Assembly: GCA_027080775.1 (NCBI GenBank)
Contig: JALWPV010000070.1
Location: forward strand, 1 to 46,338
DNA length: 46,338 nucleotides
From: Acidilobaceae archaeon
Lineage (GTDB): Archaea > Thermoproteota > Thermoprotei_A > Sulfolobales > Acidilobaceae
Direction of reading: 5' to 3'
Position numbers and translations under genes: made by a program. This document shows, piece by piece, positions 1-46,338 of this stretch. The number at the start of each line of letters is the position of its first letter. The stretch's first letter is position 1. Below the pieces are notes generated by a model. It had not been told where the DNA came from. It saw only the letters and a program-made list of their open reading frames with translations, and did not search any database.

Positions 1-66
1 CTTCGGAGGCGGGGGCGGTGGGGCCCGCTGATGCCTCATGTGCCGCTGTGGGTGGAGGCTGGCTAG
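1..66 (+). CDS. possible 3' end of an upstream plus-strand gene (partial)
   Basis: Frame 1 is open from the window edge to a TAG at 64-66. The 21 visible residues carry no recognisable motif. If real, the gene would converge with the MFS transporter and overlap its stop codon by a few bases, as other convergent pairs in this window do. An open stretch this short could arise by chance in GC-rich DNA, so this is only a possibility. Confidence 0.2.
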   Translation, partial: LRRRGRWGPLMPHVPLWVEAG

Positions 67-1280
67 TGCTCCTCTAGTGGCAGGGCCAGGAGGAGCATTA
101 CTAGGGTGAGGGCGGCCATCGCGGGGTAGAGGGCCGCCCAGCCCGCCAGGCTGGAGGCCCGCTCGAACGCCCATATGAGGGCAAGCGAGCCTATCTGCGA
201 GAACTCCCAGAGGACAGCGTTGGCGGCTCCGGCCATGGCCTCGCCGACGCTCGCCGCGCTTAGGTCTAGGGCGAGTGGGGCTAGGGAGACGAAGAAGAAG
301 CCCGCCACGAATAAGGCGGCCGCCACTGCTAGGCTGCCCCGGGCCTCGTAGGCTAGGAGCCACACGAGGGCAGCGGCTGCTAGGCAGCATATCATTGGCC
401 TCCTCCTGGTGCGGTACCTATCGGCTAGGCCCGGCACTATGATGGAGCCTATGATGCCCCCTATCGTTAGAGCGCTCCCAACCAGGCCCGCGCTGGCGTG
501 GGGCACCGAGAGGCTCGAGACGAGGGGCTCCACCCACGTCGTGAACGCTGTGTACGAGCCCACGCCTAGGAGGAAGAGCGCTGATAGGAGCTGTACATTC
601 CTATTCCTGAGGACGGCCAGTATCTCCCTGGGGCTTACAGCCTCCCGCGGCCCACCGCTAGAGGGGGGCTCCCTGCAGACGGCCGCGACCAACGCCAGCG
701 TGGCTATCGTGTAGGCGGCGTAGACCCATAGGGTACCCCCGAGGCCCAGGGCCGAGGCCAGCTTGGGGGTGGCGGCCAGCCCCGCGATGATGCCCACCAT
801 TAGTGAGAGCGTCCCGAGGCCCGTGGCTAGCCCAGCCTCCTCCTCGGGGAACCACGCCCTCACGAGCTTCGAGATGCTGTTCATTATGAAGGGTTGCCCC
901 AGGCCCGCCAGCGTCTGGAATACAAGTAGGACCGCGAAGCTCCACGCGAGCGGCCTAAGGGCGGAGAACAAGGCTAGGAGCCCGGTCCCCACCAGGAGGG
1001 CCGAGCGGAAGCCGTACCTGTCTATGAAGTAGCCCGTTGGCAGTGAGGCAACAAGGTAGACGAGGGGGAAGACGGCTGCCAGCATGCCCACCGCGGACTG
1101 TGTTACTCCGTAGTGCTGCGCGGTCACATCCAGTATAGGGGCGAATGTTATCCATACAAGCTGCGAGGCAATCCCAGCGGCCATGTAGCCTGTCAGGACC
1201 ACCCAGCGGTAGGGGGAGGCCACGTTGCCCTGTGGGGTAGCGGTTCCCCCGGCTCCCGGTGTTGTGGAGGAGTATTTCAA
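63..1280 (-). CDS. MFS transporter (12 membrane segments)
   Basis: A 405-residue polytopic membrane protein, almost entirely hydrophobic segments joined by short charged loops, about 12 helices. The loop after helix 2 has the MFS motif-A pattern (GYFIDRYGFRS, residues about 83-93). The N-terminal half has a W-ITFAPI segment that recalls FLVCR-like MFS carriers, so the cargo may be an organic solute rather than a drug; this is inference. The TTG start at 1280 lies two bases after the stop of the FGGY kinase, with a GAGGGG motif just upstream, so the two are co-transcribed. The kinase partner suggests uptake of the kinase's substrate, but no sequence feature fixes it. Confidence 0.85.
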   Translation of the reverse strand: MKYSSTTPGAGGTATPQGNVASPYRWVVLTGYMAAGIASQLVWITFAPILDVTAQHYGVTQSAVGMLAAVFPLVYLVASLPTGYFIDRYGFRSALLVGTGLLALFSALRPLAWSFAVLLVFQTLAGLGQPFIMNSISKLVRAWFPEEEAGLATGLGTLSLMVGIIAGLAATPKLASALGLGGTLWVYAAYTIATLALVAAVCREPPSSGGPREAVSPREILAVLRNRNVQLLSALFLLGVGSYTAFTTWVEPLVSSLSVPHASAGLVGSALTIGGIIGSIIVPGLADRYRTRRRPMICCLAAAALVWLLAYEARGSLAVAAALFVAGFFFVSLAPLALDLSAASVGEAMAGAANAVLWEFSQIGSLALIWAFERASSLAGWAALYPAMAALTLVMLLLALPLEEH

Positions 1281-1282
1281 GG

Positions 1283-2827
1283 CTAGAACCCCTCGAGTCC
1301 CCCGGAGGCAGTGCTGGCTAGCTCGGCGAAGACGGGTTTGAGCCTCGAGTAGAGCTTCCTGTATAGGGCTCCGAGCCTCTTGTAGATCCTCGACTCGCGC
1401 GGGTCTGGCCTCGCGATCCCGGCAACCCTAACCCTGGCCGCCACCTCCTCGAGGCTCAGGCCCTCCAGGGCTGAGACCGCTATGGCGGCGGCCCCGCGGA
1501 TGCCGGCGAGCTGGGGGTCCTCGGTGACCTCCAGGATCCTGCCGGTTGCACTGGCTACTATGCGCGCCCAGAGGCCCGACTTGAAGCCCCCGCCAACGGC
1601 TCTCATGGACTCCGCCGGGCCTACGAGTCTCTCCATGGGCTCTAGGGCCCAGGCTATGTTGAACGCCACGGCCTCCAGCGCCGCTCTGGCCAGGTGCGCC
1701 CTGTCGTGGGTTGTCGAGAATCCCACGAGGACCCCCCTGGCGTTGGGGTCGTCTATCGGGCACCTCTCGCCGTAGAGCCAGGGGGCCATGAGGAGGCCCC
1801 CGCTGCCCGGGGGCACCTCGGCGGCCTCCTCTAGTATGCTGTAGTCGCTGCCCGTCACCCGGAGGACCCAGTCGAGCAGCGCGCCCCCAATCTCCTGCTC
1901 GGCTATGACCAGGTAGTAGCCGGGCCTGGCTGATAGGAGGCTCCCTATGTAGTGGCCTATGTCGAGTAGCCTCTTCGGGCTGTGCGCGCCGAGCCAGTCG
2001 CTCGTACCTATGTAGACGTGGTACTCCCCGTCGGCAACAGCGCCCGAGCCGACAGCCGCCGAGGCTATATCGCCAGCACCGACGACTACCGGCACACCCT
2101 CCTCCAGGCCCAGCTCGGAGGCGGCGGGCTCCCTGAGCCTACCGGCAACGCTCGTGGAGTCCATTATGGTGGGGAGCTTCTCCCGGGGTATGCCGTAGCG
2201 CCTCAGCAGCCTCTCGCTCCACCTGGCCCTGCCGCCCTGGGTGTCGGCGAGCCATGTTAGGTGGGCTTCATCGGGGCTGGTGGCGTGGACCCCAGTCGCC
2301 TTGAGTAGGAGCCAGGACTTCATGTTCCCTATGAACCTCGCGCTCTTGTAGGTGTCCGACTCGTTCTCGGCTAGCCAGGCTATCTTGGATATGGGATCCT
2401 TACCCGTCTTGCTCGGAGCGCCCCCTGTGAGTCTGAGGAACTCTAGGAGCCTGAAGGCATTGTAGCCTGCGATCCTTATGGGGCCGCTGAACGCCTCTCG
2501 GGGGAGGCCGTGGGCCCTCTCGTCGAGCCACGTTATGAGGGGTGTCAGCTCCCCGCCCTCCTCGTCCATGAGCACCACGCCGGCAAGGTAGGTCGAGAAG
2601 ACCACGCCCTCGACGCCGCGGCCCCCGGCCTCCTCCACGAGCCTCCTCGAGAGGCCCGCTATGAGGCCCCAGAGCCTGGCGGGGTCTTGTATGGACCACC
2701 CCGGCCTGGGGTACTCCACGGGGGACTCAGCCGTCTCCAGCGCCACGACATCAAGGGTCCGGGGATCCACGAGCCCCGCCTTGACGGTCGTCGTGCCTAG
2801 GTCGACCGAGAGGATATATCCTCCCAC
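1283..2827 (-). CDS. FGGY-family carbohydrate kinase (xylulokinase-like)
   Basis: A 514-residue cytoplasmic kinase of the FGGY family, which phosphorylates sugars or polyols with ATP. The N-terminus has the ATPase phosphate-1 motif (SVDLGTTTVKAG, residues 7-18). The region near residue 250 (VVVGAGDIASAAVGSG) and the later MRAVGGGFKSGLWARI segment match the second FGGY domain signature and the adenosine site. Overall pattern is nearer xylulokinase than glycerol kinase, but the sugar cannot be read from sequence. The GTG start at 2827 follows an ATTCTTTTAGCC TATA-like stretch by about 20 bases, suggesting a leaderless transcript that continues into the MFS gene. Confidence 0.85.
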   Translation of the reverse strand: MGGYILSVDLGTTTVKAGLVDPRTLDVVALETAESPVEYPRPGWSIQDPARLWGLIAGLSRRLVEEAGGRGVEGVVFSTYLAGVVLMDEEGGELTPLITWLDERAHGLPREAFSGPIRIAGYNAFRLLEFLRLTGGAPSKTGKDPISKIAWLAENESDTYKSARFIGNMKSWLLLKATGVHATSPDEAHLTWLADTQGGRARWSERLLRRYGIPREKLPTIMDSTSVAGRLREPAASELGLEEGVPVVVGAGDIASAAVGSGAVADGEYHVYIGTSDWLGAHSPKRLLDIGHYIGSLLSARPGYYLVIAEQEIGGALLDWVLRVTGSDYSILEEAAEVPPGSGGLLMAPWLYGERCPIDDPNARGVLVGFSTTHDRAHLARAALEAVAFNIAWALEPMERLVGPAESMRAVGGGFKSGLWARIVASATGRILEVTEDPQLAGIRGAAAIAVSALEGLSLEEVAARVRVAGIARPDPRESRIYKRLGALYRKLYSRLKPVFAELASTASGGLEGF

Positions 2828-2887
2828 CCTCGTGGCACCAGGCTAAAAGAATGTCTGGGGGACTACAAGTCCTCTAGGGCCCGCCAG

Positions 2888-4342
2888 CTATAGGCGGGGC
2901 TGGAATAGCCTCAGGACCGCCTGCCTTATGAGCTCCTCCGCCTGAGCGGGCTCTAGGAGGTGGATGAGCTCATCGACAAGCCTCAGCATCGACTCATCGA
3001 GCCCCCCAGAGGAGGCCTCCGCGGCCAGGCCTAGGAGCCCCTCAAAGCCAAGGCTCTCTATGAGTTGCTCAGCCTCGAAGCGGGGAGGCTGGGCCCCGCG
3101 GGCCGCCTCCTCGAGGGCCTCTAGGAACTCGTCAACGACGCGGGCGTGCACGGGGCTCACTGTTAAGTGGATGCTTGGCGGGTAGCCGAGGCGCCTGTTA
3201 CCCGGTTGTAGCTGGACCACCCAGCCGGCCCTCGCGAGCCTTGAAGCGGCGTCGAATATGTCTACCTCATCGCTCGTGAACGCCATGACACCCGCCCTAG
3301 GTCTGCCGAGAACCCTGAAGCCAAGCTCCTCAACGCCCCTCTCGATAGCCCTGCGAGCCTCCAATACGGCGCCCGCTGCTCTCTTGTAGCCCTCATAGCC
3401 CAGTAGCCTGGCTACAGCCCATGCCGCGGCGAGGGGTGCGGCGCTCCTAGTCGAGAGGATGGCCTCATTCACCAGGGGGTAGCCGGGCCAGTTGGCGTCC
3501 ACGAAGACGGTGGGAGCCCTCAGCTCCGGGCTCCTGAAGAGCGCTAGGGACGCCCCCTTGGGCGAGTAGCCGTACTTGTGCATGTCAACACTCATTGACT
3601 TGACCGCCTCGACCCTGAAGTCGAATGGGGGCACATCCTCTCCGAGGTCCGAGGCGAAGGCTAGGACCATGCCCCCAAGACAGGCGTCGACGTGGAGCCA
3701 CACGTCCCTGGCCTCAGCCTCCTCGCCTATCTCGGCAACAGGGTCGAGGCCCCCGAAGGGGTAGTCAACGGCCGAGGCCACGACCATCACGGTATCGGGT
3801 CCCAGGGCCTCCGAGACCACGGCGGGGTCGGCGGTGAGGGTCTCCGGGTCCACGGGGACCCTAACGGCCTCGAGGCCTAGGAGGTAGGCGGCTTTATCGA
3901 AGGCCGGGTGACCGGTCGCCGGGAGGACTATGCGCCCCCTACCCCGGCCCCCACGCCTCCTCCAGTGCTCCCTAGCGGCGAGGGCGGAGACAATTATGCT
4001 CTCGGTCCCGCCATACGTGAAGGCGCCCGAGAAGCCCTCGGGGGCGTTCATGAGGGCCCCCACGAAACCCACGAGCTCCCTCTCGAGATCGAGGAGGCTA
4101 GGGTAGACCGTGAAGTCTAGCATGGTCTTATCCCTATAGAGCTTGAAGGCCTCCCAGCCCACCCTCAGAACCTCGGGCAGGCCGGTATCGTAGGTGTGGG
4201 TGAACATCCTACCACTCCAGGGGTCAGCGTCGCCCTTGGAAAGGGATGCAAGCCTCTCCAGCACGGTCTCGACACTCGCGCCCTCACGCCACTCACGGGG
4301 AAGCCTATCACCGTGTCCCACTTCGCTCACACCGCTTAGCAT
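2888..4342 (-). CDS. PLP-dependent decarboxylase/lyase, group II (sphingosine-1-phosphate-lyase-like)
   Basis: A 484-residue fold-type I PLP enzyme. Visible hallmarks are the FTYGGTESI phosphate-binding turn (about 108-116), His145 in TGHPAFDKAA that would stack on PLP, Asp219 in HVDAC that contacts the pyridine nitrogen, and the Schiff-base lysine K256 in SVDMHKYGYSPKGASL. The HKYG..PKG arrangement and the early WSGR segment fit the S1P-lyase/glutamate-decarboxylase superfamily. Archaeal members are often annotated as L-tyrosine/aspartate decarboxylase; the WSGR segment points more to the lyase branch, but substrate is unassigned. It is 60 bases upstream of the FGGY kinase on the same strand, possibly with a separate promoter between them. 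Confidence 0.8.
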   Translation of the reverse strand: MLSGVSEVGHGDRLPREWREGASVETVLERLASLSKGDADPWSGRMFTHTYDTGLPEVLRVGWEAFKLYRDKTMLDFTVYPSLLDLERELVGFVGALMNAPEGFSGAFTYGGTESIIVSALAAREHWRRRGGRGRGRIVLPATGHPAFDKAAYLLGLEAVRVPVDPETLTADPAVVSEALGPDTVMVVASAVDYPFGGLDPVAEIGEEAEARDVWLHVDACLGGMVLAFASDLGEDVPPFDFRVEAVKSMSVDMHKYGYSPKGASLALFRSPELRAPTVFVDANWPGYPLVNEAILSTRSAAPLAAAWAVARLLGYEGYKRAAGAVLEARRAIERGVEELGFRVLGRPRAGVMAFTSDEVDIFDAASRLARAGWVVQLQPGNRRLGYPPSIHLTVSPVHARVVDEFLEALEEAARGAQPPRFEAEQLIESLGFEGLLGLAAEASSGGLDESMLRLVDELIHLLEPAQAEELIRQAVLRLFQPRL

Positions 4343-4407
4343 TGCGTCTGACGGCTACTCATATAGGCTTCCCCCGGGGCTGGGAGGGTGCTGGAGGCCT
4401 GTGTGCT

Positions 4408-5889
4408 TTGAAGAGGGCGAGCCTCTGGGCCCTCGCGGGTGACATAGAGTCCCAGGCTGATGTGGAGTGGGATCCCTCCCCGGCCAGGCTCCGCGAGGAG
4501 TCCCTCCGCTACGCTAGGAGGACTAGGACTGGAGCGATAGCCGTTGTCTCCAGGAAGGCTAGGGCTAGGATGCCCAGCCGCACGAGGGTGATAGGCGACG
4601 GCTCGGATGAGGCCTACGATATAGCCCTGGAGGCGTATGACTGGCTCTTGAAGAGGGAGTACTACGCCGTCGAGAGGTGCATCGGGGCCGGGTCGCACCG
4701 CTTCAGGATACTAGGCCTCATAGAGAAGAGCTACCCACACCTGGCCCTCATGGCCCACATGAACTTCTTCCCATGCGAGAGGGAGGGCGGTACCCCCGAT
4801 ATAGTCACGATAGACGCCCCGGGCTGGCGTGACACCTGGATACTCATCGAGAGGAGGACTGGGACCACCCTGATACTGGGCTCCGACTACTATGGGGAGC
4901 TGAAGATGAGCTTCCTCAGGCTGGCGATGAACATGTCGAGGGACCTGCACTACAGCCCCGGCCTCCACGCTGGCAGCAAGCTCTACAGGGTCAGGGGGAG
5001 GGACGGTATCCTCAGGGAGGTGGGGGTCCTAGTCTTCGGCCTGAGCGGCACTGGCAAGACCACGCTGACACTCGAGAGCCACGGGCTGAGGCCCCCGGAG
5101 AAGGCCGCCCTACGCCAGGACGACATAGTCATACTGACCCCCGACGGCAGGGCCCATGGGACGGAGTTCAACCTCTACCCCAAGACTGATAGCGTGCCTG
5201 AACTCCCACCCCTCTACCCAGCGGTCACCCACCAGGACGCCGTGCTCGAGAACGTAGTCGTCAGGGAGGACGGCACCCCTGACTTCTCAGACCTCAGCAT
5301 AACGCCCAACGCTAGGGCCCTAGCAATAAGGGAGGCCATACCCCTCGCCGACGGCAGGATAGACCTGGATAGGGTCAACGCCCTATTCTTCCTCACCAGG
5401 AGGCCGGAGATGCCGCCCCTAGCCAGGCTCACGAGCCCCGAGCAGGCAGCGGCTTACTTCATGCTCGGCGAGAGCTTCAGGACCAGCGCGGAGGCCGGCA
5501 AGCCAGAGCCCGTGAGGGTGCCGGGCTTTGATCCCTTCATGCTGGAGCCGAAGTGGAGGAGCGGCTACCTAATAATGGACCTCGTCGACCGCCTCGACCT
5601 AGAGGTCTATGTAATGAACACGGGCTACGTGAAGGACCGCAAGGTGACCCCAGACGTCTCGAAGAGGCTCATGCTAGAGGCTGTCAGGGGCAACGTGGAG
5701 TGGAAGCTGGACAAAGAGCTCGGCGTCGAGGTAGCAGTCAGGGCCGGCGACATGCCCCTGGACAACCTGCTGCCCGAGAACGTCTACGGCCCCAGGTACC
5801 CCGAGGTGGTCGAGGCCCTTAGGAGGGAGAGGGTCAGGTTCTTCGAGGAGAAGCTCCCGAAGATCCGCTTCCTCGCCGATTACGTATGA
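4408..5889 (+). CDS. pckA: phosphoenolpyruvate carboxykinase (ATP)
   Basis: Converts oxaloacetate and ATP to PEP, the entry step of gluconeogenesis. The P-loop GLSGTGKTTLT lies at residues 211-221 counted from the TTG at 4408, followed by RQDDIVIL with the metal-binding aspartates and the FNLYPKTD segment typical of the ATP-dependent family. The frame stays open upstream to 4246, but that stretch overlaps the divergent PLP gene and is low-complexity. TTG 4408, preceded by GGAGGCC, gives 493 residues and is preferred. The 3' end overlaps the convergent SDR gene by 56 bases. The PRTase regulator downstream may control it (inference). Confidence 0.88.
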   Translation: MKRASLWALAGDIESQADVEWDPSPARLREESLRYARRTRTGAIAVVSRKARARMPSRTRVIGDGSDEAYDIALEAYDWLLKREYYAVERCIGAGSHRFRILGLIEKSYPHLALMAHMNFFPCEREGGTPDIVTIDAPGWRDTWILIERRTGTTLILGSDYYGELKMSFLRLAMNMSRDLHYSPGLHAGSKLYRVRGRDGILREVGVLVFGLSGTGKTTLTLESHGLRPPEKAALRQDDIVILTPDGRAHGTEFNLYPKTDSVPELPPLYPAVTHQDAVLENVVVREDGTPDFSDLSITPNARALAIREAIPLADGRIDLDRVNALFFLTRRPEMPPLARLTSPEQAAAYFMLGESFRTSAEAGKPEPVRVPGFDPFMLEPKWRSGYLIMDLVDRLDLEVYVMNTGYVKDRKVTPDVSKRLMLEAVRGNVEWKLDKELGVEVAVRAGDMPLDNLLPENVYGPRYPEVVEALRRERVRFFEEKLPKIRFLADYV

Positions 5890-6697
5890 CGTCTACGGCT
5901 TCCGGGGGGTAGCCTGGGGCTAGTATTGCCCCGGCGTCGACTACTATCACCTCCCCGTTTATCCCGGATGCCTCGGGCCTGGCGAGGAAGGCCACTACCT
6001 CGGCCACCTCGTCGACCGTGACGAAGCGGTGGGGAGGCACGGACCTCAGGTAGCCCTCCCTGGCGTTCTTGATCCCCAGGACCTCTTCGAGCCAGTAGAA
6101 GTAGCTGAGCCCCAGCCTGGTGGCGACGAAGCCGGGTGCCACGGCGTTCACGGTGACGCCCGTATCAGCTACCTCGGCGGCCAGCGCCTTGGTGAAGCCT
6201 ATGAGGCCCGCCTTCGCGGAGCTGTAGCCCACGAGGAAGAAGCCGCCCTGTATGCCGGCGGTGCTTGTCACGTTGATTATCCTGCCCCAGCCCCTCTCGA
6301 GCATGCCGGGTATCAGGGCCCTCGTGAGTATTATGCTCCCGACCAGGTCAACGTTTATCTCCCTTATCAGGAGGTCCACGCGGGCCCTGTGGAAGGGCTG
6401 GGCGTAGCCTACCCCGGCGTTGTTGACTAGGATGTCGACCCTACCCATAGCCTCGAGGGCCTGGCCGGCGAGCCTCTCGACCTGCTCCGGCAGCCCCATG
6501 TCGACCTGCACGGAGATGGCCTCGGAGCCCATCTCCTCAATCTTCTTGACGACCTCGAGGGCCTCCTCCCTCCGCCTCCTATAGGTAACCACAACCTTAG
6601 CCCCGAGGGATGCGAGTTTGAGCGCTATAGCCCTACCAATGCCCCTGCTGGAGCCCGTGACGAGGGCTACCCTCCCCTCGAGGGGCTCTGAGGCCAA
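5834..6697 (-). CDS. short-chain dehydrogenase/reductase (SDR)
   Basis: A 287-residue NAD(P)-dependent oxidoreductase with a classical SDR layout: the TGSSRGIG nucleotide motif (14-21), NNAG (92-95), Ser/Thr near 145 in NVTSTAG, and catalytic Tyr158 and Lys162 in YSSAK. A TYRRRR stretch after the second strand (about 38-43) suggests NADP preference. It resembles 3-oxoacyl-ACP reductase/glucose dehydrogenase-type enzymes, and the substrate is unknown. TTG start at 6697; a GGGTGAG motif lies about 8-14 bases upstream, and a CTTACTTTAAC box about 25 bases further. The C-terminal tail runs 56 bases into pckA on the opposite strand. Confidence 0.85.
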   Translation of the reverse strand: MASEPLEGRVALVTGSSRGIGRAIALKLASLGAKVVVTYRRRREEALEVVKKIEEMGSEAISVQVDMGLPEQVERLAGQALEAMGRVDILVNNAGVGYAQPFHRARVDLLIREINVDLVGSIILTRALIPGMLERGWGRIINVTSTAGIQGGFFLVGYSSAKAGLIGFTKALAAEVADTGVTVNAVAPGFVATRLGLSYFYWLEEVLGIKNAREGYLRSVPPHRFVTVDEVAEVVAFLARPEASGINGEVIVVDAGAILAPGYPPEAVDVIRNRRGSGSSGASPRRT

Positions 6698-6877
6698 GAG
6701 ATGCGCTCACCCGCGCCGCTAGCGTTAAAGTAAGGGTCTATTACCTTCACTCCACCACCCCGTACTGGTGCCCCCACGCCTCTGGGCATGGGCCGCCCAC
6801 GAGGCCGCCACTACTTTAACCCTCCAGGCCCCGGGCGGCGTGGGTGTTGCTGGCAAGCGAATCAGGGTGCAAGGGCT

Positions 6878-7618
6878 TTGGGGAGCGCTACGGATAAGCT
6901 GGGGGACACGCAGTTTAAGATAATCGTAGTTGAGGCACTCAGAGCGGTCAAGAGCAGGTACAGCTACAGGGCGCTGGCCCGTTTACTGGGTGTGAACCAC
7001 ACCCTCCTAGCCCGCTACGTCTCGGGCGCCCTACTCCCTAGCACTAGGCAGGCGAGGAAGATCTGGGAGGGCCTCCGGGGCATTATTAGTGTGCGGGACC
7101 TCATACTCTCCGAGCTCGAGGCCGGCGGCGTGCTCGACCTGGCCCACGTCCTATCCGACCCCCTCTACCTGAGGGTGATCACCCTCGAGTTCATGGAGAG
7201 GTTCGGGGGCGACGCGGTCGACAAGATACTCGTACCCGAGACGAGCGGTATAACTCTCGCCACGAGCCTCGCCCTAGCCTTCAACGTGCCCTTGATAATA
7301 GCTAGGAGGAGGAAGGCCAACCCCAGGATCCGCTACATCGAGGCCAGCGCCTCCCTGGCCCCGAGTATAGTGAGGATCTTCTACGTGCCCGAGGGCTCCC
7401 TAGCCCCGGGCGAGAGAATCCTAGTCGTGGACGACATCATACAGTCCGGCCTAACCCTCGAGACCATGAGGAGGCTCGTGGAGGCCAGCGGCGCGACCCT
7501 CGCGGGCGTGGCGGCGGTCATAGTCTACGGGAAGGCCTGGCGGGCCAGAGTCAAGCTCCCCAGCGGGGCCCGGGTGGAGGCTATACTAGAGCTAGAGCCC
7601 CGGGAGCCAGCGGCGTAG
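6878..7618 (+). CDS. HTH-PRTase transcriptional regulator (GfcR-like)
   Basis: An N-terminal helix-turn-helix (YRALARLLGVNHTLLARYVSG, about residues 30-50 from TTG 6878, here given in part as its key pattern) is joined to a type I phosphoribosyltransferase domain. The PRPP-binding loop is ILVVDDIIQSGLTLETM at about 181-197. This architecture is that of archaeal GfcR/PurR-like regulators that sense a phosphorylated sugar or PRPP, not a salvage enzyme. The frame is open to 6788, but a TACTTTAAC TATA box at about 6812 and a GGGTG before TTG 6878 favour the later start (246 residues). Its location beside pckA makes control of gluconeogenesis an attractive inference. Confidence 0.75.
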   Translation: MGSATDKLGDTQFKIIVVEALRAVKSRYSYRALARLLGVNHTLLARYVSGALLPSTRQARKIWEGLRGIISVRDLILSELEAGGVLDLAHVLSDPLYLRVITLEFMERFGGDAVDKILVPETSGITLATSLALAFNVPLIIARRRKANPRIRYIEASASLAPSIVRIFYVPEGSLAPGERILVVDDIIQSGLTLETMRRLVEASGATLAGVAAVIVYGKAWRARVKLPSGARVEAILELEPREPAA

Positions 7619-7725
7619 CCTCTCCATGGAGGCCTCCTCTCCCGGGCGGTGAGGAGGGCTGGATTGTGCGACCCCCAGCCCTGGGGGATGAGCGGGTTGC
7701 CCGGCCCGAGCCCCTCGGTGGCCCG

Positions 7726-9150
7726 CTAGGGTTGCCGGTACATCTCCGGGAGCCTCGCCTGGAGCCTCCTGGCCTCCTCTAGGGCCCTCCTGTAGAGGGC
7801 CTCCGTGACTAGTCCCTCCTCTCGGGCCTTGTCCAGCTCCTCGGCGTCTACTACCTCGGGCTCGCCGCCGGGCTTCATGACGACGTCTATGTAGAGGTCG
7901 AGGTATCTCACGCCGCTGAGGGAGAGTTCGGGGGGAGTGTTGATGTTAGCGTAGACCCCGAGGAGCCTCCCATTGGACGAGTAGTACTCGTGCACGACGC
8001 TCCACTCCACGGTGGAGAGCCTGGTCCTCGACCAGTCGCCCGGCCTCTTCTCGACGTTCAACCCGTCCAGGACGCCGGGCCTGGTGAAGGTCCTGGTGAG
8101 GGTCAGGGCGACGCCCTCGCCTAGCCTGGCCACGGACTCGACCCGGAAGGGGCCGAGCCTAGCCCTGGAGCCATCGGGGTGCCTGTGGTCGATCGTAACC
8201 CTGCGCCCCCTGAGCTGGCCGGCTATGAACTCCTCCGCCGCGAGCCCCGCCTCCCGGGTGCACGCCCCCAGCCTCAGGGCCTCCTCGGCGTAGTCCACCA
8301 GCATGCTCTCCTGCCTGCCCCCGGCCTTGAGCGAGTGGTGCCCCCTAACCGTTGGGTACACCCTGGCCCTGAGTTCGTCGAGGACCTCCTTGGCGGGCCT
8401 AGGGAGGTAGACTATGCTGATGTACTCCCCCCTCCTCACGACCCTCGGCTCCCGGGCCGGGGGCTCGGCTAGGAGGGCCTCGGCCTCCCCGGCCAGCCTA
8501 GCGGCCTCGGCCCTCACGCTCTCGGGGGAGGCGCTGCGGGCGGCGCTCCTAAAGTGTATGTGGAACCTGTCGGGGCTCACGCCGGCGGTCGCGGCTACGA
8601 GGTCCACCCTCGCCTCCGCTGGTATGTGCTCGCTGAAGCTGAAGCCGGAGCCGGGGGTGTGGAGCATGAGGTACTCCCCGATCACTCTGACCCCCGGCCT
8701 TAGGAGGGGCTCGGAGCCAGGCTCCAGCGCCTCCCGGGCCACGGTGGCCCTGAGGGCCTCACCCTCGCGGGGGCACTCGGGGGAGTCGAGGCGCCCCTCC
8801 ATGCCGCCGGGCAGCCTGAGCCTGCAGTCGCCGAGGCTGACCGCGTCGACGACCGTGTAGAGGCCGAGGCGCCCCCTCCTGACGGCTGCGTGACCCACGG
8901 CCTCTAGGAGCGCCGCCTCGGCGGCCTCACCCGCCTCCCAGGGGTAGCCTATGACTAGAACCTCATCCGGGCTATCCTCCAGGCTCTTAACCGTGACGGC
9001 TGGGGGAGCGTCAACCGTCACGAGCCTGGAGGCCGAGAGCCTCTCCCTGAGGACGCTGCTCGCGTCACTTATCAGAAACCCCCTCTCATGGAAGAGCACT
9101 GAGAGGGCGGTGGCGTATATGCCGCGCACCCTCACGGGGTAGAGGCCCAT
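7726..9150 (-). CDS. FAU-1-type RNA-binding protein / RNase E/G-like, DUF402 C-terminus
   Basis: A 474-residue protein matching the archaeal FAU-1 family in length and layout: an N-terminal RNase E/G-like region with an S1-type RNA-binding segment, a central HHSLKAGG motif, and a C-terminal DUF402 domain rich in acidic and aromatic residues (YYSSNGRLLGVYANINTP and the YLDLYIDVVMKP strand). FAU-1 of Pyrococcus binds AU-rich RNA and processes 5S rRNA precursors; that function is family knowledge. ATG start at 9150. It is the second gene of a minus-strand pair behind UPF0147, with only 23 bases between them. Confidence 0.82.
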   Translation of the reverse strand: MGLYPVRVRGIYATALSVLFHERGFLISDASSVLRERLSASRLVTVDAPPAVTVKSLEDSPDEVLVIGYPWEAGEAAEAALLEAVGHAAVRRGRLGLYTVVDAVSLGDCRLRLPGGMEGRLDSPECPREGEALRATVAREALEPGSEPLLRPGVRVIGEYLMLHTPGSGFSFSEHIPAEARVDLVAATAGVSPDRFHIHFRSAARSASPESVRAEAARLAGEAEALLAEPPAREPRVVRRGEYISIVYLPRPAKEVLDELRARVYPTVRGHHSLKAGGRQESMLVDYAEEALRLGACTREAGLAAEEFIAGQLRGRRVTIDHRHPDGSRARLGPFRVESVARLGEGVALTLTRTFTRPGVLDGLNVEKRPGDWSRTRLSTVEWSVVHEYYSSNGRLLGVYANINTPPELSLSGVRYLDLYIDVVMKPGGEPEVVDAEELDKAREEGLVTEALYRRALEEARRLQARLPEMYRQP

Positions 9151-9173
9151 CTACCAGCCCCGCCCCTAGGCGG

Positions 9174-9449
9174 CTAGTCCCTCACGGTCTCCAGTATGGA
9201 TATGACGTTCCAGATCCTCGTCCTGGCATGTATGGGCATGTTGGGGTCCTGGCTCACCTCCTCCAAGGCGCTTATTGCGTTAGCCGCCCTGACGCCGGGG
9301 CTGAGCTTGGTGTCCCTCAGGTGCGTGAGGGCCTCGGCGGCGGCCCTCCTGATGTTACGCGGCACCCCAGTATCGTTCACGATACCGGCCAGGATGCTCA
9401 TAGCAAGCCTTATCTTAGCCTCATTATCCATGGGAGCCTTAGCGGCCAC
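9174..9449 (-). CDS. UPF0147 family protein
   Basis: A 91-residue all-helical protein of unknown function conserved across archaea. The diagnostic stretch is [15 protein letters not shown] (about residues 22-36) followed by a second repeat ending in [18 protein letters not shown] start at 9449; an internal ATG (Met7) would give the more usual family length. A TATA-like AAGTATAATAGATTAT at 9483-9498 serves this gene and probably the divergent UPF0148 gene too. It sits just upstream of the FAU-1 gene, so both may be transcribed together. Confidence 0.85.
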
Positions 9450-9482
9450 CGTAGCACCCCCTCAAGGGCCCGGGGGGCCCTG

Positions 9483-9498
9483 AAGTATAATAGATTAT
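9483..9498. promoter_or_regulatory. shared divergent promoter, UPF0147/UPF0148
   Basis: An AT-rich island in GC-rich surroundings, readable as a TATA box on both strands. It lies about 34 bases before the GTG of UPF0147 (9449) and about 45 bases before the UPF0148 start (9542/9545). The spacing fits a nearly leaderless UPF0147 transcript and a short leader with G-rich Shine-Dalgarno sequence for UPF0148. Confidence 0.5.
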
Positions 9499-9541
9499 CC
9501 CGCAAGATTATGAGGCCCGATGGGGGGAGCCCCCTGGGGGC

Positions 9542-9943
9542 TTGATGTTGAGCGGCGAGAAGCCCGCGAGGCCAGGGCCTGAGGCGATGAAGAGGATGGT
9601 CCAGCTGCTCCAGCAGGGCGCTGTCATGCTCGCTGAGACGTGCCCGATATGCGGTCTACCACTCTTCAGACTCAAGAACGGTGAGGTCGTGTGCCCCATA
9701 CACGGCCGCGTTGTGATAGTATCGAGCGACGAGGAGGAGAGGGAGGTCCACATAGACGAGGCCGTGAAGCTCGCCGAGTACCAGGCCGCCCTGAGGGTGC
9801 AGAGCGCCTTGGAGAGCGGGGAGCCTGAGGAGGTCGTCAGGTGGCTCAACGTGATAGAGGCGGCTGAGAGGATTAGAAAACTGAGGGAGGAGAGGGCCTC
9901 CTCGAGGGGGGAGGCCCCGGGGCGCGTGGGGCGGGGCGGCTAG
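9542..9943 (+). CDS. UPF0148 / Sjogren-scleroderma autoantigen-1-type zinc protein
   Basis: A 133-residue protein whose core (LLQQGAVMLAETCPICGLPLF...GEVVCPIHG) carries a CxxC...CxxH zinc-binding set at about residues 37-40 and 55-58, as in archaeal UPF0148 proteins. The C-terminal half is a charged helix that may be coiled coil. Starts TTG 9542 and ATG 9545 are adjacent and equally possible; the upstream G-rich stretch acts as ribosome-binding site for either. The last four bases overlap the convergent unknown gene. Cellular role is unknown in the family. Confidence 0.8.
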   Translation: MMLSGEKPARPGPEAMKRMVQLLQQGAVMLAETCPICGLPLFRLKNGEVVCPIHGRVVIVSSDEEEREVHIDEAVKLAEYQAALRVQSALESGEPEEVVRWLNVIEAAERIRKLREERASSRGEAPGRVGRGG

Positions 9944-10347
9944 ACCCTCTCCATCCTAAGGCCCTTGAAGAGGCTCCTGTACTTCTCGACGACCCAGCAG
10001 TCAACTATTATGTCGTCTCCATCCCTTATGATCCTCAGGCCCTCGAGGCCGGTCGAGGGGGGCTCGGGGAGCCCGGGGGGCTTGCGAGTGCCAGCGTACC
10101 TCCATTTGATTCTGCCGTTAACGCGGTAGAGTCTCCACCAGTACCGCCCGTAGTACTCGTACACCCTGACCCTCGAGCCAGACCTCTTATAGACGTAGTG
10201 GACGGGCTTTAAGTAGTAGCCGGATCCCCTGATGGAGAGGTTGTACTCGTAGACAGCCTTCCTGGCGAGCGCGCTCAGCTCCCTGGCGGCCTCTGCTCCC
10301 CCATAAACCCTAACAAGGCACTGGGGCGGCTCCCTCGGCTCTTCCAA
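9940..10347 (-). CDS. hypothetical protein, aromatic-rich, no family recognised
   Basis: A 135-residue soluble protein I do not recognise. It is basic and unusually rich in Tyr, Trp and Arg, with a dense aromatic patch (YEYYGRYWWRLYRVNG, about residues 63-78) in what looks like consecutive beta-strands. This could suit nucleic-acid or single-strand binding, but that is a guess. The start is TTG 10347 with a strong GGAGGGG five bases upstream; no ATG is available in frame. It is divergent from the acyl-CoA synthetase and has an AT-rich promoter region of its own. Good codon usage and the Shine-Dalgarno argue it is real. Confidence 0.65.
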   Translation of the reverse strand: MEEPREPPQCLVRVYGGAEAARELSALARKAVYEYNLSIRGSGYYLKPVHYVYKRSGSRVRVYEYYGRYWWRLYRVNGRIKWRYAGTRKPPGLPEPPSTGLEGLRIIRDGDDIIVDCWVVEKYRSLFKGLRMERV

Positions 10348-10380
10348 CTCATCCCCCTCCGTGGGGGTTAGCTCGTCGCA

Positions 10381-10546
10381 GGCTCACGTCACAGCCGCCC
10401 CATACTATTTGTATACACGGGCTTTAAGAATTCTAGGTTTCTAGGTTAGGAGACAAGTGTAGAGGTATATGTTAATATTAGTTTAAATGTTTAAGTGATC
10501 GGTATACCGGGTTGGCTTTGATAGTGATAAACCGGCTCCCGACTTT
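10381..10546. promoter_or_regulatory. AT-rich divergent regulatory region before the acyl-CoA synthetase
   Basis: This stretch of about 165 bases is far more AT-rich than the flanking genes. It holds GTATAC at 10411, a tandem TTCTAGG/TTTCTAGG repeat at 10431-10450, a GTTTAAATGTTTAAG TATA-like box near 10481-10495 for the plus-strand gene, and a perfect 10-base palindrome CGGTATACCG at 10500-10509 at the expected transcription start. The palindrome is a plausible operator. For the minus gene a TTCTTAAAG box lies near 10421-10430. Confidence 0.5.
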
Positions 10547-12541
10547 TTGTTCCCCGGTGTGGCTAGGGTGGGCTACATCTGGCACCCCCCTAGGGAGGTG
10601 GTTGAGCAGTCTAACGTCAAGAAGTTCATGGATAGGATGGGCTTCTCCTCATACAAGGAGCTTGTCGAGAGGAGCACGAGCGACATTAAGTGGTTCTGGG
10701 GCAACCTGCCCGAGTGGCTCGGGGTCGAGTGGTTCAAGGAGCCCAGGGAGGTAGTCGACCTGAGCAGGGGGCCCGAGTGGGCCAAGTGGTACCGGGGGGG
10801 CCTACTGAACGCCGCCTATAACGTGGTTGACAGGCTTGTCAAGATGGGCCTCGGCGACCGGGAGGCCTTCACCTGGGTGGGTGAGGACGGCTCCGAGAGG
10901 AGGGTCACCTACAGGCAGCTCTTGGACGAGGTCTCGAGGTTCTCCGCCTACCTGGCCGAGGTGGGCGTGGGTGAGGGTGACGTTGTGGCCATCTACGCGC
11001 CCATGCTGCCGGAGTCGATAGCCGCCATGCTCGGCGCCATCAGGATAGGGGCGATAGCGAGCCCTATATTCTCGGGCTTCGCCCCACCAGCGGTCGCTGA
11101 GAGGCTCGTGCAGTCCGAGCCTAAGGTCCTAGTGACGGCCGACGGCTACCCGCGTAGGGGCAGGCTGGTTAGGCTCAAGGAGAGCGCCGACGAGGCGATA
11201 GAGCTGGCCCGGAGGGCCGGAGCCCCCGAGCCTCGGGTCCTCGTCATTGAGAGGATGAAGCGTGGCGACACTCCATGGAGGGAGGGCAGGGACGAGAGGT
11301 GGAGCGACGCACTCAAGGGAAAAGCGCGCTCGGACCCGGGCCCCGCCGAGCTGGACCCCGAGCACCCCGCCCTCCTCCTCTTCACTAGCGGCACCACGGG
11401 CAAGCCGAAGGGCGCCGTTATAAGCCACGCCGGGACCCTACTCCAGCCCTCTAAGGAGCACTACTTCAACCTAGACATCCACCCGGGCTGGGAGGAGCCC
11501 GGGGATAGGCTCTGGTGGATAACCGACATAGGCTGGATGATGGGGCCCTGGCAGGTCGTGGGATCCCAGTTCCTCGGGGCAAGCCACTTGATAGTTGAGG
11601 GCCTGCCCACCTACCCGCACCCCGGGAGGGCCTGGGAGCTCATAGAGAAATATAGGGTGACCCACTTCGGCTTCGCCGCTACGGCGGCGAGGCTCCTCAA
11701 GAGGGATGCGAGCCACCTAATCGACGAGTACGACCTCTCGAGCCTGAGGGCCTTCGGCAACACGGGCGAGCCCATAGACCCCGACACCTGGATGTGGGTC
11801 ATGAGGGACCTAGGCAAGGAGAGGAGGCCACTCATAAACCTGAGCGGCGGCACGGAGATATTCGGGTGCTTCCTCCTCCCAAGCCCCGTGGTGCCCCTTA
11901 AGCCCTCCACCCTCTGGGGCCCCGGCCTGGGCATGGATGTCGATGTGTTCGACGATGAGGGCAGGCCCGTCAGGGGGGTACCGGGCTACCTGGTGGCGAA
12001 GAAGCCCGCCCCGAGCATGACGAGGGGCCTCTGGAGGGACCCGGAGCGCTACATCAAGACCTACTGGAGCCGCTTCCCCGGGGTGTGGTACCACGGCGAC
12101 TACGCCCTCATAGACGAGGACGGCTTCTGGTACATACTGGGCAGGGCGGATGATGTGATAAAGGTTGCAGGCAAGAGGATCGGGAGCCTCGAACTCGAGG
12201 GCATACTGACCAGCCACCCAGCGGTGGCCGAAGCCGCCTGCGTCGGGGCGCCCCACGAGCTGAAGGGTGAGGTGATAATATGCTTCGCGATACCGAAGCC
12301 CAACGCCAGCACCGAGGGTCTGGAGGACGAACTGAGGAGGATGGTGGAAGAGAGGCTTGGCAAGGCCTTCAGGCCTGAGAGGGTCTTCATAGTGGATGAC
12401 CTGCCGAGGACTAGGAGTGGGAAGATAACTAGGAGGGTCATAAGGGACCTAGCTAGGGGCATAGAGCCCAGGGAGCTGAGCGTTCTAGAGAACCCGGAGG
12501 CCGTCGAGAAGATAAAGAAGCTCCTGGAGACCATCAAGTAA
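10547..12541 (+). CDS. AMP-forming acyl/acetyl-CoA synthetase
   Basis: A 664-residue adenylate-forming ligase that activates a short carboxylic acid with ATP and CoA. The AMP-binding loop is TSGTTGKPKG at 280-289, the hinge region is GRADDVIKVAGKRIG, and the catalytic lysine is K626 in RTRSGKITRR. The TDIGWMMGPW segment sits where acetyl/propionyl-CoA synthetases carry their acyl-pocket tryptophan, so acetate or a similar short acid is likely. The TTG at 10547 is the first canonical start; the frame remains open upstream with plausible residues, so the true N-terminus may be slightly different. In crenarchaea such enzymes serve acetate use or 3-hydroxypropionate activation. Confidence 0.85.
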   Translation: MFPGVARVGYIWHPPREVVEQSNVKKFMDRMGFSSYKELVERSTSDIKWFWGNLPEWLGVEWFKEPREVVDLSRGPEWAKWYRGGLLNAAYNVVDRLVKMGLGDREAFTWVGEDGSERRVTYRQLLDEVSRFSAYLAEVGVGEGDVVAIYAPMLPESIAAMLGAIRIGAIASPIFSGFAPPAVAERLVQSEPKVLVTADGYPRRGRLVRLKESADEAIELARRAGAPEPRVLVIERMKRGDTPWREGRDERWSDALKGKARSDPGPAELDPEHPALLLFTSGTTGKPKGAVISHAGTLLQPSKEHYFNLDIHPGWEEPGDRLWWITDIGWMMGPWQVVGSQFLGASHLIVEGLPTYPHPGRAWELIEKYRVTHFGFAATAARLLKRDASHLIDEYDLSSLRAFGNTGEPIDPDTWMWVMRDLGKERRPLINLSGGTEIFGCFLLPSPVVPLKPSTLWGPGLGMDVDVFDDEGRPVRGVPGYLVAKKPAPSMTRGLWRDPERYIKTYWSRFPGVWYHGDYALIDEDGFWYILGRADDVIKVAGKRIGSLELEGILTSHPAVAEAACVGAPHELKGEVIICFAIPKPNASTEGLEDELRRMVEERLGKAFRPERVFIVDDLPRTRSGKITRRVIRDLARGIEPRELSVLENPEAVEKIKKLLETIK

Positions 12542-12677
12542 TAACCTCCAACCCGCCATCCGCAGGAGGCTGCGCCTTACTCTCTTACTCGGCCTAGAGC
12601 TGTGGGGAGCTAGCGCTTTTGTGTGGAGTGGAAGTTTTTGATAGTGTAAAACAGCTTGGCAATGGGGAATATCTCCA

Positions 12678-12708
12678 ATTTTTAACAGATACAGCGGAGC
12701 GTGAGAGT
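12678..12708 (+). promoter_or_regulatory. promoter of the sulfur cluster
   Basis: A TATA-like ATTTTTAAC at 12678-12686 lies about 24-30 bases before the ATG at 12709, so the mRNA is likely leaderless or nearly so. This decides the start of the DsrE gene, whose frame is otherwise open to 12619. Confidence 0.5.
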
Positions 12709-13116
12709 ATGACCAAGGGTTTGGCAGTGGTCATGTTCTCGGGGGAGGCGGAGAAGTTCATCCCCCTGGGAGTCCTGACCTCAACAGCCGTAAACCTAGG
12801 CATGCCCGTTAGGATATTCGTGACAGGCTTCGCACTGCCATACTTCACGAAGAACAAGCCTGAGCCTAGGTTCTCCAAGGAGTTCGAGGACATGGTGCCA
12901 GCCCTGATGGAGGGCATGAAGAGGCTGAACCTACCCACCTGGTACGACATGCTGAAGGAGGCGAAGGAGGCCGGGGACGTGAAGGTATACGTGTGCAGCA
13001 TGATGGCGGAGGCGATGGGCCTCAAGAAGGAGGACCTGGACCCGATAGTAGACGACGTCGTGGGCGCCACATACTTCATGTCGAACATTGAGGGGTACGA
13101 GGTAATATTCATCTAG
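12709..13116 (+). CDS. DsrE-family sulfur carrier (DsrE3A-like)
   Basis: A 135-residue DsrE/F-like protein with the beta-strand opening GLAVVMFSGEAEK and a single conserved cysteine, C96, in VYVCSMMAEAMGLKKEDL. That cysteine and context match DsrE3A, which in Metallosphaera and Acidithiobacillus-type systems exchanges thiosulfonate sulfur with TusA (family knowledge). The ATG at 12709 is chosen over the upstream GTG at 12619 because of the TATA box spacing and because the family begins at this strand. First gene of a sulfur cluster, 15 bases before tusA. Confidence 0.85.
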   Translation: MTKGLAVVMFSGEAEKFIPLGVLTSTAVNLGMPVRIFVTGFALPYFTKNKPEPRFSKEFEDMVPALMEGMKRLNLPTWYDMLKEAKEAGDVKVYVCSMMAEAMGLKKEDLDPIVDDVVGATYFMSNIEGYEVIFI

Positions 13117-13131
13117 CCACGGGTGAGCGCG

Positions 13132-13365
13132 ATGGGAGAGAGGATAGTTGTAGACGCTAAGGGCATGGCCTGCCCGGGCCCCATCACAAAGCTCGTCAAG
13201 GCGTACAGGAAGGCCAAGAGCGGAGATATAATAGAGATATACGCCACCGACCCCGGCTTCAAGCCCGATCTAGAGGCCTGGATCAAGAGGACTGGCAACG
13301 AGCTCGTGGAGATAAGCGAGGAGGGAGGCGTAATAAAGGCTGTCATCAAGGTCACAGCTAAGTAA
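13132..13365 (+). CDS. tusA: TusA (SirA-like) sulfur carrier protein
   Basis: A 77-residue TusA protein with the invariant CPGP motif; counted from ATG 13132 the sulfur-carrying cysteine is C14 in GMACPGPITKL. The fold signature TDPGFKPDLEAWIKRTGNEL follows. GTG 13123 is an alternative start, but the GGTGAG around it serves well as Shine-Dalgarno for ATG 13132. TusA passes persulfide or thiosulfonate sulfur between proteins; here the direct partners are the DsrE protein upstream and, by inference, the flavoproteins downstream. Confidence 0.92.
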   Translation: MGERIVVDAKGMACPGPITKLVKAYRKAKSGDIIEIYATDPGFKPDLEAWIKRTGNELVEISEEGGVIKAVIKVTAK

Positions 13366-13418
13366 GCCCTACGCCCCCACCCACTACTTTTCCCCGCGCA
13401 TCCCGGAGGTGCTATAGG

Positions 13419-14600
13419 ATGACCGAGAGGATACTCGTCTTAGGAGCCGGCCCCGGGGGCCTGGTTTCAGCGAACCTCCTAGCCCTACACGGCTATGATG
13501 TGACGGTTGTCGAGAAGAGCGAGTACCACCTCTTCCAGCCTGGCATGCTGTGGATAGCCTTCCAGGGGCACCCGCCCGAGAAGTACATGAGGCCCGTTAA
13601 GGATCTTGTGAAGCCTACTGTGAACCTAGTCCAGGGCAAGGTCGCCGAGGTGAACCTAGCGGAGAGGACAGTGACGCTAGAGGATGGTAGGAGGCTCGAC
13701 TATGATAGGGTGATAATAGCGCTTGGAGCCCACCTCGACTACGACGCCGTGCCAGGCCACAGCAGCCTGGTGGAGGAGTTCGGCGACTACTTCAGAGGCG
13801 CGGATTACGCCGCCCGGTTCTGGAGCCACTTTAAGGCTATGAGTAGGGGCACCCTGGTCATAGCGGCTGCAGACCCCCTCTACAAGTGCCCGCCCGCACC
13901 CCTCAAAGCGGCCTTCCTAGCCGCCGAGACCCTCCGGAGAAGGGGTGTTAAGGACTCGGTCAGCGTGGTCCTTGCGCTACCCTTCATACACGAGTACCCA
14001 AGCGAGACGGTCGCCGAGATCGTTGCCCCGAAGCTGCGGGAGGCCGGTGTCGAGGTCAAGACTATGTTCACGGTCGACAGCATAGACGCCGAGAATAGGG
14101 TGATATACTCACTCGAGGGCGAGAGCATCACTTACGACCTAGCAGCGGTTATACCAGCACACAAGGGCCCGGCGATACGCCTGCTACCCGAGGAGGCCAG
14201 GGATGACGACGGCTTCATAAAGGTGGACAAGTACACCCTCCAGATCGAGGGCTACGATGACGCATACGCCGTCGGCGACTGCAACAACGCTCCGACCAGC
14301 AAGACGGGTGTGACAGCCCACCTGGGGGCCGAGGTGGTGGTCGAGAGGATACTCGGCTTCGACTCCAGGTTCAACGGGCGCACGAACTGCCCGATAGTGA
14401 CTGATGGCGAGGCATCCTTCGTGATAAGCACCTACGACCACCCACCCATACCGGTTAAGTTCAGCATCTTCAAGAGGCTACTCGAGGACGCCTTCATAGC
14501 CAGCTACTGGTCGAGCCTGAGGGACCCCGAGAAGTGGTCCCCCATCTTCAGGGCGTACTTCGAGGCCACGGATCCCTCCAGGGTAGGGGGTGGATGGTGA
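13419..14600 (+). CDS. SQR-like FAD-dependent pyridine nucleotide-disulfide oxidoreductase 1
   Basis: A 393-residue flavoprotein related to sulfide:quinone oxidoreductase. The FAD-binding GxGPGG motif is at 9-14, the second FAD motif ends in YAVGDCNN with Asp287, and SQR-type cysteines appear at C157 (LYKCPPAP) and C324 (TNCPIV). The short C-terminus includes amphipathic helices suitable for membrane-surface binding. Two of the three classical SQR cysteines can be placed, so activity with sulfide or protein-bound sulfane sulfur is possible but not certain. Strong GGAGGTG Shine-Dalgarno before ATG 13419; stop overlaps the next gene's start. Confidence 0.85.
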   Translation: MTERILVLGAGPGGLVSANLLALHGYDVTVVEKSEYHLFQPGMLWIAFQGHPPEKYMRPVKDLVKPTVNLVQGKVAEVNLAERTVTLEDGRRLDYDRVIIALGAHLDYDAVPGHSSLVEEFGDYFRGADYAARFWSHFKAMSRGTLVIAAADPLYKCPPAPLKAAFLAAETLRRRGVKDSVSVVLALPFIHEYPSETVAEIVAPKLREAGVEVKTMFTVDSIDAENRVIYSLEGESITYDLAAVIPAHKGPAIRLLPEEARDDDGFIKVDKYTLQIEGYDDAYAVGDCNNAPTSKTGVTAHLGAEVVVERILGFDSRFNGRTNCPIVTDGEASFVISTYDHPPIPVKFSIFKRLLEDAFIASYWSSLRDPEKWSPIFRAYFEATDPSRVGGGW

Positions 14601-14968
14601 TGGCTGAGAGGGACGAGCTGATGGAGGTCATAGACAAGCTGGGCCAGCCCGAGGTCAGGGAGGCTCTAGTGAAGGCTGTAGACCTCCTCGCCAACCTCGA
14701 GAGAAGCGGCCTACTGGACCTGCTCATAGCACTCACAGACGAGGACGTGGTGAAGCGGATAGTGCAGCTCGTGATGACCACGGGCACCATGAAGCTAGCG
14801 GACAACCTGCCAGAGCTACTCGACAAGCTAGGGGCTATAGCCGCGACCCTAGCAGAGCCAGCCGAGCCCCTAGGCATAACGGGGCTCCTAGAGTCGCTCA
14901 AGGACCCCGCCGTAGCCCGCGGCCTCTCAAGACTCGTAACAGTGTTGAGGGCGCTAGGCGGGGATTAG
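14594..14968 (+). CDS. DUF1641 protein 1
   Basis: A small helical protein of the DUF1641 family, with the family-typical GLLDLLIALTDEDVVKRIVQL segment (given here as its key pattern) and the terminal LKDPAVARGLSRLVTVLRALG helix. Function is unknown, but DUF1641 genes commonly accompany SQR-like flavoproteins in sulfur-metabolising archaea and bacteria. ATG 14594 overlaps the stop of the flavoprotein gene (ATGGTGATG); ATG 14600 is the alternative, and GGGGGTGG upstream can serve both. The overlap implies coupled translation and a stoichiometric partner of flavoprotein 1. A pyrimidine-rich terminator follows. Confidence 0.82.
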   Translation: MVMAERDELMEVIDKLGQPEVREALVKAVDLLANLERSGLLDLLIALTDEDVVKRIVQLVMTTGTMKLADNLPELLDKLGAIAATLAEPAEPLGITGLLESLKDPAVARGLSRLVTVLRALGGD

Positions 14969-14993
14969 ATGGCCGCCGGGCCACGGCTCCCGC

Positions 14994-15008
14994 CTCCTCT
15001 TTTTGGAG
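14994..15008 (+). terminator. probable terminator of the first sulfur transcript
   Basis: A short CTCC/GGAG inverted repeat with a T-rich loop (TCTTTTT), 26 bases after the DUF1641 stop and before a new promoter. T-runs of this kind terminate transcription in archaea. Confidence 0.4.
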
Positions 15009-15078
15009 CGTGAATAGCTGGCGGTGTGTAGGGGTAGATGTTATTAAGGAGGCGGCGTTACTGTATTGGTTAACCTGC

Positions 15079-15140
15079 ATAGATATATATTGAATAGTTC
15101 CATCTCACTAAAAACGAGGTAGCACCGCTGGAGGTAGATG
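15079..15140 (+). promoter_or_regulatory. promoter and RBS of the second flavoprotein gene
   Basis: A strong TATA box (ATAGATATATATTG, 15079-15092) within an AT-rich island, a probable start near 15110, and GGAGGTAG at 15130-15137 before GTG 15145. So the second flavoprotein/DUF1641 pair can be expressed independently of the DsrE-TusA-SQR transcript. Confidence 0.65.
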
Positions 15141-15144
15141 CGCG

Positions 15145-16323
15145 GTGCCGAAACGCATACTGATACTCGGAGGAGGCACTGGCGGGGTAGTCTCAGCGCT
15201 CTTCCTAAGCGAGCAGGTGAGGGGGTTCGGCTTTGACGCTGAGATAACGCTCGTTAACAAGGACGAGTGGCACTACATGCCCCCCCTCTGGATGGATGTG
15301 GCCCTAGAGGGCATACCACTGGATGAGACGAGGGCCCCGATAAGGAACCTAGAGAAGTACGGGGTTAGGGTCGTCGTTGACGAGGCAGTCAAGATAGACC
15401 CAGCCAATAGGAGGGTCTCCCTAGCGGGTGGTGACAGCCTTGAGTATGACTACCTCATAGTAGCGCTGGGGTCGCGGAACGGCTGGGAGGCGTACCCGGG
15501 CCTCGCTGAGGCAGGCTACCACAACTATGACCCCGAGGGAGCGGTGGAGTTCAACAAGGCCCTCAGGGAGTTCCCAGGCGGCCGCGTGGTAATACTGGTA
15601 CCCGAGATGCCCTACAGGTGCGGCACCTACCCGATGGAGTTCGCCACGGTACTCGGCTACAGGCTGGCGACGCGGGGCATAAACCCCGACATAACGCTGG
15701 TGGTCCCCATGGCCCCCAATGGAGCCACGCCGGTTGAGGGCCTAGGCCCCGACATAGCGAAGCTCTGGCTGAAGTACTTCGAGAAGTACAACGTCAAGGT
15801 GATACCGCACAAGGGCTTCGAGAGGGTCGACCCCGGGAGGAACGTCGTAGTCACTAAGAACAATGAGATCCCATACGACCTCCTAGTAAAGGTGCCCCCC
15901 CTCCGCCTCCCCAAGGTGCTGGAGGACCCCGAGTTCGTGTACCCCGACGATAACAGGTTCACCAAGTCCAGGGCACCGGACTTCAGGCACCCAGACTACG
16001 ATGACATATTCATGATAGGCGAGCACGCCATGGAGCCCACGGGGCTGAGCACTGCCGGTGTATTCATACACGTCGCAGCCCACAGGGCTAGCAGCGAGAT
16101 ACTCTACGAGCTGGGAGGCAGCTACCCGCCGGAGAAGGTGCCCCCGGTGGCCTGCGTCGCTTACTCGGGGGACAAGGGCTTCCTGGGGGTCTGCGAGATA
16201 GAGTACGATACGAGCCAGGGCAAGTACACCTGGAGGAAATGCTACAACGCCCTCGAGTCGGGGATGATTAAGCTGGTTAAGAGGGCTTTCTACCAGGGAT
16301 GGCTTAACAGGTTAAGGTTCTAG
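15145..16323 (+). CDS. SQR-like FAD-dependent pyridine nucleotide-disulfide oxidoreductase 2
   Basis: A 392-residue relative of flavoprotein 1 with GGGTGG (9-14) for FAD and cysteines at 159 (PYRCGTYP), 337, 350 and 366. The C-terminal FAD motif reads FMIGEH, with Glu in place of the usual Asp, and is followed by STAGVFIHVAAHRA. The cysteine positions near 337-366 are closer to the classical third SQR cysteine than those of flavoprotein 1. GTG 15145 is fixed by GGAGGTAG upstream. It forms a pair with the DUF1641 gene downstream. Probable sulfide or sulfane-sulfur dehydrogenase; electron acceptor unknown. Confidence 0.82.
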   Translation: MPKRILILGGGTGGVVSALFLSEQVRGFGFDAEITLVNKDEWHYMPPLWMDVALEGIPLDETRAPIRNLEKYGVRVVVDEAVKIDPANRRVSLAGGDSLEYDYLIVALGSRNGWEAYPGLAEAGYHNYDPEGAVEFNKALREFPGGRVVILVPEMPYRCGTYPMEFATVLGYRLATRGINPDITLVVPMAPNGATPVEGLGPDIAKLWLKYFEKYNVKVIPHKGFERVDPGRNVVVTKNNEIPYDLLVKVPPLRLPKVLEDPEFVYPDDNRFTKSRAPDFRHPDYDDIFMIGEHAMEPTGLSTAGVFIHVAAHRASSEILYELGGSYPPEKVPPVACVAYSGDKGFLGVCEIEYDTSQGKYTWRKCYNALESGMIKLVKRAFYQGWLNRLRF

Positions 16324-16334
16324 GGGTGTAGGCT

Positions 16335-16775
16335 ATGGCGGTGGAGGAGAGGTTCAACGAGGAGGAGGCCCAGGCCCTGAAGGAGCTCGTGGAGGTCGCC
16401 GTCGAACTCAAGAAGACAGGGCTACTCGGTATGCTAAAGGACTTCCTCTCCGACTCCGAGGGGGCATTCTCGGCCATACTAGTGGATCCCTCGACCTTCA
16501 GGCTCCTGGCGCTCATCGCAGCGGTGCTCGAGGCCTCGAGGAAAATAGACGGCTCGCAGGTAGCGGGAGTGAAGAACTGCGTCGAGAACGCCTTCTACTG
16601 CCTGCTGGACGGCATGGCTAAGACTGACCCGGCCAAGGCCGAGCGCAGAGGGCTCATGGGCCTCATGAGCGCGCTGAGGGACCCGGACGTGCAGAAGGGC
16701 CTAGGCTTCGTGATGGCACTCGCCAAGAACCTCGGCGCCTGCCTGAGGAAGCTAGAAGGCTCCACTAAATCCTAG
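16335..16775 (+). CDS. DUF1641 protein 2
   Basis: A 146-residue second DUF1641 protein, with the same helical plan and the ALRDPDVQKGLGFVMALAKNLG C-terminal helix (quoted as its key part). It differs from the first copy in having three cysteines (VKNCVENAFYC and LGAC), absent from copy 1. ATG at 16335, eleven bases after the flavoprotein stop, with GGGGTG upstream. Each flavoprotein thus has its own DUF1641 partner, which argues for a physical complex. Confidence 0.82.
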   Translation: MAVEERFNEEEAQALKELVEVAVELKKTGLLGMLKDFLSDSEGAFSAILVDPSTFRLLALIAAVLEASRKIDGSQVAGVKNCVENAFYCLLDGMAKTDPAKAERRGLMGLMSALRDPDVQKGLGFVMALAKNLGACLRKLEGSTKS

Positions 16776-16811
16776 CCCGGCAAGCCCCTGCGACTCCTCG
16801 GGGTGCGGGCG

Positions 16812-16829
16812 TCCCTCTCCCCCTTTCTT
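16812..16829 (+). terminator. pyrimidine-tract terminator
   Basis: A C/T tract (CTCTCCCCCTTTCTT core) 37 bases after the DUF1641 stop, in the gap before the convergent mpgS gene. Probable archaeal-type terminator; no hairpin evident. Confidence 0.35.
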
Positions 16830-16861
16830 GGCGGCGACCCATGTGGGGCCTCGGCTGCGTG

Positions 16862-18031
16862 TTACTCGCTTATGAATGAGTCCTCGCTCCTGGCTATGTA
16901 GTCGTAGAATGCCCTCTCGTAGTCTATGCTTCCTGGGGGTGGGTAGACTCTGGGCATTGGGGGCTCGGCCTCGTAGCCGTAGTCTTCTAGTAGCATCTTT
17001 ATGCGCCTCTTCACCTTCTCCTGTGCCAGGCTCGAGTGGTATATGGTTCCCATGCTTGAGGCTATCATGTCCACTATGTGCTCGTCACCCCTCTCCGCGT
17101 GGATGTGGGGGTTCCGCGTCTCTATCTGGTATATCGTGACGCCTGCCGGGGCGAAGGGGCAGGCCTCCTCGTTTATCCAGCAGTTCTCGAGGAGCCAGAC
17201 GAGCTGGTAGGGCTCTATGGCGAAGCCCCCGGCCCACTCCATGTTTAGGGCCAGGTCTATGCTCATGGCGTGCTCCCCGCTGTTCCCGGTCTTGACTATG
17301 TCAGTCTCTATCCTCCTGGCCAGCGAGAGGGCGTAGTTGAGTATAGTGTTCGTGTGCATGGAGACCCTGCCCCTCCTCCTGAAGTAGACGTCCCCGGCGA
17401 CCTCGAGCTTCGCCTTGAAGGGCCACTTGATCCTAACCATTACGTGGCCCGTATGGGGTAAGCTGAAGCCCGTGATGTAGGCCCAGGCGTACTCCGCCAC
17501 CGCCCCGGGGACGTAGTTGTCGCTGTCTACGAAGGCCACGTACCTGCCGCCGAGGGCCGCGGCCGCTATGACGCCTAGTATCATGCCCTCCCCCTTGCCC
17601 TTCCTCACCCTCCCCTCCTCGTCTAGCAGGGGCTCGAGCTTGGTGCCCCTCAGTACGTCGCCCCACGCCTTGTCCCTCTGGTAGAGGACGGCTATCCTCC
17701 TCTCAGCGGTCCTGGCGAGCATCTTGGCTAGGTTTACCTCGTCCATGTACCTGTCCACGGGGCTCCTGCTCGAGGCCGACACTATGACGACCCAGCTCCC
17801 CTGGGGGATCCCGGCTATCACGCCCTCGAGCGTCATGAGGTCCTCGTCCTTCACCGGCACGACGAACACAGTGTCCCTCGCCAGCCTCTCCGCCCTCTCC
17901 GTGCCCACGTAGTACAGCGTGCCCCCGTCGCCCTCGAAGCCCAGGCCGTTGAGGGTGACAACCCTCACCACGTCATACAGCCTTATGGCACCGTACCTCT
18001 CAACCCTCCGGGGATGCTCTATCAGCAACAC
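16862..18031 (-). CDS. mpgS: mannosyl-3-phosphoglycerate synthase
   Basis: A 389-residue GT-A glycosyltransferase of family GT55 that transfers mannose from GDP-mannose to 3-phosphoglycerate, the first step to mannosylglycerate, a heat/salt-stress solute. The stretch RKGKGEGMILG (143-153) is followed by the metal-binding AFVDSDNYVPGA with Asp169 and Asp171; the later NSGEHAMSIDLAL and TRNPHIHAERGDEH segments are typical. GTG start at 18031, with CGCTATATAG about 15-20 bases upstream, so probably leaderless. The matching phosphatase is 22 kb away at 40525-41337 rather than adjacent. Confidence 0.93.
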   Translation of the reverse strand: MLLIEHPRRVERYGAIRLYDVVRVVTLNGLGFEGDGGTLYYVGTERAERLARDTVFVVPVKDEDLMTLEGVIAGIPQGSWVVIVSASSRSPVDRYMDEVNLAKMLARTAERRIAVLYQRDKAWGDVLRGTKLEPLLDEEGRVRKGKGEGMILGVIAAAALGGRYVAFVDSDNYVPGAVAEYAWAYITGFSLPHTGHVMVRIKWPFKAKLEVAGDVYFRRRGRVSMHTNTILNYALSLARRIETDIVKTGNSGEHAMSIDLALNMEWAGGFAIEPYQLVWLLENCWINEEACPFAPAGVTIYQIETRNPHIHAERGDEHIVDMIASSMGTIYHSSLAQEKVKRRIKMLLEDYGYEAEPPMPRVYPPPGSIDYERAFYDYIARSEDSFISE

Positions 18032-18098
18032 ACACCACCACTATATAGCGGCTCGGGAAGCCTAGGCGTGCCACCCACACGCGAGAGGCGGCGGAGAG

Positions 18099-18106
18099 GA
18101 TTAAAC
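18099..18106 (+). promoter_or_regulatory. TATA box of tRNA-Ala
   Basis: GATTAAAC in GC-rich sequence, about 35-42 bases before the mature 5' end of the tRNA, giving a short 5' trailer for RNase P to remove. Confidence 0.5.
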
Positions 18107-18140
18107 CCCATACCGGCTAGACACCCTAGAGCGGCTGGGT

Positions 18141-18217
18141 GGGCCGGTAGCTCAGCCTGGAAGAGCGCCCGGCTTGCACCCGGGAGGCCCCGGGTTCAAA
18201 TCCCGGCCGGTCCACCA
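18141..18217 (+). tRNA. tRNA-Ala (anticodon TGC)
   Basis: All stems fold by hand: acceptor GGGCCGG with CCGGTCC, D-stem GCTC/GAGC, anticodon stem CCCGG/CCGGG with loop CTTGCAC (anticodon TGC at 18175-18177), and a GGTTCAAATCC-type T-arm. The acceptor has the G3:U70 wobble pair that identifies alanine tRNA. Discriminator A and an encoded CCA end at 18217. There is no intron. Confidence 0.97.
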
Positions 18218-18281
18218 CAACCCTCCTAGGCCCTAGCATTAAGCCCCAACGCCCATACTCTGTACTGGGGGTGAGGCTCCA

Positions 18282-19166
18282 GTGCCCCTGCTAGCGAGGA
18301 GGAGGCCGGCCGTCGCGGGGTACTTCTACCCGGCGGACCCAGAGGAGCTCAGGAGGGCGATAGAGGAGGCGTTCACGCACCCCCTAGGGCCCGGGGGGAT
18401 CCCGGAGGTAAGCGGGGCCCGTAGGAGGGAGAGCATAGGCTTCGTCGTGCCCCACGCTGGCTACATGTACAGCGGGCCGGTGGCTGCCCACGCCTACTAC
18501 AGGCTGGCGCTCGAGGGGGCCCCTGAGACCGTTGTTATTGCGGGGCCCAACCACACGGGTATGGGGAGCCTCGTCAGCATCTACCACGAGGGCGTCTGGG
18601 AGACGCCCCTAGGCGAGGTTGAGGTTGACTCCGAGTTCGCCAAGGCTATGATAGCCAATAGCAGGTTCCTTGACCCCGACGATAAGGCCCACATCTACGA
18701 GCACAGCGTCGAGGTCCAGGTGCCGTTTCTCCAGTACCTCTTCGGCGGGAGATTCAAGATAGTCCCGATAGTGGTGTGGCACCAGAGCCCCGAGGTCTCG
18801 GAGGACATAGCGAAGGCTGTGGCGAGCGCTGCCAGAGAGACGGGTAGGGACTACGTGTTCATAGCGAGCAGCGACTTCACCCACTACGAGAGCCACGAGA
18901 GCGCTGTGAGGAAGGACTCCATAGCGCTCGACGCCATAAAGAGGCTCGACCCCGAGGGCCTCTTCGCAGTGATAGAAAAGTACAATATCACAATGTGCGG
19001 CCCCGGCCCCGTGGCGGCCCTCCTATACCTCGGCAGGATGGCCGGCTCCCCGGGAGCGGAGGTCCTCAAGTACGCCACCAGCGGCGACGTCACAGGCGAC
19101 AAGTCGAGCGTCGTGGGCTACGCAGCCGTGAGGGTCCCACTCCCCAGGAGGCAAGAGCAGGCCTAG
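18282..19166 (+). CDS. MEMO1 family protein
   Basis: A 294-residue MEMO family protein, structurally related to class III extradiol dioxygenases. Conserved segments are AVAGYFYPADP near the N-terminus, VVPHAGYMYSG with His58, AGPNHTG, the YEHSVEVQVPFLQYL block, SSDFTHYE, and a terminal GDKSSVVGYAA. Biochemical function in archaea is unsettled. Position is informative: MEMO heads the mevalonate-pathway gene cluster in many archaea, as here. GTG start at 18282 with GGGGGTGAGG upstream; the preceding tRNA is on the same strand. Confidence 0.9.
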   Translation: MPLLARRRPAVAGYFYPADPEELRRAIEEAFTHPLGPGGIPEVSGARRRESIGFVVPHAGYMYSGPVAAHAYYRLALEGAPETVVIAGPNHTGMGSLVSIYHEGVWETPLGEVEVDSEFAKAMIANSRFLDPDDKAHIYEHSVEVQVPFLQYLFGGRFKIVPIVVWHQSPEVSEDIAKAVASAARETGRDYVFIASSDFTHYESHESAVRKDSIALDAIKRLDPEGLFAVIEKYNITMCGPGPVAALLYLGRMAGSPGAEVLKYATSGDVTGDKSSVVGYAAVRVPLPRRQEQA

Positions 19167-19295
19167 AGGCGGGGAGCAGCCCCCTCAAGTGGCCCCTATA
19201 GCCTGGGCCCCTCTGGGGAGGCGCGGGGCCACAGCGCTTGCGGTTGTAGTATTATCTCTCCGGGATCCCGGGGTCCCCTGCGGGGATGGAGTGGG

Positions 19296-20081
19296 TTGAG
19301 GCTCTCCATACAGGCGCCGGCCATAGTCTCGGGTATACCGATACCTGACGCTGAGAACCCCCTCATAGCGGCCCCCGAGGCAAGGCTCGTGCTCAATGTC
19401 GAGCTGGAGCCCCGGGGGGGCGTTGGGGAGGCTAGGCTCAGGGGCCCGCTGCCAGTGCCCGGTAGCCTGTTGGGTGGTTTCTGGTCCAACATCCAGGACG
19501 GCCTGGGGGAGGGCTTCGACGCCGAGGTTATAGTGGAGGACGTCGTGGGCTCCCCGGGGCAGGCGGGATCCTACGCCGCCGTCACCGTAGCCCTCCTACA
19601 CGTGTTGGCTAGGAGGCATGGGGACACGCTCTCCAGCGACGAGATCGTGGAGCTCGCCAGGCTCGCCGACCCCCTGGATTACACCGGGCTCCCCGGGTGG
19701 GCGGGCGTCCTAGACGCCCTCAGGTACTCGGCTGCGACGGGCAGGATAGTTGCGTGGAGGAACGACGAGGAGCACGGCGACATAGCCGAGGGCGGAGTCC
19801 CCGGGCTGTCCTATAGGGGCGAGGCCAGGGTCGCTAGGAGGATAGCGAGGGAGGAGCTAGGCGGCGACGTCTACTCGGCGATAGTCCACCTCGCAGGGAT
19901 CTCAACCCTCGCCGCGGCAGTCAAGATAAGGGACGGAGAGGACCCCCTAGAGGTCGCCTGGAGGTACAAGCCCGTAGATGAGGCGATAGCCCTCCTAGTA
20001 TGGGGGGCCCAGCCCCCAGGGGAGGAGTGCATCCACTCCCCTGGCCTCCCAGCGGTGCTCGAGAAGCACTGCAAGAGCTAG
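19296..20081 (+). CDS. GHMP-kinase-like protein, divergent (mevalonate-kinase position)
   Basis: A 261-residue protein lying between MEMO and IPK, where many archaea carry mevalonate kinase. The segment GSPGQAGSYAAVTVALLHVLA (about residues 88-106, key pattern) aligns in plan with the GHMP motif 2 (GxGSSAA plus helix), and LARLADPLDYTGLPGW follows as the next helix. However the glycine-serine ATP loop is altered, motif 1 is not clear, and the C-terminal GHMP motif 3 is missing; the protein is also short for a mevalonate kinase. It may be a degenerate kinase with another role. TTG start at 19296 with GGATGGAGTGGG upstream. Confidence 0.55.
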   Translation: MRLSIQAPAIVSGIPIPDAENPLIAAPEARLVLNVELEPRGGVGEARLRGPLPVPGSLLGGFWSNIQDGLGEGFDAEVIVEDVVGSPGQAGSYAAVTVALLHVLARRHGDTLSSDEIVELARLADPLDYTGLPGWAGVLDALRYSAATGRIVAWRNDEEHGDIAEGGVPGLSYRGEARVARRIAREELGGDVYSAIVHLAGISTLAAAVKIRDGEDPLEVAWRYKPVDEAIALLVWGAQPPGEECIHSPGLPAVLEKHCKS

Positions 20082-20106
20082 CCCCCCGGCGAGGCGGTGA
20101 GCCCGC

Positions 20107-20853
20107 ATGCCCAGGCCCTGCGGGTCAGCGGCGGTGAAGCTCGGCGGTAGCCTTGTGACGGTGAAGGATAGGCCCTACACCGTGAGGGGGGAGGCCCTCG
20201 CGGGGGCCTCGAGGATCCTGGCAGCCTACTGGAGGAGCGGGGGGAGGCGCCTCATAGTAGTGCACGGCGGCGGGAGCTTCGGCCACTACGAGGTAGACAC
20301 CCTCAGGGGGGAGCTGGGCGCCCGGGACCTCCCGGCGGCGGCCGCCCCCAGGATCCAGGGGGCCATGCTCAGACTAGCCGCCCGGGTCGTCGAAGCCCTC
20401 AGGGGGGCGGGGCTGCCCGCGAGCCTGCACACGACGCACACCATATGCGAGTGCCGCGAGTGCCGCTACACTCCCCTCCTCAGGGACCTCGGGGAGGGGC
20501 TGGTGCCTGTGGCGTACGGCGACGCAGTCCCATGCCGCGGGGGCCTCGTGATAGTGAGTGGGGACCAGCTAGTGGTCGAGGCGGGCCTGGAGGCCGGCGT
20601 CGACTGCATAGTCTTCACGATAGACGCGCCCGGGGTACTCGACGGTGAGGGCAGGGTCATAGGGGAGCTGGGCCCCGGGGATCCCGTGCCGAGGCTGGGC
20701 GGCGCGGCCCACGACGTCACAGGGGGGCTGGAGGCCAAGGTGGAGTGGGCCCGGAGGGCCGCCGCCGGGGGCGCGAGGGTCTACATCACCGGGCTCGGGG
20801 GCCTGCTTAAAGTCCTCGAGGGCGGGAGGGCCGGCACGAGGATAGTGGTGTAG
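20107..20853 (+). CDS. ipk: isopentenyl phosphate kinase
   Basis: A 248-residue amino-acid-kinase-fold enzyme that phosphorylates isopentenyl phosphate to IPP in the archaeal mevalonate pathway. KLGGSLVT opens the ATP site and VVHGGGSFGH carries the family's catalytic histidine. The end DVTGGLEAKVEWA...ITGLGGLLKVLEGG is typical for IPK. Two CxxC-like cysteines (ICECRECRY) occur mid-protein, as in several thermophile homologues. ATG at 20107; five bases separate it from the IDI-2 gene. Confidence 0.92.
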   Translation: MPRPCGSAAVKLGGSLVTVKDRPYTVRGEALAGASRILAAYWRSGGRRLIVVHGGGSFGHYEVDTLRGELGARDLPAAAAPRIQGAMLRLAARVVEALRGAGLPASLHTTHTICECRECRYTPLLRDLGEGLVPVAYGDAVPCRGGLVIVSGDQLVVEAGLEAGVDCIVFTIDAPGVLDGEGRVIGELGPGDPVPRLGGAAHDVTGGLEAKVEWARRAAAGGARVYITGLGGLLKVLEGGRAGTRIVV

Positions 20854-20858
20854 GAGTC

Positions 20859-21998
20859 TTGGCCGAGGGGACAGGCACGCTGCCCAGGAAGCTCGACCAC
20901 ATAAGGATAGCAGTCGAGAAGGAAGTCGAGTCGGGGCACCCCACACTCCTCGGGGACGTGAGGATAGTCCACCAGCCCGCCCCCGAGGTTGACCTCGACT
21001 CGGTCGACCTCTCAGTCGAGGTTTTCGGTAAGAGGCTCAGCGCCCCCCTAATGATAACGGGCATGACGGGCGGCCACCCGGATGTCGAGTGGGTCAACGC
21101 CGCCCTCGCTAGGGTAGCCGAGAGGCATGGGATAGCCATTGGCGTGGGGAGCCAGAGGGCGGCCATCGAGGATCCCAGCGTCGAGGAAACATACAGGGTC
21201 GTCAGGCGGGAGGCGCCAACCACGGTAGTGGTGGCCAACCTGGGGGCGCCCCAGCTCGTCCTGGGCTACGGCGTGGAGGAGGCCCTGAGGGCCGTGGAGA
21301 TGGTCAGGGCCGATGCACTCGCCATACACCTCAACCCAGCCCAGGAGGCCTTCCAGCTCGAGGGGGACACCAGGTACAGGGGCCTCCTGAGGGCCGTCAA
21401 GGAGATAGTAGACAACGTCGGCGTCCCAGTTGTGGTAAAGGAGACAGGGACGGGCCTCTCAATGGAGGCCGTCAGGCAGCTCAGCGCCCTGGGCGTGGAG
21501 TGCTTCGACGTCTCCGGCCTCGGGGGGACGAACTGGGTCAAGGTGGAGGTCCTCAGGGCGAGGGAGAGGGGCGTGGAGCCCCCGAGGCCCCCCGACGGCT
21601 TCACCGACTACTGGGGCAACCCGACGGCCCTCGCCGTGGTGGAGGCTAGGGTCGCCGCCCCGAGGGCGTGCGTCATAGCCAGCGGGGGCATAAGGACGGG
21701 CCTCGACGCTGCGAGGGCCATAGCCCTAGGGGCCGACCTGGCCGGCGTGGCGCTCCCAGCCCTGAGGGCCCTCTACCGGGGCGGCGACGAGGCCCTGGAC
21801 AGGCTGATAGCCTCGCTGAAAGAGCAGCTGAGGGTTGCAGCATACCTCGCCGGGGCCCCCACGGTTAGGGACCTCATGGTGAGGCCCCTAACAATCACGG
21901 GGAGGCTCCGCGAGGAGCTAGAGGCTAGGGGTATAAGCCTGGGCGCGCTGGTTAGAGCTAAAATAGCCAGGCTCATGGCCCTCGGCCGTAGGGTGTAG
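20859..21998 (+). CDS. fni: isopentenyl-diphosphate delta-isomerase, type 2 (FMN)
   Basis: A 379-residue FMN/NADPH-dependent isomerase that interconverts IPP and DMAPP. Visible are MITGMTGGHPDVEWVN, the GVGSQRAAIEDP segment, VVKETGTGLS, DVSGLGGTNWVKVE, and the FMN phosphate site ASGGIRTGLD. TTG start at 20859, with GGTGTAGGAG upstream. It follows IPK by five bases and precedes GGPP synthase by eight, so the three steps from isopentenyl phosphate to C20 lipid precursor are co-expressed. Confidence 0.93.
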   Translation: MAEGTGTLPRKLDHIRIAVEKEVESGHPTLLGDVRIVHQPAPEVDLDSVDLSVEVFGKRLSAPLMITGMTGGHPDVEWVNAALARVAERHGIAIGVGSQRAAIEDPSVEETYRVVRREAPTTVVVANLGAPQLVLGYGVEEALRAVEMVRADALAIHLNPAQEAFQLEGDTRYRGLLRAVKEIVDNVGVPVVVKETGTGLSMEAVRQLSALGVECFDVSGLGGTNWVKVEVLRARERGVEPPRPPDGFTDYWGNPTALAVVEARVAAPRACVIASGGIRTGLDAARAIALGADLAGVALPALRALYRGGDEALDRLIASLKEQLRVAAYLAGAPTVRDLMVRPLTITGRLREELEARGISLGALVRAKIARLMALGRRV

Positions 21999-22006
21999 GG
22001 GACGCC

Positions 22007-23020
22007 TTGAGCTTGCCGCCCACTCTCTCGAAGTTCCTCTCCCGCTACGCTATGGCCGTCGACTCGTTCATGAGGGACCACGTCAGGGGCATGCCGGAGA
22101 CCCTCTACAAGGCTGGCATGCACCTGGTCAGGGCTGGGGGTAAGAGGCTGAGGCCCGCGATCGTTATGCTATTCGCCCGCGCCCTAGGGGGCGTGGAGGC
22201 CGAGTACCAGGCCATCCCCCTCGCGGCGGCGGTCGAGTTGTTCCATAACTTCACGTTGATACACGACGACATAATAGACAGGGACGAGTATAGGAGGGGG
22301 GTGCCGACGACCCACGTCGTCTACGGGGAGCCCATGGCGATAGTCGCGGGGGACCTCCTGCACGCCGAGGCCTTCAGGGCCATATACAGGGCCCTGGACT
22401 ACGGCCTCGAGGCCGACGTCGCGGCCAGGGCCCTCGAGCTGCTCGCGTGGGCCGCCAAGAGGGTGAGCGAGGGGCAGGCCCTAGACATGATGTTCGAGTC
22501 CACGTGGGACGTCACTGCTAGGGACTACCTGGACATGATATACCTTAAGACGGGGGCACTCATAGAGGCCTCAGCCGCCATGGGCGCCCTCGTGGCCTCG
22601 GGGGACGAGAGCTACATAGAGGCGGCGCGCCAGTACGGGAGGCTCGTTGGGGTGGCCTTCCAGATAAGGGACGACTACCTCGGCGTCTACGGCGACCCCT
22701 CCAAGACCGGGAAGCCCGTATACAGCGACCTCAGGAGGGGGAAGAAGACCATCCTAGTCCTATATGCCCTCGAGCACCTCCCCAGCGAGAAGGCTGAGAG
22801 GCTCAAGAGCCTCATAGGCAGGGAGGGTGCGAGCGAGGAGGAGCTGGAGGAGGCGGCGGCCCTCATAAGGGAGAGCGGGGCCCCCAAGTACGCCATGGAC
22901 CTCGCAATGGAGATGGCTAGGAACGCCGCCTCGATACTCGACGAGCTTCCAATAGAGGACTCCAGGGCCGCTGAGGCCCTCCGCGAGCTGGCGAGCTTCG
23001 TCGTCGAGAGGGAGAAGTAG
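22007..23020 (+). CDS. idsA: geranylgeranyl diphosphate synthase
   Basis: A 337-residue trans-prenyltransferase. The first aspartate-rich motif DDIID is at 87-91 and the second is in FQIRDDYLGVYGD (around 223). Residue -5 from the first motif is Phe82 and -4 is Thr, the pattern of archaeal type I GGPP synthases, predicting C20 product for membrane ether lipids. GGKRLRP (44-50) binds the IPP diphosphate. TTG start at 22007; the stop lies two bases before the DUF2118 gene. Confidence 0.93.
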   Translation: MSLPPTLSKFLSRYAMAVDSFMRDHVRGMPETLYKAGMHLVRAGGKRLRPAIVMLFARALGGVEAEYQAIPLAAAVELFHNFTLIHDDIIDRDEYRRGVPTTHVVYGEPMAIVAGDLLHAEAFRAIYRALDYGLEADVAARALELLAWAAKRVSEGQALDMMFESTWDVTARDYLDMIYLKTGALIEASAAMGALVASGDESYIEAARQYGRLVGVAFQIRDDYLGVYGDPSKTGKPVYSDLRRGKKTILVLYALEHLPSEKAERLKSLIGREGASEEELEEAAALIRESGAPKYAMDLAMEMARNAASILDELPIEDSRAAEALRELASFVVEREK

Positions 23021-23022
23021 CT

Positions 23023-23571
23023 GTGACGCTCAACCACGAGTTCACCCCGAGGGACTACGAGTTCCCACGCCTCTACGTGGCGGGCGAGGAGTCGGGGGAG
23101 TACCTGGTCCCGGACCTAGGGGCTGGCAGGTACACGATACGCCGCGGCGAGCCCGGCCCCCGGGAGGGGTGGATGGGCCTCAAGCCCTACGAGTGGGGCT
23201 GGCTCAGGATATTCGACCCCGTCGAGGCGAGGGCCACTAGGGCCTTCGCCGTAGTCGTTCCATGGCTCGACTACAGGGCCCTCTACCTAGGGGAGGGCGC
23301 CCCCCTCAAGCTGGTCGAGGCGTCGGGCGTGCACGTGAATATAGTGGCGAGGGAGGGGGAGGAGGTCGAGGAGGATAGCGTGCTAGCCTACGTGGTTACG
23401 GGGAAGGGCGAGACGAAGACCGTCAGGGCGGGCTGCGAGGGCGTGGTGGCCTACATAGCCTGGGAGCCCGGGGCCAGCGCTGAGAGGTATGTCTACCTCA
23501 TAATAGACGAGGACGAGGTCGAGATCCTCGAGCCCGACGATGAGGCCCTAGCCCTCCTGGGGGCCCACTAA
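23023..23571 (+). CDS. DUF2118 family protein (lipoyl/biotinyl-like fold)
   Basis: A 182-residue protein matching the archaeal DUF2118 family. The middle (HVNIVAREGEEVEEDSVLAYVVTGKGETK) has the look of a barrel-sandwich lipoyl-like domain but no lysine in the lipoylation turn. Function is unknown. GTG start at 23023, two bases after the GGPP synthase stop, using GGAGAAG in the end of that gene as ribosome-binding site. A 41-base gap with a GC-rich inverted repeat separates it from gltX. Confidence 0.75.
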   Translation: MTLNHEFTPRDYEFPRLYVAGEESGEYLVPDLGAGRYTIRRGEPGPREGWMGLKPYEWGWLRIFDPVEARATRAFAVVVPWLDYRALYLGEGAPLKLVEASGVHVNIVAREGEEVEEDSVLAYVVTGKGETKTVRAGCEGVVAYIAWEPGASAERYVYLIIDEDEVEILEPDDEALALLGAH

Positions 23572-23612
23572 AAACCTCCAAGCCCCCGGCCCGCCCGGGG
23601 GCGCCGAGGGTT

Positions 23613-25337
23613 TTGAGTGGGGTAGACCCCGAGCTTGAGAGGCTCGTCAGGGGCTACGTGCTGAAGAACGCAGTCAAGTACGGCGGCAGGGCCAGCGTGG
23701 GTAGCGTAATGTCAATGATACTCGGCGACCACCCCGAGCTCAGGCCCAGGGCCCGTGAGGTCGCGGCCCTCGCTAGGAGGCTCGTGGAGTGGGTCAACAG
23801 CCTGGATCCCGGGGAGCAGGAGAGGATCCTCAGGGAGGAGTACCCCGAGCTACTAGAGGAGAGGCCCCGGAGGGAGGGGGGCCCCAAGGGGCTCCCACCG
23901 CTCCCCGGCGCCCGCGAGGGCGCTGTCGTGACGAGGTTCGCCCCCAACCCGGACTTCGTGATACACATAGGCAACGCCAGGCCCGCTATACTGAGCCACG
24001 AGTACGCTAGGATGTACAAGGGCAGGATGGTGCTCCGCTTCGAGGACACCGACCCCAGGACCAAGACCCCCCTGAGGGAGGCGTACGACCTCATCAAGGA
24101 GGACCTCCGCTGGCTCGGCGTCACATGGGACGAGGAGTACATCCAGAGCCTCAGGATGGAGGTCTTCTACGAGCACGCGAGGGCCATGCTGGAGAGGGGC
24201 TGCGCCTACGTCGACCTCTGCGGCGAGGAGTCCCGGGAGCTGCTCAGGAGCGGCAGGGCCTGCTGGAGCCGGGAGAGGCCCCCGGAGTGGCAGCTCGAGC
24301 AGTGGGACAAGATGCTATCCGGCGAGTACGGCGAGGGGGAGGCCGTGGTGAGGGTCAAGACCGACCTGTCCCATCCAAACCCCAGCGTTAGGGACTGGGT
24401 GGCCCTGAGGATAATCGACACCGAGCGCTATCCCCACCCCCTAGTGGGGAGCAGGTACAGGGTGTGGCCCACCTACAACTTCGCCGTTAGCGTCGACGAC
24501 CACCTCATGGGTGTCACCCACGTGCTGAGGGGGAAGGAGCACCAGGTCAACACGGAGAAGCAGCTCTACGTCTACAAGTGCTTCTCCTGGGAGCCCCCCG
24601 TATTCATACACTTCGGCCGCCTCAAGCTCGAGGGCTTCATAATGAGTAAGAGCCACATAAGGAGGCTCCTCGAGGAGAACCCCGGCAAGTTCCTGGGCTA
24701 CGACGACCCCAGGTTCGGCACGATAGCCGGCCTGAGGAGGAGGGGGATAGTGGCGGAGGCCATCAGGAGGGTCATACTGGAGGTCGGCGTCAAGCCGGGC
24801 GACGCCACGCTGAGCTGGAGCAACCTAGCCGCCGTGAACAGGAAGATTCTCGACCCCGTGGCTGATAGGATCATGTTCGTGGAGGACCCAGTCTGGCTCC
24901 GCGCCGACCTAGGCGGCGCCGGGTGCATCGAGGCCAGGATCCCATACCACCCAGACAGGCCCGAGAGGACGAGGACCATAAGGGTCTGCGACGGCGACGA
25001 GATAGGCGTAACCAGGGCGGACCACGCCCTAGGCAGGGCGAGGCTCGTGGGCCTCGGCAACTTCAGATTCGAGGACTCCAAGCTAGTGCTCGAGGGGACC
25101 AGCCTCGAGGAGGCGAGGAGGAGGGGGCTCCAGATAATCCACTGGACCCCGAGGAGGGGGGCTGTGCCCATGAGGGTCCTCGAGCCGGTAGAACTCGAGT
25201 TCAGGGAGCACAGGGGCTACGCCGAGCCCGCCATAAGAGAGTACGGCGTCGACGCCCACCTACAACTCATGAGGTTCGGCTTCGCCCGAATAGACTCCAC
25301 GGGCGACGAGGTACTGGCATTCTACACACACCCATAG
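23613..25337 (+). CDS. gltX: glutamyl-tRNA synthetase (archaeal type)
   Basis: A 574-residue class I synthetase. The nucleotide signature is PNPDFVIHIGNARPA with HIGN at 118-121, and the KMSKS-equivalent is MSKS at 344-347. The long N-terminal helical extension and the beta-rich C-terminal anticodon domain are those of archaeal/eukaryotic GluRS. The HIGN form instead of HIGH/HVGN is normal for archaea. TTG start at 23613. Followed after 3 bases by pheS. Confidence 0.94.
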   Translation: MSGVDPELERLVRGYVLKNAVKYGGRASVGSVMSMILGDHPELRPRAREVAALARRLVEWVNSLDPGEQERILREEYPELLEERPRREGGPKGLPPLPGAREGAVVTRFAPNPDFVIHIGNARPAILSHEYARMYKGRMVLRFEDTDPRTKTPLREAYDLIKEDLRWLGVTWDEEYIQSLRMEVFYEHARAMLERGCAYVDLCGEESRELLRSGRACWSRERPPEWQLEQWDKMLSGEYGEGEAVVRVKTDLSHPNPSVRDWVALRIIDTERYPHPLVGSRYRVWPTYNFAVSVDDHLMGVTHVLRGKEHQVNTEKQLYVYKCFSWEPPVFIHFGRLKLEGFIMSKSHIRRLLEENPGKFLGYDDPRFGTIAGLRRRGIVAEAIRRVILEVGVKPGDATLSWSNLAAVNRKILDPVADRIMFVEDPVWLRADLGGAGCIEARIPYHPDRPERTRTIRVCDGDEIGVTRADHALGRARLVGLGNFRFEDSKLVLEGTSLEEARRRGLQIIHWTPRRGAVPMRVLEPVELEFREHRGYAEPAIREYGVDAHLQLMRFGFARIDSTGDEVLAFYTHP

Positions 25338-25340
25338 GGG

Positions 25341-26846
25341 GTGCAGGGCTTGCCGGGGCAAGGCGGTGGAGCCAGCGGCCCTGGGAGGATCCCGGTCAGC
25401 GAGGGCGAGTACAGGCTACTCCAAGCCCTAGCAAGGGCCGGGGTCTCCCGGGGGAGCCTCGAGGAGCTCGAGAGGGCCACGGGCATCCCCAGGTCTAGCA
25501 TAGCGAGCCTCGCCGCCCTGCTGGCTGAGAAGGGTCTGGCGAGGGTGGAGGCCGTCGAGGAGGTCGAGTACAAGCCCAGCGAGAGGGGCAGGAGGATCCT
25601 CGAGGAGGGGGCCCCCGAGGAGAGGCTTGTGCGCCTCATAGCCGAGAGGGGCGGCGAGGCCGACCTGGCCAGCCTGGCTAGCACACTGGGCCCGGAGGCC
25701 GGCGTCGCCATTGGGGAGGCCAAGAGGCTGGGCCTCATAGAGGTCTCAGGCGGCAAGGCTAGGCTAGCAGTGGAGCCTGGGGAGGCCCTGGAGAGGGCAT
25801 CCCGCGTTAGGAGGCTCCTAGAGGCCCTCGCCCGGGGCGGGCGCCTCGAGCCCGAGGAGCTGGAGGCCCTCAAGAGGAGGGGGCTCGTGGAGGAGTCCAG
25901 GAGAAAGAGGCTCATCGTCGAGCTAGCCGCGAGCCCCCTGGAGGTGCTCTCGAGGGTCTCAGTCGAGATAGGCAGGCTGACCCACGAGATGCTGAAGAGC
26001 GGGGCGTGGAGGGGCCAGCCCTTCAGGGCCTACAACGTCAGGGCCGAGCCTCCGAGGGTGCTCCCGGCTAGGATGCACTTCCTAGCCGAGTTCATTGAGA
26101 TGCTGAGGGACATAATGAAGGAGATGGGATTCAGGGAGGTCAGGGGGCCCCTGGTGGAGCTTGAGCTATACAACTTCGACATGCTCTTCCAGGCCCAAGA
26201 CCACCCCGCCCGCGAGATACACGACACCCTCAAGATAGCGGAGCCCCGGGAAGCCAGCCTCGAGGGCCTCGAGAGCCTCCTGGAGAGGGTCGGCAGGGTC
26301 CACGAGAGGGGCTGGGGCTACAAGTGGGACCCCAGGGTTGCGGCCAGGCTAGTGCTCAGGAGCCAGACGACCAGCGTCTCAGCCAGGCTCCTAGCCTCGA
26401 GGCCCCCAGAGCCCCTGAGGGCCTTCACGATAGGCAGGGTCTTCAGGAGCGACACCGTCGACGCCACCCACCTACCCCAGTTCCACCAGCTAGACGGCGT
26501 CGAGGGCTGGAGCGGCTACACCTTCAGGGACCTACTCGGCACCCTGAAGGAGATAAGCGAGCGCCTCGGCCTCGAGGTCAGGTTCAAGCCCGCCTACTTC
26601 CCCTTCACCGAGCCAAGCGTCGAGGGCTACGCCCACATGCCCGGCGGGGGCTGGGTGGAGCTGTTCGGCGCCGGCCTCTTCAGGCCCGAGGTGCTCGAGA
26701 TGGCGGGCGTGGACTACCCCGTCGGGGCGTGGGGCCTAGGCGTGGAGAGGCTGGCAGCCGCCTACTACGGCATAAGGGACATCAGGCTCCTCTACACGAG
26801 GGACTACGACTACATCAGGTCCATGCCCGCTAGGAGGGGGTGGTAG
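25341..26846 (+). CDS. pheS: phenylalanyl-tRNA synthetase alpha subunit
   Basis: A 501-residue class II catalytic subunit. Two N-terminal winged-helix DNA-binding-like domains (about 1-170) are typical of archaeal/eukaryotic PheS. The class II core shows RSQTTSVSAR (motif 2 strand), GRVFRSDTVDATHLPQFHQ, and motif 3 GAWGLGVERLA. GTG start at 25341. The gene is coupled to pheT, three bases downstream. Confidence 0.95.
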   Translation: MQGLPGQGGGASGPGRIPVSEGEYRLLQALARAGVSRGSLEELERATGIPRSSIASLAALLAEKGLARVEAVEEVEYKPSERGRRILEEGAPEERLVRLIAERGGEADLASLASTLGPEAGVAIGEAKRLGLIEVSGGKARLAVEPGEALERASRVRRLLEALARGGRLEPEELEALKRRGLVEESRRKRLIVELAASPLEVLSRVSVEIGRLTHEMLKSGAWRGQPFRAYNVRAEPPRVLPARMHFLAEFIEMLRDIMKEMGFREVRGPLVELELYNFDMLFQAQDHPAREIHDTLKIAEPREASLEGLESLLERVGRVHERGWGYKWDPRVAARLVLRSQTTSVSARLLASRPPEPLRAFTIGRVFRSDTVDATHLPQFHQLDGVEGWSGYTFRDLLGTLKEISERLGLEVRFKPAYFPFTEPSVEGYAHMPGGGWVELFGAGLFRPEVLEMAGVDYPVGAWGLGVERLAAAYYGIRDIRLLYTRDYDYIRSMPARRGW

Positions 26847-26849
26847 CCT

Positions 26850-28529
26850 GTGCCAGTCCTCAGGTTCAAGGCCGAGAGGCTCATGAGCCTCATAGGCTTG
26901 AAGGACCACGCCGCCCTTGAGGACGTGGCCTTCAGGCTCAAAGGCGAGCTCGAGTGGGGCCCGGAGGGGGAGGTCTACATAGAGCTGAACCCCGACAGGC
27001 CCGACATGTACATAGGCGAGGGCTTCGCGAGGGCGGCCCGCGGGCTCCTCGGCTTCGAGGCGGGCTACACTAGGCCCGAGGCCGTCGAGTCGGGCGTCGA
27101 GGTCACGGCCCGGGGGGTCGAGACGAGGCCCTACATAGCCGCGGCCGTGGTATACAACGTTAACGTGGACGAGGAGTACCTCGAGGAGCTGGTCCAGTTC
27201 CAGGAGAAGCTACACGACACTATCGGGAGGAGGCGGAGGAAGGTGGCGATAGGCTTCCACGACCTATCCAAGCTACCCAGCAAGAGGATAGAGTACAGGC
27301 TAGTGGACATAGCCGAGGCCAGGATGGTGCCCCTACACGGCGACTCGGAGGTAACAGTGGAGCGCGTCCTCGAGGAGACCGAGCAGGGGAGGAGGTACGG
27401 CTCGATCTCGCTAGCCGGGCATAAGCACCCGGCGCTCCTCGCCGGGGGCGTGATCATAGCCCTGCCCCCCGTGATCAACTCCGAGGTGACCAGGGTCGAG
27501 CCCGGCACGAGGGACCTATTCATAGACGTGACGGGCACGGACGCTGCCGCCGTGCTCTCAACGCTCGAGGTGATAGTTGCGGGCCTCTCCGAGAGGCCCG
27601 GCGCCAGGGTGGGCCTAGTCAAGGTAGACGCCCCCAAGGTGAGGGGGGTCACCCCCAGGCTCGAGTCGAGGCGCATGGAGGTGGGAGCCTCCTGGGCCTC
27701 GGGTGTCCTAGGCGTTGAGCTTGGCCCCGGGGAACTCGCTAGGCTCCTCTCGAGGGCCAGGTTCAACGCCGCCCCCAGGGGGGACGGCGACACCGTGGAG
27801 GTGGAGGTGCCCCCCTACAGGGTCGACGTGCTGGGCCCAATCGACCTTGTTGAGGACGCCGCTATGATGATGGGCTACGACGCCCTCGAGCCGGAGCTAC
27901 CGCAACTGAGGACCCGGGGGAGCCTGGACAGCCTCACACTCCTGGCGAGGGAGCTGAGGAAGCTAGCCGTGGGCCTAGGCTTCACGGAGGCTATGCAGAT
28001 GGTCCTAACGAGCCCTAGGGCCGTGGAGGCGCTGGGGCTCTCGGGGGCAGCGGTTAGGGTAGCGAACCCCGTGCAGGTCGAGTACAGCGTGCTCAGGCCG
28101 TCCCTGGCGGTGTCCCTCCTCCAGTTCCTAGCTGAGAACCAGCACGCCGAGAAGCCCGTGAGGGTCTTCGAGGTCGGCGAGGTCGTCTGGAGAGAGGGTG
28201 GCGGCGTGGCCGAGGACTACAGGGCGGCGCTAGCCTTCATGGGGGAGGAGGCCAGCTTCGAGGACGTCCAGGCTCCACTGTACTCTATACTCAGGATATT
28301 AGGGGTAGCGTTTAACGCCGAGGAGGCCGAGCTGCCCTGGGCGATACCCGGCAGGGCTGCTAGGCTGCTCGACGCCGAGGGCGGGGAGCTGGCATGGCTG
28401 GGCGAGGTGCACCCGAGGGTGCTGGAGGCCCTGGGGATAGAGTACCCCGTAGCCCTGGCAGAGGTGAGCCTCTCAGCGATGGCGGGGGGCTCTGGGAGGT
28501 TCAGGATACGAGGCCACGCTACGAGATAG
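26850..28529 (+). CDS. pheT: phenylalanyl-tRNA synthetase beta subunit
   Basis: A 559-residue archaeal-length beta subunit with the B3/B4 editing region (FIDVTGTDAAAVLSTLEVI), the B5 DNA-binding-like domain (YRVDVLGPIDLVEDAAMMMGYD, key part) and the B6/B7 catalytic-like core ending in GEVHPRVLEALGIEYPVALAE. The tail after AEVSLSAMAGG is about 13 extra residues, longer than I expect for the family, and lies in the overlap with mptA. GTG start at 26850. Confidence 0.94.
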   Translation: MPVLRFKAERLMSLIGLKDHAALEDVAFRLKGELEWGPEGEVYIELNPDRPDMYIGEGFARAARGLLGFEAGYTRPEAVESGVEVTARGVETRPYIAAAVVYNVNVDEEYLEELVQFQEKLHDTIGRRRRKVAIGFHDLSKLPSKRIEYRLVDIAEARMVPLHGDSEVTVERVLEETEQGRRYGSISLAGHKHPALLAGGVIIALPPVINSEVTRVEPGTRDLFIDVTGTDAAAVLSTLEVIVAGLSERPGARVGLVKVDAPKVRGVTPRLESRRMEVGASWASGVLGVELGPGELARLLSRARFNAAPRGDGDTVEVEVPPYRVDVLGPIDLVEDAAMMMGYDALEPELPQLRTRGSLDSLTLLARELRKLAVGLGFTEAMQMVLTSPRAVEALGLSGAAVRVANPVQVEYSVLRPSLAVSLLQFLAENQHAEKPVRVFEVGEVVWREGGGVAEDYRAALAFMGEEASFEDVQAPLYSILRILGVAFNAEEAELPWAIPGRAARLLDAEGGELAWLGEVHPRVLEALGIEYPVALAEVSLSAMAGGSGRFRIRGHATR

Positions 28530-29341
28530 GCCTCGACCAGGTGGGCTTCAGGGGCGTGAAGCTGAGGGCCACCATCGAGAGCCCCCTGGGCCCCCTCCAG
28601 CTCGACCTAACCGTGGACGCCCTCATAGACCTAGACCCAAGGCAGAGGGGGGCCCACCTATCCAGGAACATAGAGGCCCTAGCCGACGCCGTGGTCGAGG
28701 CCAGCAAGGCCGGGAGCATAGAGGAGCTACTGGAGGCCGCCGCCGAGAGGCTCCTCGAGAGGCACCCCTACGCCTCGAGGGCCTACGTGAGGGCCAGGAC
28801 CACCTACCACATCGAGATAGAGCTGCCGGAGGCAGGCCTCAGGGGCCTCGAGCCGGTGGAAGTGGTGGTGAGCGTCTCGAGGGAGAGGGGCGGCGCCTCC
28901 AGGAGGAGGGTCGAGGTCGCAATCGCAGGCATGAGCGTCTGCCCGAGCGCAGCCACGACCACCTCGGCCATGCTCGGGACCCCGAGGGAGACTAGCCCGA
29001 GCCACGCGCAGAGGGTGATAGTGAGGGGCTTCATAGAGACTGGGGGCGAGATGGTTAGGATAGAGGATGTGGCGAGGATCCTCTCCCGCGCCCCCTCGGC
29101 GCCCGCATTCACGCTCCTCAAGAGGGAGCAGGAGGGCCGCCTGGTCATCCACGCCTTCAGGAACCAGAAGTTCGCCGAGGACATAGCGAGGGACGCCCTC
29201 TGCGGCCTCGCCAGGCTAGCCCTGGACTGCTGCCCCGACGCCCTGGTGGGCGTGGAGGTGGACAGCATGGAGAGCATCCACCCGCACAACGTCTACGTGA
29301 GGAAGGCCTTCAGGGCCCGCGAGGCCGGGGGCCTCTGCTAG
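28394..29341 (+). CDS. mptA: GTP cyclohydrolase MptA/FolE2 type
   Basis: A GTP cyclohydrolase of the MptA/FolE2 family, which opens GTP on the way to pterin cofactors or archaeosine. Signatures are VQDTRPRYEIGLDQVGFRGVK near the start (key part), GMSVCPSAATTT with the metal-binding cysteine, SPSHAQRV, and the terminal SIHPHNVYVRKAF. The conserved N-terminus begins at about 28499, still inside pheT, and the only canonical start before it is ATG 28394, giving a 136-base overlap with pheT and a 35-residue unaligned leader. GTG 28541 would delete conserved residues. The true start may be non-canonical. Confidence 0.85.
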   Translation: MAGRGAPEGAGGPGDRVPRSPGRGEPLSDGGGLWEVQDTRPRYEIGLDQVGFRGVKLRATIESPLGPLQLDLTVDALIDLDPRQRGAHLSRNIEALADAVVEASKAGSIEELLEAAAERLLERHPYASRAYVRARTTYHIEIELPEAGLRGLEPVEVVVSVSRERGGASRRRVEVAIAGMSVCPSAATTTSAMLGTPRETSPSHAQRVIVRGFIETGGEMVRIEDVARILSRAPSAPAFTLLKREQEGRLVIHAFRNQKFAEDIARDALCGLARLALDCCPDALVGVEVDSMESIHPHNVYVRKAFRAREAGGLC

Positions 29342-29882
29342 CCTCGAGGTCGAACTCTATCCTGAGGAGGGCCTCGTACCTCCCCACAACCCTGGCCCCG
29401 AACTTCATGGCCAGCCTGTAGGCGGCCCTGTTATCAACCATTATGTAGCCGTAGAGCTTCTTGAAGCCGCACATCCTCGAGGCCTCCAGTATCGCCTTTC
29501 CAAGGGCAGTGCCGACCCCCTGGCCCTGGAACTCCTCGAGAACCGCTATGCCGGACTCAGCGTAGCCCCTCTCGTCGCCCACAGCCTCTGCCACACCGAC
29601 TATCCTGCCGTCGGGGGCCTCCGCTACGACAACGACCGCTCGGGCGTTGCTGAGGAGGGAGTCGACGTAGGGGTCGAAGTACCTGACTATAGCGAAGAAC
29701 CTCGTGTATATAGTCTCGAGGCTCAGGCTCTCGTAGAACCTGATGAGCGCATCCCTATCCCTCCTGCAGGCCGTCCTGATGGTGAGCCACACCCCCCGGG
29801 CCCTGTGGCGCCCCAGGATCCTGCCGCACCCGCAGGCCTCGCCGCTCACACGGGGGCCGCCCCCGCGGCTCGCGATCGCCAT
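29310..29882 (-). CDS. GNAT family N-acetyltransferase
   Basis: A 190-residue protein whose GNAT fold begins near VWLTIRTACRRDRDAL (residue 31). Motif A, which binds the acetyl-CoA pyrophosphate, is LEEFQGQGVGTALGKAI. YGYIMVDNRAAYRLAMKFGARVVG near the end is motif B. The first 30 residues (with CGCG) are outside the fold; GTG at 29792 is an alternative start. The 3' end overlaps mptA by 32 bases in convergent orientation. Target substrate unknown. Confidence 0.82.
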   Translation of the reverse strand: MAIASRGGGPRVSGEACGCGRILGRHRARGVWLTIRTACRRDRDALIRFYESLSLETIYTRFFAIVRYFDPYVDSLLSNARAVVVVAEAPDGRIVGVAEAVGDERGYAESGIAVLEEFQGQGVGTALGKAILEASRMCGFKKLYGYIMVDNRAAYRLAMKFGARVVGRYEALLRIEFDLEASRGPRPRGP

Positions 29883-29925
29883 ACAACCTTAAGTGGGGGA
29901 GGCCATTCTCATGTGTAGATATGGA

Positions 29926-29965
29926 GTTAAACTAAAATTGATTCTAACTAGAAGGTAGAGGTGGT
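29926..29965 (+). promoter_or_regulatory. promoter of the isolated unknown gene
   Basis: AGTTAAACTAAAATTGATT provides a TATA-like box about 40-45 bases before GTG 29974, and GGTAGAGGTGG provides a strong ribosome-binding site. AT content here is conspicuous against the GC-rich background. Confidence 0.5.
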
Positions 29966-29973
29966 ACAGAGCG

Positions 29974-30588
29974 GTGCCTCTGACAACCTTCGAGGAAGAG
30001 ATATACCTCAGGGCCCTCACGGGCAGGCTCGTAGGCATAGCTGTAGCAAAGCTCGGCGTCAACAAGCTCGCCGTGGTAGCGCCCAAGAACATCATATGCA
30101 GCAGCATAGCAACCGCCACAGAGGCAGCATTCCTAGACCACAGCGGCGGTGTCACATACCACTTCATGGTGGAGCTGAGCGGTAACGAGGATGAGATAGC
30201 AAAGAGGCTCAAGGAGTTCAACGCTCAGGCCGTGCTCCTACAGTTCGGCGGCGAGGACCCCATAGAGAAGGTGAAGGAGAGCTTCGTGAAGCTACTCAAG
30301 GCAATGGCTAAGGAGGGCGTGCCCGGAGCCATAGTATTCCACGTCAGGATATTCGCTGCGGGAGGCGTAGCCGAGGCCCTCAAGGACAGCGACATAGCAA
30401 ACTACCTAGAGTCAAAGGACCTATTCGTCTACACCGTAGGCTTCGACGAGGGCAAAGTCTATGTGAACAAGGTGAAGATAGAGGATGGCCAGACCAAGCT
30501 GGAGAAGATAGCGGAGTACCACGTCACCCTGGAGCACGCCGACCTACTCAACAGGAGCCTGAAGGACAGGAAGGTAACCTTCCAGTAA
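29974..30588 (+). CDS. hypothetical protein, no family recognised
   Basis: A 204-residue soluble protein I do not recognise. It is uniform in composition, acidic/basic balanced, with alternating strands and helices (LVGIAVAKLGVNKLAVVAPKN, IVFHVRIFAAGG, LFVYTVGFDEGKVYVNKVKI, key parts), no membrane segment and one cysteine. It stands alone with its own strong promoter and a bidirectional AT-rich terminator, and its codons are among the most optimal in the window, so it is probably well expressed. GTG start at 29974 is set by GGTAGAGGTGG. Confidence 0.75.
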   Translation: MPLTTFEEEIYLRALTGRLVGIAVAKLGVNKLAVVAPKNIICSSIATATEAAFLDHSGGVTYHFMVELSGNEDEIAKRLKEFNAQAVLLQFGGEDPIEKVKESFVKLLKAMAKEGVPGAIVFHVRIFAAGGVAEALKDSDIANYLESKDLFVYTVGFDEGKVYVNKVKIEDGQTKLEKIAEYHVTLEHADLLNRSLKDRKVTFQ

Positions 30589-30628
30589 CCGCCTTCTAAC
30601 TAGGTCTAACTAGGCTCCGCATACAACA

Positions 30629-30654
30629 CTTTTTAAATAAATATATTTTAAAAG
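30629..30654. terminator. AT-rich inverted repeat, probable bidirectional terminator
   Basis: A near-perfect inverted repeat running from CTTTTTAAATA to TATTTTAAAAG sits midway between two convergent genes. T-runs appear on both strands, as needed to end both transcripts. Confidence 0.55.
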
Positions 30655-30686
30655 ATATTTCTTGTAGTCTTGGTATAGCCTTGACT

Positions 30687-31118
30687 CTAGGCGAGGCCGT
30701 GCTGTCTGAGTGCCTCCTCGAGGTTGCTCTTCATGTAGCGGTAGTAGAGGTAGCCTAGGAACGCTAGGGCCAGCCCCATCCAGGCGTTGAGCGCCATTAT
30801 GAGTAGCACGGCCCCGAGGAACCAGGGGGCGACTCTGGTCCTTCCCCTTATGATGGCCTCTTCACTCGATCCCTGCGACCCTCCTGTTATTGATAGGACA
30901 TACTCTATGGGGTCGCCGATCCTGTAGGCTCCCGGCTCCTCCCTCACCTTGACCCCTCGGCTCCTGAGGGTGGAGGCCACCCCGCTGAGGGCCTCCACAG
31001 TGCCCCCGTAGGTCTTGGAGTCGAAGTAGAGCAGGTCCTCGACCGTCAGTGCTATGACGAAGACTATGATCGCTATGACGATGTTATAGGTTATCCCGCC
31101 TATGTAGGCTCCATACAA
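30687..31118 (-). CDS. small membrane protein, unknown
   Basis: A 143-residue protein with one N-terminal membrane helix (NIVIAIIVFVIALTV), a soluble middle of about 60 residues, and two C-terminal helices (FLGAVLLIMALNAWMGLALAFLGYLYY region). The middle resembles no domain I know. TTG start at 31118; a CTTATTATCC box lies about 35 bases upstream. Function not assignable. Confidence 0.6.
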   Translation of the reverse strand: MYGAYIGGITYNIVIAIIVFVIALTVEDLLYFDSKTYGGTVEALSGVASTLRSRGVKVREEPGAYRIGDPIEYVLSITGGSQGSSEEAIIRGRTRVAPWFLGAVLLIMALNAWMGLALAFLGYLYYRYMKSNLEEALRQHGLA

Positions 31119-31169
31119 ACCCTTGACCCCAGGGGCACGCGGGGCCCCAGGATAATAAGGGTGGGGCTC

Positions 31170-32126
31170 CTAGCCCCGCGTGCACTCCCTGATGGCCCCG
31201 TATAGCTTGGAGGCGACCCTGGAGATCTCGTCGGCCCCCTCGACGGCGTCCCTGAGGTGCTCGAGGCCCCCGAGGCCTCTACTGTATGCCACGGCTATGG
31301 CGGCTGCCATCGAGGCTATGCTATCACTATCGCCCCCTAGGCTCAGGGCGTTCAGCACCGCCTTCAGCGGGTCGCCCCGGGCCCTTGCGTGGGCGTATAT
31401 CGCTGCGGGGACGCTCTCGTGGCCGGGCGCGCCGTTGCCAAGGGCGTCGACGACCTCCCGGGGGGTGGGGTCGGAGCCGAGTAGGCCCTCCACCCTCCCG
31501 AGGGCGGTCTTGAACTCCCGCGTCTTGGCTTGGCCCATGAGCACCCCTGGGAGCCTCACTGGCTCGACGCCGCTGAGGGAGTAGTGGATCGCCAGCGCCT
31601 GGATCCTCGCGGCCTCCACGCCTATGGGGTGGGCGTGCGTCACTATGGCCTGCTCCCCAGCCGCCCTCCAGACTGCCTGGGTGTCGGGGTGGTAGAAGAG
31701 GGCCACCGGCGCCACCCTTATGGCGGCCCCGTTGCCCATGTTGCCGCCCTCGTAGACCTCGAGGACTGCCTTCTTCCAGGGGAACCCCTTGCGGAGGAGC
31801 TTGATCACCGCTATGGTACCGGCTCCATAGTAGCGTAGCTCATCCTCGATGCGGGCCTTGGCCATGAGCATCTCAGCCAGGTGCTCCTGGTCGACGCCGC
31901 ACCTCTCGGCCAGGGACTCCGCTACGATCAGAGTCATCTCTGTGTCGTCACTATAAGCGCAGTAGCCCCTGGGGGCAACGCACTCCAGCTCCCCGAGGCC
32001 CTCCAGCCATGCATCGAGGGGCTCGCGCCACTCGAACTCCAGGGGCAGGCCCAGGGCGTCCCCGACAGCCACCCCCATGAGGACCGACTCTACTACATCA
32101 CGAGTCAGAGTCTCCAGCAGAGGCAC
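31170..32126 (-). CDS. ADP-ribosylglycohydrolase family protein
   Basis: A 318-residue ARH-fold hydrolase that would remove ADP-ribose from proteins or small molecules using two Mg ions. Metal-binding segments are GDALG (22-26), YSDDTEMT (58-65) with the aspartate pair, NMGNGAAIRVAP, HAHP, and GGDSDSIASM near residue 265. All key acids are intact. GTG start at 32126 with TGGAGG immediately upstream; it diverges from the AIR-synthase-like gene. Confidence 0.88.
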   Translation of the reverse strand: MPLLETLTRDVVESVLMGVAVGDALGLPLEFEWREPLDAWLEGLGELECVAPRGYCAYSDDTEMTLIVAESLAERCGVDQEHLAEMLMAKARIEDELRYYGAGTIAVIKLLRKGFPWKKAVLEVYEGGNMGNGAAIRVAPVALFYHPDTQAVWRAAGEQAIVTHAHPIGVEAARIQALAIHYSLSGVEPVRLPGVLMGQAKTREFKTALGRVEGLLGSDPTPREVVDALGNGAPGHESVPAAIYAHARARGDPLKAVLNALSLGGDSDSIASMAAAIAVAYSRGLGGLEHLRDAVEGADEISRVASKLYGAIRECTRG

Positions 32127-32202
32127 ACCTCCAGCCCCGCCAGGCGCCCTCGGGGGTCTAATTGGTGTGCCCTATACCACCAGCCCGCCCGGGGGCGGCT
32201 CG

Positions 32203-33234
32203 TTGGGGTTCACGGGGAAGCTGCCGCCGGAGGTGCTCGAGTCCATAGTCTATAGGCGGCTCGGGCTGCGCGACCCAGCCGTCGCTGTGGGGCCCTCGTA
32301 CGGCGAGGACGCCGCGGTAATCGAGGCTGGCTGGGGTAGGGTGATAGTGGCCCACAGCGACCCCGTGACGGCGGCGGAGCGCTACGCGGGCTGGCTCGCG
32401 GTTAACGTGGCGGCGAACGACGTCGCAGCGCAGGGGGCCAGGCCGAGGTGGCTCCTCATGGTGATACTCCTACCCGAGGACTCGGGCCCCAGGCTGCTCG
32501 AGGAGATAGCCAGCCAGGCCGACCGAGCCGCCCGCGGCATAGGGGCCATGATCGTTGGGGGCCATACGGAGGCGGCCCCAGGACTCGGTCGCCCCATCGT
32601 GGTGGCGACAGCGATGGGCCTCGCCCCCAGGGAGTCAGTGGCGAGGACCTCGGGGGCGAGGCCCGGGGACCTCGTCATCATGACTAAGACGGCGGCGGTC
32701 GAGGGCACCGCGATACTGGCGAGCGATTACCGGGGGGAGCTGGCGAGGCGGGGCGTCCCCCGGGACGTGCTGGCTAGGGCGGAGGGCTTCATCTGGAGGG
32801 TGAGTGTTGTACCCGAGGCCCTGGCACTCGCGGGAAGGGGCCTCGTGGACGCGATGCACGACCCCACGGAGGGCGGGATCCTCGGGGGCGCTGCCGAGAT
32901 GGCGTACGCCTCCGGGGTGCGGGTCAGGCTCTACGAGGACCGGGTACCGGTCGCCCCGGAGACCCGGGTGGTGGCGGGGGCCCTAGGCGTCGACCCCCTG
33001 AGGCTCATAAGCAGTGGGAGCCTCCTCGCCGCCGTGCCCCGCGGCCTAGCCGGGGAGGCCCTCGAGGCCCTCGGGGGGCTGGGCGTGAATGCCGCCGTAG
33101 TAGGGGAGGTGCTCGACTCCGGCAGGGCGGGCCTGGAGCTCGTGCGCCGCGACGGTTCTAGGGTCGAGGTGCCGAGGCACGTGCCCGACGAAATCTACAG
33201 GCTCCCGCCGCCGGGGGAGGGTGGAGGCGCTTGA
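32203..33234 (+). CDS. AIR synthase/HypE superfamily protein
   Basis: An ATP-binding protein of the PurM/HypE/ThiL/SelD superfamily. The Gly/Asp-rich ATP motif is SYGEDAAVIE, followed by HSDPVTAAERYAG, VNVAANDVAAQGA, MIVGGHTEAAPG and DPTEGGILGG. It lacks the C-terminal Cys-containing tail of true HypE, so hydrogenase maturation is unlikely. The frame is open upstream to 32077 across the divergent ARH start; TTG 32203 after GGGGGCGG is the best start (343 residues), GTG 32167 an alternative. Its last bases (TTGA) overlap the EamA start. Confidence 0.78.
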   Translation: MGFTGKLPPEVLESIVYRRLGLRDPAVAVGPSYGEDAAVIEAGWGRVIVAHSDPVTAAERYAGWLAVNVAANDVAAQGARPRWLLMVILLPEDSGPRLLEEIASQADRAARGIGAMIVGGHTEAAPGLGRPIVVATAMGLAPRESVARTSGARPGDLVIMTKTAAVEGTAILASDYRGELARRGVPRDVLARAEGFIWRVSVVPEALALAGRGLVDAMHDPTEGGILGGAAEMAYASGVRVRLYEDRVPVAPETRVVAGALGVDPLRLISSGSLLAAVPRGLAGEALEALGGLGVNAAVVGEVLDSGRAGLELVRRDGSRVEVPRHVPDEIYRLPPPGEGGGA

Positions 33235-34097
33235 GGAGGGCCCTACTCACGGGCTCGATCCTCCTCGTGGGGACGACCCTCCTCTGGGGGACGAGCTTCC
33301 CGGCGATAAAGTACACGGTGACCAGGATAGGCCCCCTAACCTACGTCTGGGTGCGCTCCCTCATAGCGGCGGCGGGCCTCTCCCCCTACCTGGCATACGC
33401 CGCCCTCAGGGGGCGCCCGCTGAGGGCCAGCCTTGAGGGGGGCCTCGCCACGGGGGTGGCGTTCGCGGTGGGCCTCTGGCTCCAGGGCTGGGGCACCCGC
33501 TACACCACGGCGAGTAACTCGGCCTTCATAACGGGGCTTAACACGGTCTTCGTCCACATATACACGGCCATAGTCGAGAGGGACTACAGCCCGGGCCTCG
33601 CAGCCTCCCTGGCCATGGCTCTAGCTGGCCTATACCTCCTAACCAGGCCCGAGGGGGGCCTGGGGCTGGGCGACGCGCTAGTCCTGCTGGGGGCCGTGGC
33701 CTGGGCCGCCCAGATAATACTGGTGGACCGCTACGCCCGCGGCTCCGACCCGGTGGCGTTCACGTTCGCCGAGATGCTGCCAAGCATAGCCCTCGCCCTC
33801 CCCGCCCTGGCGGTCGAGGGGCCCCCACGCCTGGATCCCGGGCTCCTCCTAGTGCTAGCCTACCTAGGCCTCGCCTGTGCGGACGCCGCATTCATACTCC
33901 AGGTGATGGGGCAGAAGAGGGTGCCCCCAGCCCTCGCCGCCCTAATATTCCTCCTTGAGCCGGTATTCGCCGCGGTGTTCTCAGCCGCACTCCTAGGGGA
34001 GAGATTCACGGGGGGCCAGCTGGCCGGGATGGCGCTGATAATAGCCGGTATAGCCGCCTCAGAGGAGGCCTACAGGCCCCGGGGAGCCAGGGGTTGA
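33231..34097 (+). CDS. EamA/DMT-superfamily transporter
   Basis: A 288-residue integral membrane protein with about ten helices in two EamA repeats. The first repeat opens with LVGTTLLWGTSFPAIKYTV and the second with GDALVLLGAVAWAAQIILVDRYA. LEPVFAAVFSAALLGE marks the conserved last-but-two helix. Such carriers export amino acids or other metabolites; the cargo is unknown. TTG 33231 overlaps the previous stop (TTGA), implying coupled translation. Confidence 0.87.
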   Translation: MRRALLTGSILLVGTTLLWGTSFPAIKYTVTRIGPLTYVWVRSLIAAAGLSPYLAYAALRGRPLRASLEGGLATGVAFAVGLWLQGWGTRYTTASNSAFITGLNTVFVHIYTAIVERDYSPGLAASLAMALAGLYLLTRPEGGLGLGDALVLLGAVAWAAQIILVDRYARGSDPVAFTFAEMLPSIALALPALAVEGPPRLDPGLLLVLAYLGLACADAAFILQVMGQKRVPPALAALIFLLEPVFAAVFSAALLGERFTGGQLAGMALIIAGIAASEEAYRPRGARG

Positions 34098-34609
34098 GGC
34101 GTAGGTGGCTGCTACTACTAGACCTCGACGGCACACTCTGGGACCACCCAGACGTTACGAGCATGGAGCCCCCATTCGAGAGGCTCGGCCCCCTGAGCCT
34201 CAGGGACTCCCGGGGGGTGGAGCTGCACGTCTACCCCTACATGGCCCGCCTCGCCCTCTGGGCTAGGAGGTCCCACGGCATAGTGGCTAGCTTCACCTGG
34301 AACGTCCCCTGGAAGGCGCTCGAGGCGCTTAGGACCCTAGGCCTCGACGGGCTCTTCGACTACCACCTAGCCGAGCCCCACCCAAGGAAGGACCTCGTGC
34401 TCAGGAGGTTCCTCTCTAGCCTGAGGTGCGAGAGGGGCTATGCCCCCAGCCCGGGGGAGATAGTCTACATCGATGACAGGGACATACACATAGGCCAGAT
34501 ACGCGAGACCGTGGGCGACGTGCACTTCATCAGGAGCCACCGCGACTGCAGGAGCTACGAGGAGTGCAGGAGCCTCATAGAGGGCCTCCTCGGCCTGAGA
34601 GGATCCTGA
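34094..34609 (+). CDS. HAD phosphatase, magnesium-dependent phosphatase-1 type
   Basis: A 171-residue HAD protein of the MDP-1 group. Motif I is LLLLDLDGTLWDH with nucleophile Asp10 and Asp12; motif II is VASFTWN; motif IV is IVYIDDRDIHIGQ. No cap domain is present, as expected for MDP-1, known for acting on phosphotyrosine or fructosamine-6-phosphate in eukaryotes. TTG start at 34094 overlaps the EamA stop. The end overlaps the convergent LysE-type gene by 35 bases. Confidence 0.83.
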   Translation: MRRRWLLLLDLDGTLWDHPDVTSMEPPFERLGPLSLRDSRGVELHVYPYMARLALWARRSHGIVASFTWNVPWKALEALRTLGLDGLFDYHLAEPHPRKDLVLRRFLSSLRCERGYAPSPGEIVYIDDRDIHIGQIRETVGDVHFIRSHRDCRSYEECRSLIEGLLGLRGS

Positions 34610-35243
34610 AGGCCTCCAGGGCGAACCTCGCGGCATAGTATGCCAGGACGGCGCCGAGGGCCCCTAGGAGGGCGGCGTACCCCCTAGACCCTAGGAGCCC
34701 AGCGGCGCCCCCGCCAGCGGCCAGGAGGCCCAGCCAGGCGTAGTCCATCCACACGTGACTAGCATACATCAAAGCCAGGCCCCCCGGGATCCTCGAGGCG
34801 CCCTCCACCAGGGGGAACCCGGCCGTGGCCCACCAGGCTAGGAAGAAGGGGTTGGCTCCCGTGTAGAGGACCCCTACGGCGAAGGCGCCTAGGAGGCCCC
34901 CCGCCGCCGAGGCCCCCGGCACAGCGGGGGCCGGGCTGCCCCCGAGGGCCGCCCGGGCCGCCTCGATGAGGCCCCAGGCGAAGAACCCCGTGAAACTCGC
35001 CATGAATAGGAGGAGTGCCCCGCCGATCCGGCCCTCGAGGAGGCGCCTGACCCTGGCCGCCGCCCTCGAGAGGAGGGCGACGTAGGGGAGCTCGAAGGCC
35101 ATGTGGCCTAGGGCAACCGCCAACCCCCCGGCGAGCCCCAGGCTCGAGCCCAGGGCTATAGCCGCCGCCGAGAGGGGCCCGGGGCTCAGGGCGCCGCTGG
35201 GGCTTATGGCTAGGGTCTCAGCTATCAGGCGGCGGGCCCCCAA
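34575..35243 (-). CDS. LysE/RhtB-type exporter
   Basis: A 222-residue membrane protein with about six helices. SPGPLSAAAIALGSSLGLAGG near the N-terminus (key part) and TGANPFFLAWWATAG mid-protein are the conserved LysE-family segments. Family members export amino acids or similar solutes. ATG start at 35243. It overlaps the MDP-1 gene tail to tail by 35 bases. Confidence 0.8.
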   Translation of the reverse strand: MGARRLIAETLAISPSGALSPGPLSAAAIALGSSLGLAGGLAVALGHMAFELPYVALLSRAAARVRRLLEGRIGGALLLFMASFTGFFAWGLIEAARAALGGSPAPAVPGASAAGGLLGAFAVGVLYTGANPFFLAWWATAGFPLVEGASRIPGGLALMYASHVWMDYAWLGLLAAGGGAAGLLGSRGYAALLGALGAVLAYYAARFALEAFRILSGRGGPL

Positions 35244-35304
35244 AGAAGCGCCCCCGACCCCTGGGGGATGGGGGGTTGGGGATTTAATTGCGTGGTAGAA
35301 CCGG

Positions 35305-36459
35305 TTACTCTGGCCTTATCTTGCCTAGGAGGAATCTCGTTATGACGAGTTTCTGGGCCTCGTTCGTGCCGTCGCCTATCTCTATCATCTTTATGTCGCG
35401 GTAGTACCTCTCGACGGGGCTCTCCTTGCTGTAGCCTATCCCGCCTAGGACCTGCATGGCGAGCCTCACGAGGTCGGTGCCGTACTTTGCTGTGAAGTAC
35501 TTAGCCATGCTCGAGTATAGTATGTAGTCTGGGTGGCCCTGGTCGGCCTTCCACGCGGCGGTGTATATTAGGAGCCTGGAGGCCTCTAGGAGGGTCTTCA
35601 TGTGGGAGATCATGGATAGGACCATCTGGTGCTCGATTATCGGCACGCCCATGCTCTCCCTCTCCCTGGCGTACTTGAACGCCTCCTCGAAGGCGGCCTG
35701 CATGACCCCGAGGCCGGTGGCGGCTGTCGTTATCCTGCCCTCGTTGAGCGTCATCATCGCCTCCTTGAAGCCCCTCCCGATCTGGCCCAGTATCCTTGTC
35801 TCGGGCACCCTGCAGTCGTCGAAGTAGACGAGGCTGGTGCCGCTGCCCCTGTAGCCCATCATCTCGAGTTTCGAGACCTTCACGCAGGGCCCCTTGTCGA
35901 CGACGAAGAGTGTGACGCCCCTGTGCCTCTCCTCGGGCTTCCCTGTCCTAGCGGCTACGATGAAGAAGTCGGCGTAGGGGGCGTTCGTTATGAACATCTT
36001 CTGGCCGCTGATGACGTACTCGTCCCCATCCTTTACGGCCTTGGTGGTCACGGCGCCCGCGTCGGTGCCGCAGCAGGGCTCGGTGAGGGCGAAGGCCCCT
36101 ATGGCGCCGTTGGCGAGCTTCCTCAGGTAGGTCTCCTTTACCTCCTCGCTCCCATACCTTGCGAGGGGGTACGCCACCATACTACCGCTGACGGTGGCCA
36201 TTATGCCTACCGCGCTGCTAACCCTCGCCAGCTCCTCCACCGTCACGACTGCCTCGAGGAGGCTCAAGCCTGGGCCCCCGTACTCCTCGGGGACCCTCAT
36301 GGCGAAGTAGCCCATCTCAGCCGTCTTCCTGATAACCTCCTCGGGCACGGTGTTCTCCCTGTCAATCCTCTCGGCGTAGGGCGCGATCTCCTTCTCGGCG
36401 AACTCCCGGACGGACTGACGCACGAGGCGCACGTTCTCGTCCTCATAGGGTAAGGACAT
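35305..36459 (-). CDS. acyl-CoA dehydrogenase family protein
   Basis: A 384-residue flavoprotein of the acyl-CoA dehydrogenase family. FAD/substrate segments are FALTEPCCGTDAGAVTTKA, MFITNAPYADFFIVAA and YRGSGTSLVYFDDCRVP; the C-terminal SPVERYYRDIKMIEIGDGTNEAQ includes the family RD.K and GT motifs. At the catalytic-base position, where medium/short-chain enzymes have Glu (EGT), this protein has Asp363 (DGT). Substrate unknown. ATG start at 36459. Downstream of cbf5 on the same strand but with a 60-base gap and its own GTATAAT-like box. Confidence 0.88.
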   Translation of the reverse strand: MSLPYEDENVRLVRQSVREFAEKEIAPYAERIDRENTVPEEVIRKTAEMGYFAMRVPEEYGGPGLSLLEAVVTVEELARVSSAVGIMATVSGSMVAYPLARYGSEEVKETYLRKLANGAIGAFALTEPCCGTDAGAVTTKAVKDGDEYVISGQKMFITNAPYADFFIVAARTGKPEERHRGVTLFVVDKGPCVKVSKLEMMGYRGSGTSLVYFDDCRVPETRILGQIGRGFKEAMMTLNEGRITTAATGLGVMQAAFEEAFKYARERESMGVPIIEHQMVLSMISHMKTLLEASRLLIYTAAWKADQGHPDYILYSSMAKYFTAKYGTDLVRLAMQVLGGIGYSKESPVERYYRDIKMIEIGDGTNEAQKLVITRFLLGKIRPE

Positions 36460-36519
36460 GCTTCCAGCCCACCCTGCTATAGGCTGGTGGGGGTATAATG
36501 GGGTGAACGGACCGCGAGT

Positions 36520-37616
36520 CTATGCTTCCCCCCCACCCCCCTCCCGGGCCTTCCTCTTCCAGGCCCTCGGGTAGAGGCCCGGCTCCATTACGACCCTCTT
36601 CGGCTTGAACGCTATGCCCCTCCTCTCCTCCATGACCCTCTCGCTGCTCATCTCGGCCGTGGCTAGGGCTATGAGCTCCCCCTTCAGGGTTAGTAGGGCC
36701 ACGGTGTCCCCGGGCTTGATGCCCTCGTGGAGCCTCGCGACGCCTGGCACCGCTAGGGAGGCCCCGTGGACTATGCTCTCCACGGCGGTGTCCCTCACGA
36801 CGACCTTGGGTAGGTGGCATATGCTGAACTCCCCGGGGAGCACGACCCTCCTGAGGAGGTCGTCCTTCCCCTCCTCCCTCAGCCTGTAGAGGGCCTCAGC
36901 GACGTCCTGTAGCCTGACGAGGTTGCGGTCCTCATGGAAGGGGCCCGTGCGCGTCCTCCTAAGCTCCCTCATGTGGGCCCCCACGCCCAGCACGAGTCCC
37001 ACGTCCCAGCAGAGCTTCCTCATGTATGTCCCAGCCTCGCACGCCACCCTGAGGAGGGCGTAGCGCCCCGTGTACTCTATCAGCTCTATCTCGTCTATCC
37101 TCTTCACGCGGAGACTCCTCTTCACGCTGCTCCTCACCGGAGGCCTCTGGTATATCCTGCCCGTGAAGCTTTCCAGCACCTCCCTGAGCCTCTCCTCCTC
37201 CACGGGCGCGTGGAGCTGCATGACGCACACGTACTCCTTGTTGGAGTGGACAACGCTACCCACGACCCTGGTCATCCTCTGGAGTGCAACGGGCAGGACA
37301 CCGGTGACCTTGGGGTATCCCCGCCCCCCGCCTAGGGGCTGGGGGGCTCTAGGGTCCCCCCGTGCCCCGCCCGTTGCACCCCGAACATCCTCTTGATCCA
37401 CGCCACGACCTCGTGGCTAGTGGGCCCTGGGGGCTTGTCTAGGTTTATGACGCCGTACTCTATGTACTTGGCCAGAGGCCTCTCCCTCGGGAGCCACCCG
37501 TACCTAGGGTCGGTGGGCTCGTCTATCTTGGTTAGCCACCTCCTATTGAAGCCGCAGAACTCGTCCAGCTCCCTGATGAACCTAGCGCCCTCGGCCGTGT
37601 AGTCCCTCTCTCCCAT
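36520..37616 (-). CDS. cbf5: tRNA/rRNA pseudouridine synthase Cbf5, split by an intron
   Basis: Catalytic subunit of the H/ACA guide RNP. Read as one gene in two exons (37616-37349 and 37316-36520) the product is 354 residues, normal for archaeal Cbf5. Exon 1 ends in QRAGHGGTL plus the first base of the next codon; exon 2 begins with the other two bases and [11 protein letters not shown]. Joined, they give the invariant GTLDPKVTG with catalytic Asp90. The C-terminal PUA domain ([17 protein letters not shown]...[11 protein letters not shown]) is intact. ATG 37616 has GGGAGG upstream; GTG 37631 is less likely. Without splicing, exon 1 would stop at a TAG inside the intron. Confidence 0.9.
37317..37348 (-). 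other. archaeal bulge-helix-bulge intron in cbf5 (32 nt)
   Basis: Removing these 32 bases restores the Cbf5 frame exactly at GHGGTL-D-PKVTG. The RNA folds as a bulge-helix-bulge substrate of the tRNA-splicing endonuclease: a 4-bp central helix (CCCU of exon 1 with GGGG of the intron), 3-nt bulges AGA and AUA each cut after the second base, a 7-bp inner helix (GCCCCCC with GGGGGGC), and an outer GGG/CCC helix, with one A/C mismatch next to it. Introns in this gene and near this site are known from Aeropyrum and Sulfolobus. Confidence 0.9.
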
Positions 37617-37697
37617 TAATCCCTCCCACACCCCGCTATGCGTGGCGGGTTAATTTAGCTGGACCCCCACGAGCCCCCCGGAGCAGTATCCCGGGGG

Positions 37698-38066
37698 GTG
37701 GCGGGCGTGGCGTCGTGGGCTGAGGAGTTGAAGAGGGGCCTCAGCGAGGCCGGGGTGGCCTTTGAGGCCGAGGCGGAGGCCATCAGGATCCCCCTCGAGG
37801 GCGGGGCCGTCATAGAGGTCGCTGGCGCCGAGGGCGGCTACGCTATCGTGGCAACCATACCGTTGCCGGGGGCGGGCGAGGCCGATGCCGTGGAGACCGT
37901 GTGCAGGGCCCTCGGAGTCATGGCCTCCTTCGGCGTCGAGCTGGAATACGAGGTCGACGATAGCCTCCCGGGCTACCCCATGCTCAGGGTTACGGCGAGG
38001 CACGAGGACCCCGGGCTCCTTGCATCGAGGCTCCTAGAGGCCCTCAAGAAGCTGGCCAGCCCCTAG
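37698..38066 (+). CDS. hypothetical protein, small acidic, no family recognised
   Basis: A 122-residue acidic soluble protein with alpha/beta alternation (VIEVAGAEGGYAIVATIPL, then ETVCRALGVMASFGVELEYEV in part), resembling small ferredoxin-like or swapped-hairpin folds, but I cannot name a family. GTG start at 37698, with GGGGGGTGG as ribosome site; diverges from cbf5. Codon use is that of neighbours, so it is probably real. Confidence 0.6.
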   Translation: MAGVASWAEELKRGLSEAGVAFEAEAEAIRIPLEGGAVIEVAGAEGGYAIVATIPLPGAGEADAVETVCRALGVMASFGVELEYEVDDSLPGYPMLRVTARHEDPGLLASRLLEALKKLASP

Positions 38067-38124
38067 GGGCTGGGCTCCCCTCAAGATTATATTCCAGGCG
38101 CCTCACGCCCCAGAGGGGGCGCTC

Positions 38125-38640
38125 TTGATAGGGAGGCGCAGCTACGACTACCTCAAGGCCGTCTACAGGCTAGGCGGCACCCCAGGGGCCGGCTGCTGGG
38201 TGCCCGTGGGCCAGGTCGCCGAGGCCCTCGGAGTCAGCGTCCCCACGGCCAGCATCATGCTGAGGCGCCTAGCGGCCCGGGGGCTCCTAGAGGTCAGGGA
38301 GGGTGTCGGGGTCAGGCTGACCGAGGAGGGCTTCGAGGCCCTCATAGAGTACCTCTGGAAGTACGGGATCCTGGAGGTTGCCTTCGTCAGGGCGGGCCTC
38401 GACCCCGAGAGGGCCCGGGAGGCAGCGGCGAGCGCCGCCGACAGGCTCCCCAGGGAGGTGGCAGACGCCCTCTGCAGCGTGCTGGGCGAGCCCAGGGTCT
38501 GCCCCCACGGCAAGCCCATACCAAGGCCGGGCGAGGAGAAGCCCACAGGCGAGCCCAGGCTCTACTGCGGCGTAGAGCCCCTCAAACTAACCAGGCTAGT
38601 GGCGAGGGCCGCCAGGAGGAGCAGCCAAGCCGAGGCATAG
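38125..38640 (+). CDS. DtxR/MntR-family metal-dependent regulator
   Basis: A 171-residue winged-helix repressor. The N-terminus (YDYLKAVYRLGG) and recognition-helix region VAEALGVSVPTASIMLRRLAARGLLE (key part) match DtxR/MntR. The metal-binding dimerisation domain carries the family CPHGKPIP motif. It would sense Mn or Fe and repress uptake genes; targets are not in view. TTG start at 38125 with GAGGGGGCG upstream and a GATTATATT TATA box at about 38089-38097, so the mRNA leader is very short. Confidence 0.8.
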   Translation: MIGRRSYDYLKAVYRLGGTPGAGCWVPVGQVAEALGVSVPTASIMLRRLAARGLLEVREGVGVRLTEEGFEALIEYLWKYGILEVAFVRAGLDPERAREAAASAADRLPREVADALCSVLGEPRVCPHGKPIPRPGEEKPTGEPRLYCGVEPLKLTRLVARAARRSSQAEA

Positions 38641-38668
38641 AGCATCTCAGCGCCTTCACATATGATTA

Positions 38669-38703
38669 ACCCCGCAGAGAGGCACTAGCTGCGGAGGCGG
38701 GGT
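38669..38703 (+). repeat. inverted repeat ahead of the ATPase module
   Basis: ACCCCGC (38669-38675) and GCGGGGT (38697-38703) form a 7-bp stem; an alternative CGCAG/CTGCG pairing lies inside. It sits between the DtxR gene and the ATPase start and could be a terminator hairpin or operator. Confidence 0.3.
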
Positions 38704-38726
38704 ACCAGCCTCTCGGGTGTAACGCT

Positions 38727-39994
38727 TTGCTTGGGAGTGTTAGCTTCAGAATCGAGGGCTTCAAGAGCATTGATAAGCTAAGGGCGGAGCTAGCCCCCCT
38801 GACAGTATTCGTCGGGCACCCAGCTAGCGGTAAAAGCAATATCATAGAGGCACTAGAGCTTATAGGATACGTGTTTAAGGCTGTAGTAGAGGCCCCGGCC
38901 GGCGAGCATGGTGAGCCGCTGGATCCCTCCTCGCTCGGCGCTCTCAACGATTATGTGAGGGCTCTGATATGCCATGACCTTCTCAATAGGCTTACAGGCG
39001 CCGCCAATGGGTTAGCGTCCCTGGGCCAGCAGGAGGCGAGGTTTAGGTGTGGTAGGAGCCCCGATCGCTTAGTCATAGAGTATCGCGTGGGAACCACGCT
39101 TATTGCTGAGGTAAAGGCGCCTCTAGCGGCGCCGCGTGCAAGACTTGTTGAAGCACCCGGCGCGCTCCCCAGGGATGTGGATCAACTCGTCAGGATTCTC
39201 TTGAACCTATCCATGATAGAGAAATCCTCCGGTAAGGGGCCAGTTTTGGATAGGAAGATCGAGGGCGTGGGGAAGCTTCCTGCGGCTGAGGGTACCCTAC
39301 TAGCCCCTAGACTCTACAGCTTCGATAGAATGAATATCCTCTCGAATATAATAAACGGGTTAACCGACTCCCTCTACCCCCTATCATACCTCGACGAGAA
39401 GGCTAGAAACATGGCCTGGCTCCTCTATAGGAATCAGAGGGTTCTAGATGCCGTGAACGATGTACTCAGTCGTATTAGCGGCGTGACAATCTCGCCCCTC
39501 AGTAGCGGCAAGCTGGCGTTTTATGATGGTAAGAGGGAGGTTGGCCCCGTTAGCGTTAGCGATTCCGTGGTACGTATGGCCTATAGCCTCACGGCCCTGC
39601 TGGCGGCTTCCCCCACGGAGTATGATGGGGTGAAGGCTATCCCCCTGGTCATGCTAGAGGAGCCCGAGTCCCACGTCTACCCAATCGCCTTCACCAGCCT
39701 GGTTGACGCAGTCTTCAACGCCATCGAGAGGGGGTCTACGTGGCCGTCACCACCCACAGCGGCCGCCTCGCACAGCTCCTATGGGAGAACGCTGTCAAGC
39801 GGGGCGTGGAGGTACTGGTGTACTACACGGCGAGGAAGCCCGAGGGCCCAACCAGGCTCTACCGCATAGACCTCGAGAGGCTCTCCAGGGAGCTCCTCGA
39901 CATGGATGATGTCATAAGGCAGCCCCTCGACATGATAGATGAGTACCTACAGAAGGGCATCATGAGGGAGGCCTGGGAAGCCAGCGCAGGGTGA
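38727..39994 (+). pseudogene. SMC/RecF-like AAA ATPase (AAA_15/AAA_21 type), frameshifted
   Basis: An ATPase of the overcoming-lysogenization-defect/AAA_15 type. Walker A is VGHPASGKSN (29-38); the Walker B region is IPLVMLEEPESHVYPI at about residue 310, followed by the family's His switch. The first frame ends its sensible sequence at NAIERG (about 39733), and the next frame continues with VYVAVTTHSGRLAQLLWENA to a TGA at 39992-39994. One more G in the G5 run at 39730-39734 would join them into a protein of about 423 residues. TTG start at 38727. Codons up to about 39600 are less GC-rich than neighbours, suggesting transfer. It is a pseudogene, a programmed -1 site or a sequence error. Confidence 0.7.
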
Positions 39995-40001
39995 GACCCG
40001 G

Positions 40002-40517
40002 GTGGTAGGCGGGTACACCGGGGAGTGCAACGCCAACAGGGCCATAGCCCTCCTCGTCATGAAGCGCCTCCTCAGGATCAGGGGCAGGCCCGGGCACTGC
40101 GAGGGAGCAGCCGAGTGCGTCAAGGGAGCCCTGAGGAGGCTCGAGAAAATGCAGCTGCTAGTTGTTGACCGCGAGCACAACCCGGCTCTGAGGAACTACC
40201 TCGAGGGGCTCATAGCCAAGGCCTCATGCAGGTCCTGCACCCCAAGCACCAGCCCCGTGCTAGCCTACAAGTGCGGCGAGGCCGGGAGCTTGAGGGTCGT
40301 GGCATTCAACGGGCCTCCCGAGGAGGTCCTGTAGAGGCTGGACCCCAAGCTGAAAAAGTATCTCTCAGATCCCGAGTGGGTCAGGCGCTTCAAGAGCGAG
40401 GCCTACGAGAAAGTCTCCAGAGGCAGGTGCAGCCACTCGGACTCCATATGCGGGGCCCTAGAGGCGCTCTACAAGGCCGTTGAGATAGCCCTCAAATCAT
40501 GCGGGGCCCAGGGCTAG
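40002..40517 (+). pseudogene. partner of the ATPase, interrupted by in-frame TAG; possible Toprim-like protein
   Basis: GTG 40002 opens seven bases after the ATPase. The frame encodes 110 residues, meets TAG at 40332-40334, and continues in the same frame with 60 more sensible residues (RLDPKLKKYL, AYEKVSRGRCSHSDSICGAL) to TAG at 40515-40517. The N-terminal half has GGYTGECN with Glu8 and LLVVDREHN with Asp56 and Glu58, spaced roughly like acidic Toprim residues, and three cysteine clusters. ATPase plus Toprim pairs (OLD-like, PARIS-like) are phage-defence modules; that assignment is inference. Either inactivated or recoded. Confidence 0.5.
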
Positions 40518-40524
40518 CCCCAGT

Positions 40525-41337
40525 CTAGAGGAGACTCTCAACTACCCGCCTGGCGGCCCACACCCAGCCCTCGGGCGCGGGGTAGGGGGCAACGTGGTAG
40601 GAGGCCCTCCTAGGCCTCACCCCGAGGCCGCTCCCGTGGGGTATCACCACCGCGTGGCTGGCCCACTCCAGCATGTCTGCGTCGCTCGGCGAGTCCCCCA
40701 TGGCCACCCACTCGGCGCCCCTGAGCGCTGGCGCCAGGCGCTCGAGGGCCTCTAGGCCCCTAGCCTTGCCCCCAGCCATGGTTAGGTGTAGCACCCTGGC
40801 GCCCCGCCTAACGTTGAAGCCGAGCCCGTAGGCCCTCCGGGCGGCCTCCTCGAGGCACCCGGGGTCCCGGCTCCAGAGGGCCTCGTCGTAGAGCCTCCTA
40901 GACGCCATTAGGGCCTCCTCGCCCCTGAGGCCCAGGGCCTCCTCGACCGCCTCGGGTGGGGCCCTGGAGATCCTCGCGACGCGCCCCCTACAGCGGGGCG
41001 GTATGGCCCTCTCAACGAGGCCCTCCAGGGCGTCGAGCCTGGGCGCTAGGTCTATGACTGCGAGGCCCGTCTCGGGGTCCACCCAGTCCCACCAGGCCAG
41101 GATCCCCGGGTCACCAGCGACAGCGCTCCCCACCTCGACCACAAGCAGGGCGCCGAGGGGCCCATCGAAGCCGAGCCTCCTCCAGTAGAGCCAGGCCTCC
41201 CATAGAGTCTTACTGGTCGCAACCACCACGGGCACGCCGAGGAGCGCCAGCCTCCTAGCTTCCTCTGGCACGCCGTCGTAGCGGTAGGTCTCCAAGTCCA
41301 AGGCGGTCCCGTCGAGGTCAGTCGCCACCACCAGCAA
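40525..41337 (-). CDS. mpgP: mannosyl-3-phosphoglycerate phosphatase
   Basis: A 270-residue HAD-IIB phosphatase that dephosphorylates mannosyl-3-phosphoglycerate to mannosylglycerate. Motif I is VVATDLDGTALD with Asp7 and Asp9, motif II VVATSKTLWEAW, motif III lysine in MAGGKARGLEALERL, and motif IV MGDSPSDADML. The SKT...E arrangement and the large C2-type cap fit the MPGP subgroup rather than Cof-type enzymes. TTG start at 41337, preceded by GGGGAGTGTGGGAG. It completes the pathway begun by mpgS at 16862-18031. Confidence 0.85.
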   Translation of the reverse strand: MLVVATDLDGTALDLETYRYDGVPEEARRLALLGVPVVVATSKTLWEAWLYWRRLGFDGPLGALLVVEVGSAVAGDPGILAWWDWVDPETGLAVIDLAPRLDALEGLVERAIPPRCRGRVARISRAPPEAVEEALGLRGEEALMASRRLYDEALWSRDPGCLEEAARRAYGLGFNVRRGARVLHLTMAGGKARGLEALERLAPALRGAEWVAMGDSPSDADMLEWASHAVVIPHGSGLGVRPRRASYHVAPYPAPEGWVWAARRVVESLL

Positions 41338-41585
41338 GCTCCCACACTCCCCGGGGAGAGCGTCTCCCTCGGGGGTGGACTTAATCGCCCCCGCCCACGC
41401 GCCCCAGGCTTAGGGGGCGGGGGTGGAGAGCTGCTGTCCCACGCCAGACCCCTGGGCGGCGCGGGGGATGATGGAGGCGGGGTATGCTCACCCCCACGGA
41501 CCCGCCCCCTGGCTCGCTCGTGGCGCGCTTCTGGTGGTTCACGCTATTACCCAGGGCCACGCCCTGCTCGTGGTGGTGCTGTGGG

Positions 41586-43349
41586 GTGCATAGGTACTCG
41601 AGGCTCGTCGAGGAGCTCGTCGAGCTTGTCGGGGTGGAGCTCTACGGTGTAGGCGGCGTCGTTGCTGGCGAGAGGATCCTGGTGAGCGCCCTCAGGGAGG
41701 GGGCGGCCAACCTCTACCTCTACGATGGCGGCCAGCTTGTGAGGCTCAACAGGGAGCCGATTAACGGCTACGCCAGGCCCCCGCGGGGCGCTGGCAGGGT
41801 CGTGATATACAGGGACGTCGCCCGGGGCAGGGAGCTGGCGAAGCTCTACGTTGTGAGCGTTGAGAGGCCGGGTGTCGAGGAGGAGCTGCACCCCGAGCAG
41901 GCGCCAGCGAGGATCCTCGGGGTCGCAGACGACGGTGAGACCGTGGCCTTCGCCGCGGTCCACGAGGCAGGCATAGGGGTCTACGCCTACAGGGGCGGCA
42001 GGCTCTGGAAGGCCGCCGACGCCCCGGGCCTCGCGATGGTGGAGAGCGTCCGCGGCGACCTAGCCGCTGGCGTGGGGGTCTTCCCCCCGGAGACGAGGCT
42101 CTTCAAGATCTTCACGGTGGACCTCCAGACCGGGGAGTTCAGGGTCCACGAGCCCCCAATCAGGGGTAGCGTGCTAGCCCTAGACATAGCCCCCGACGGC
42201 TCCATAGTCTACGGCCTAGAGGCCGCCCGGGAGGGCCTCCTCTACAGGCTCGACCCCCAGACGGGTAGGAGCGAGCCCCTAGACATGGGCGCCATGAGGG
42301 ACTACGGGCCCACAGCCTTCAACGCAATACGCCACCTCCCCGGGGGCCTGGCGGTGATAGCCAGGAAGAGGGGTAGGAGCAGGGTATTCCTAGACGGAGC
42401 CCCGCTAGAGGCCCCCGAGGGCATGCACGGCAGCCCCGAGGAGTGGAGGGGCAGGATCCTGGTGACCCACACGAGCCTCGACACCCCCCACAGGATAGTA
42501 GCTCTAGACCCCTCCGGCGGGGGTTGGAGCGTGGTCCTAGAGGGCAGCAGGCCCTGGTGGCTCCCCGAGGCCCTCGGCAGCCACGGCTACGCCGAGGCCC
42601 AGAGCAGTGATGGAGCCGCCGTGCCCCTCTACTATCTCGAGTCAAGGAGGGCGCCGAGGCCCGGCCCCACAGTGGTGCTGGTCCACGGTGGCCCCTTCGC
42701 GGAGGACGCCGACGCCTGGGACATATTCGCAGCGGCCCTAGCGGCGGCCGGCTTCCACGTGGTGAAGCCCAACTACAGGGGCAGCACCGGCTACGGGCTA
42801 GAGTGGATGGAGAAGATCATAGGCGACCCATGCGGCATGGAGCTAGAGGACATCGCCGCAGCCGCGGGCTGGGCCGCCCGGGAGGGCCTGGCCCGGGGGA
42901 AGCCCTACATAATGGGCTACAGCTACGGGGGCTACATGACCCTCTGCGCCCTAACAAGGAAGCCGGGAGCCTTCAAGGCCGGCGTTGCAGGCGCGAGCGT
43001 CGCAGACTGGGAGGAGATGTACGAGCTAAGCGACCCAGCATTCAAGGCATTCATAGAGATGCTATTCAACGGCGACAAGAGCCTATGGAGGGAGAGGAGC
43101 CCCATAACATACATAGACAACCTCCAAGAGCCACTAGCACTCATACACCCACAAAACGACACCAGGACACCACTCAAACCAGTACTACACCTAATCGAGA
43201 AAGCTACAGAGAAGGGCAAGAGGCTGGAAGCACACATAGCCCCAGACATGGGCCACACAGTAAACAAGGTCGAAGACGTCGTGAAAATACTCCTACCAGC
43301 AGCACTATTCCTAGCAAGACAAGAAGAAAACAAAGAAAACAAACAATAA
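41586..43349 (+). CDS. acylaminoacyl-peptidase, S9 prolyl oligopeptidase family
   Basis: A 587-residue serine peptidase with an N-terminal beta-propeller (about 1-330) and a C-terminal alpha/beta hydrolase domain. The nucleophile is in GYSYGGYMTLCAL, the acid in ALIHPQNDTRTPLKP, and the histidine in APDMGHTVNK; VVLVHGGPFAEDADAW gives the oxyanion site. The pattern is nearly that of the crystallised A. pernix acylaminoacyl peptidase, as I recall it, which also fixes the start at GTG 41586 (VHRYSRLVEE). The frame is open upstream to 41484 but that part is unlike the family. An ACGCTATTACCC box about 30 bases upstream suggests a leaderless mRNA. Its last 250 bases are markedly A/C-rich. Confidence 0.92.
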   Translation: MHRYSRLVEELVELVGVELYGVGGVVAGERILVSALREGAANLYLYDGGQLVRLNREPINGYARPPRGAGRVVIYRDVARGRELAKLYVVSVERPGVEEELHPEQAPARILGVADDGETVAFAAVHEAGIGVYAYRGGRLWKAADAPGLAMVESVRGDLAAGVGVFPPETRLFKIFTVDLQTGEFRVHEPPIRGSVLALDIAPDGSIVYGLEAAREGLLYRLDPQTGRSEPLDMGAMRDYGPTAFNAIRHLPGGLAVIARKRGRSRVFLDGAPLEAPEGMHGSPEEWRGRILVTHTSLDTPHRIVALDPSGGGWSVVLEGSRPWWLPEALGSHGYAEAQSSDGAAVPLYYLESRRAPRPGPTVVLVHGGPFAEDADAWDIFAAALAAAGFHVVKPNYRGSTGYGLEWMEKIIGDPCGMELEDIAAAAGWAAREGLARGKPYIMGYSYGGYMTLCALTRKPGAFKAGVAGASVADWEEMYELSDPAFKAFIEMLFNGDKSLWRERSPITYIDNLQEPLALIHPQNDTRTPLKPVLHLIEKATEKGKRLEAHIAPDMGHTVNKVEDVVKILLPAALFLARQEENKENKQ

Positions 43350-43532
43350 AACACACAACCCTCCCCCACACCCCTAAACCCCCAGGGAATGGAAGGCTTT
43401 TTGCATATTGTGTTTGCCTAATGTCTCCCACCTGTGGGCCTCCCGTTTGCATTATGTGGGTTCGTCCCACCTTATCCTTTGTTCTTTACTTTTCTCCTGG
43501 TGGGTTCACTGTGAACGTTGTGTTAGTGCCTA

Positions 43533-43627
43533 TCTGGGTGATTGGCTATATGAGCGTAAAGCTTTTATACTCTTGTCTCTACATTGGAAGCTCTACGTAA
43601 TGCTTGAACCTTTCTGGGCGATTGGCT
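43533..43627 (+). repeat. direct repeat pair in the leader
   Basis: TCTGGGTGATTGGCT at 43533-43547 recurs as TCTGGGCGATTGGCT at 43613-43627, one mismatch in fifteen, 80 bases apart centre to centre (about eight helical turns). It may be a site for a leader-binding protein. Confidence 0.5.
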
Positions 43628-43778
43628 GTGCCTAGGCGGTGGGCCGTTTTATGCAAACCATGGGGGGTGGAAACTGCCGATGGTGCCCACCGGAATCCCA
43701 CCTGGTCCCGCGTATTCTACACGCCCAAGGCTGGGCTAAGGCATAAATACGAGGCCCACCCCCAACGAGGGGTGGACT

Positions 43779-43796
43779 CATACCCCTAGAGGGAAA
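43779..43796 (+). repeat. degenerate repeat-like motif upstream of repeat 1
   Basis: CATACCCCTAGAGGGAAA matches the first two-thirds of the array repeat with one inserted base and two to three substitutions, and keeps the CCCT/AGGG inverted repeat. It ends eight bases before repeat 1. It may be an ancestral repeat or a leader-anchoring sequence. Confidence 0.5.
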
Positions 43797-43803
43797 CCGA
43801 GCA

Positions 43804-46009
43804 CATACCCTACAAAGGGAATTGCATCCTCCATAAGCTCCTTGTTGCCGAGCGAGTCCTCCTCGAACGCATACCCTACAAAGGGAATTGCATCGCATCG
43901 GCCCCCAGTAAGGTGGTAGTAACGCCCTGTAGCGCGGCATACCCTACAAAGGGAATTGCATCGCAAGCAGCTTCTCCGGGTCCCATTCCCCATAATTCTT
44001 TCATACCCTACAAAGGGAATTGCATCGGAAGATCAGCTATACCGACACCAACGGTAACACTGTTTCATACCCTACAAAGGGAATTGCATCCTTGGCAAGC
44101 TGGTAGGCCTCCCCAACGCTAGCACCGCATACCCTACAAAGGGAATTGCATCGCCAGGGATGGCCTGCTGGTGCTCAGGGGCGTTCGCATCCTGCATACC
44201 CTACAAAGGGAATTGCATCCATAGGCTTCGGCTGTACTGCCTAGGCTCAGATTTACCATACCCTACAAAGGGAATTGCATCTGGTACTGGTAGAGTATGC
44301 TGGCCGCGTGCTCCAGGCATACCCTACAAAGGGAATTGCATCGTATCCGGCCCTTAGAGACCGGCCTGAGCCTCTTCTTTGGGCATACCCTACAAAGGGA
44401 ATTGCATCGCAGGAGCGCCGCGTCGGCGGGGACGTGATAGACAGGCATACCCTACAAAGGGAATTGCATCAGGATATGCAGTGTATCCGATGACGGTAGC
44501 AGTGATCACGTCATACCCTACAAAGGGAATTGCATCCTGAAGGTGCAGGACTACATAGTGCCCATTATAGTGGCGCCATACCCTACAAAGGGAATTGCAT
44601 CCTTGCTTATCTCGATGGCTATGGGGCCGCCGAAGCCCACGGCATACCCTACAAAGGGAATTGCATCCTGCAGCACCTTGGAGTGGTCGTTTGACACTAT
44701 AGCATACCCTACAAAGGGAATTGCATGCACGCTCCGGGTCATGGGTGTCGAAGGTATCGGGGGAGGCCATACCCTACAAAGGGAATTGCATGCCGCACAG
44801 CAGCAATTAGCATCCCCGTCATACTCTGATACTACATACCCTACAAAGGGAATTGCATGAGGCTAAACTGCATCGGCAAGCCAGAAGCCATAGAGATAGC
44901 ATACCCTACAAAGGGAATTGCATGTACCAGGAGATAGAGTCCACCCCAGCGATCCTAGAGGCATACCCTACAAAGGGAATTGCATGCTCGATAGTATTAA
45001 CTGGGGGTTTCCACATTGGTATCCATACCCTACAAAGGGAATTGCATGTGTGATATGCTGGAGAACAGCGAGGACATCTTCATATACGCGGGCATACCCT
45101 ACAAAGGGAATTGCATGCACGTAGTCGTCCACGCCGTCGAAGTACCAGTCGTAGAGCATACCCTACAAAGGGAATTGCATGTTGTATATGACATGCTAGG
45201 GCTAAGCAAGTACGTTGGAGCCATACCCTACAAAGGGAATTGCATGTGGCCCAGGAGATAATGTTCGCCTACGCCAAGATGGCTAGCATACCCTACAAAG
45301 GGAATTGCATGCTTTATCATGTTGGGCGGCACGCCGAGGGCCTCGGCTCATACCCTACAAAGGGAATTGCATGGCCAATGCCTTCGCGGCTTCCTCGACA
45401 ACCTCATTCTTGCATACCCTACAAAGGGAATTGCATGCAGACCAGGTCCCTGCCCAGCTCTGAGCCCTGGTAGGCTACATACCCTACAAAGGGAATTGCA
45501 TGTCACACACCCAATATAGACTCCCTGTAACACATATTTAAGCATACCCTACAAAGGGAATTGCATGCTCCATGAAGTACCTGCGGAGGCGCCTGGTGAG
45601 CTCCTCCATACCCTACAAAGGGAATTGCATGACCGTGGAGTCCTACGTGTCGGAGGCCCAGCGGTTCCTGGCATACCCTACAAAGGGAATTGCATGGTAG
45701 CCTCGGTGGACATTGCGGTACCCCACCGTATCTAACATACCCTACAAAGGGAATTGCATGGCCGCCCTAGCCAACCCATACACCCAGGACATGCTACTGC
45801 ATACCCTACAAAGGGAATTGCATGGGTGCCCTGCGAGGCGCCCCTGCTCGGCGTCGAGGACATACCCTACAAAGGGAATTGCATGCACCATGCCCTACCC
45901 CCTCTCGAGCAACGCCAACGTGATCATACCCTACAAAGGGAATTGCATGCACTCTGACCGAGGAGGAGATAGCGGCCGCGGAGGAGAGCATACCCTACAA
46001 AGGGAATTG
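43804..46009 (+). CRISPR. CRISPR array, 35 repeats (last truncated), 34 spacers
   Basis: The 24-base repeat core starts CATACCCTACAAAGGG and ends AATTGCAT, with a 25th base that is C in repeats 1-14 (43804 to 44667) and G in repeats 15-34 (44703 to 45949). The core is identical in all full copies. Spacers are 35-44 bases. Repeat 35 (45989-46009) loses its 3' end, as distal ends do. Leader at left and the ATTG-A/C-type 3' end give plus-strand transcription. The repeat has a short CCCT/AGGG palindrome and resembles crenarchaeal type I-A/III repeats. No cas genes are present, so type is inferred. Confidence 0.99.
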
Positions 46010-46018
46010 GTGAGTGAG

Positions 46019-46338
46019 TTAGAGTGGTTTTAGGATGTGTTGTAGCTTTTCGACTGCCTCGTTTATTGAGCCTGGTTTGGGTTTTGCTCCTGGGAGGTCG
46101 GGGTCGTCCTCGGCTTCTATGCAGGTTACTCTGAGCCAGGGTGGGGCTAGCCTCCAGGCCCTGCTGGCTAGTGGCTGGCCGGAGGTGCATACGTCCACTA
46201 TTGCGGCTGGCTGTGGTGGCAGGTGCCTGAGGATTAGGGCTGAGTGGGGCCGGGTGTGGGCTGCTAGGGCCAGGATCCTGGAGGGGCCGGCCTGGATGGC
46301 TGCGAGCACGGGGGCCGCCGCGGGGGGCTCCCGGGGGT
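46019..46338 (-). CDS. 3' part of an unknown gene, running off the window
   Basis: The frame is open from the window edge to a TAA at 46019-46021. The visible C-terminal hundred or so residues include ILALAAHTRPHSALILRHL and LRVTCIEAEDD, an alpha/beta pattern with an acidic C-terminal tail, plus a helix SINEAVEKLQHILKPL. GTG at 46309 is an internal codon rather than a required start since the frame continues upstream. I cannot assign a family; a CARF-like CRISPR accessory protein is one possibility because of location, without motif support. Confidence 0.5.
   Translation of the reverse strand, partial: PREPPAAAPVLAAIQAGPSRILALAAHTRPHSALILRHLPPQPAAIVDVCTSGQPLASRAWRLAPPWLRVTCIEAEDDPDLPGAKPKPGSINEAVEKLQHILKPL

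Follow-up and report, generated by a model that had tools for sequence, protein, structure and literature searches.

The cbf5 gene on the minus strand of the window, the whole 46,338-nt stretch of Acidilobaceae archaeon DNA analyzed here, is interrupted by 32 nucleotides that almost certainly constitute a member of the crenarchaeal family of cbf5 pre-mRNA introns. This reading draws on the disrupted frame, the single copy of the gene, a relaxed bulge-helix-bulge (BHB) structure, a position and phase matching those of the experimentally spliced introns of Aeropyrum, Sulfolobus and others, and a genome that encodes EndA alpha, EndA beta and RtcB. The cbf5 pre-mRNA intron of Desulfurococcales and Sulfolobales has been described previously (Watanabe 2002; Yoshinari 2006; Yokobori 2009, PMC2738675), as the initial annotation had correctly stated for Aeropyrum and Sulfolobus, and a 2020 paper considers crenarchaeotal cbf5 the only BHB mRNA intron reported earlier (PMC7714728). 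Its conserved borders and covarying stem reveal homology to the published cbf5 introns, and the predicted intron of the window is a further member of this known set, in one more species. What looks new is the breadth of its distribution, in that many archaeal families outside the two reported orders carry an intron at this very site; openly searchable full texts, which comprise few subscription papers and no bioRxiv preprints, contained no report of cbf5 introns outside Desulfurococcales and Sulfolobales.

Frame, junction and fold of the interrupted cbf5 gene

The cbf5 gene spans positions 36520-37631 and is interrupted at 37317-37348, with the unspliced frame broken and coding resumed in another frame past the insert, and annotation pipelines would call such a gene broken. 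The initial annotation had proposed, without giving a strand, that removal of 32 bases repairs this frameshift, and excising exactly 37317-37348 (AGCCCCCCAGCCCCTAGGCGGGGGGCGGGGAT) does restore GHGGTLDPKVTG and a full-length Cbf5 on the minus strand, in a 370-codon frame (359 residues after removal) with zero internal stops. The spliced product is identified as Cbf5 by the NCBIfam profiles PRK04270.1 and TIGR00425 (equivalog), with 450.8 and 424.4 bits, well clear of the cut-offs (242 for the 450.8 match), while the TruB profile stays under its own cut-off. The Cbf5 profile match starts at residue 31 and runs onward, and the alignment to Pyrococcus Cbf5 structures covers 315 residues (E 3.5e-111) and is gap-free at the junction. 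A second TruB/Cbf5 locus, which the initial annotation had named as counter-evidence, is absent from this 99.89%-complete genome, leaving cbf5 as a single-copy gene.

Exon 1 (37349..37631, minus strand) starts at GTG 37631 or ATG 37616 and ends with the G of the catalytic Asp codon; exon 2 (36520..37316, minus strand) begins with the AC of that codon and encodes the rest of the catalytic domain, the PUA domain and the stop. Joining CTA-G to AC-CCC yields GTL-G|AC-PKVTG, which puts the intron between the first and second base of the catalytic Asp codon, the boundary reported for the published introns (Yokobori 2009, PMC2738675). A cut shifted by one base, GA|C, would generate an identical protein, and the protein alone cannot choose between the two; we adopted G|AC because published cleavage occurs between the second and third bulge nucleotides (PMC2738675). 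The G|AC split given initially is thus upheld by the cleavage rule rather than by the protein. The numbering of the catalytic residue as Asp90 applies if translation starts at ATG 37616 but becomes residue 95 if it starts at GTG 37631.

The 32-nt BHB intron (AGCCCCCCAGCCCCUAGGCGGGGGGCGGGGAU; 37317..37348, minus strand), delineated by frame restoration, its BHB fold and same-site introns with a covarying stem in relatives, is embedded in the sense-strand arrangement GGGGGGA-CCCU-AGA-GCCCCCC-A-GCC...GGC-GGGGGGC-GGGG-AUA-CCCC. On this minus strand, the central helix pairs exonic CCCU (37351..37354; codons ACC-CTA) with intronic GGGG (37319..37322) through three C-G pairs and one U.G pair. It is bordered by the 5' bulge AGA (37348..37350; AGA in 89/99 relatives), with a cut expected after AG, and by the 3' bulge AUA (37316..37318; ATA, AGA, AAA or ACA in 84/99 relatives), with a cut expected after AU. 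The inner helix comprises 7 bp between GCCCCCC (37341..37347) and GGGGGGC (37323..37329). These elements agree with the near-ideal BHB proposed initially, but the outer helix is weak, with an A.C mismatch beside the bulge followed by three G-C pairs; because of this mismatch, we classify the motif as a relaxed rather than a near-ideal BHB, as for most published cbf5 introns.

Folded in ViennaRNA with flanks of 17 nt, the sequence adopts the core BHB as its minimum free energy structure at 37 C (-36.0 kcal/mol, ensemble probability 0.71), and the core lies within the best fold at 37, 75 and 90 C. With longer flanks, however, another fold wins by 3.4 kcal/mol at 37 C, where the core BHB has a probability of 0.016; at 75 C the core BHB returns as the best fold, with a probability of 0.34, and at 90 C it is likewise part of the best fold. 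Furthermore, the window contains 53 BHB motifs of equal quality, where first-order Markov sequences yield 20-27 for each 46-kb strand, and BHB geometry by itself is about at chance level in this GC-rich window. The BHB shape alone is therefore no evidence, and the case is carried by the frame and by the comparison among relatives; for the same reason, hairpin significance was rejected as proof of an intron.

The flanking exons (37349-37408 and 37255-37314) can also pair with each other, forming a near-perfect stem of about 20 bp (GUGCAACGGGC/GCCCGUUGCAC) here and in the nearest relatives. This exon-exon stem has a z of -6.3 against synonymous-codon shuffles for this genome, with much of it imposed by the encoded residues (RAGHGG against TGVLPVA). 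Its pairing reaches 0.58 in intronless genes as well, and clear compensatory changes were not found among the compared cbf5 genes.

Same-site introns within and beyond the order

The proof of the intron is comparative, resting on same-site introns, covarying stems and fixed exon codons. Cbf5 was detected in 191/197 genomes of the order, and sampling the gene from 119 genomes of the same order and 27 named relatives yielded 124 distinct junctions, 99 of which carry an insert at exactly the same codon and phase; one of the 25 intronless junctions (L149, a Baldrarchaeum) is from outside the order. The introns measure 13-57 nt (median 32), compared to published sizes of 16-44 bp (PMC2738675), and their lengths show no bias to multiples of three (28/41/30 by remainder, n=99). 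The central helix pairs are retained in 97-99 of the 99 intron-bearing junctions. Inner-helix pairs 1-6 are paired in 98/99, 98/99, 96/98, 92/96, 86/95 and 69/89 junctions, compared to maxima of 88, 88, 78, 77, 61 and 48 in partner shuffles that ignore relatedness, and each of them is kept by compensatory change across 4-6 standard pair types. Among the same 99 junctions, the outer helix presents no covariation beyond coding constraint. The Thr-Leu codons preceding the junction are ACC-CTA in 89/99 intron-bearing but only 1/25 intronless genes (Fisher 1e-16, kinship ignored).

Absence of the intron extends to every sampled member of families f6 and f7, the latter including L137, a named member of the Pyrodictiaceae, and to part of families f9 and f5. 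Three intronless junctions (L036, L047 and L048, in G099, G122 and G133) belong to one genus of the window's own family whose other members keep the intron; these are recent losses, absent from the 2009 list.

Screening 250 genomes from the phylum uncovered many cbf5 genes outside the order with an open frame starting at exon 2. In 56 of 80 outside-order junctions, picked partly by this sign and hence not a measure of prevalence, an insert of 13-76 nt occupies the same G|AY site, and the remaining 24 have none. The 56 introns span 29 families, 26 of which belong to other classes and 3 to that of the window, with two of the other classes delimited by class searches. Inner pairs 1-4 are paired in 54/56, 50/56, 47/53 and 44/51 of these introns (shuffle maxima 47, 36, 38 and 38), and ACC-CTA is found in 38/56 intron-bearing genes versus 0/24 intronless ones. 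Contamination is an unlikely source, since the proteins share 37-61% identity with that of the window and some of the genes sit on contigs 1.3 and 2.15 Mb long. The intronless outside-order genomes include what we take to be Thermofilum pendens, Caldivirga maquilingensis, Vulcanisaeta distributa and Pyrobaculum aerophilum, in line with the 2009 table. The longest introns, in L181 (G238; 76 nt) and L212 (G411; 67 nt), exceed the published maximum of 44.

According to the 2009 analysis, the common ancestor of Desulfurococcales and Sulfolobales acquired the intron, and Pyrodictiaceae and Ignicoccus lost it (PMC2738675). The presence of same-site introns in 26 families outside the class indicates that this conclusion would need revision. 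We consider it reasonably probable that the cbf5 intron is no invention of these orders and predates several class splits of the Thermoproteota (TACK), having been inherited vertically with many losses while fixing the synonymous ACC-CTA codons, which are freed on loss. A quick unrooted cbf5 tree (135 rows, 176 columns) clusters the genes largely by family and requires at least 17 changes of intron state, but its deep forks are weak, with 45/131 open, and this tree alone does not distinguish gain from loss because it is unrooted and weakly resolved at depth. The same distribution might instead, with lower though appreciable likelihood, reflect several independent insertions at a favored site, or movement of cbf5 between lineages, as the number of state changes and the weak forks would allow and as an exon motif, CCCUAG, capable of attracting insertions could explain. 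The grouping by family, however, argues against transfer as the main route, and the position, phase, 5' bulge and central helix common to different classes likewise weigh against this alternative. One old gain is favored because site, phase and structure are identical; if true, few introns in protein-coding genes of prokaryotes could be traced back as far. Its frequent loss points to a dispensable intron and provides a natural experiment on what, if anything, it does.

Splicing machinery and predicted fate of the transcript

In agreement with the expectation of the initial annotation, genes for both the catalytic alpha and the beta subunit of EndA are present in the genome. The alpha subunit (G000:C48:44674-44919, a 183-aa ORF in L003) matches PF01974 (103 bits) and PF02778 (58 bits), with A. 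pernix 3p1z_B as its best match (3.2e-57), and the beta subunit, a 188-aa ORF in L151 that also lies on G000:C48, matches A. pernix 3p1z_A (1.1e-32), placing both closest to the Aeropyrum pernix heterotetramer. The lysine in the DKPSG motif of the alpha subunit aligns with A. pernix residue 44, which we take to lie within the crenarchaea-specific loop, and this lysine is presumably important. An RtcB gene is located on C85. For other genomes, Pfam PF22502 was unusable as a beta-subunit marker, matching only G000, and PF01974 was used in its place. All 18 tested intron-bearing genomes outside the order have a catalytic-type EndA, and 17/18 have two short EndA-type genes. The intronless Thermofilum and Vulcanisaeta likewise present a catalytic-type EndA and two short EndA-type genes, so a two-subunit EndA permits the intron but does not predict it.

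We propose that the cbf5 locus is transcribed and that exonic CCCU pairs with intronic GGGG in the pre-mRNA to form the 4-bp central helix. An (alpha-beta)2 EndA would then cut both 3-nt bulges between their second and third nucleotides (AG|A and AU|A), and RtcB would ligate the exons to generate the GAC (Asp) codon and an active Cbf5, with the excised 32-mer as a by-product. Translation of the unspliced mRNA would shift into a stop, yielding no more than a 99-residue fragment that lacks the catalytic Asp, and presumably only the spliced product would be active. Splicing of this transcript is inferred from its sequence and from spliced cDNAs reported at the same site for A. pernix, S. solfataricus and others (PMC2738675). 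One RNA-modifying enzyme would thereby depend on the tRNA-splicing endonuclease, a dependence for which the initial annotation deemed the exact form of this intron worth documenting; the partners are indeed present here, but the dependence was already stated in 2002-2009 for the same intron position (PMC2738675). A regulatory use tying Cbf5 output to splicing, as proposed by the intron's discoverers, is speculative and unsupported.

The predicted intron shares with those of Desulfurococcales and Sulfolobales the gene, the Asp-codon site, the relaxed BHB, the predicted cuts between bulge positions 2 and 3, and the size class, and differs from them in its new species and in its own stem (GCCCCCC/GGGGGGC). 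With archaeal tRNA and rRNA BHB introns it would share the EndA and RtcB route, differing in its protein-coding context, relaxed motif and very short length.

It is very improbable that Cbf5 is instead made without RNA splicing, by ribosomes that jump the hairpin through translational bypassing or frameshifting. The interruption is a stable hairpin of freely variable length, and cbf5 introns have been annotated elsewhere as translational frameshifts (PMC2738675), but conservation falls on the bulges and on the central helix between exon and intron, neither of which is required for bypassing, and spliced cDNAs are reported for relatives with a same-site insert (PMC2738675). Least probable of all is a decayed pseudogene or an assembly error, since, even though one other frame in the window breaks at a G-run (in an AAA ATPase gene near 39730) and such errors do occur, about 150 relatives carry an insert at this codon and the remaining gene is intact, the sole copy, and found throughout nearly all genomes of the order (191/197).

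Other features of the window

The AAA ATPase gene (PF13175, PF13304; 38727 to about 39990) presents a frame shift near 39730, at a run of five Gs, changing from IERG to EGVYVAVTTHSG. A one-base slip at this run would explain the shift; an error of assembly or sequencing is therefore the probable cause, rather than a second intron. The window also contains a CRISPR-like array at 43799-46013, with 35 repeat copies sharing the core CATACCCTACAAAGGGAATTGCATC/G at a spacing of 60-69 nt, and the last base of the core changes from C to G along the array.
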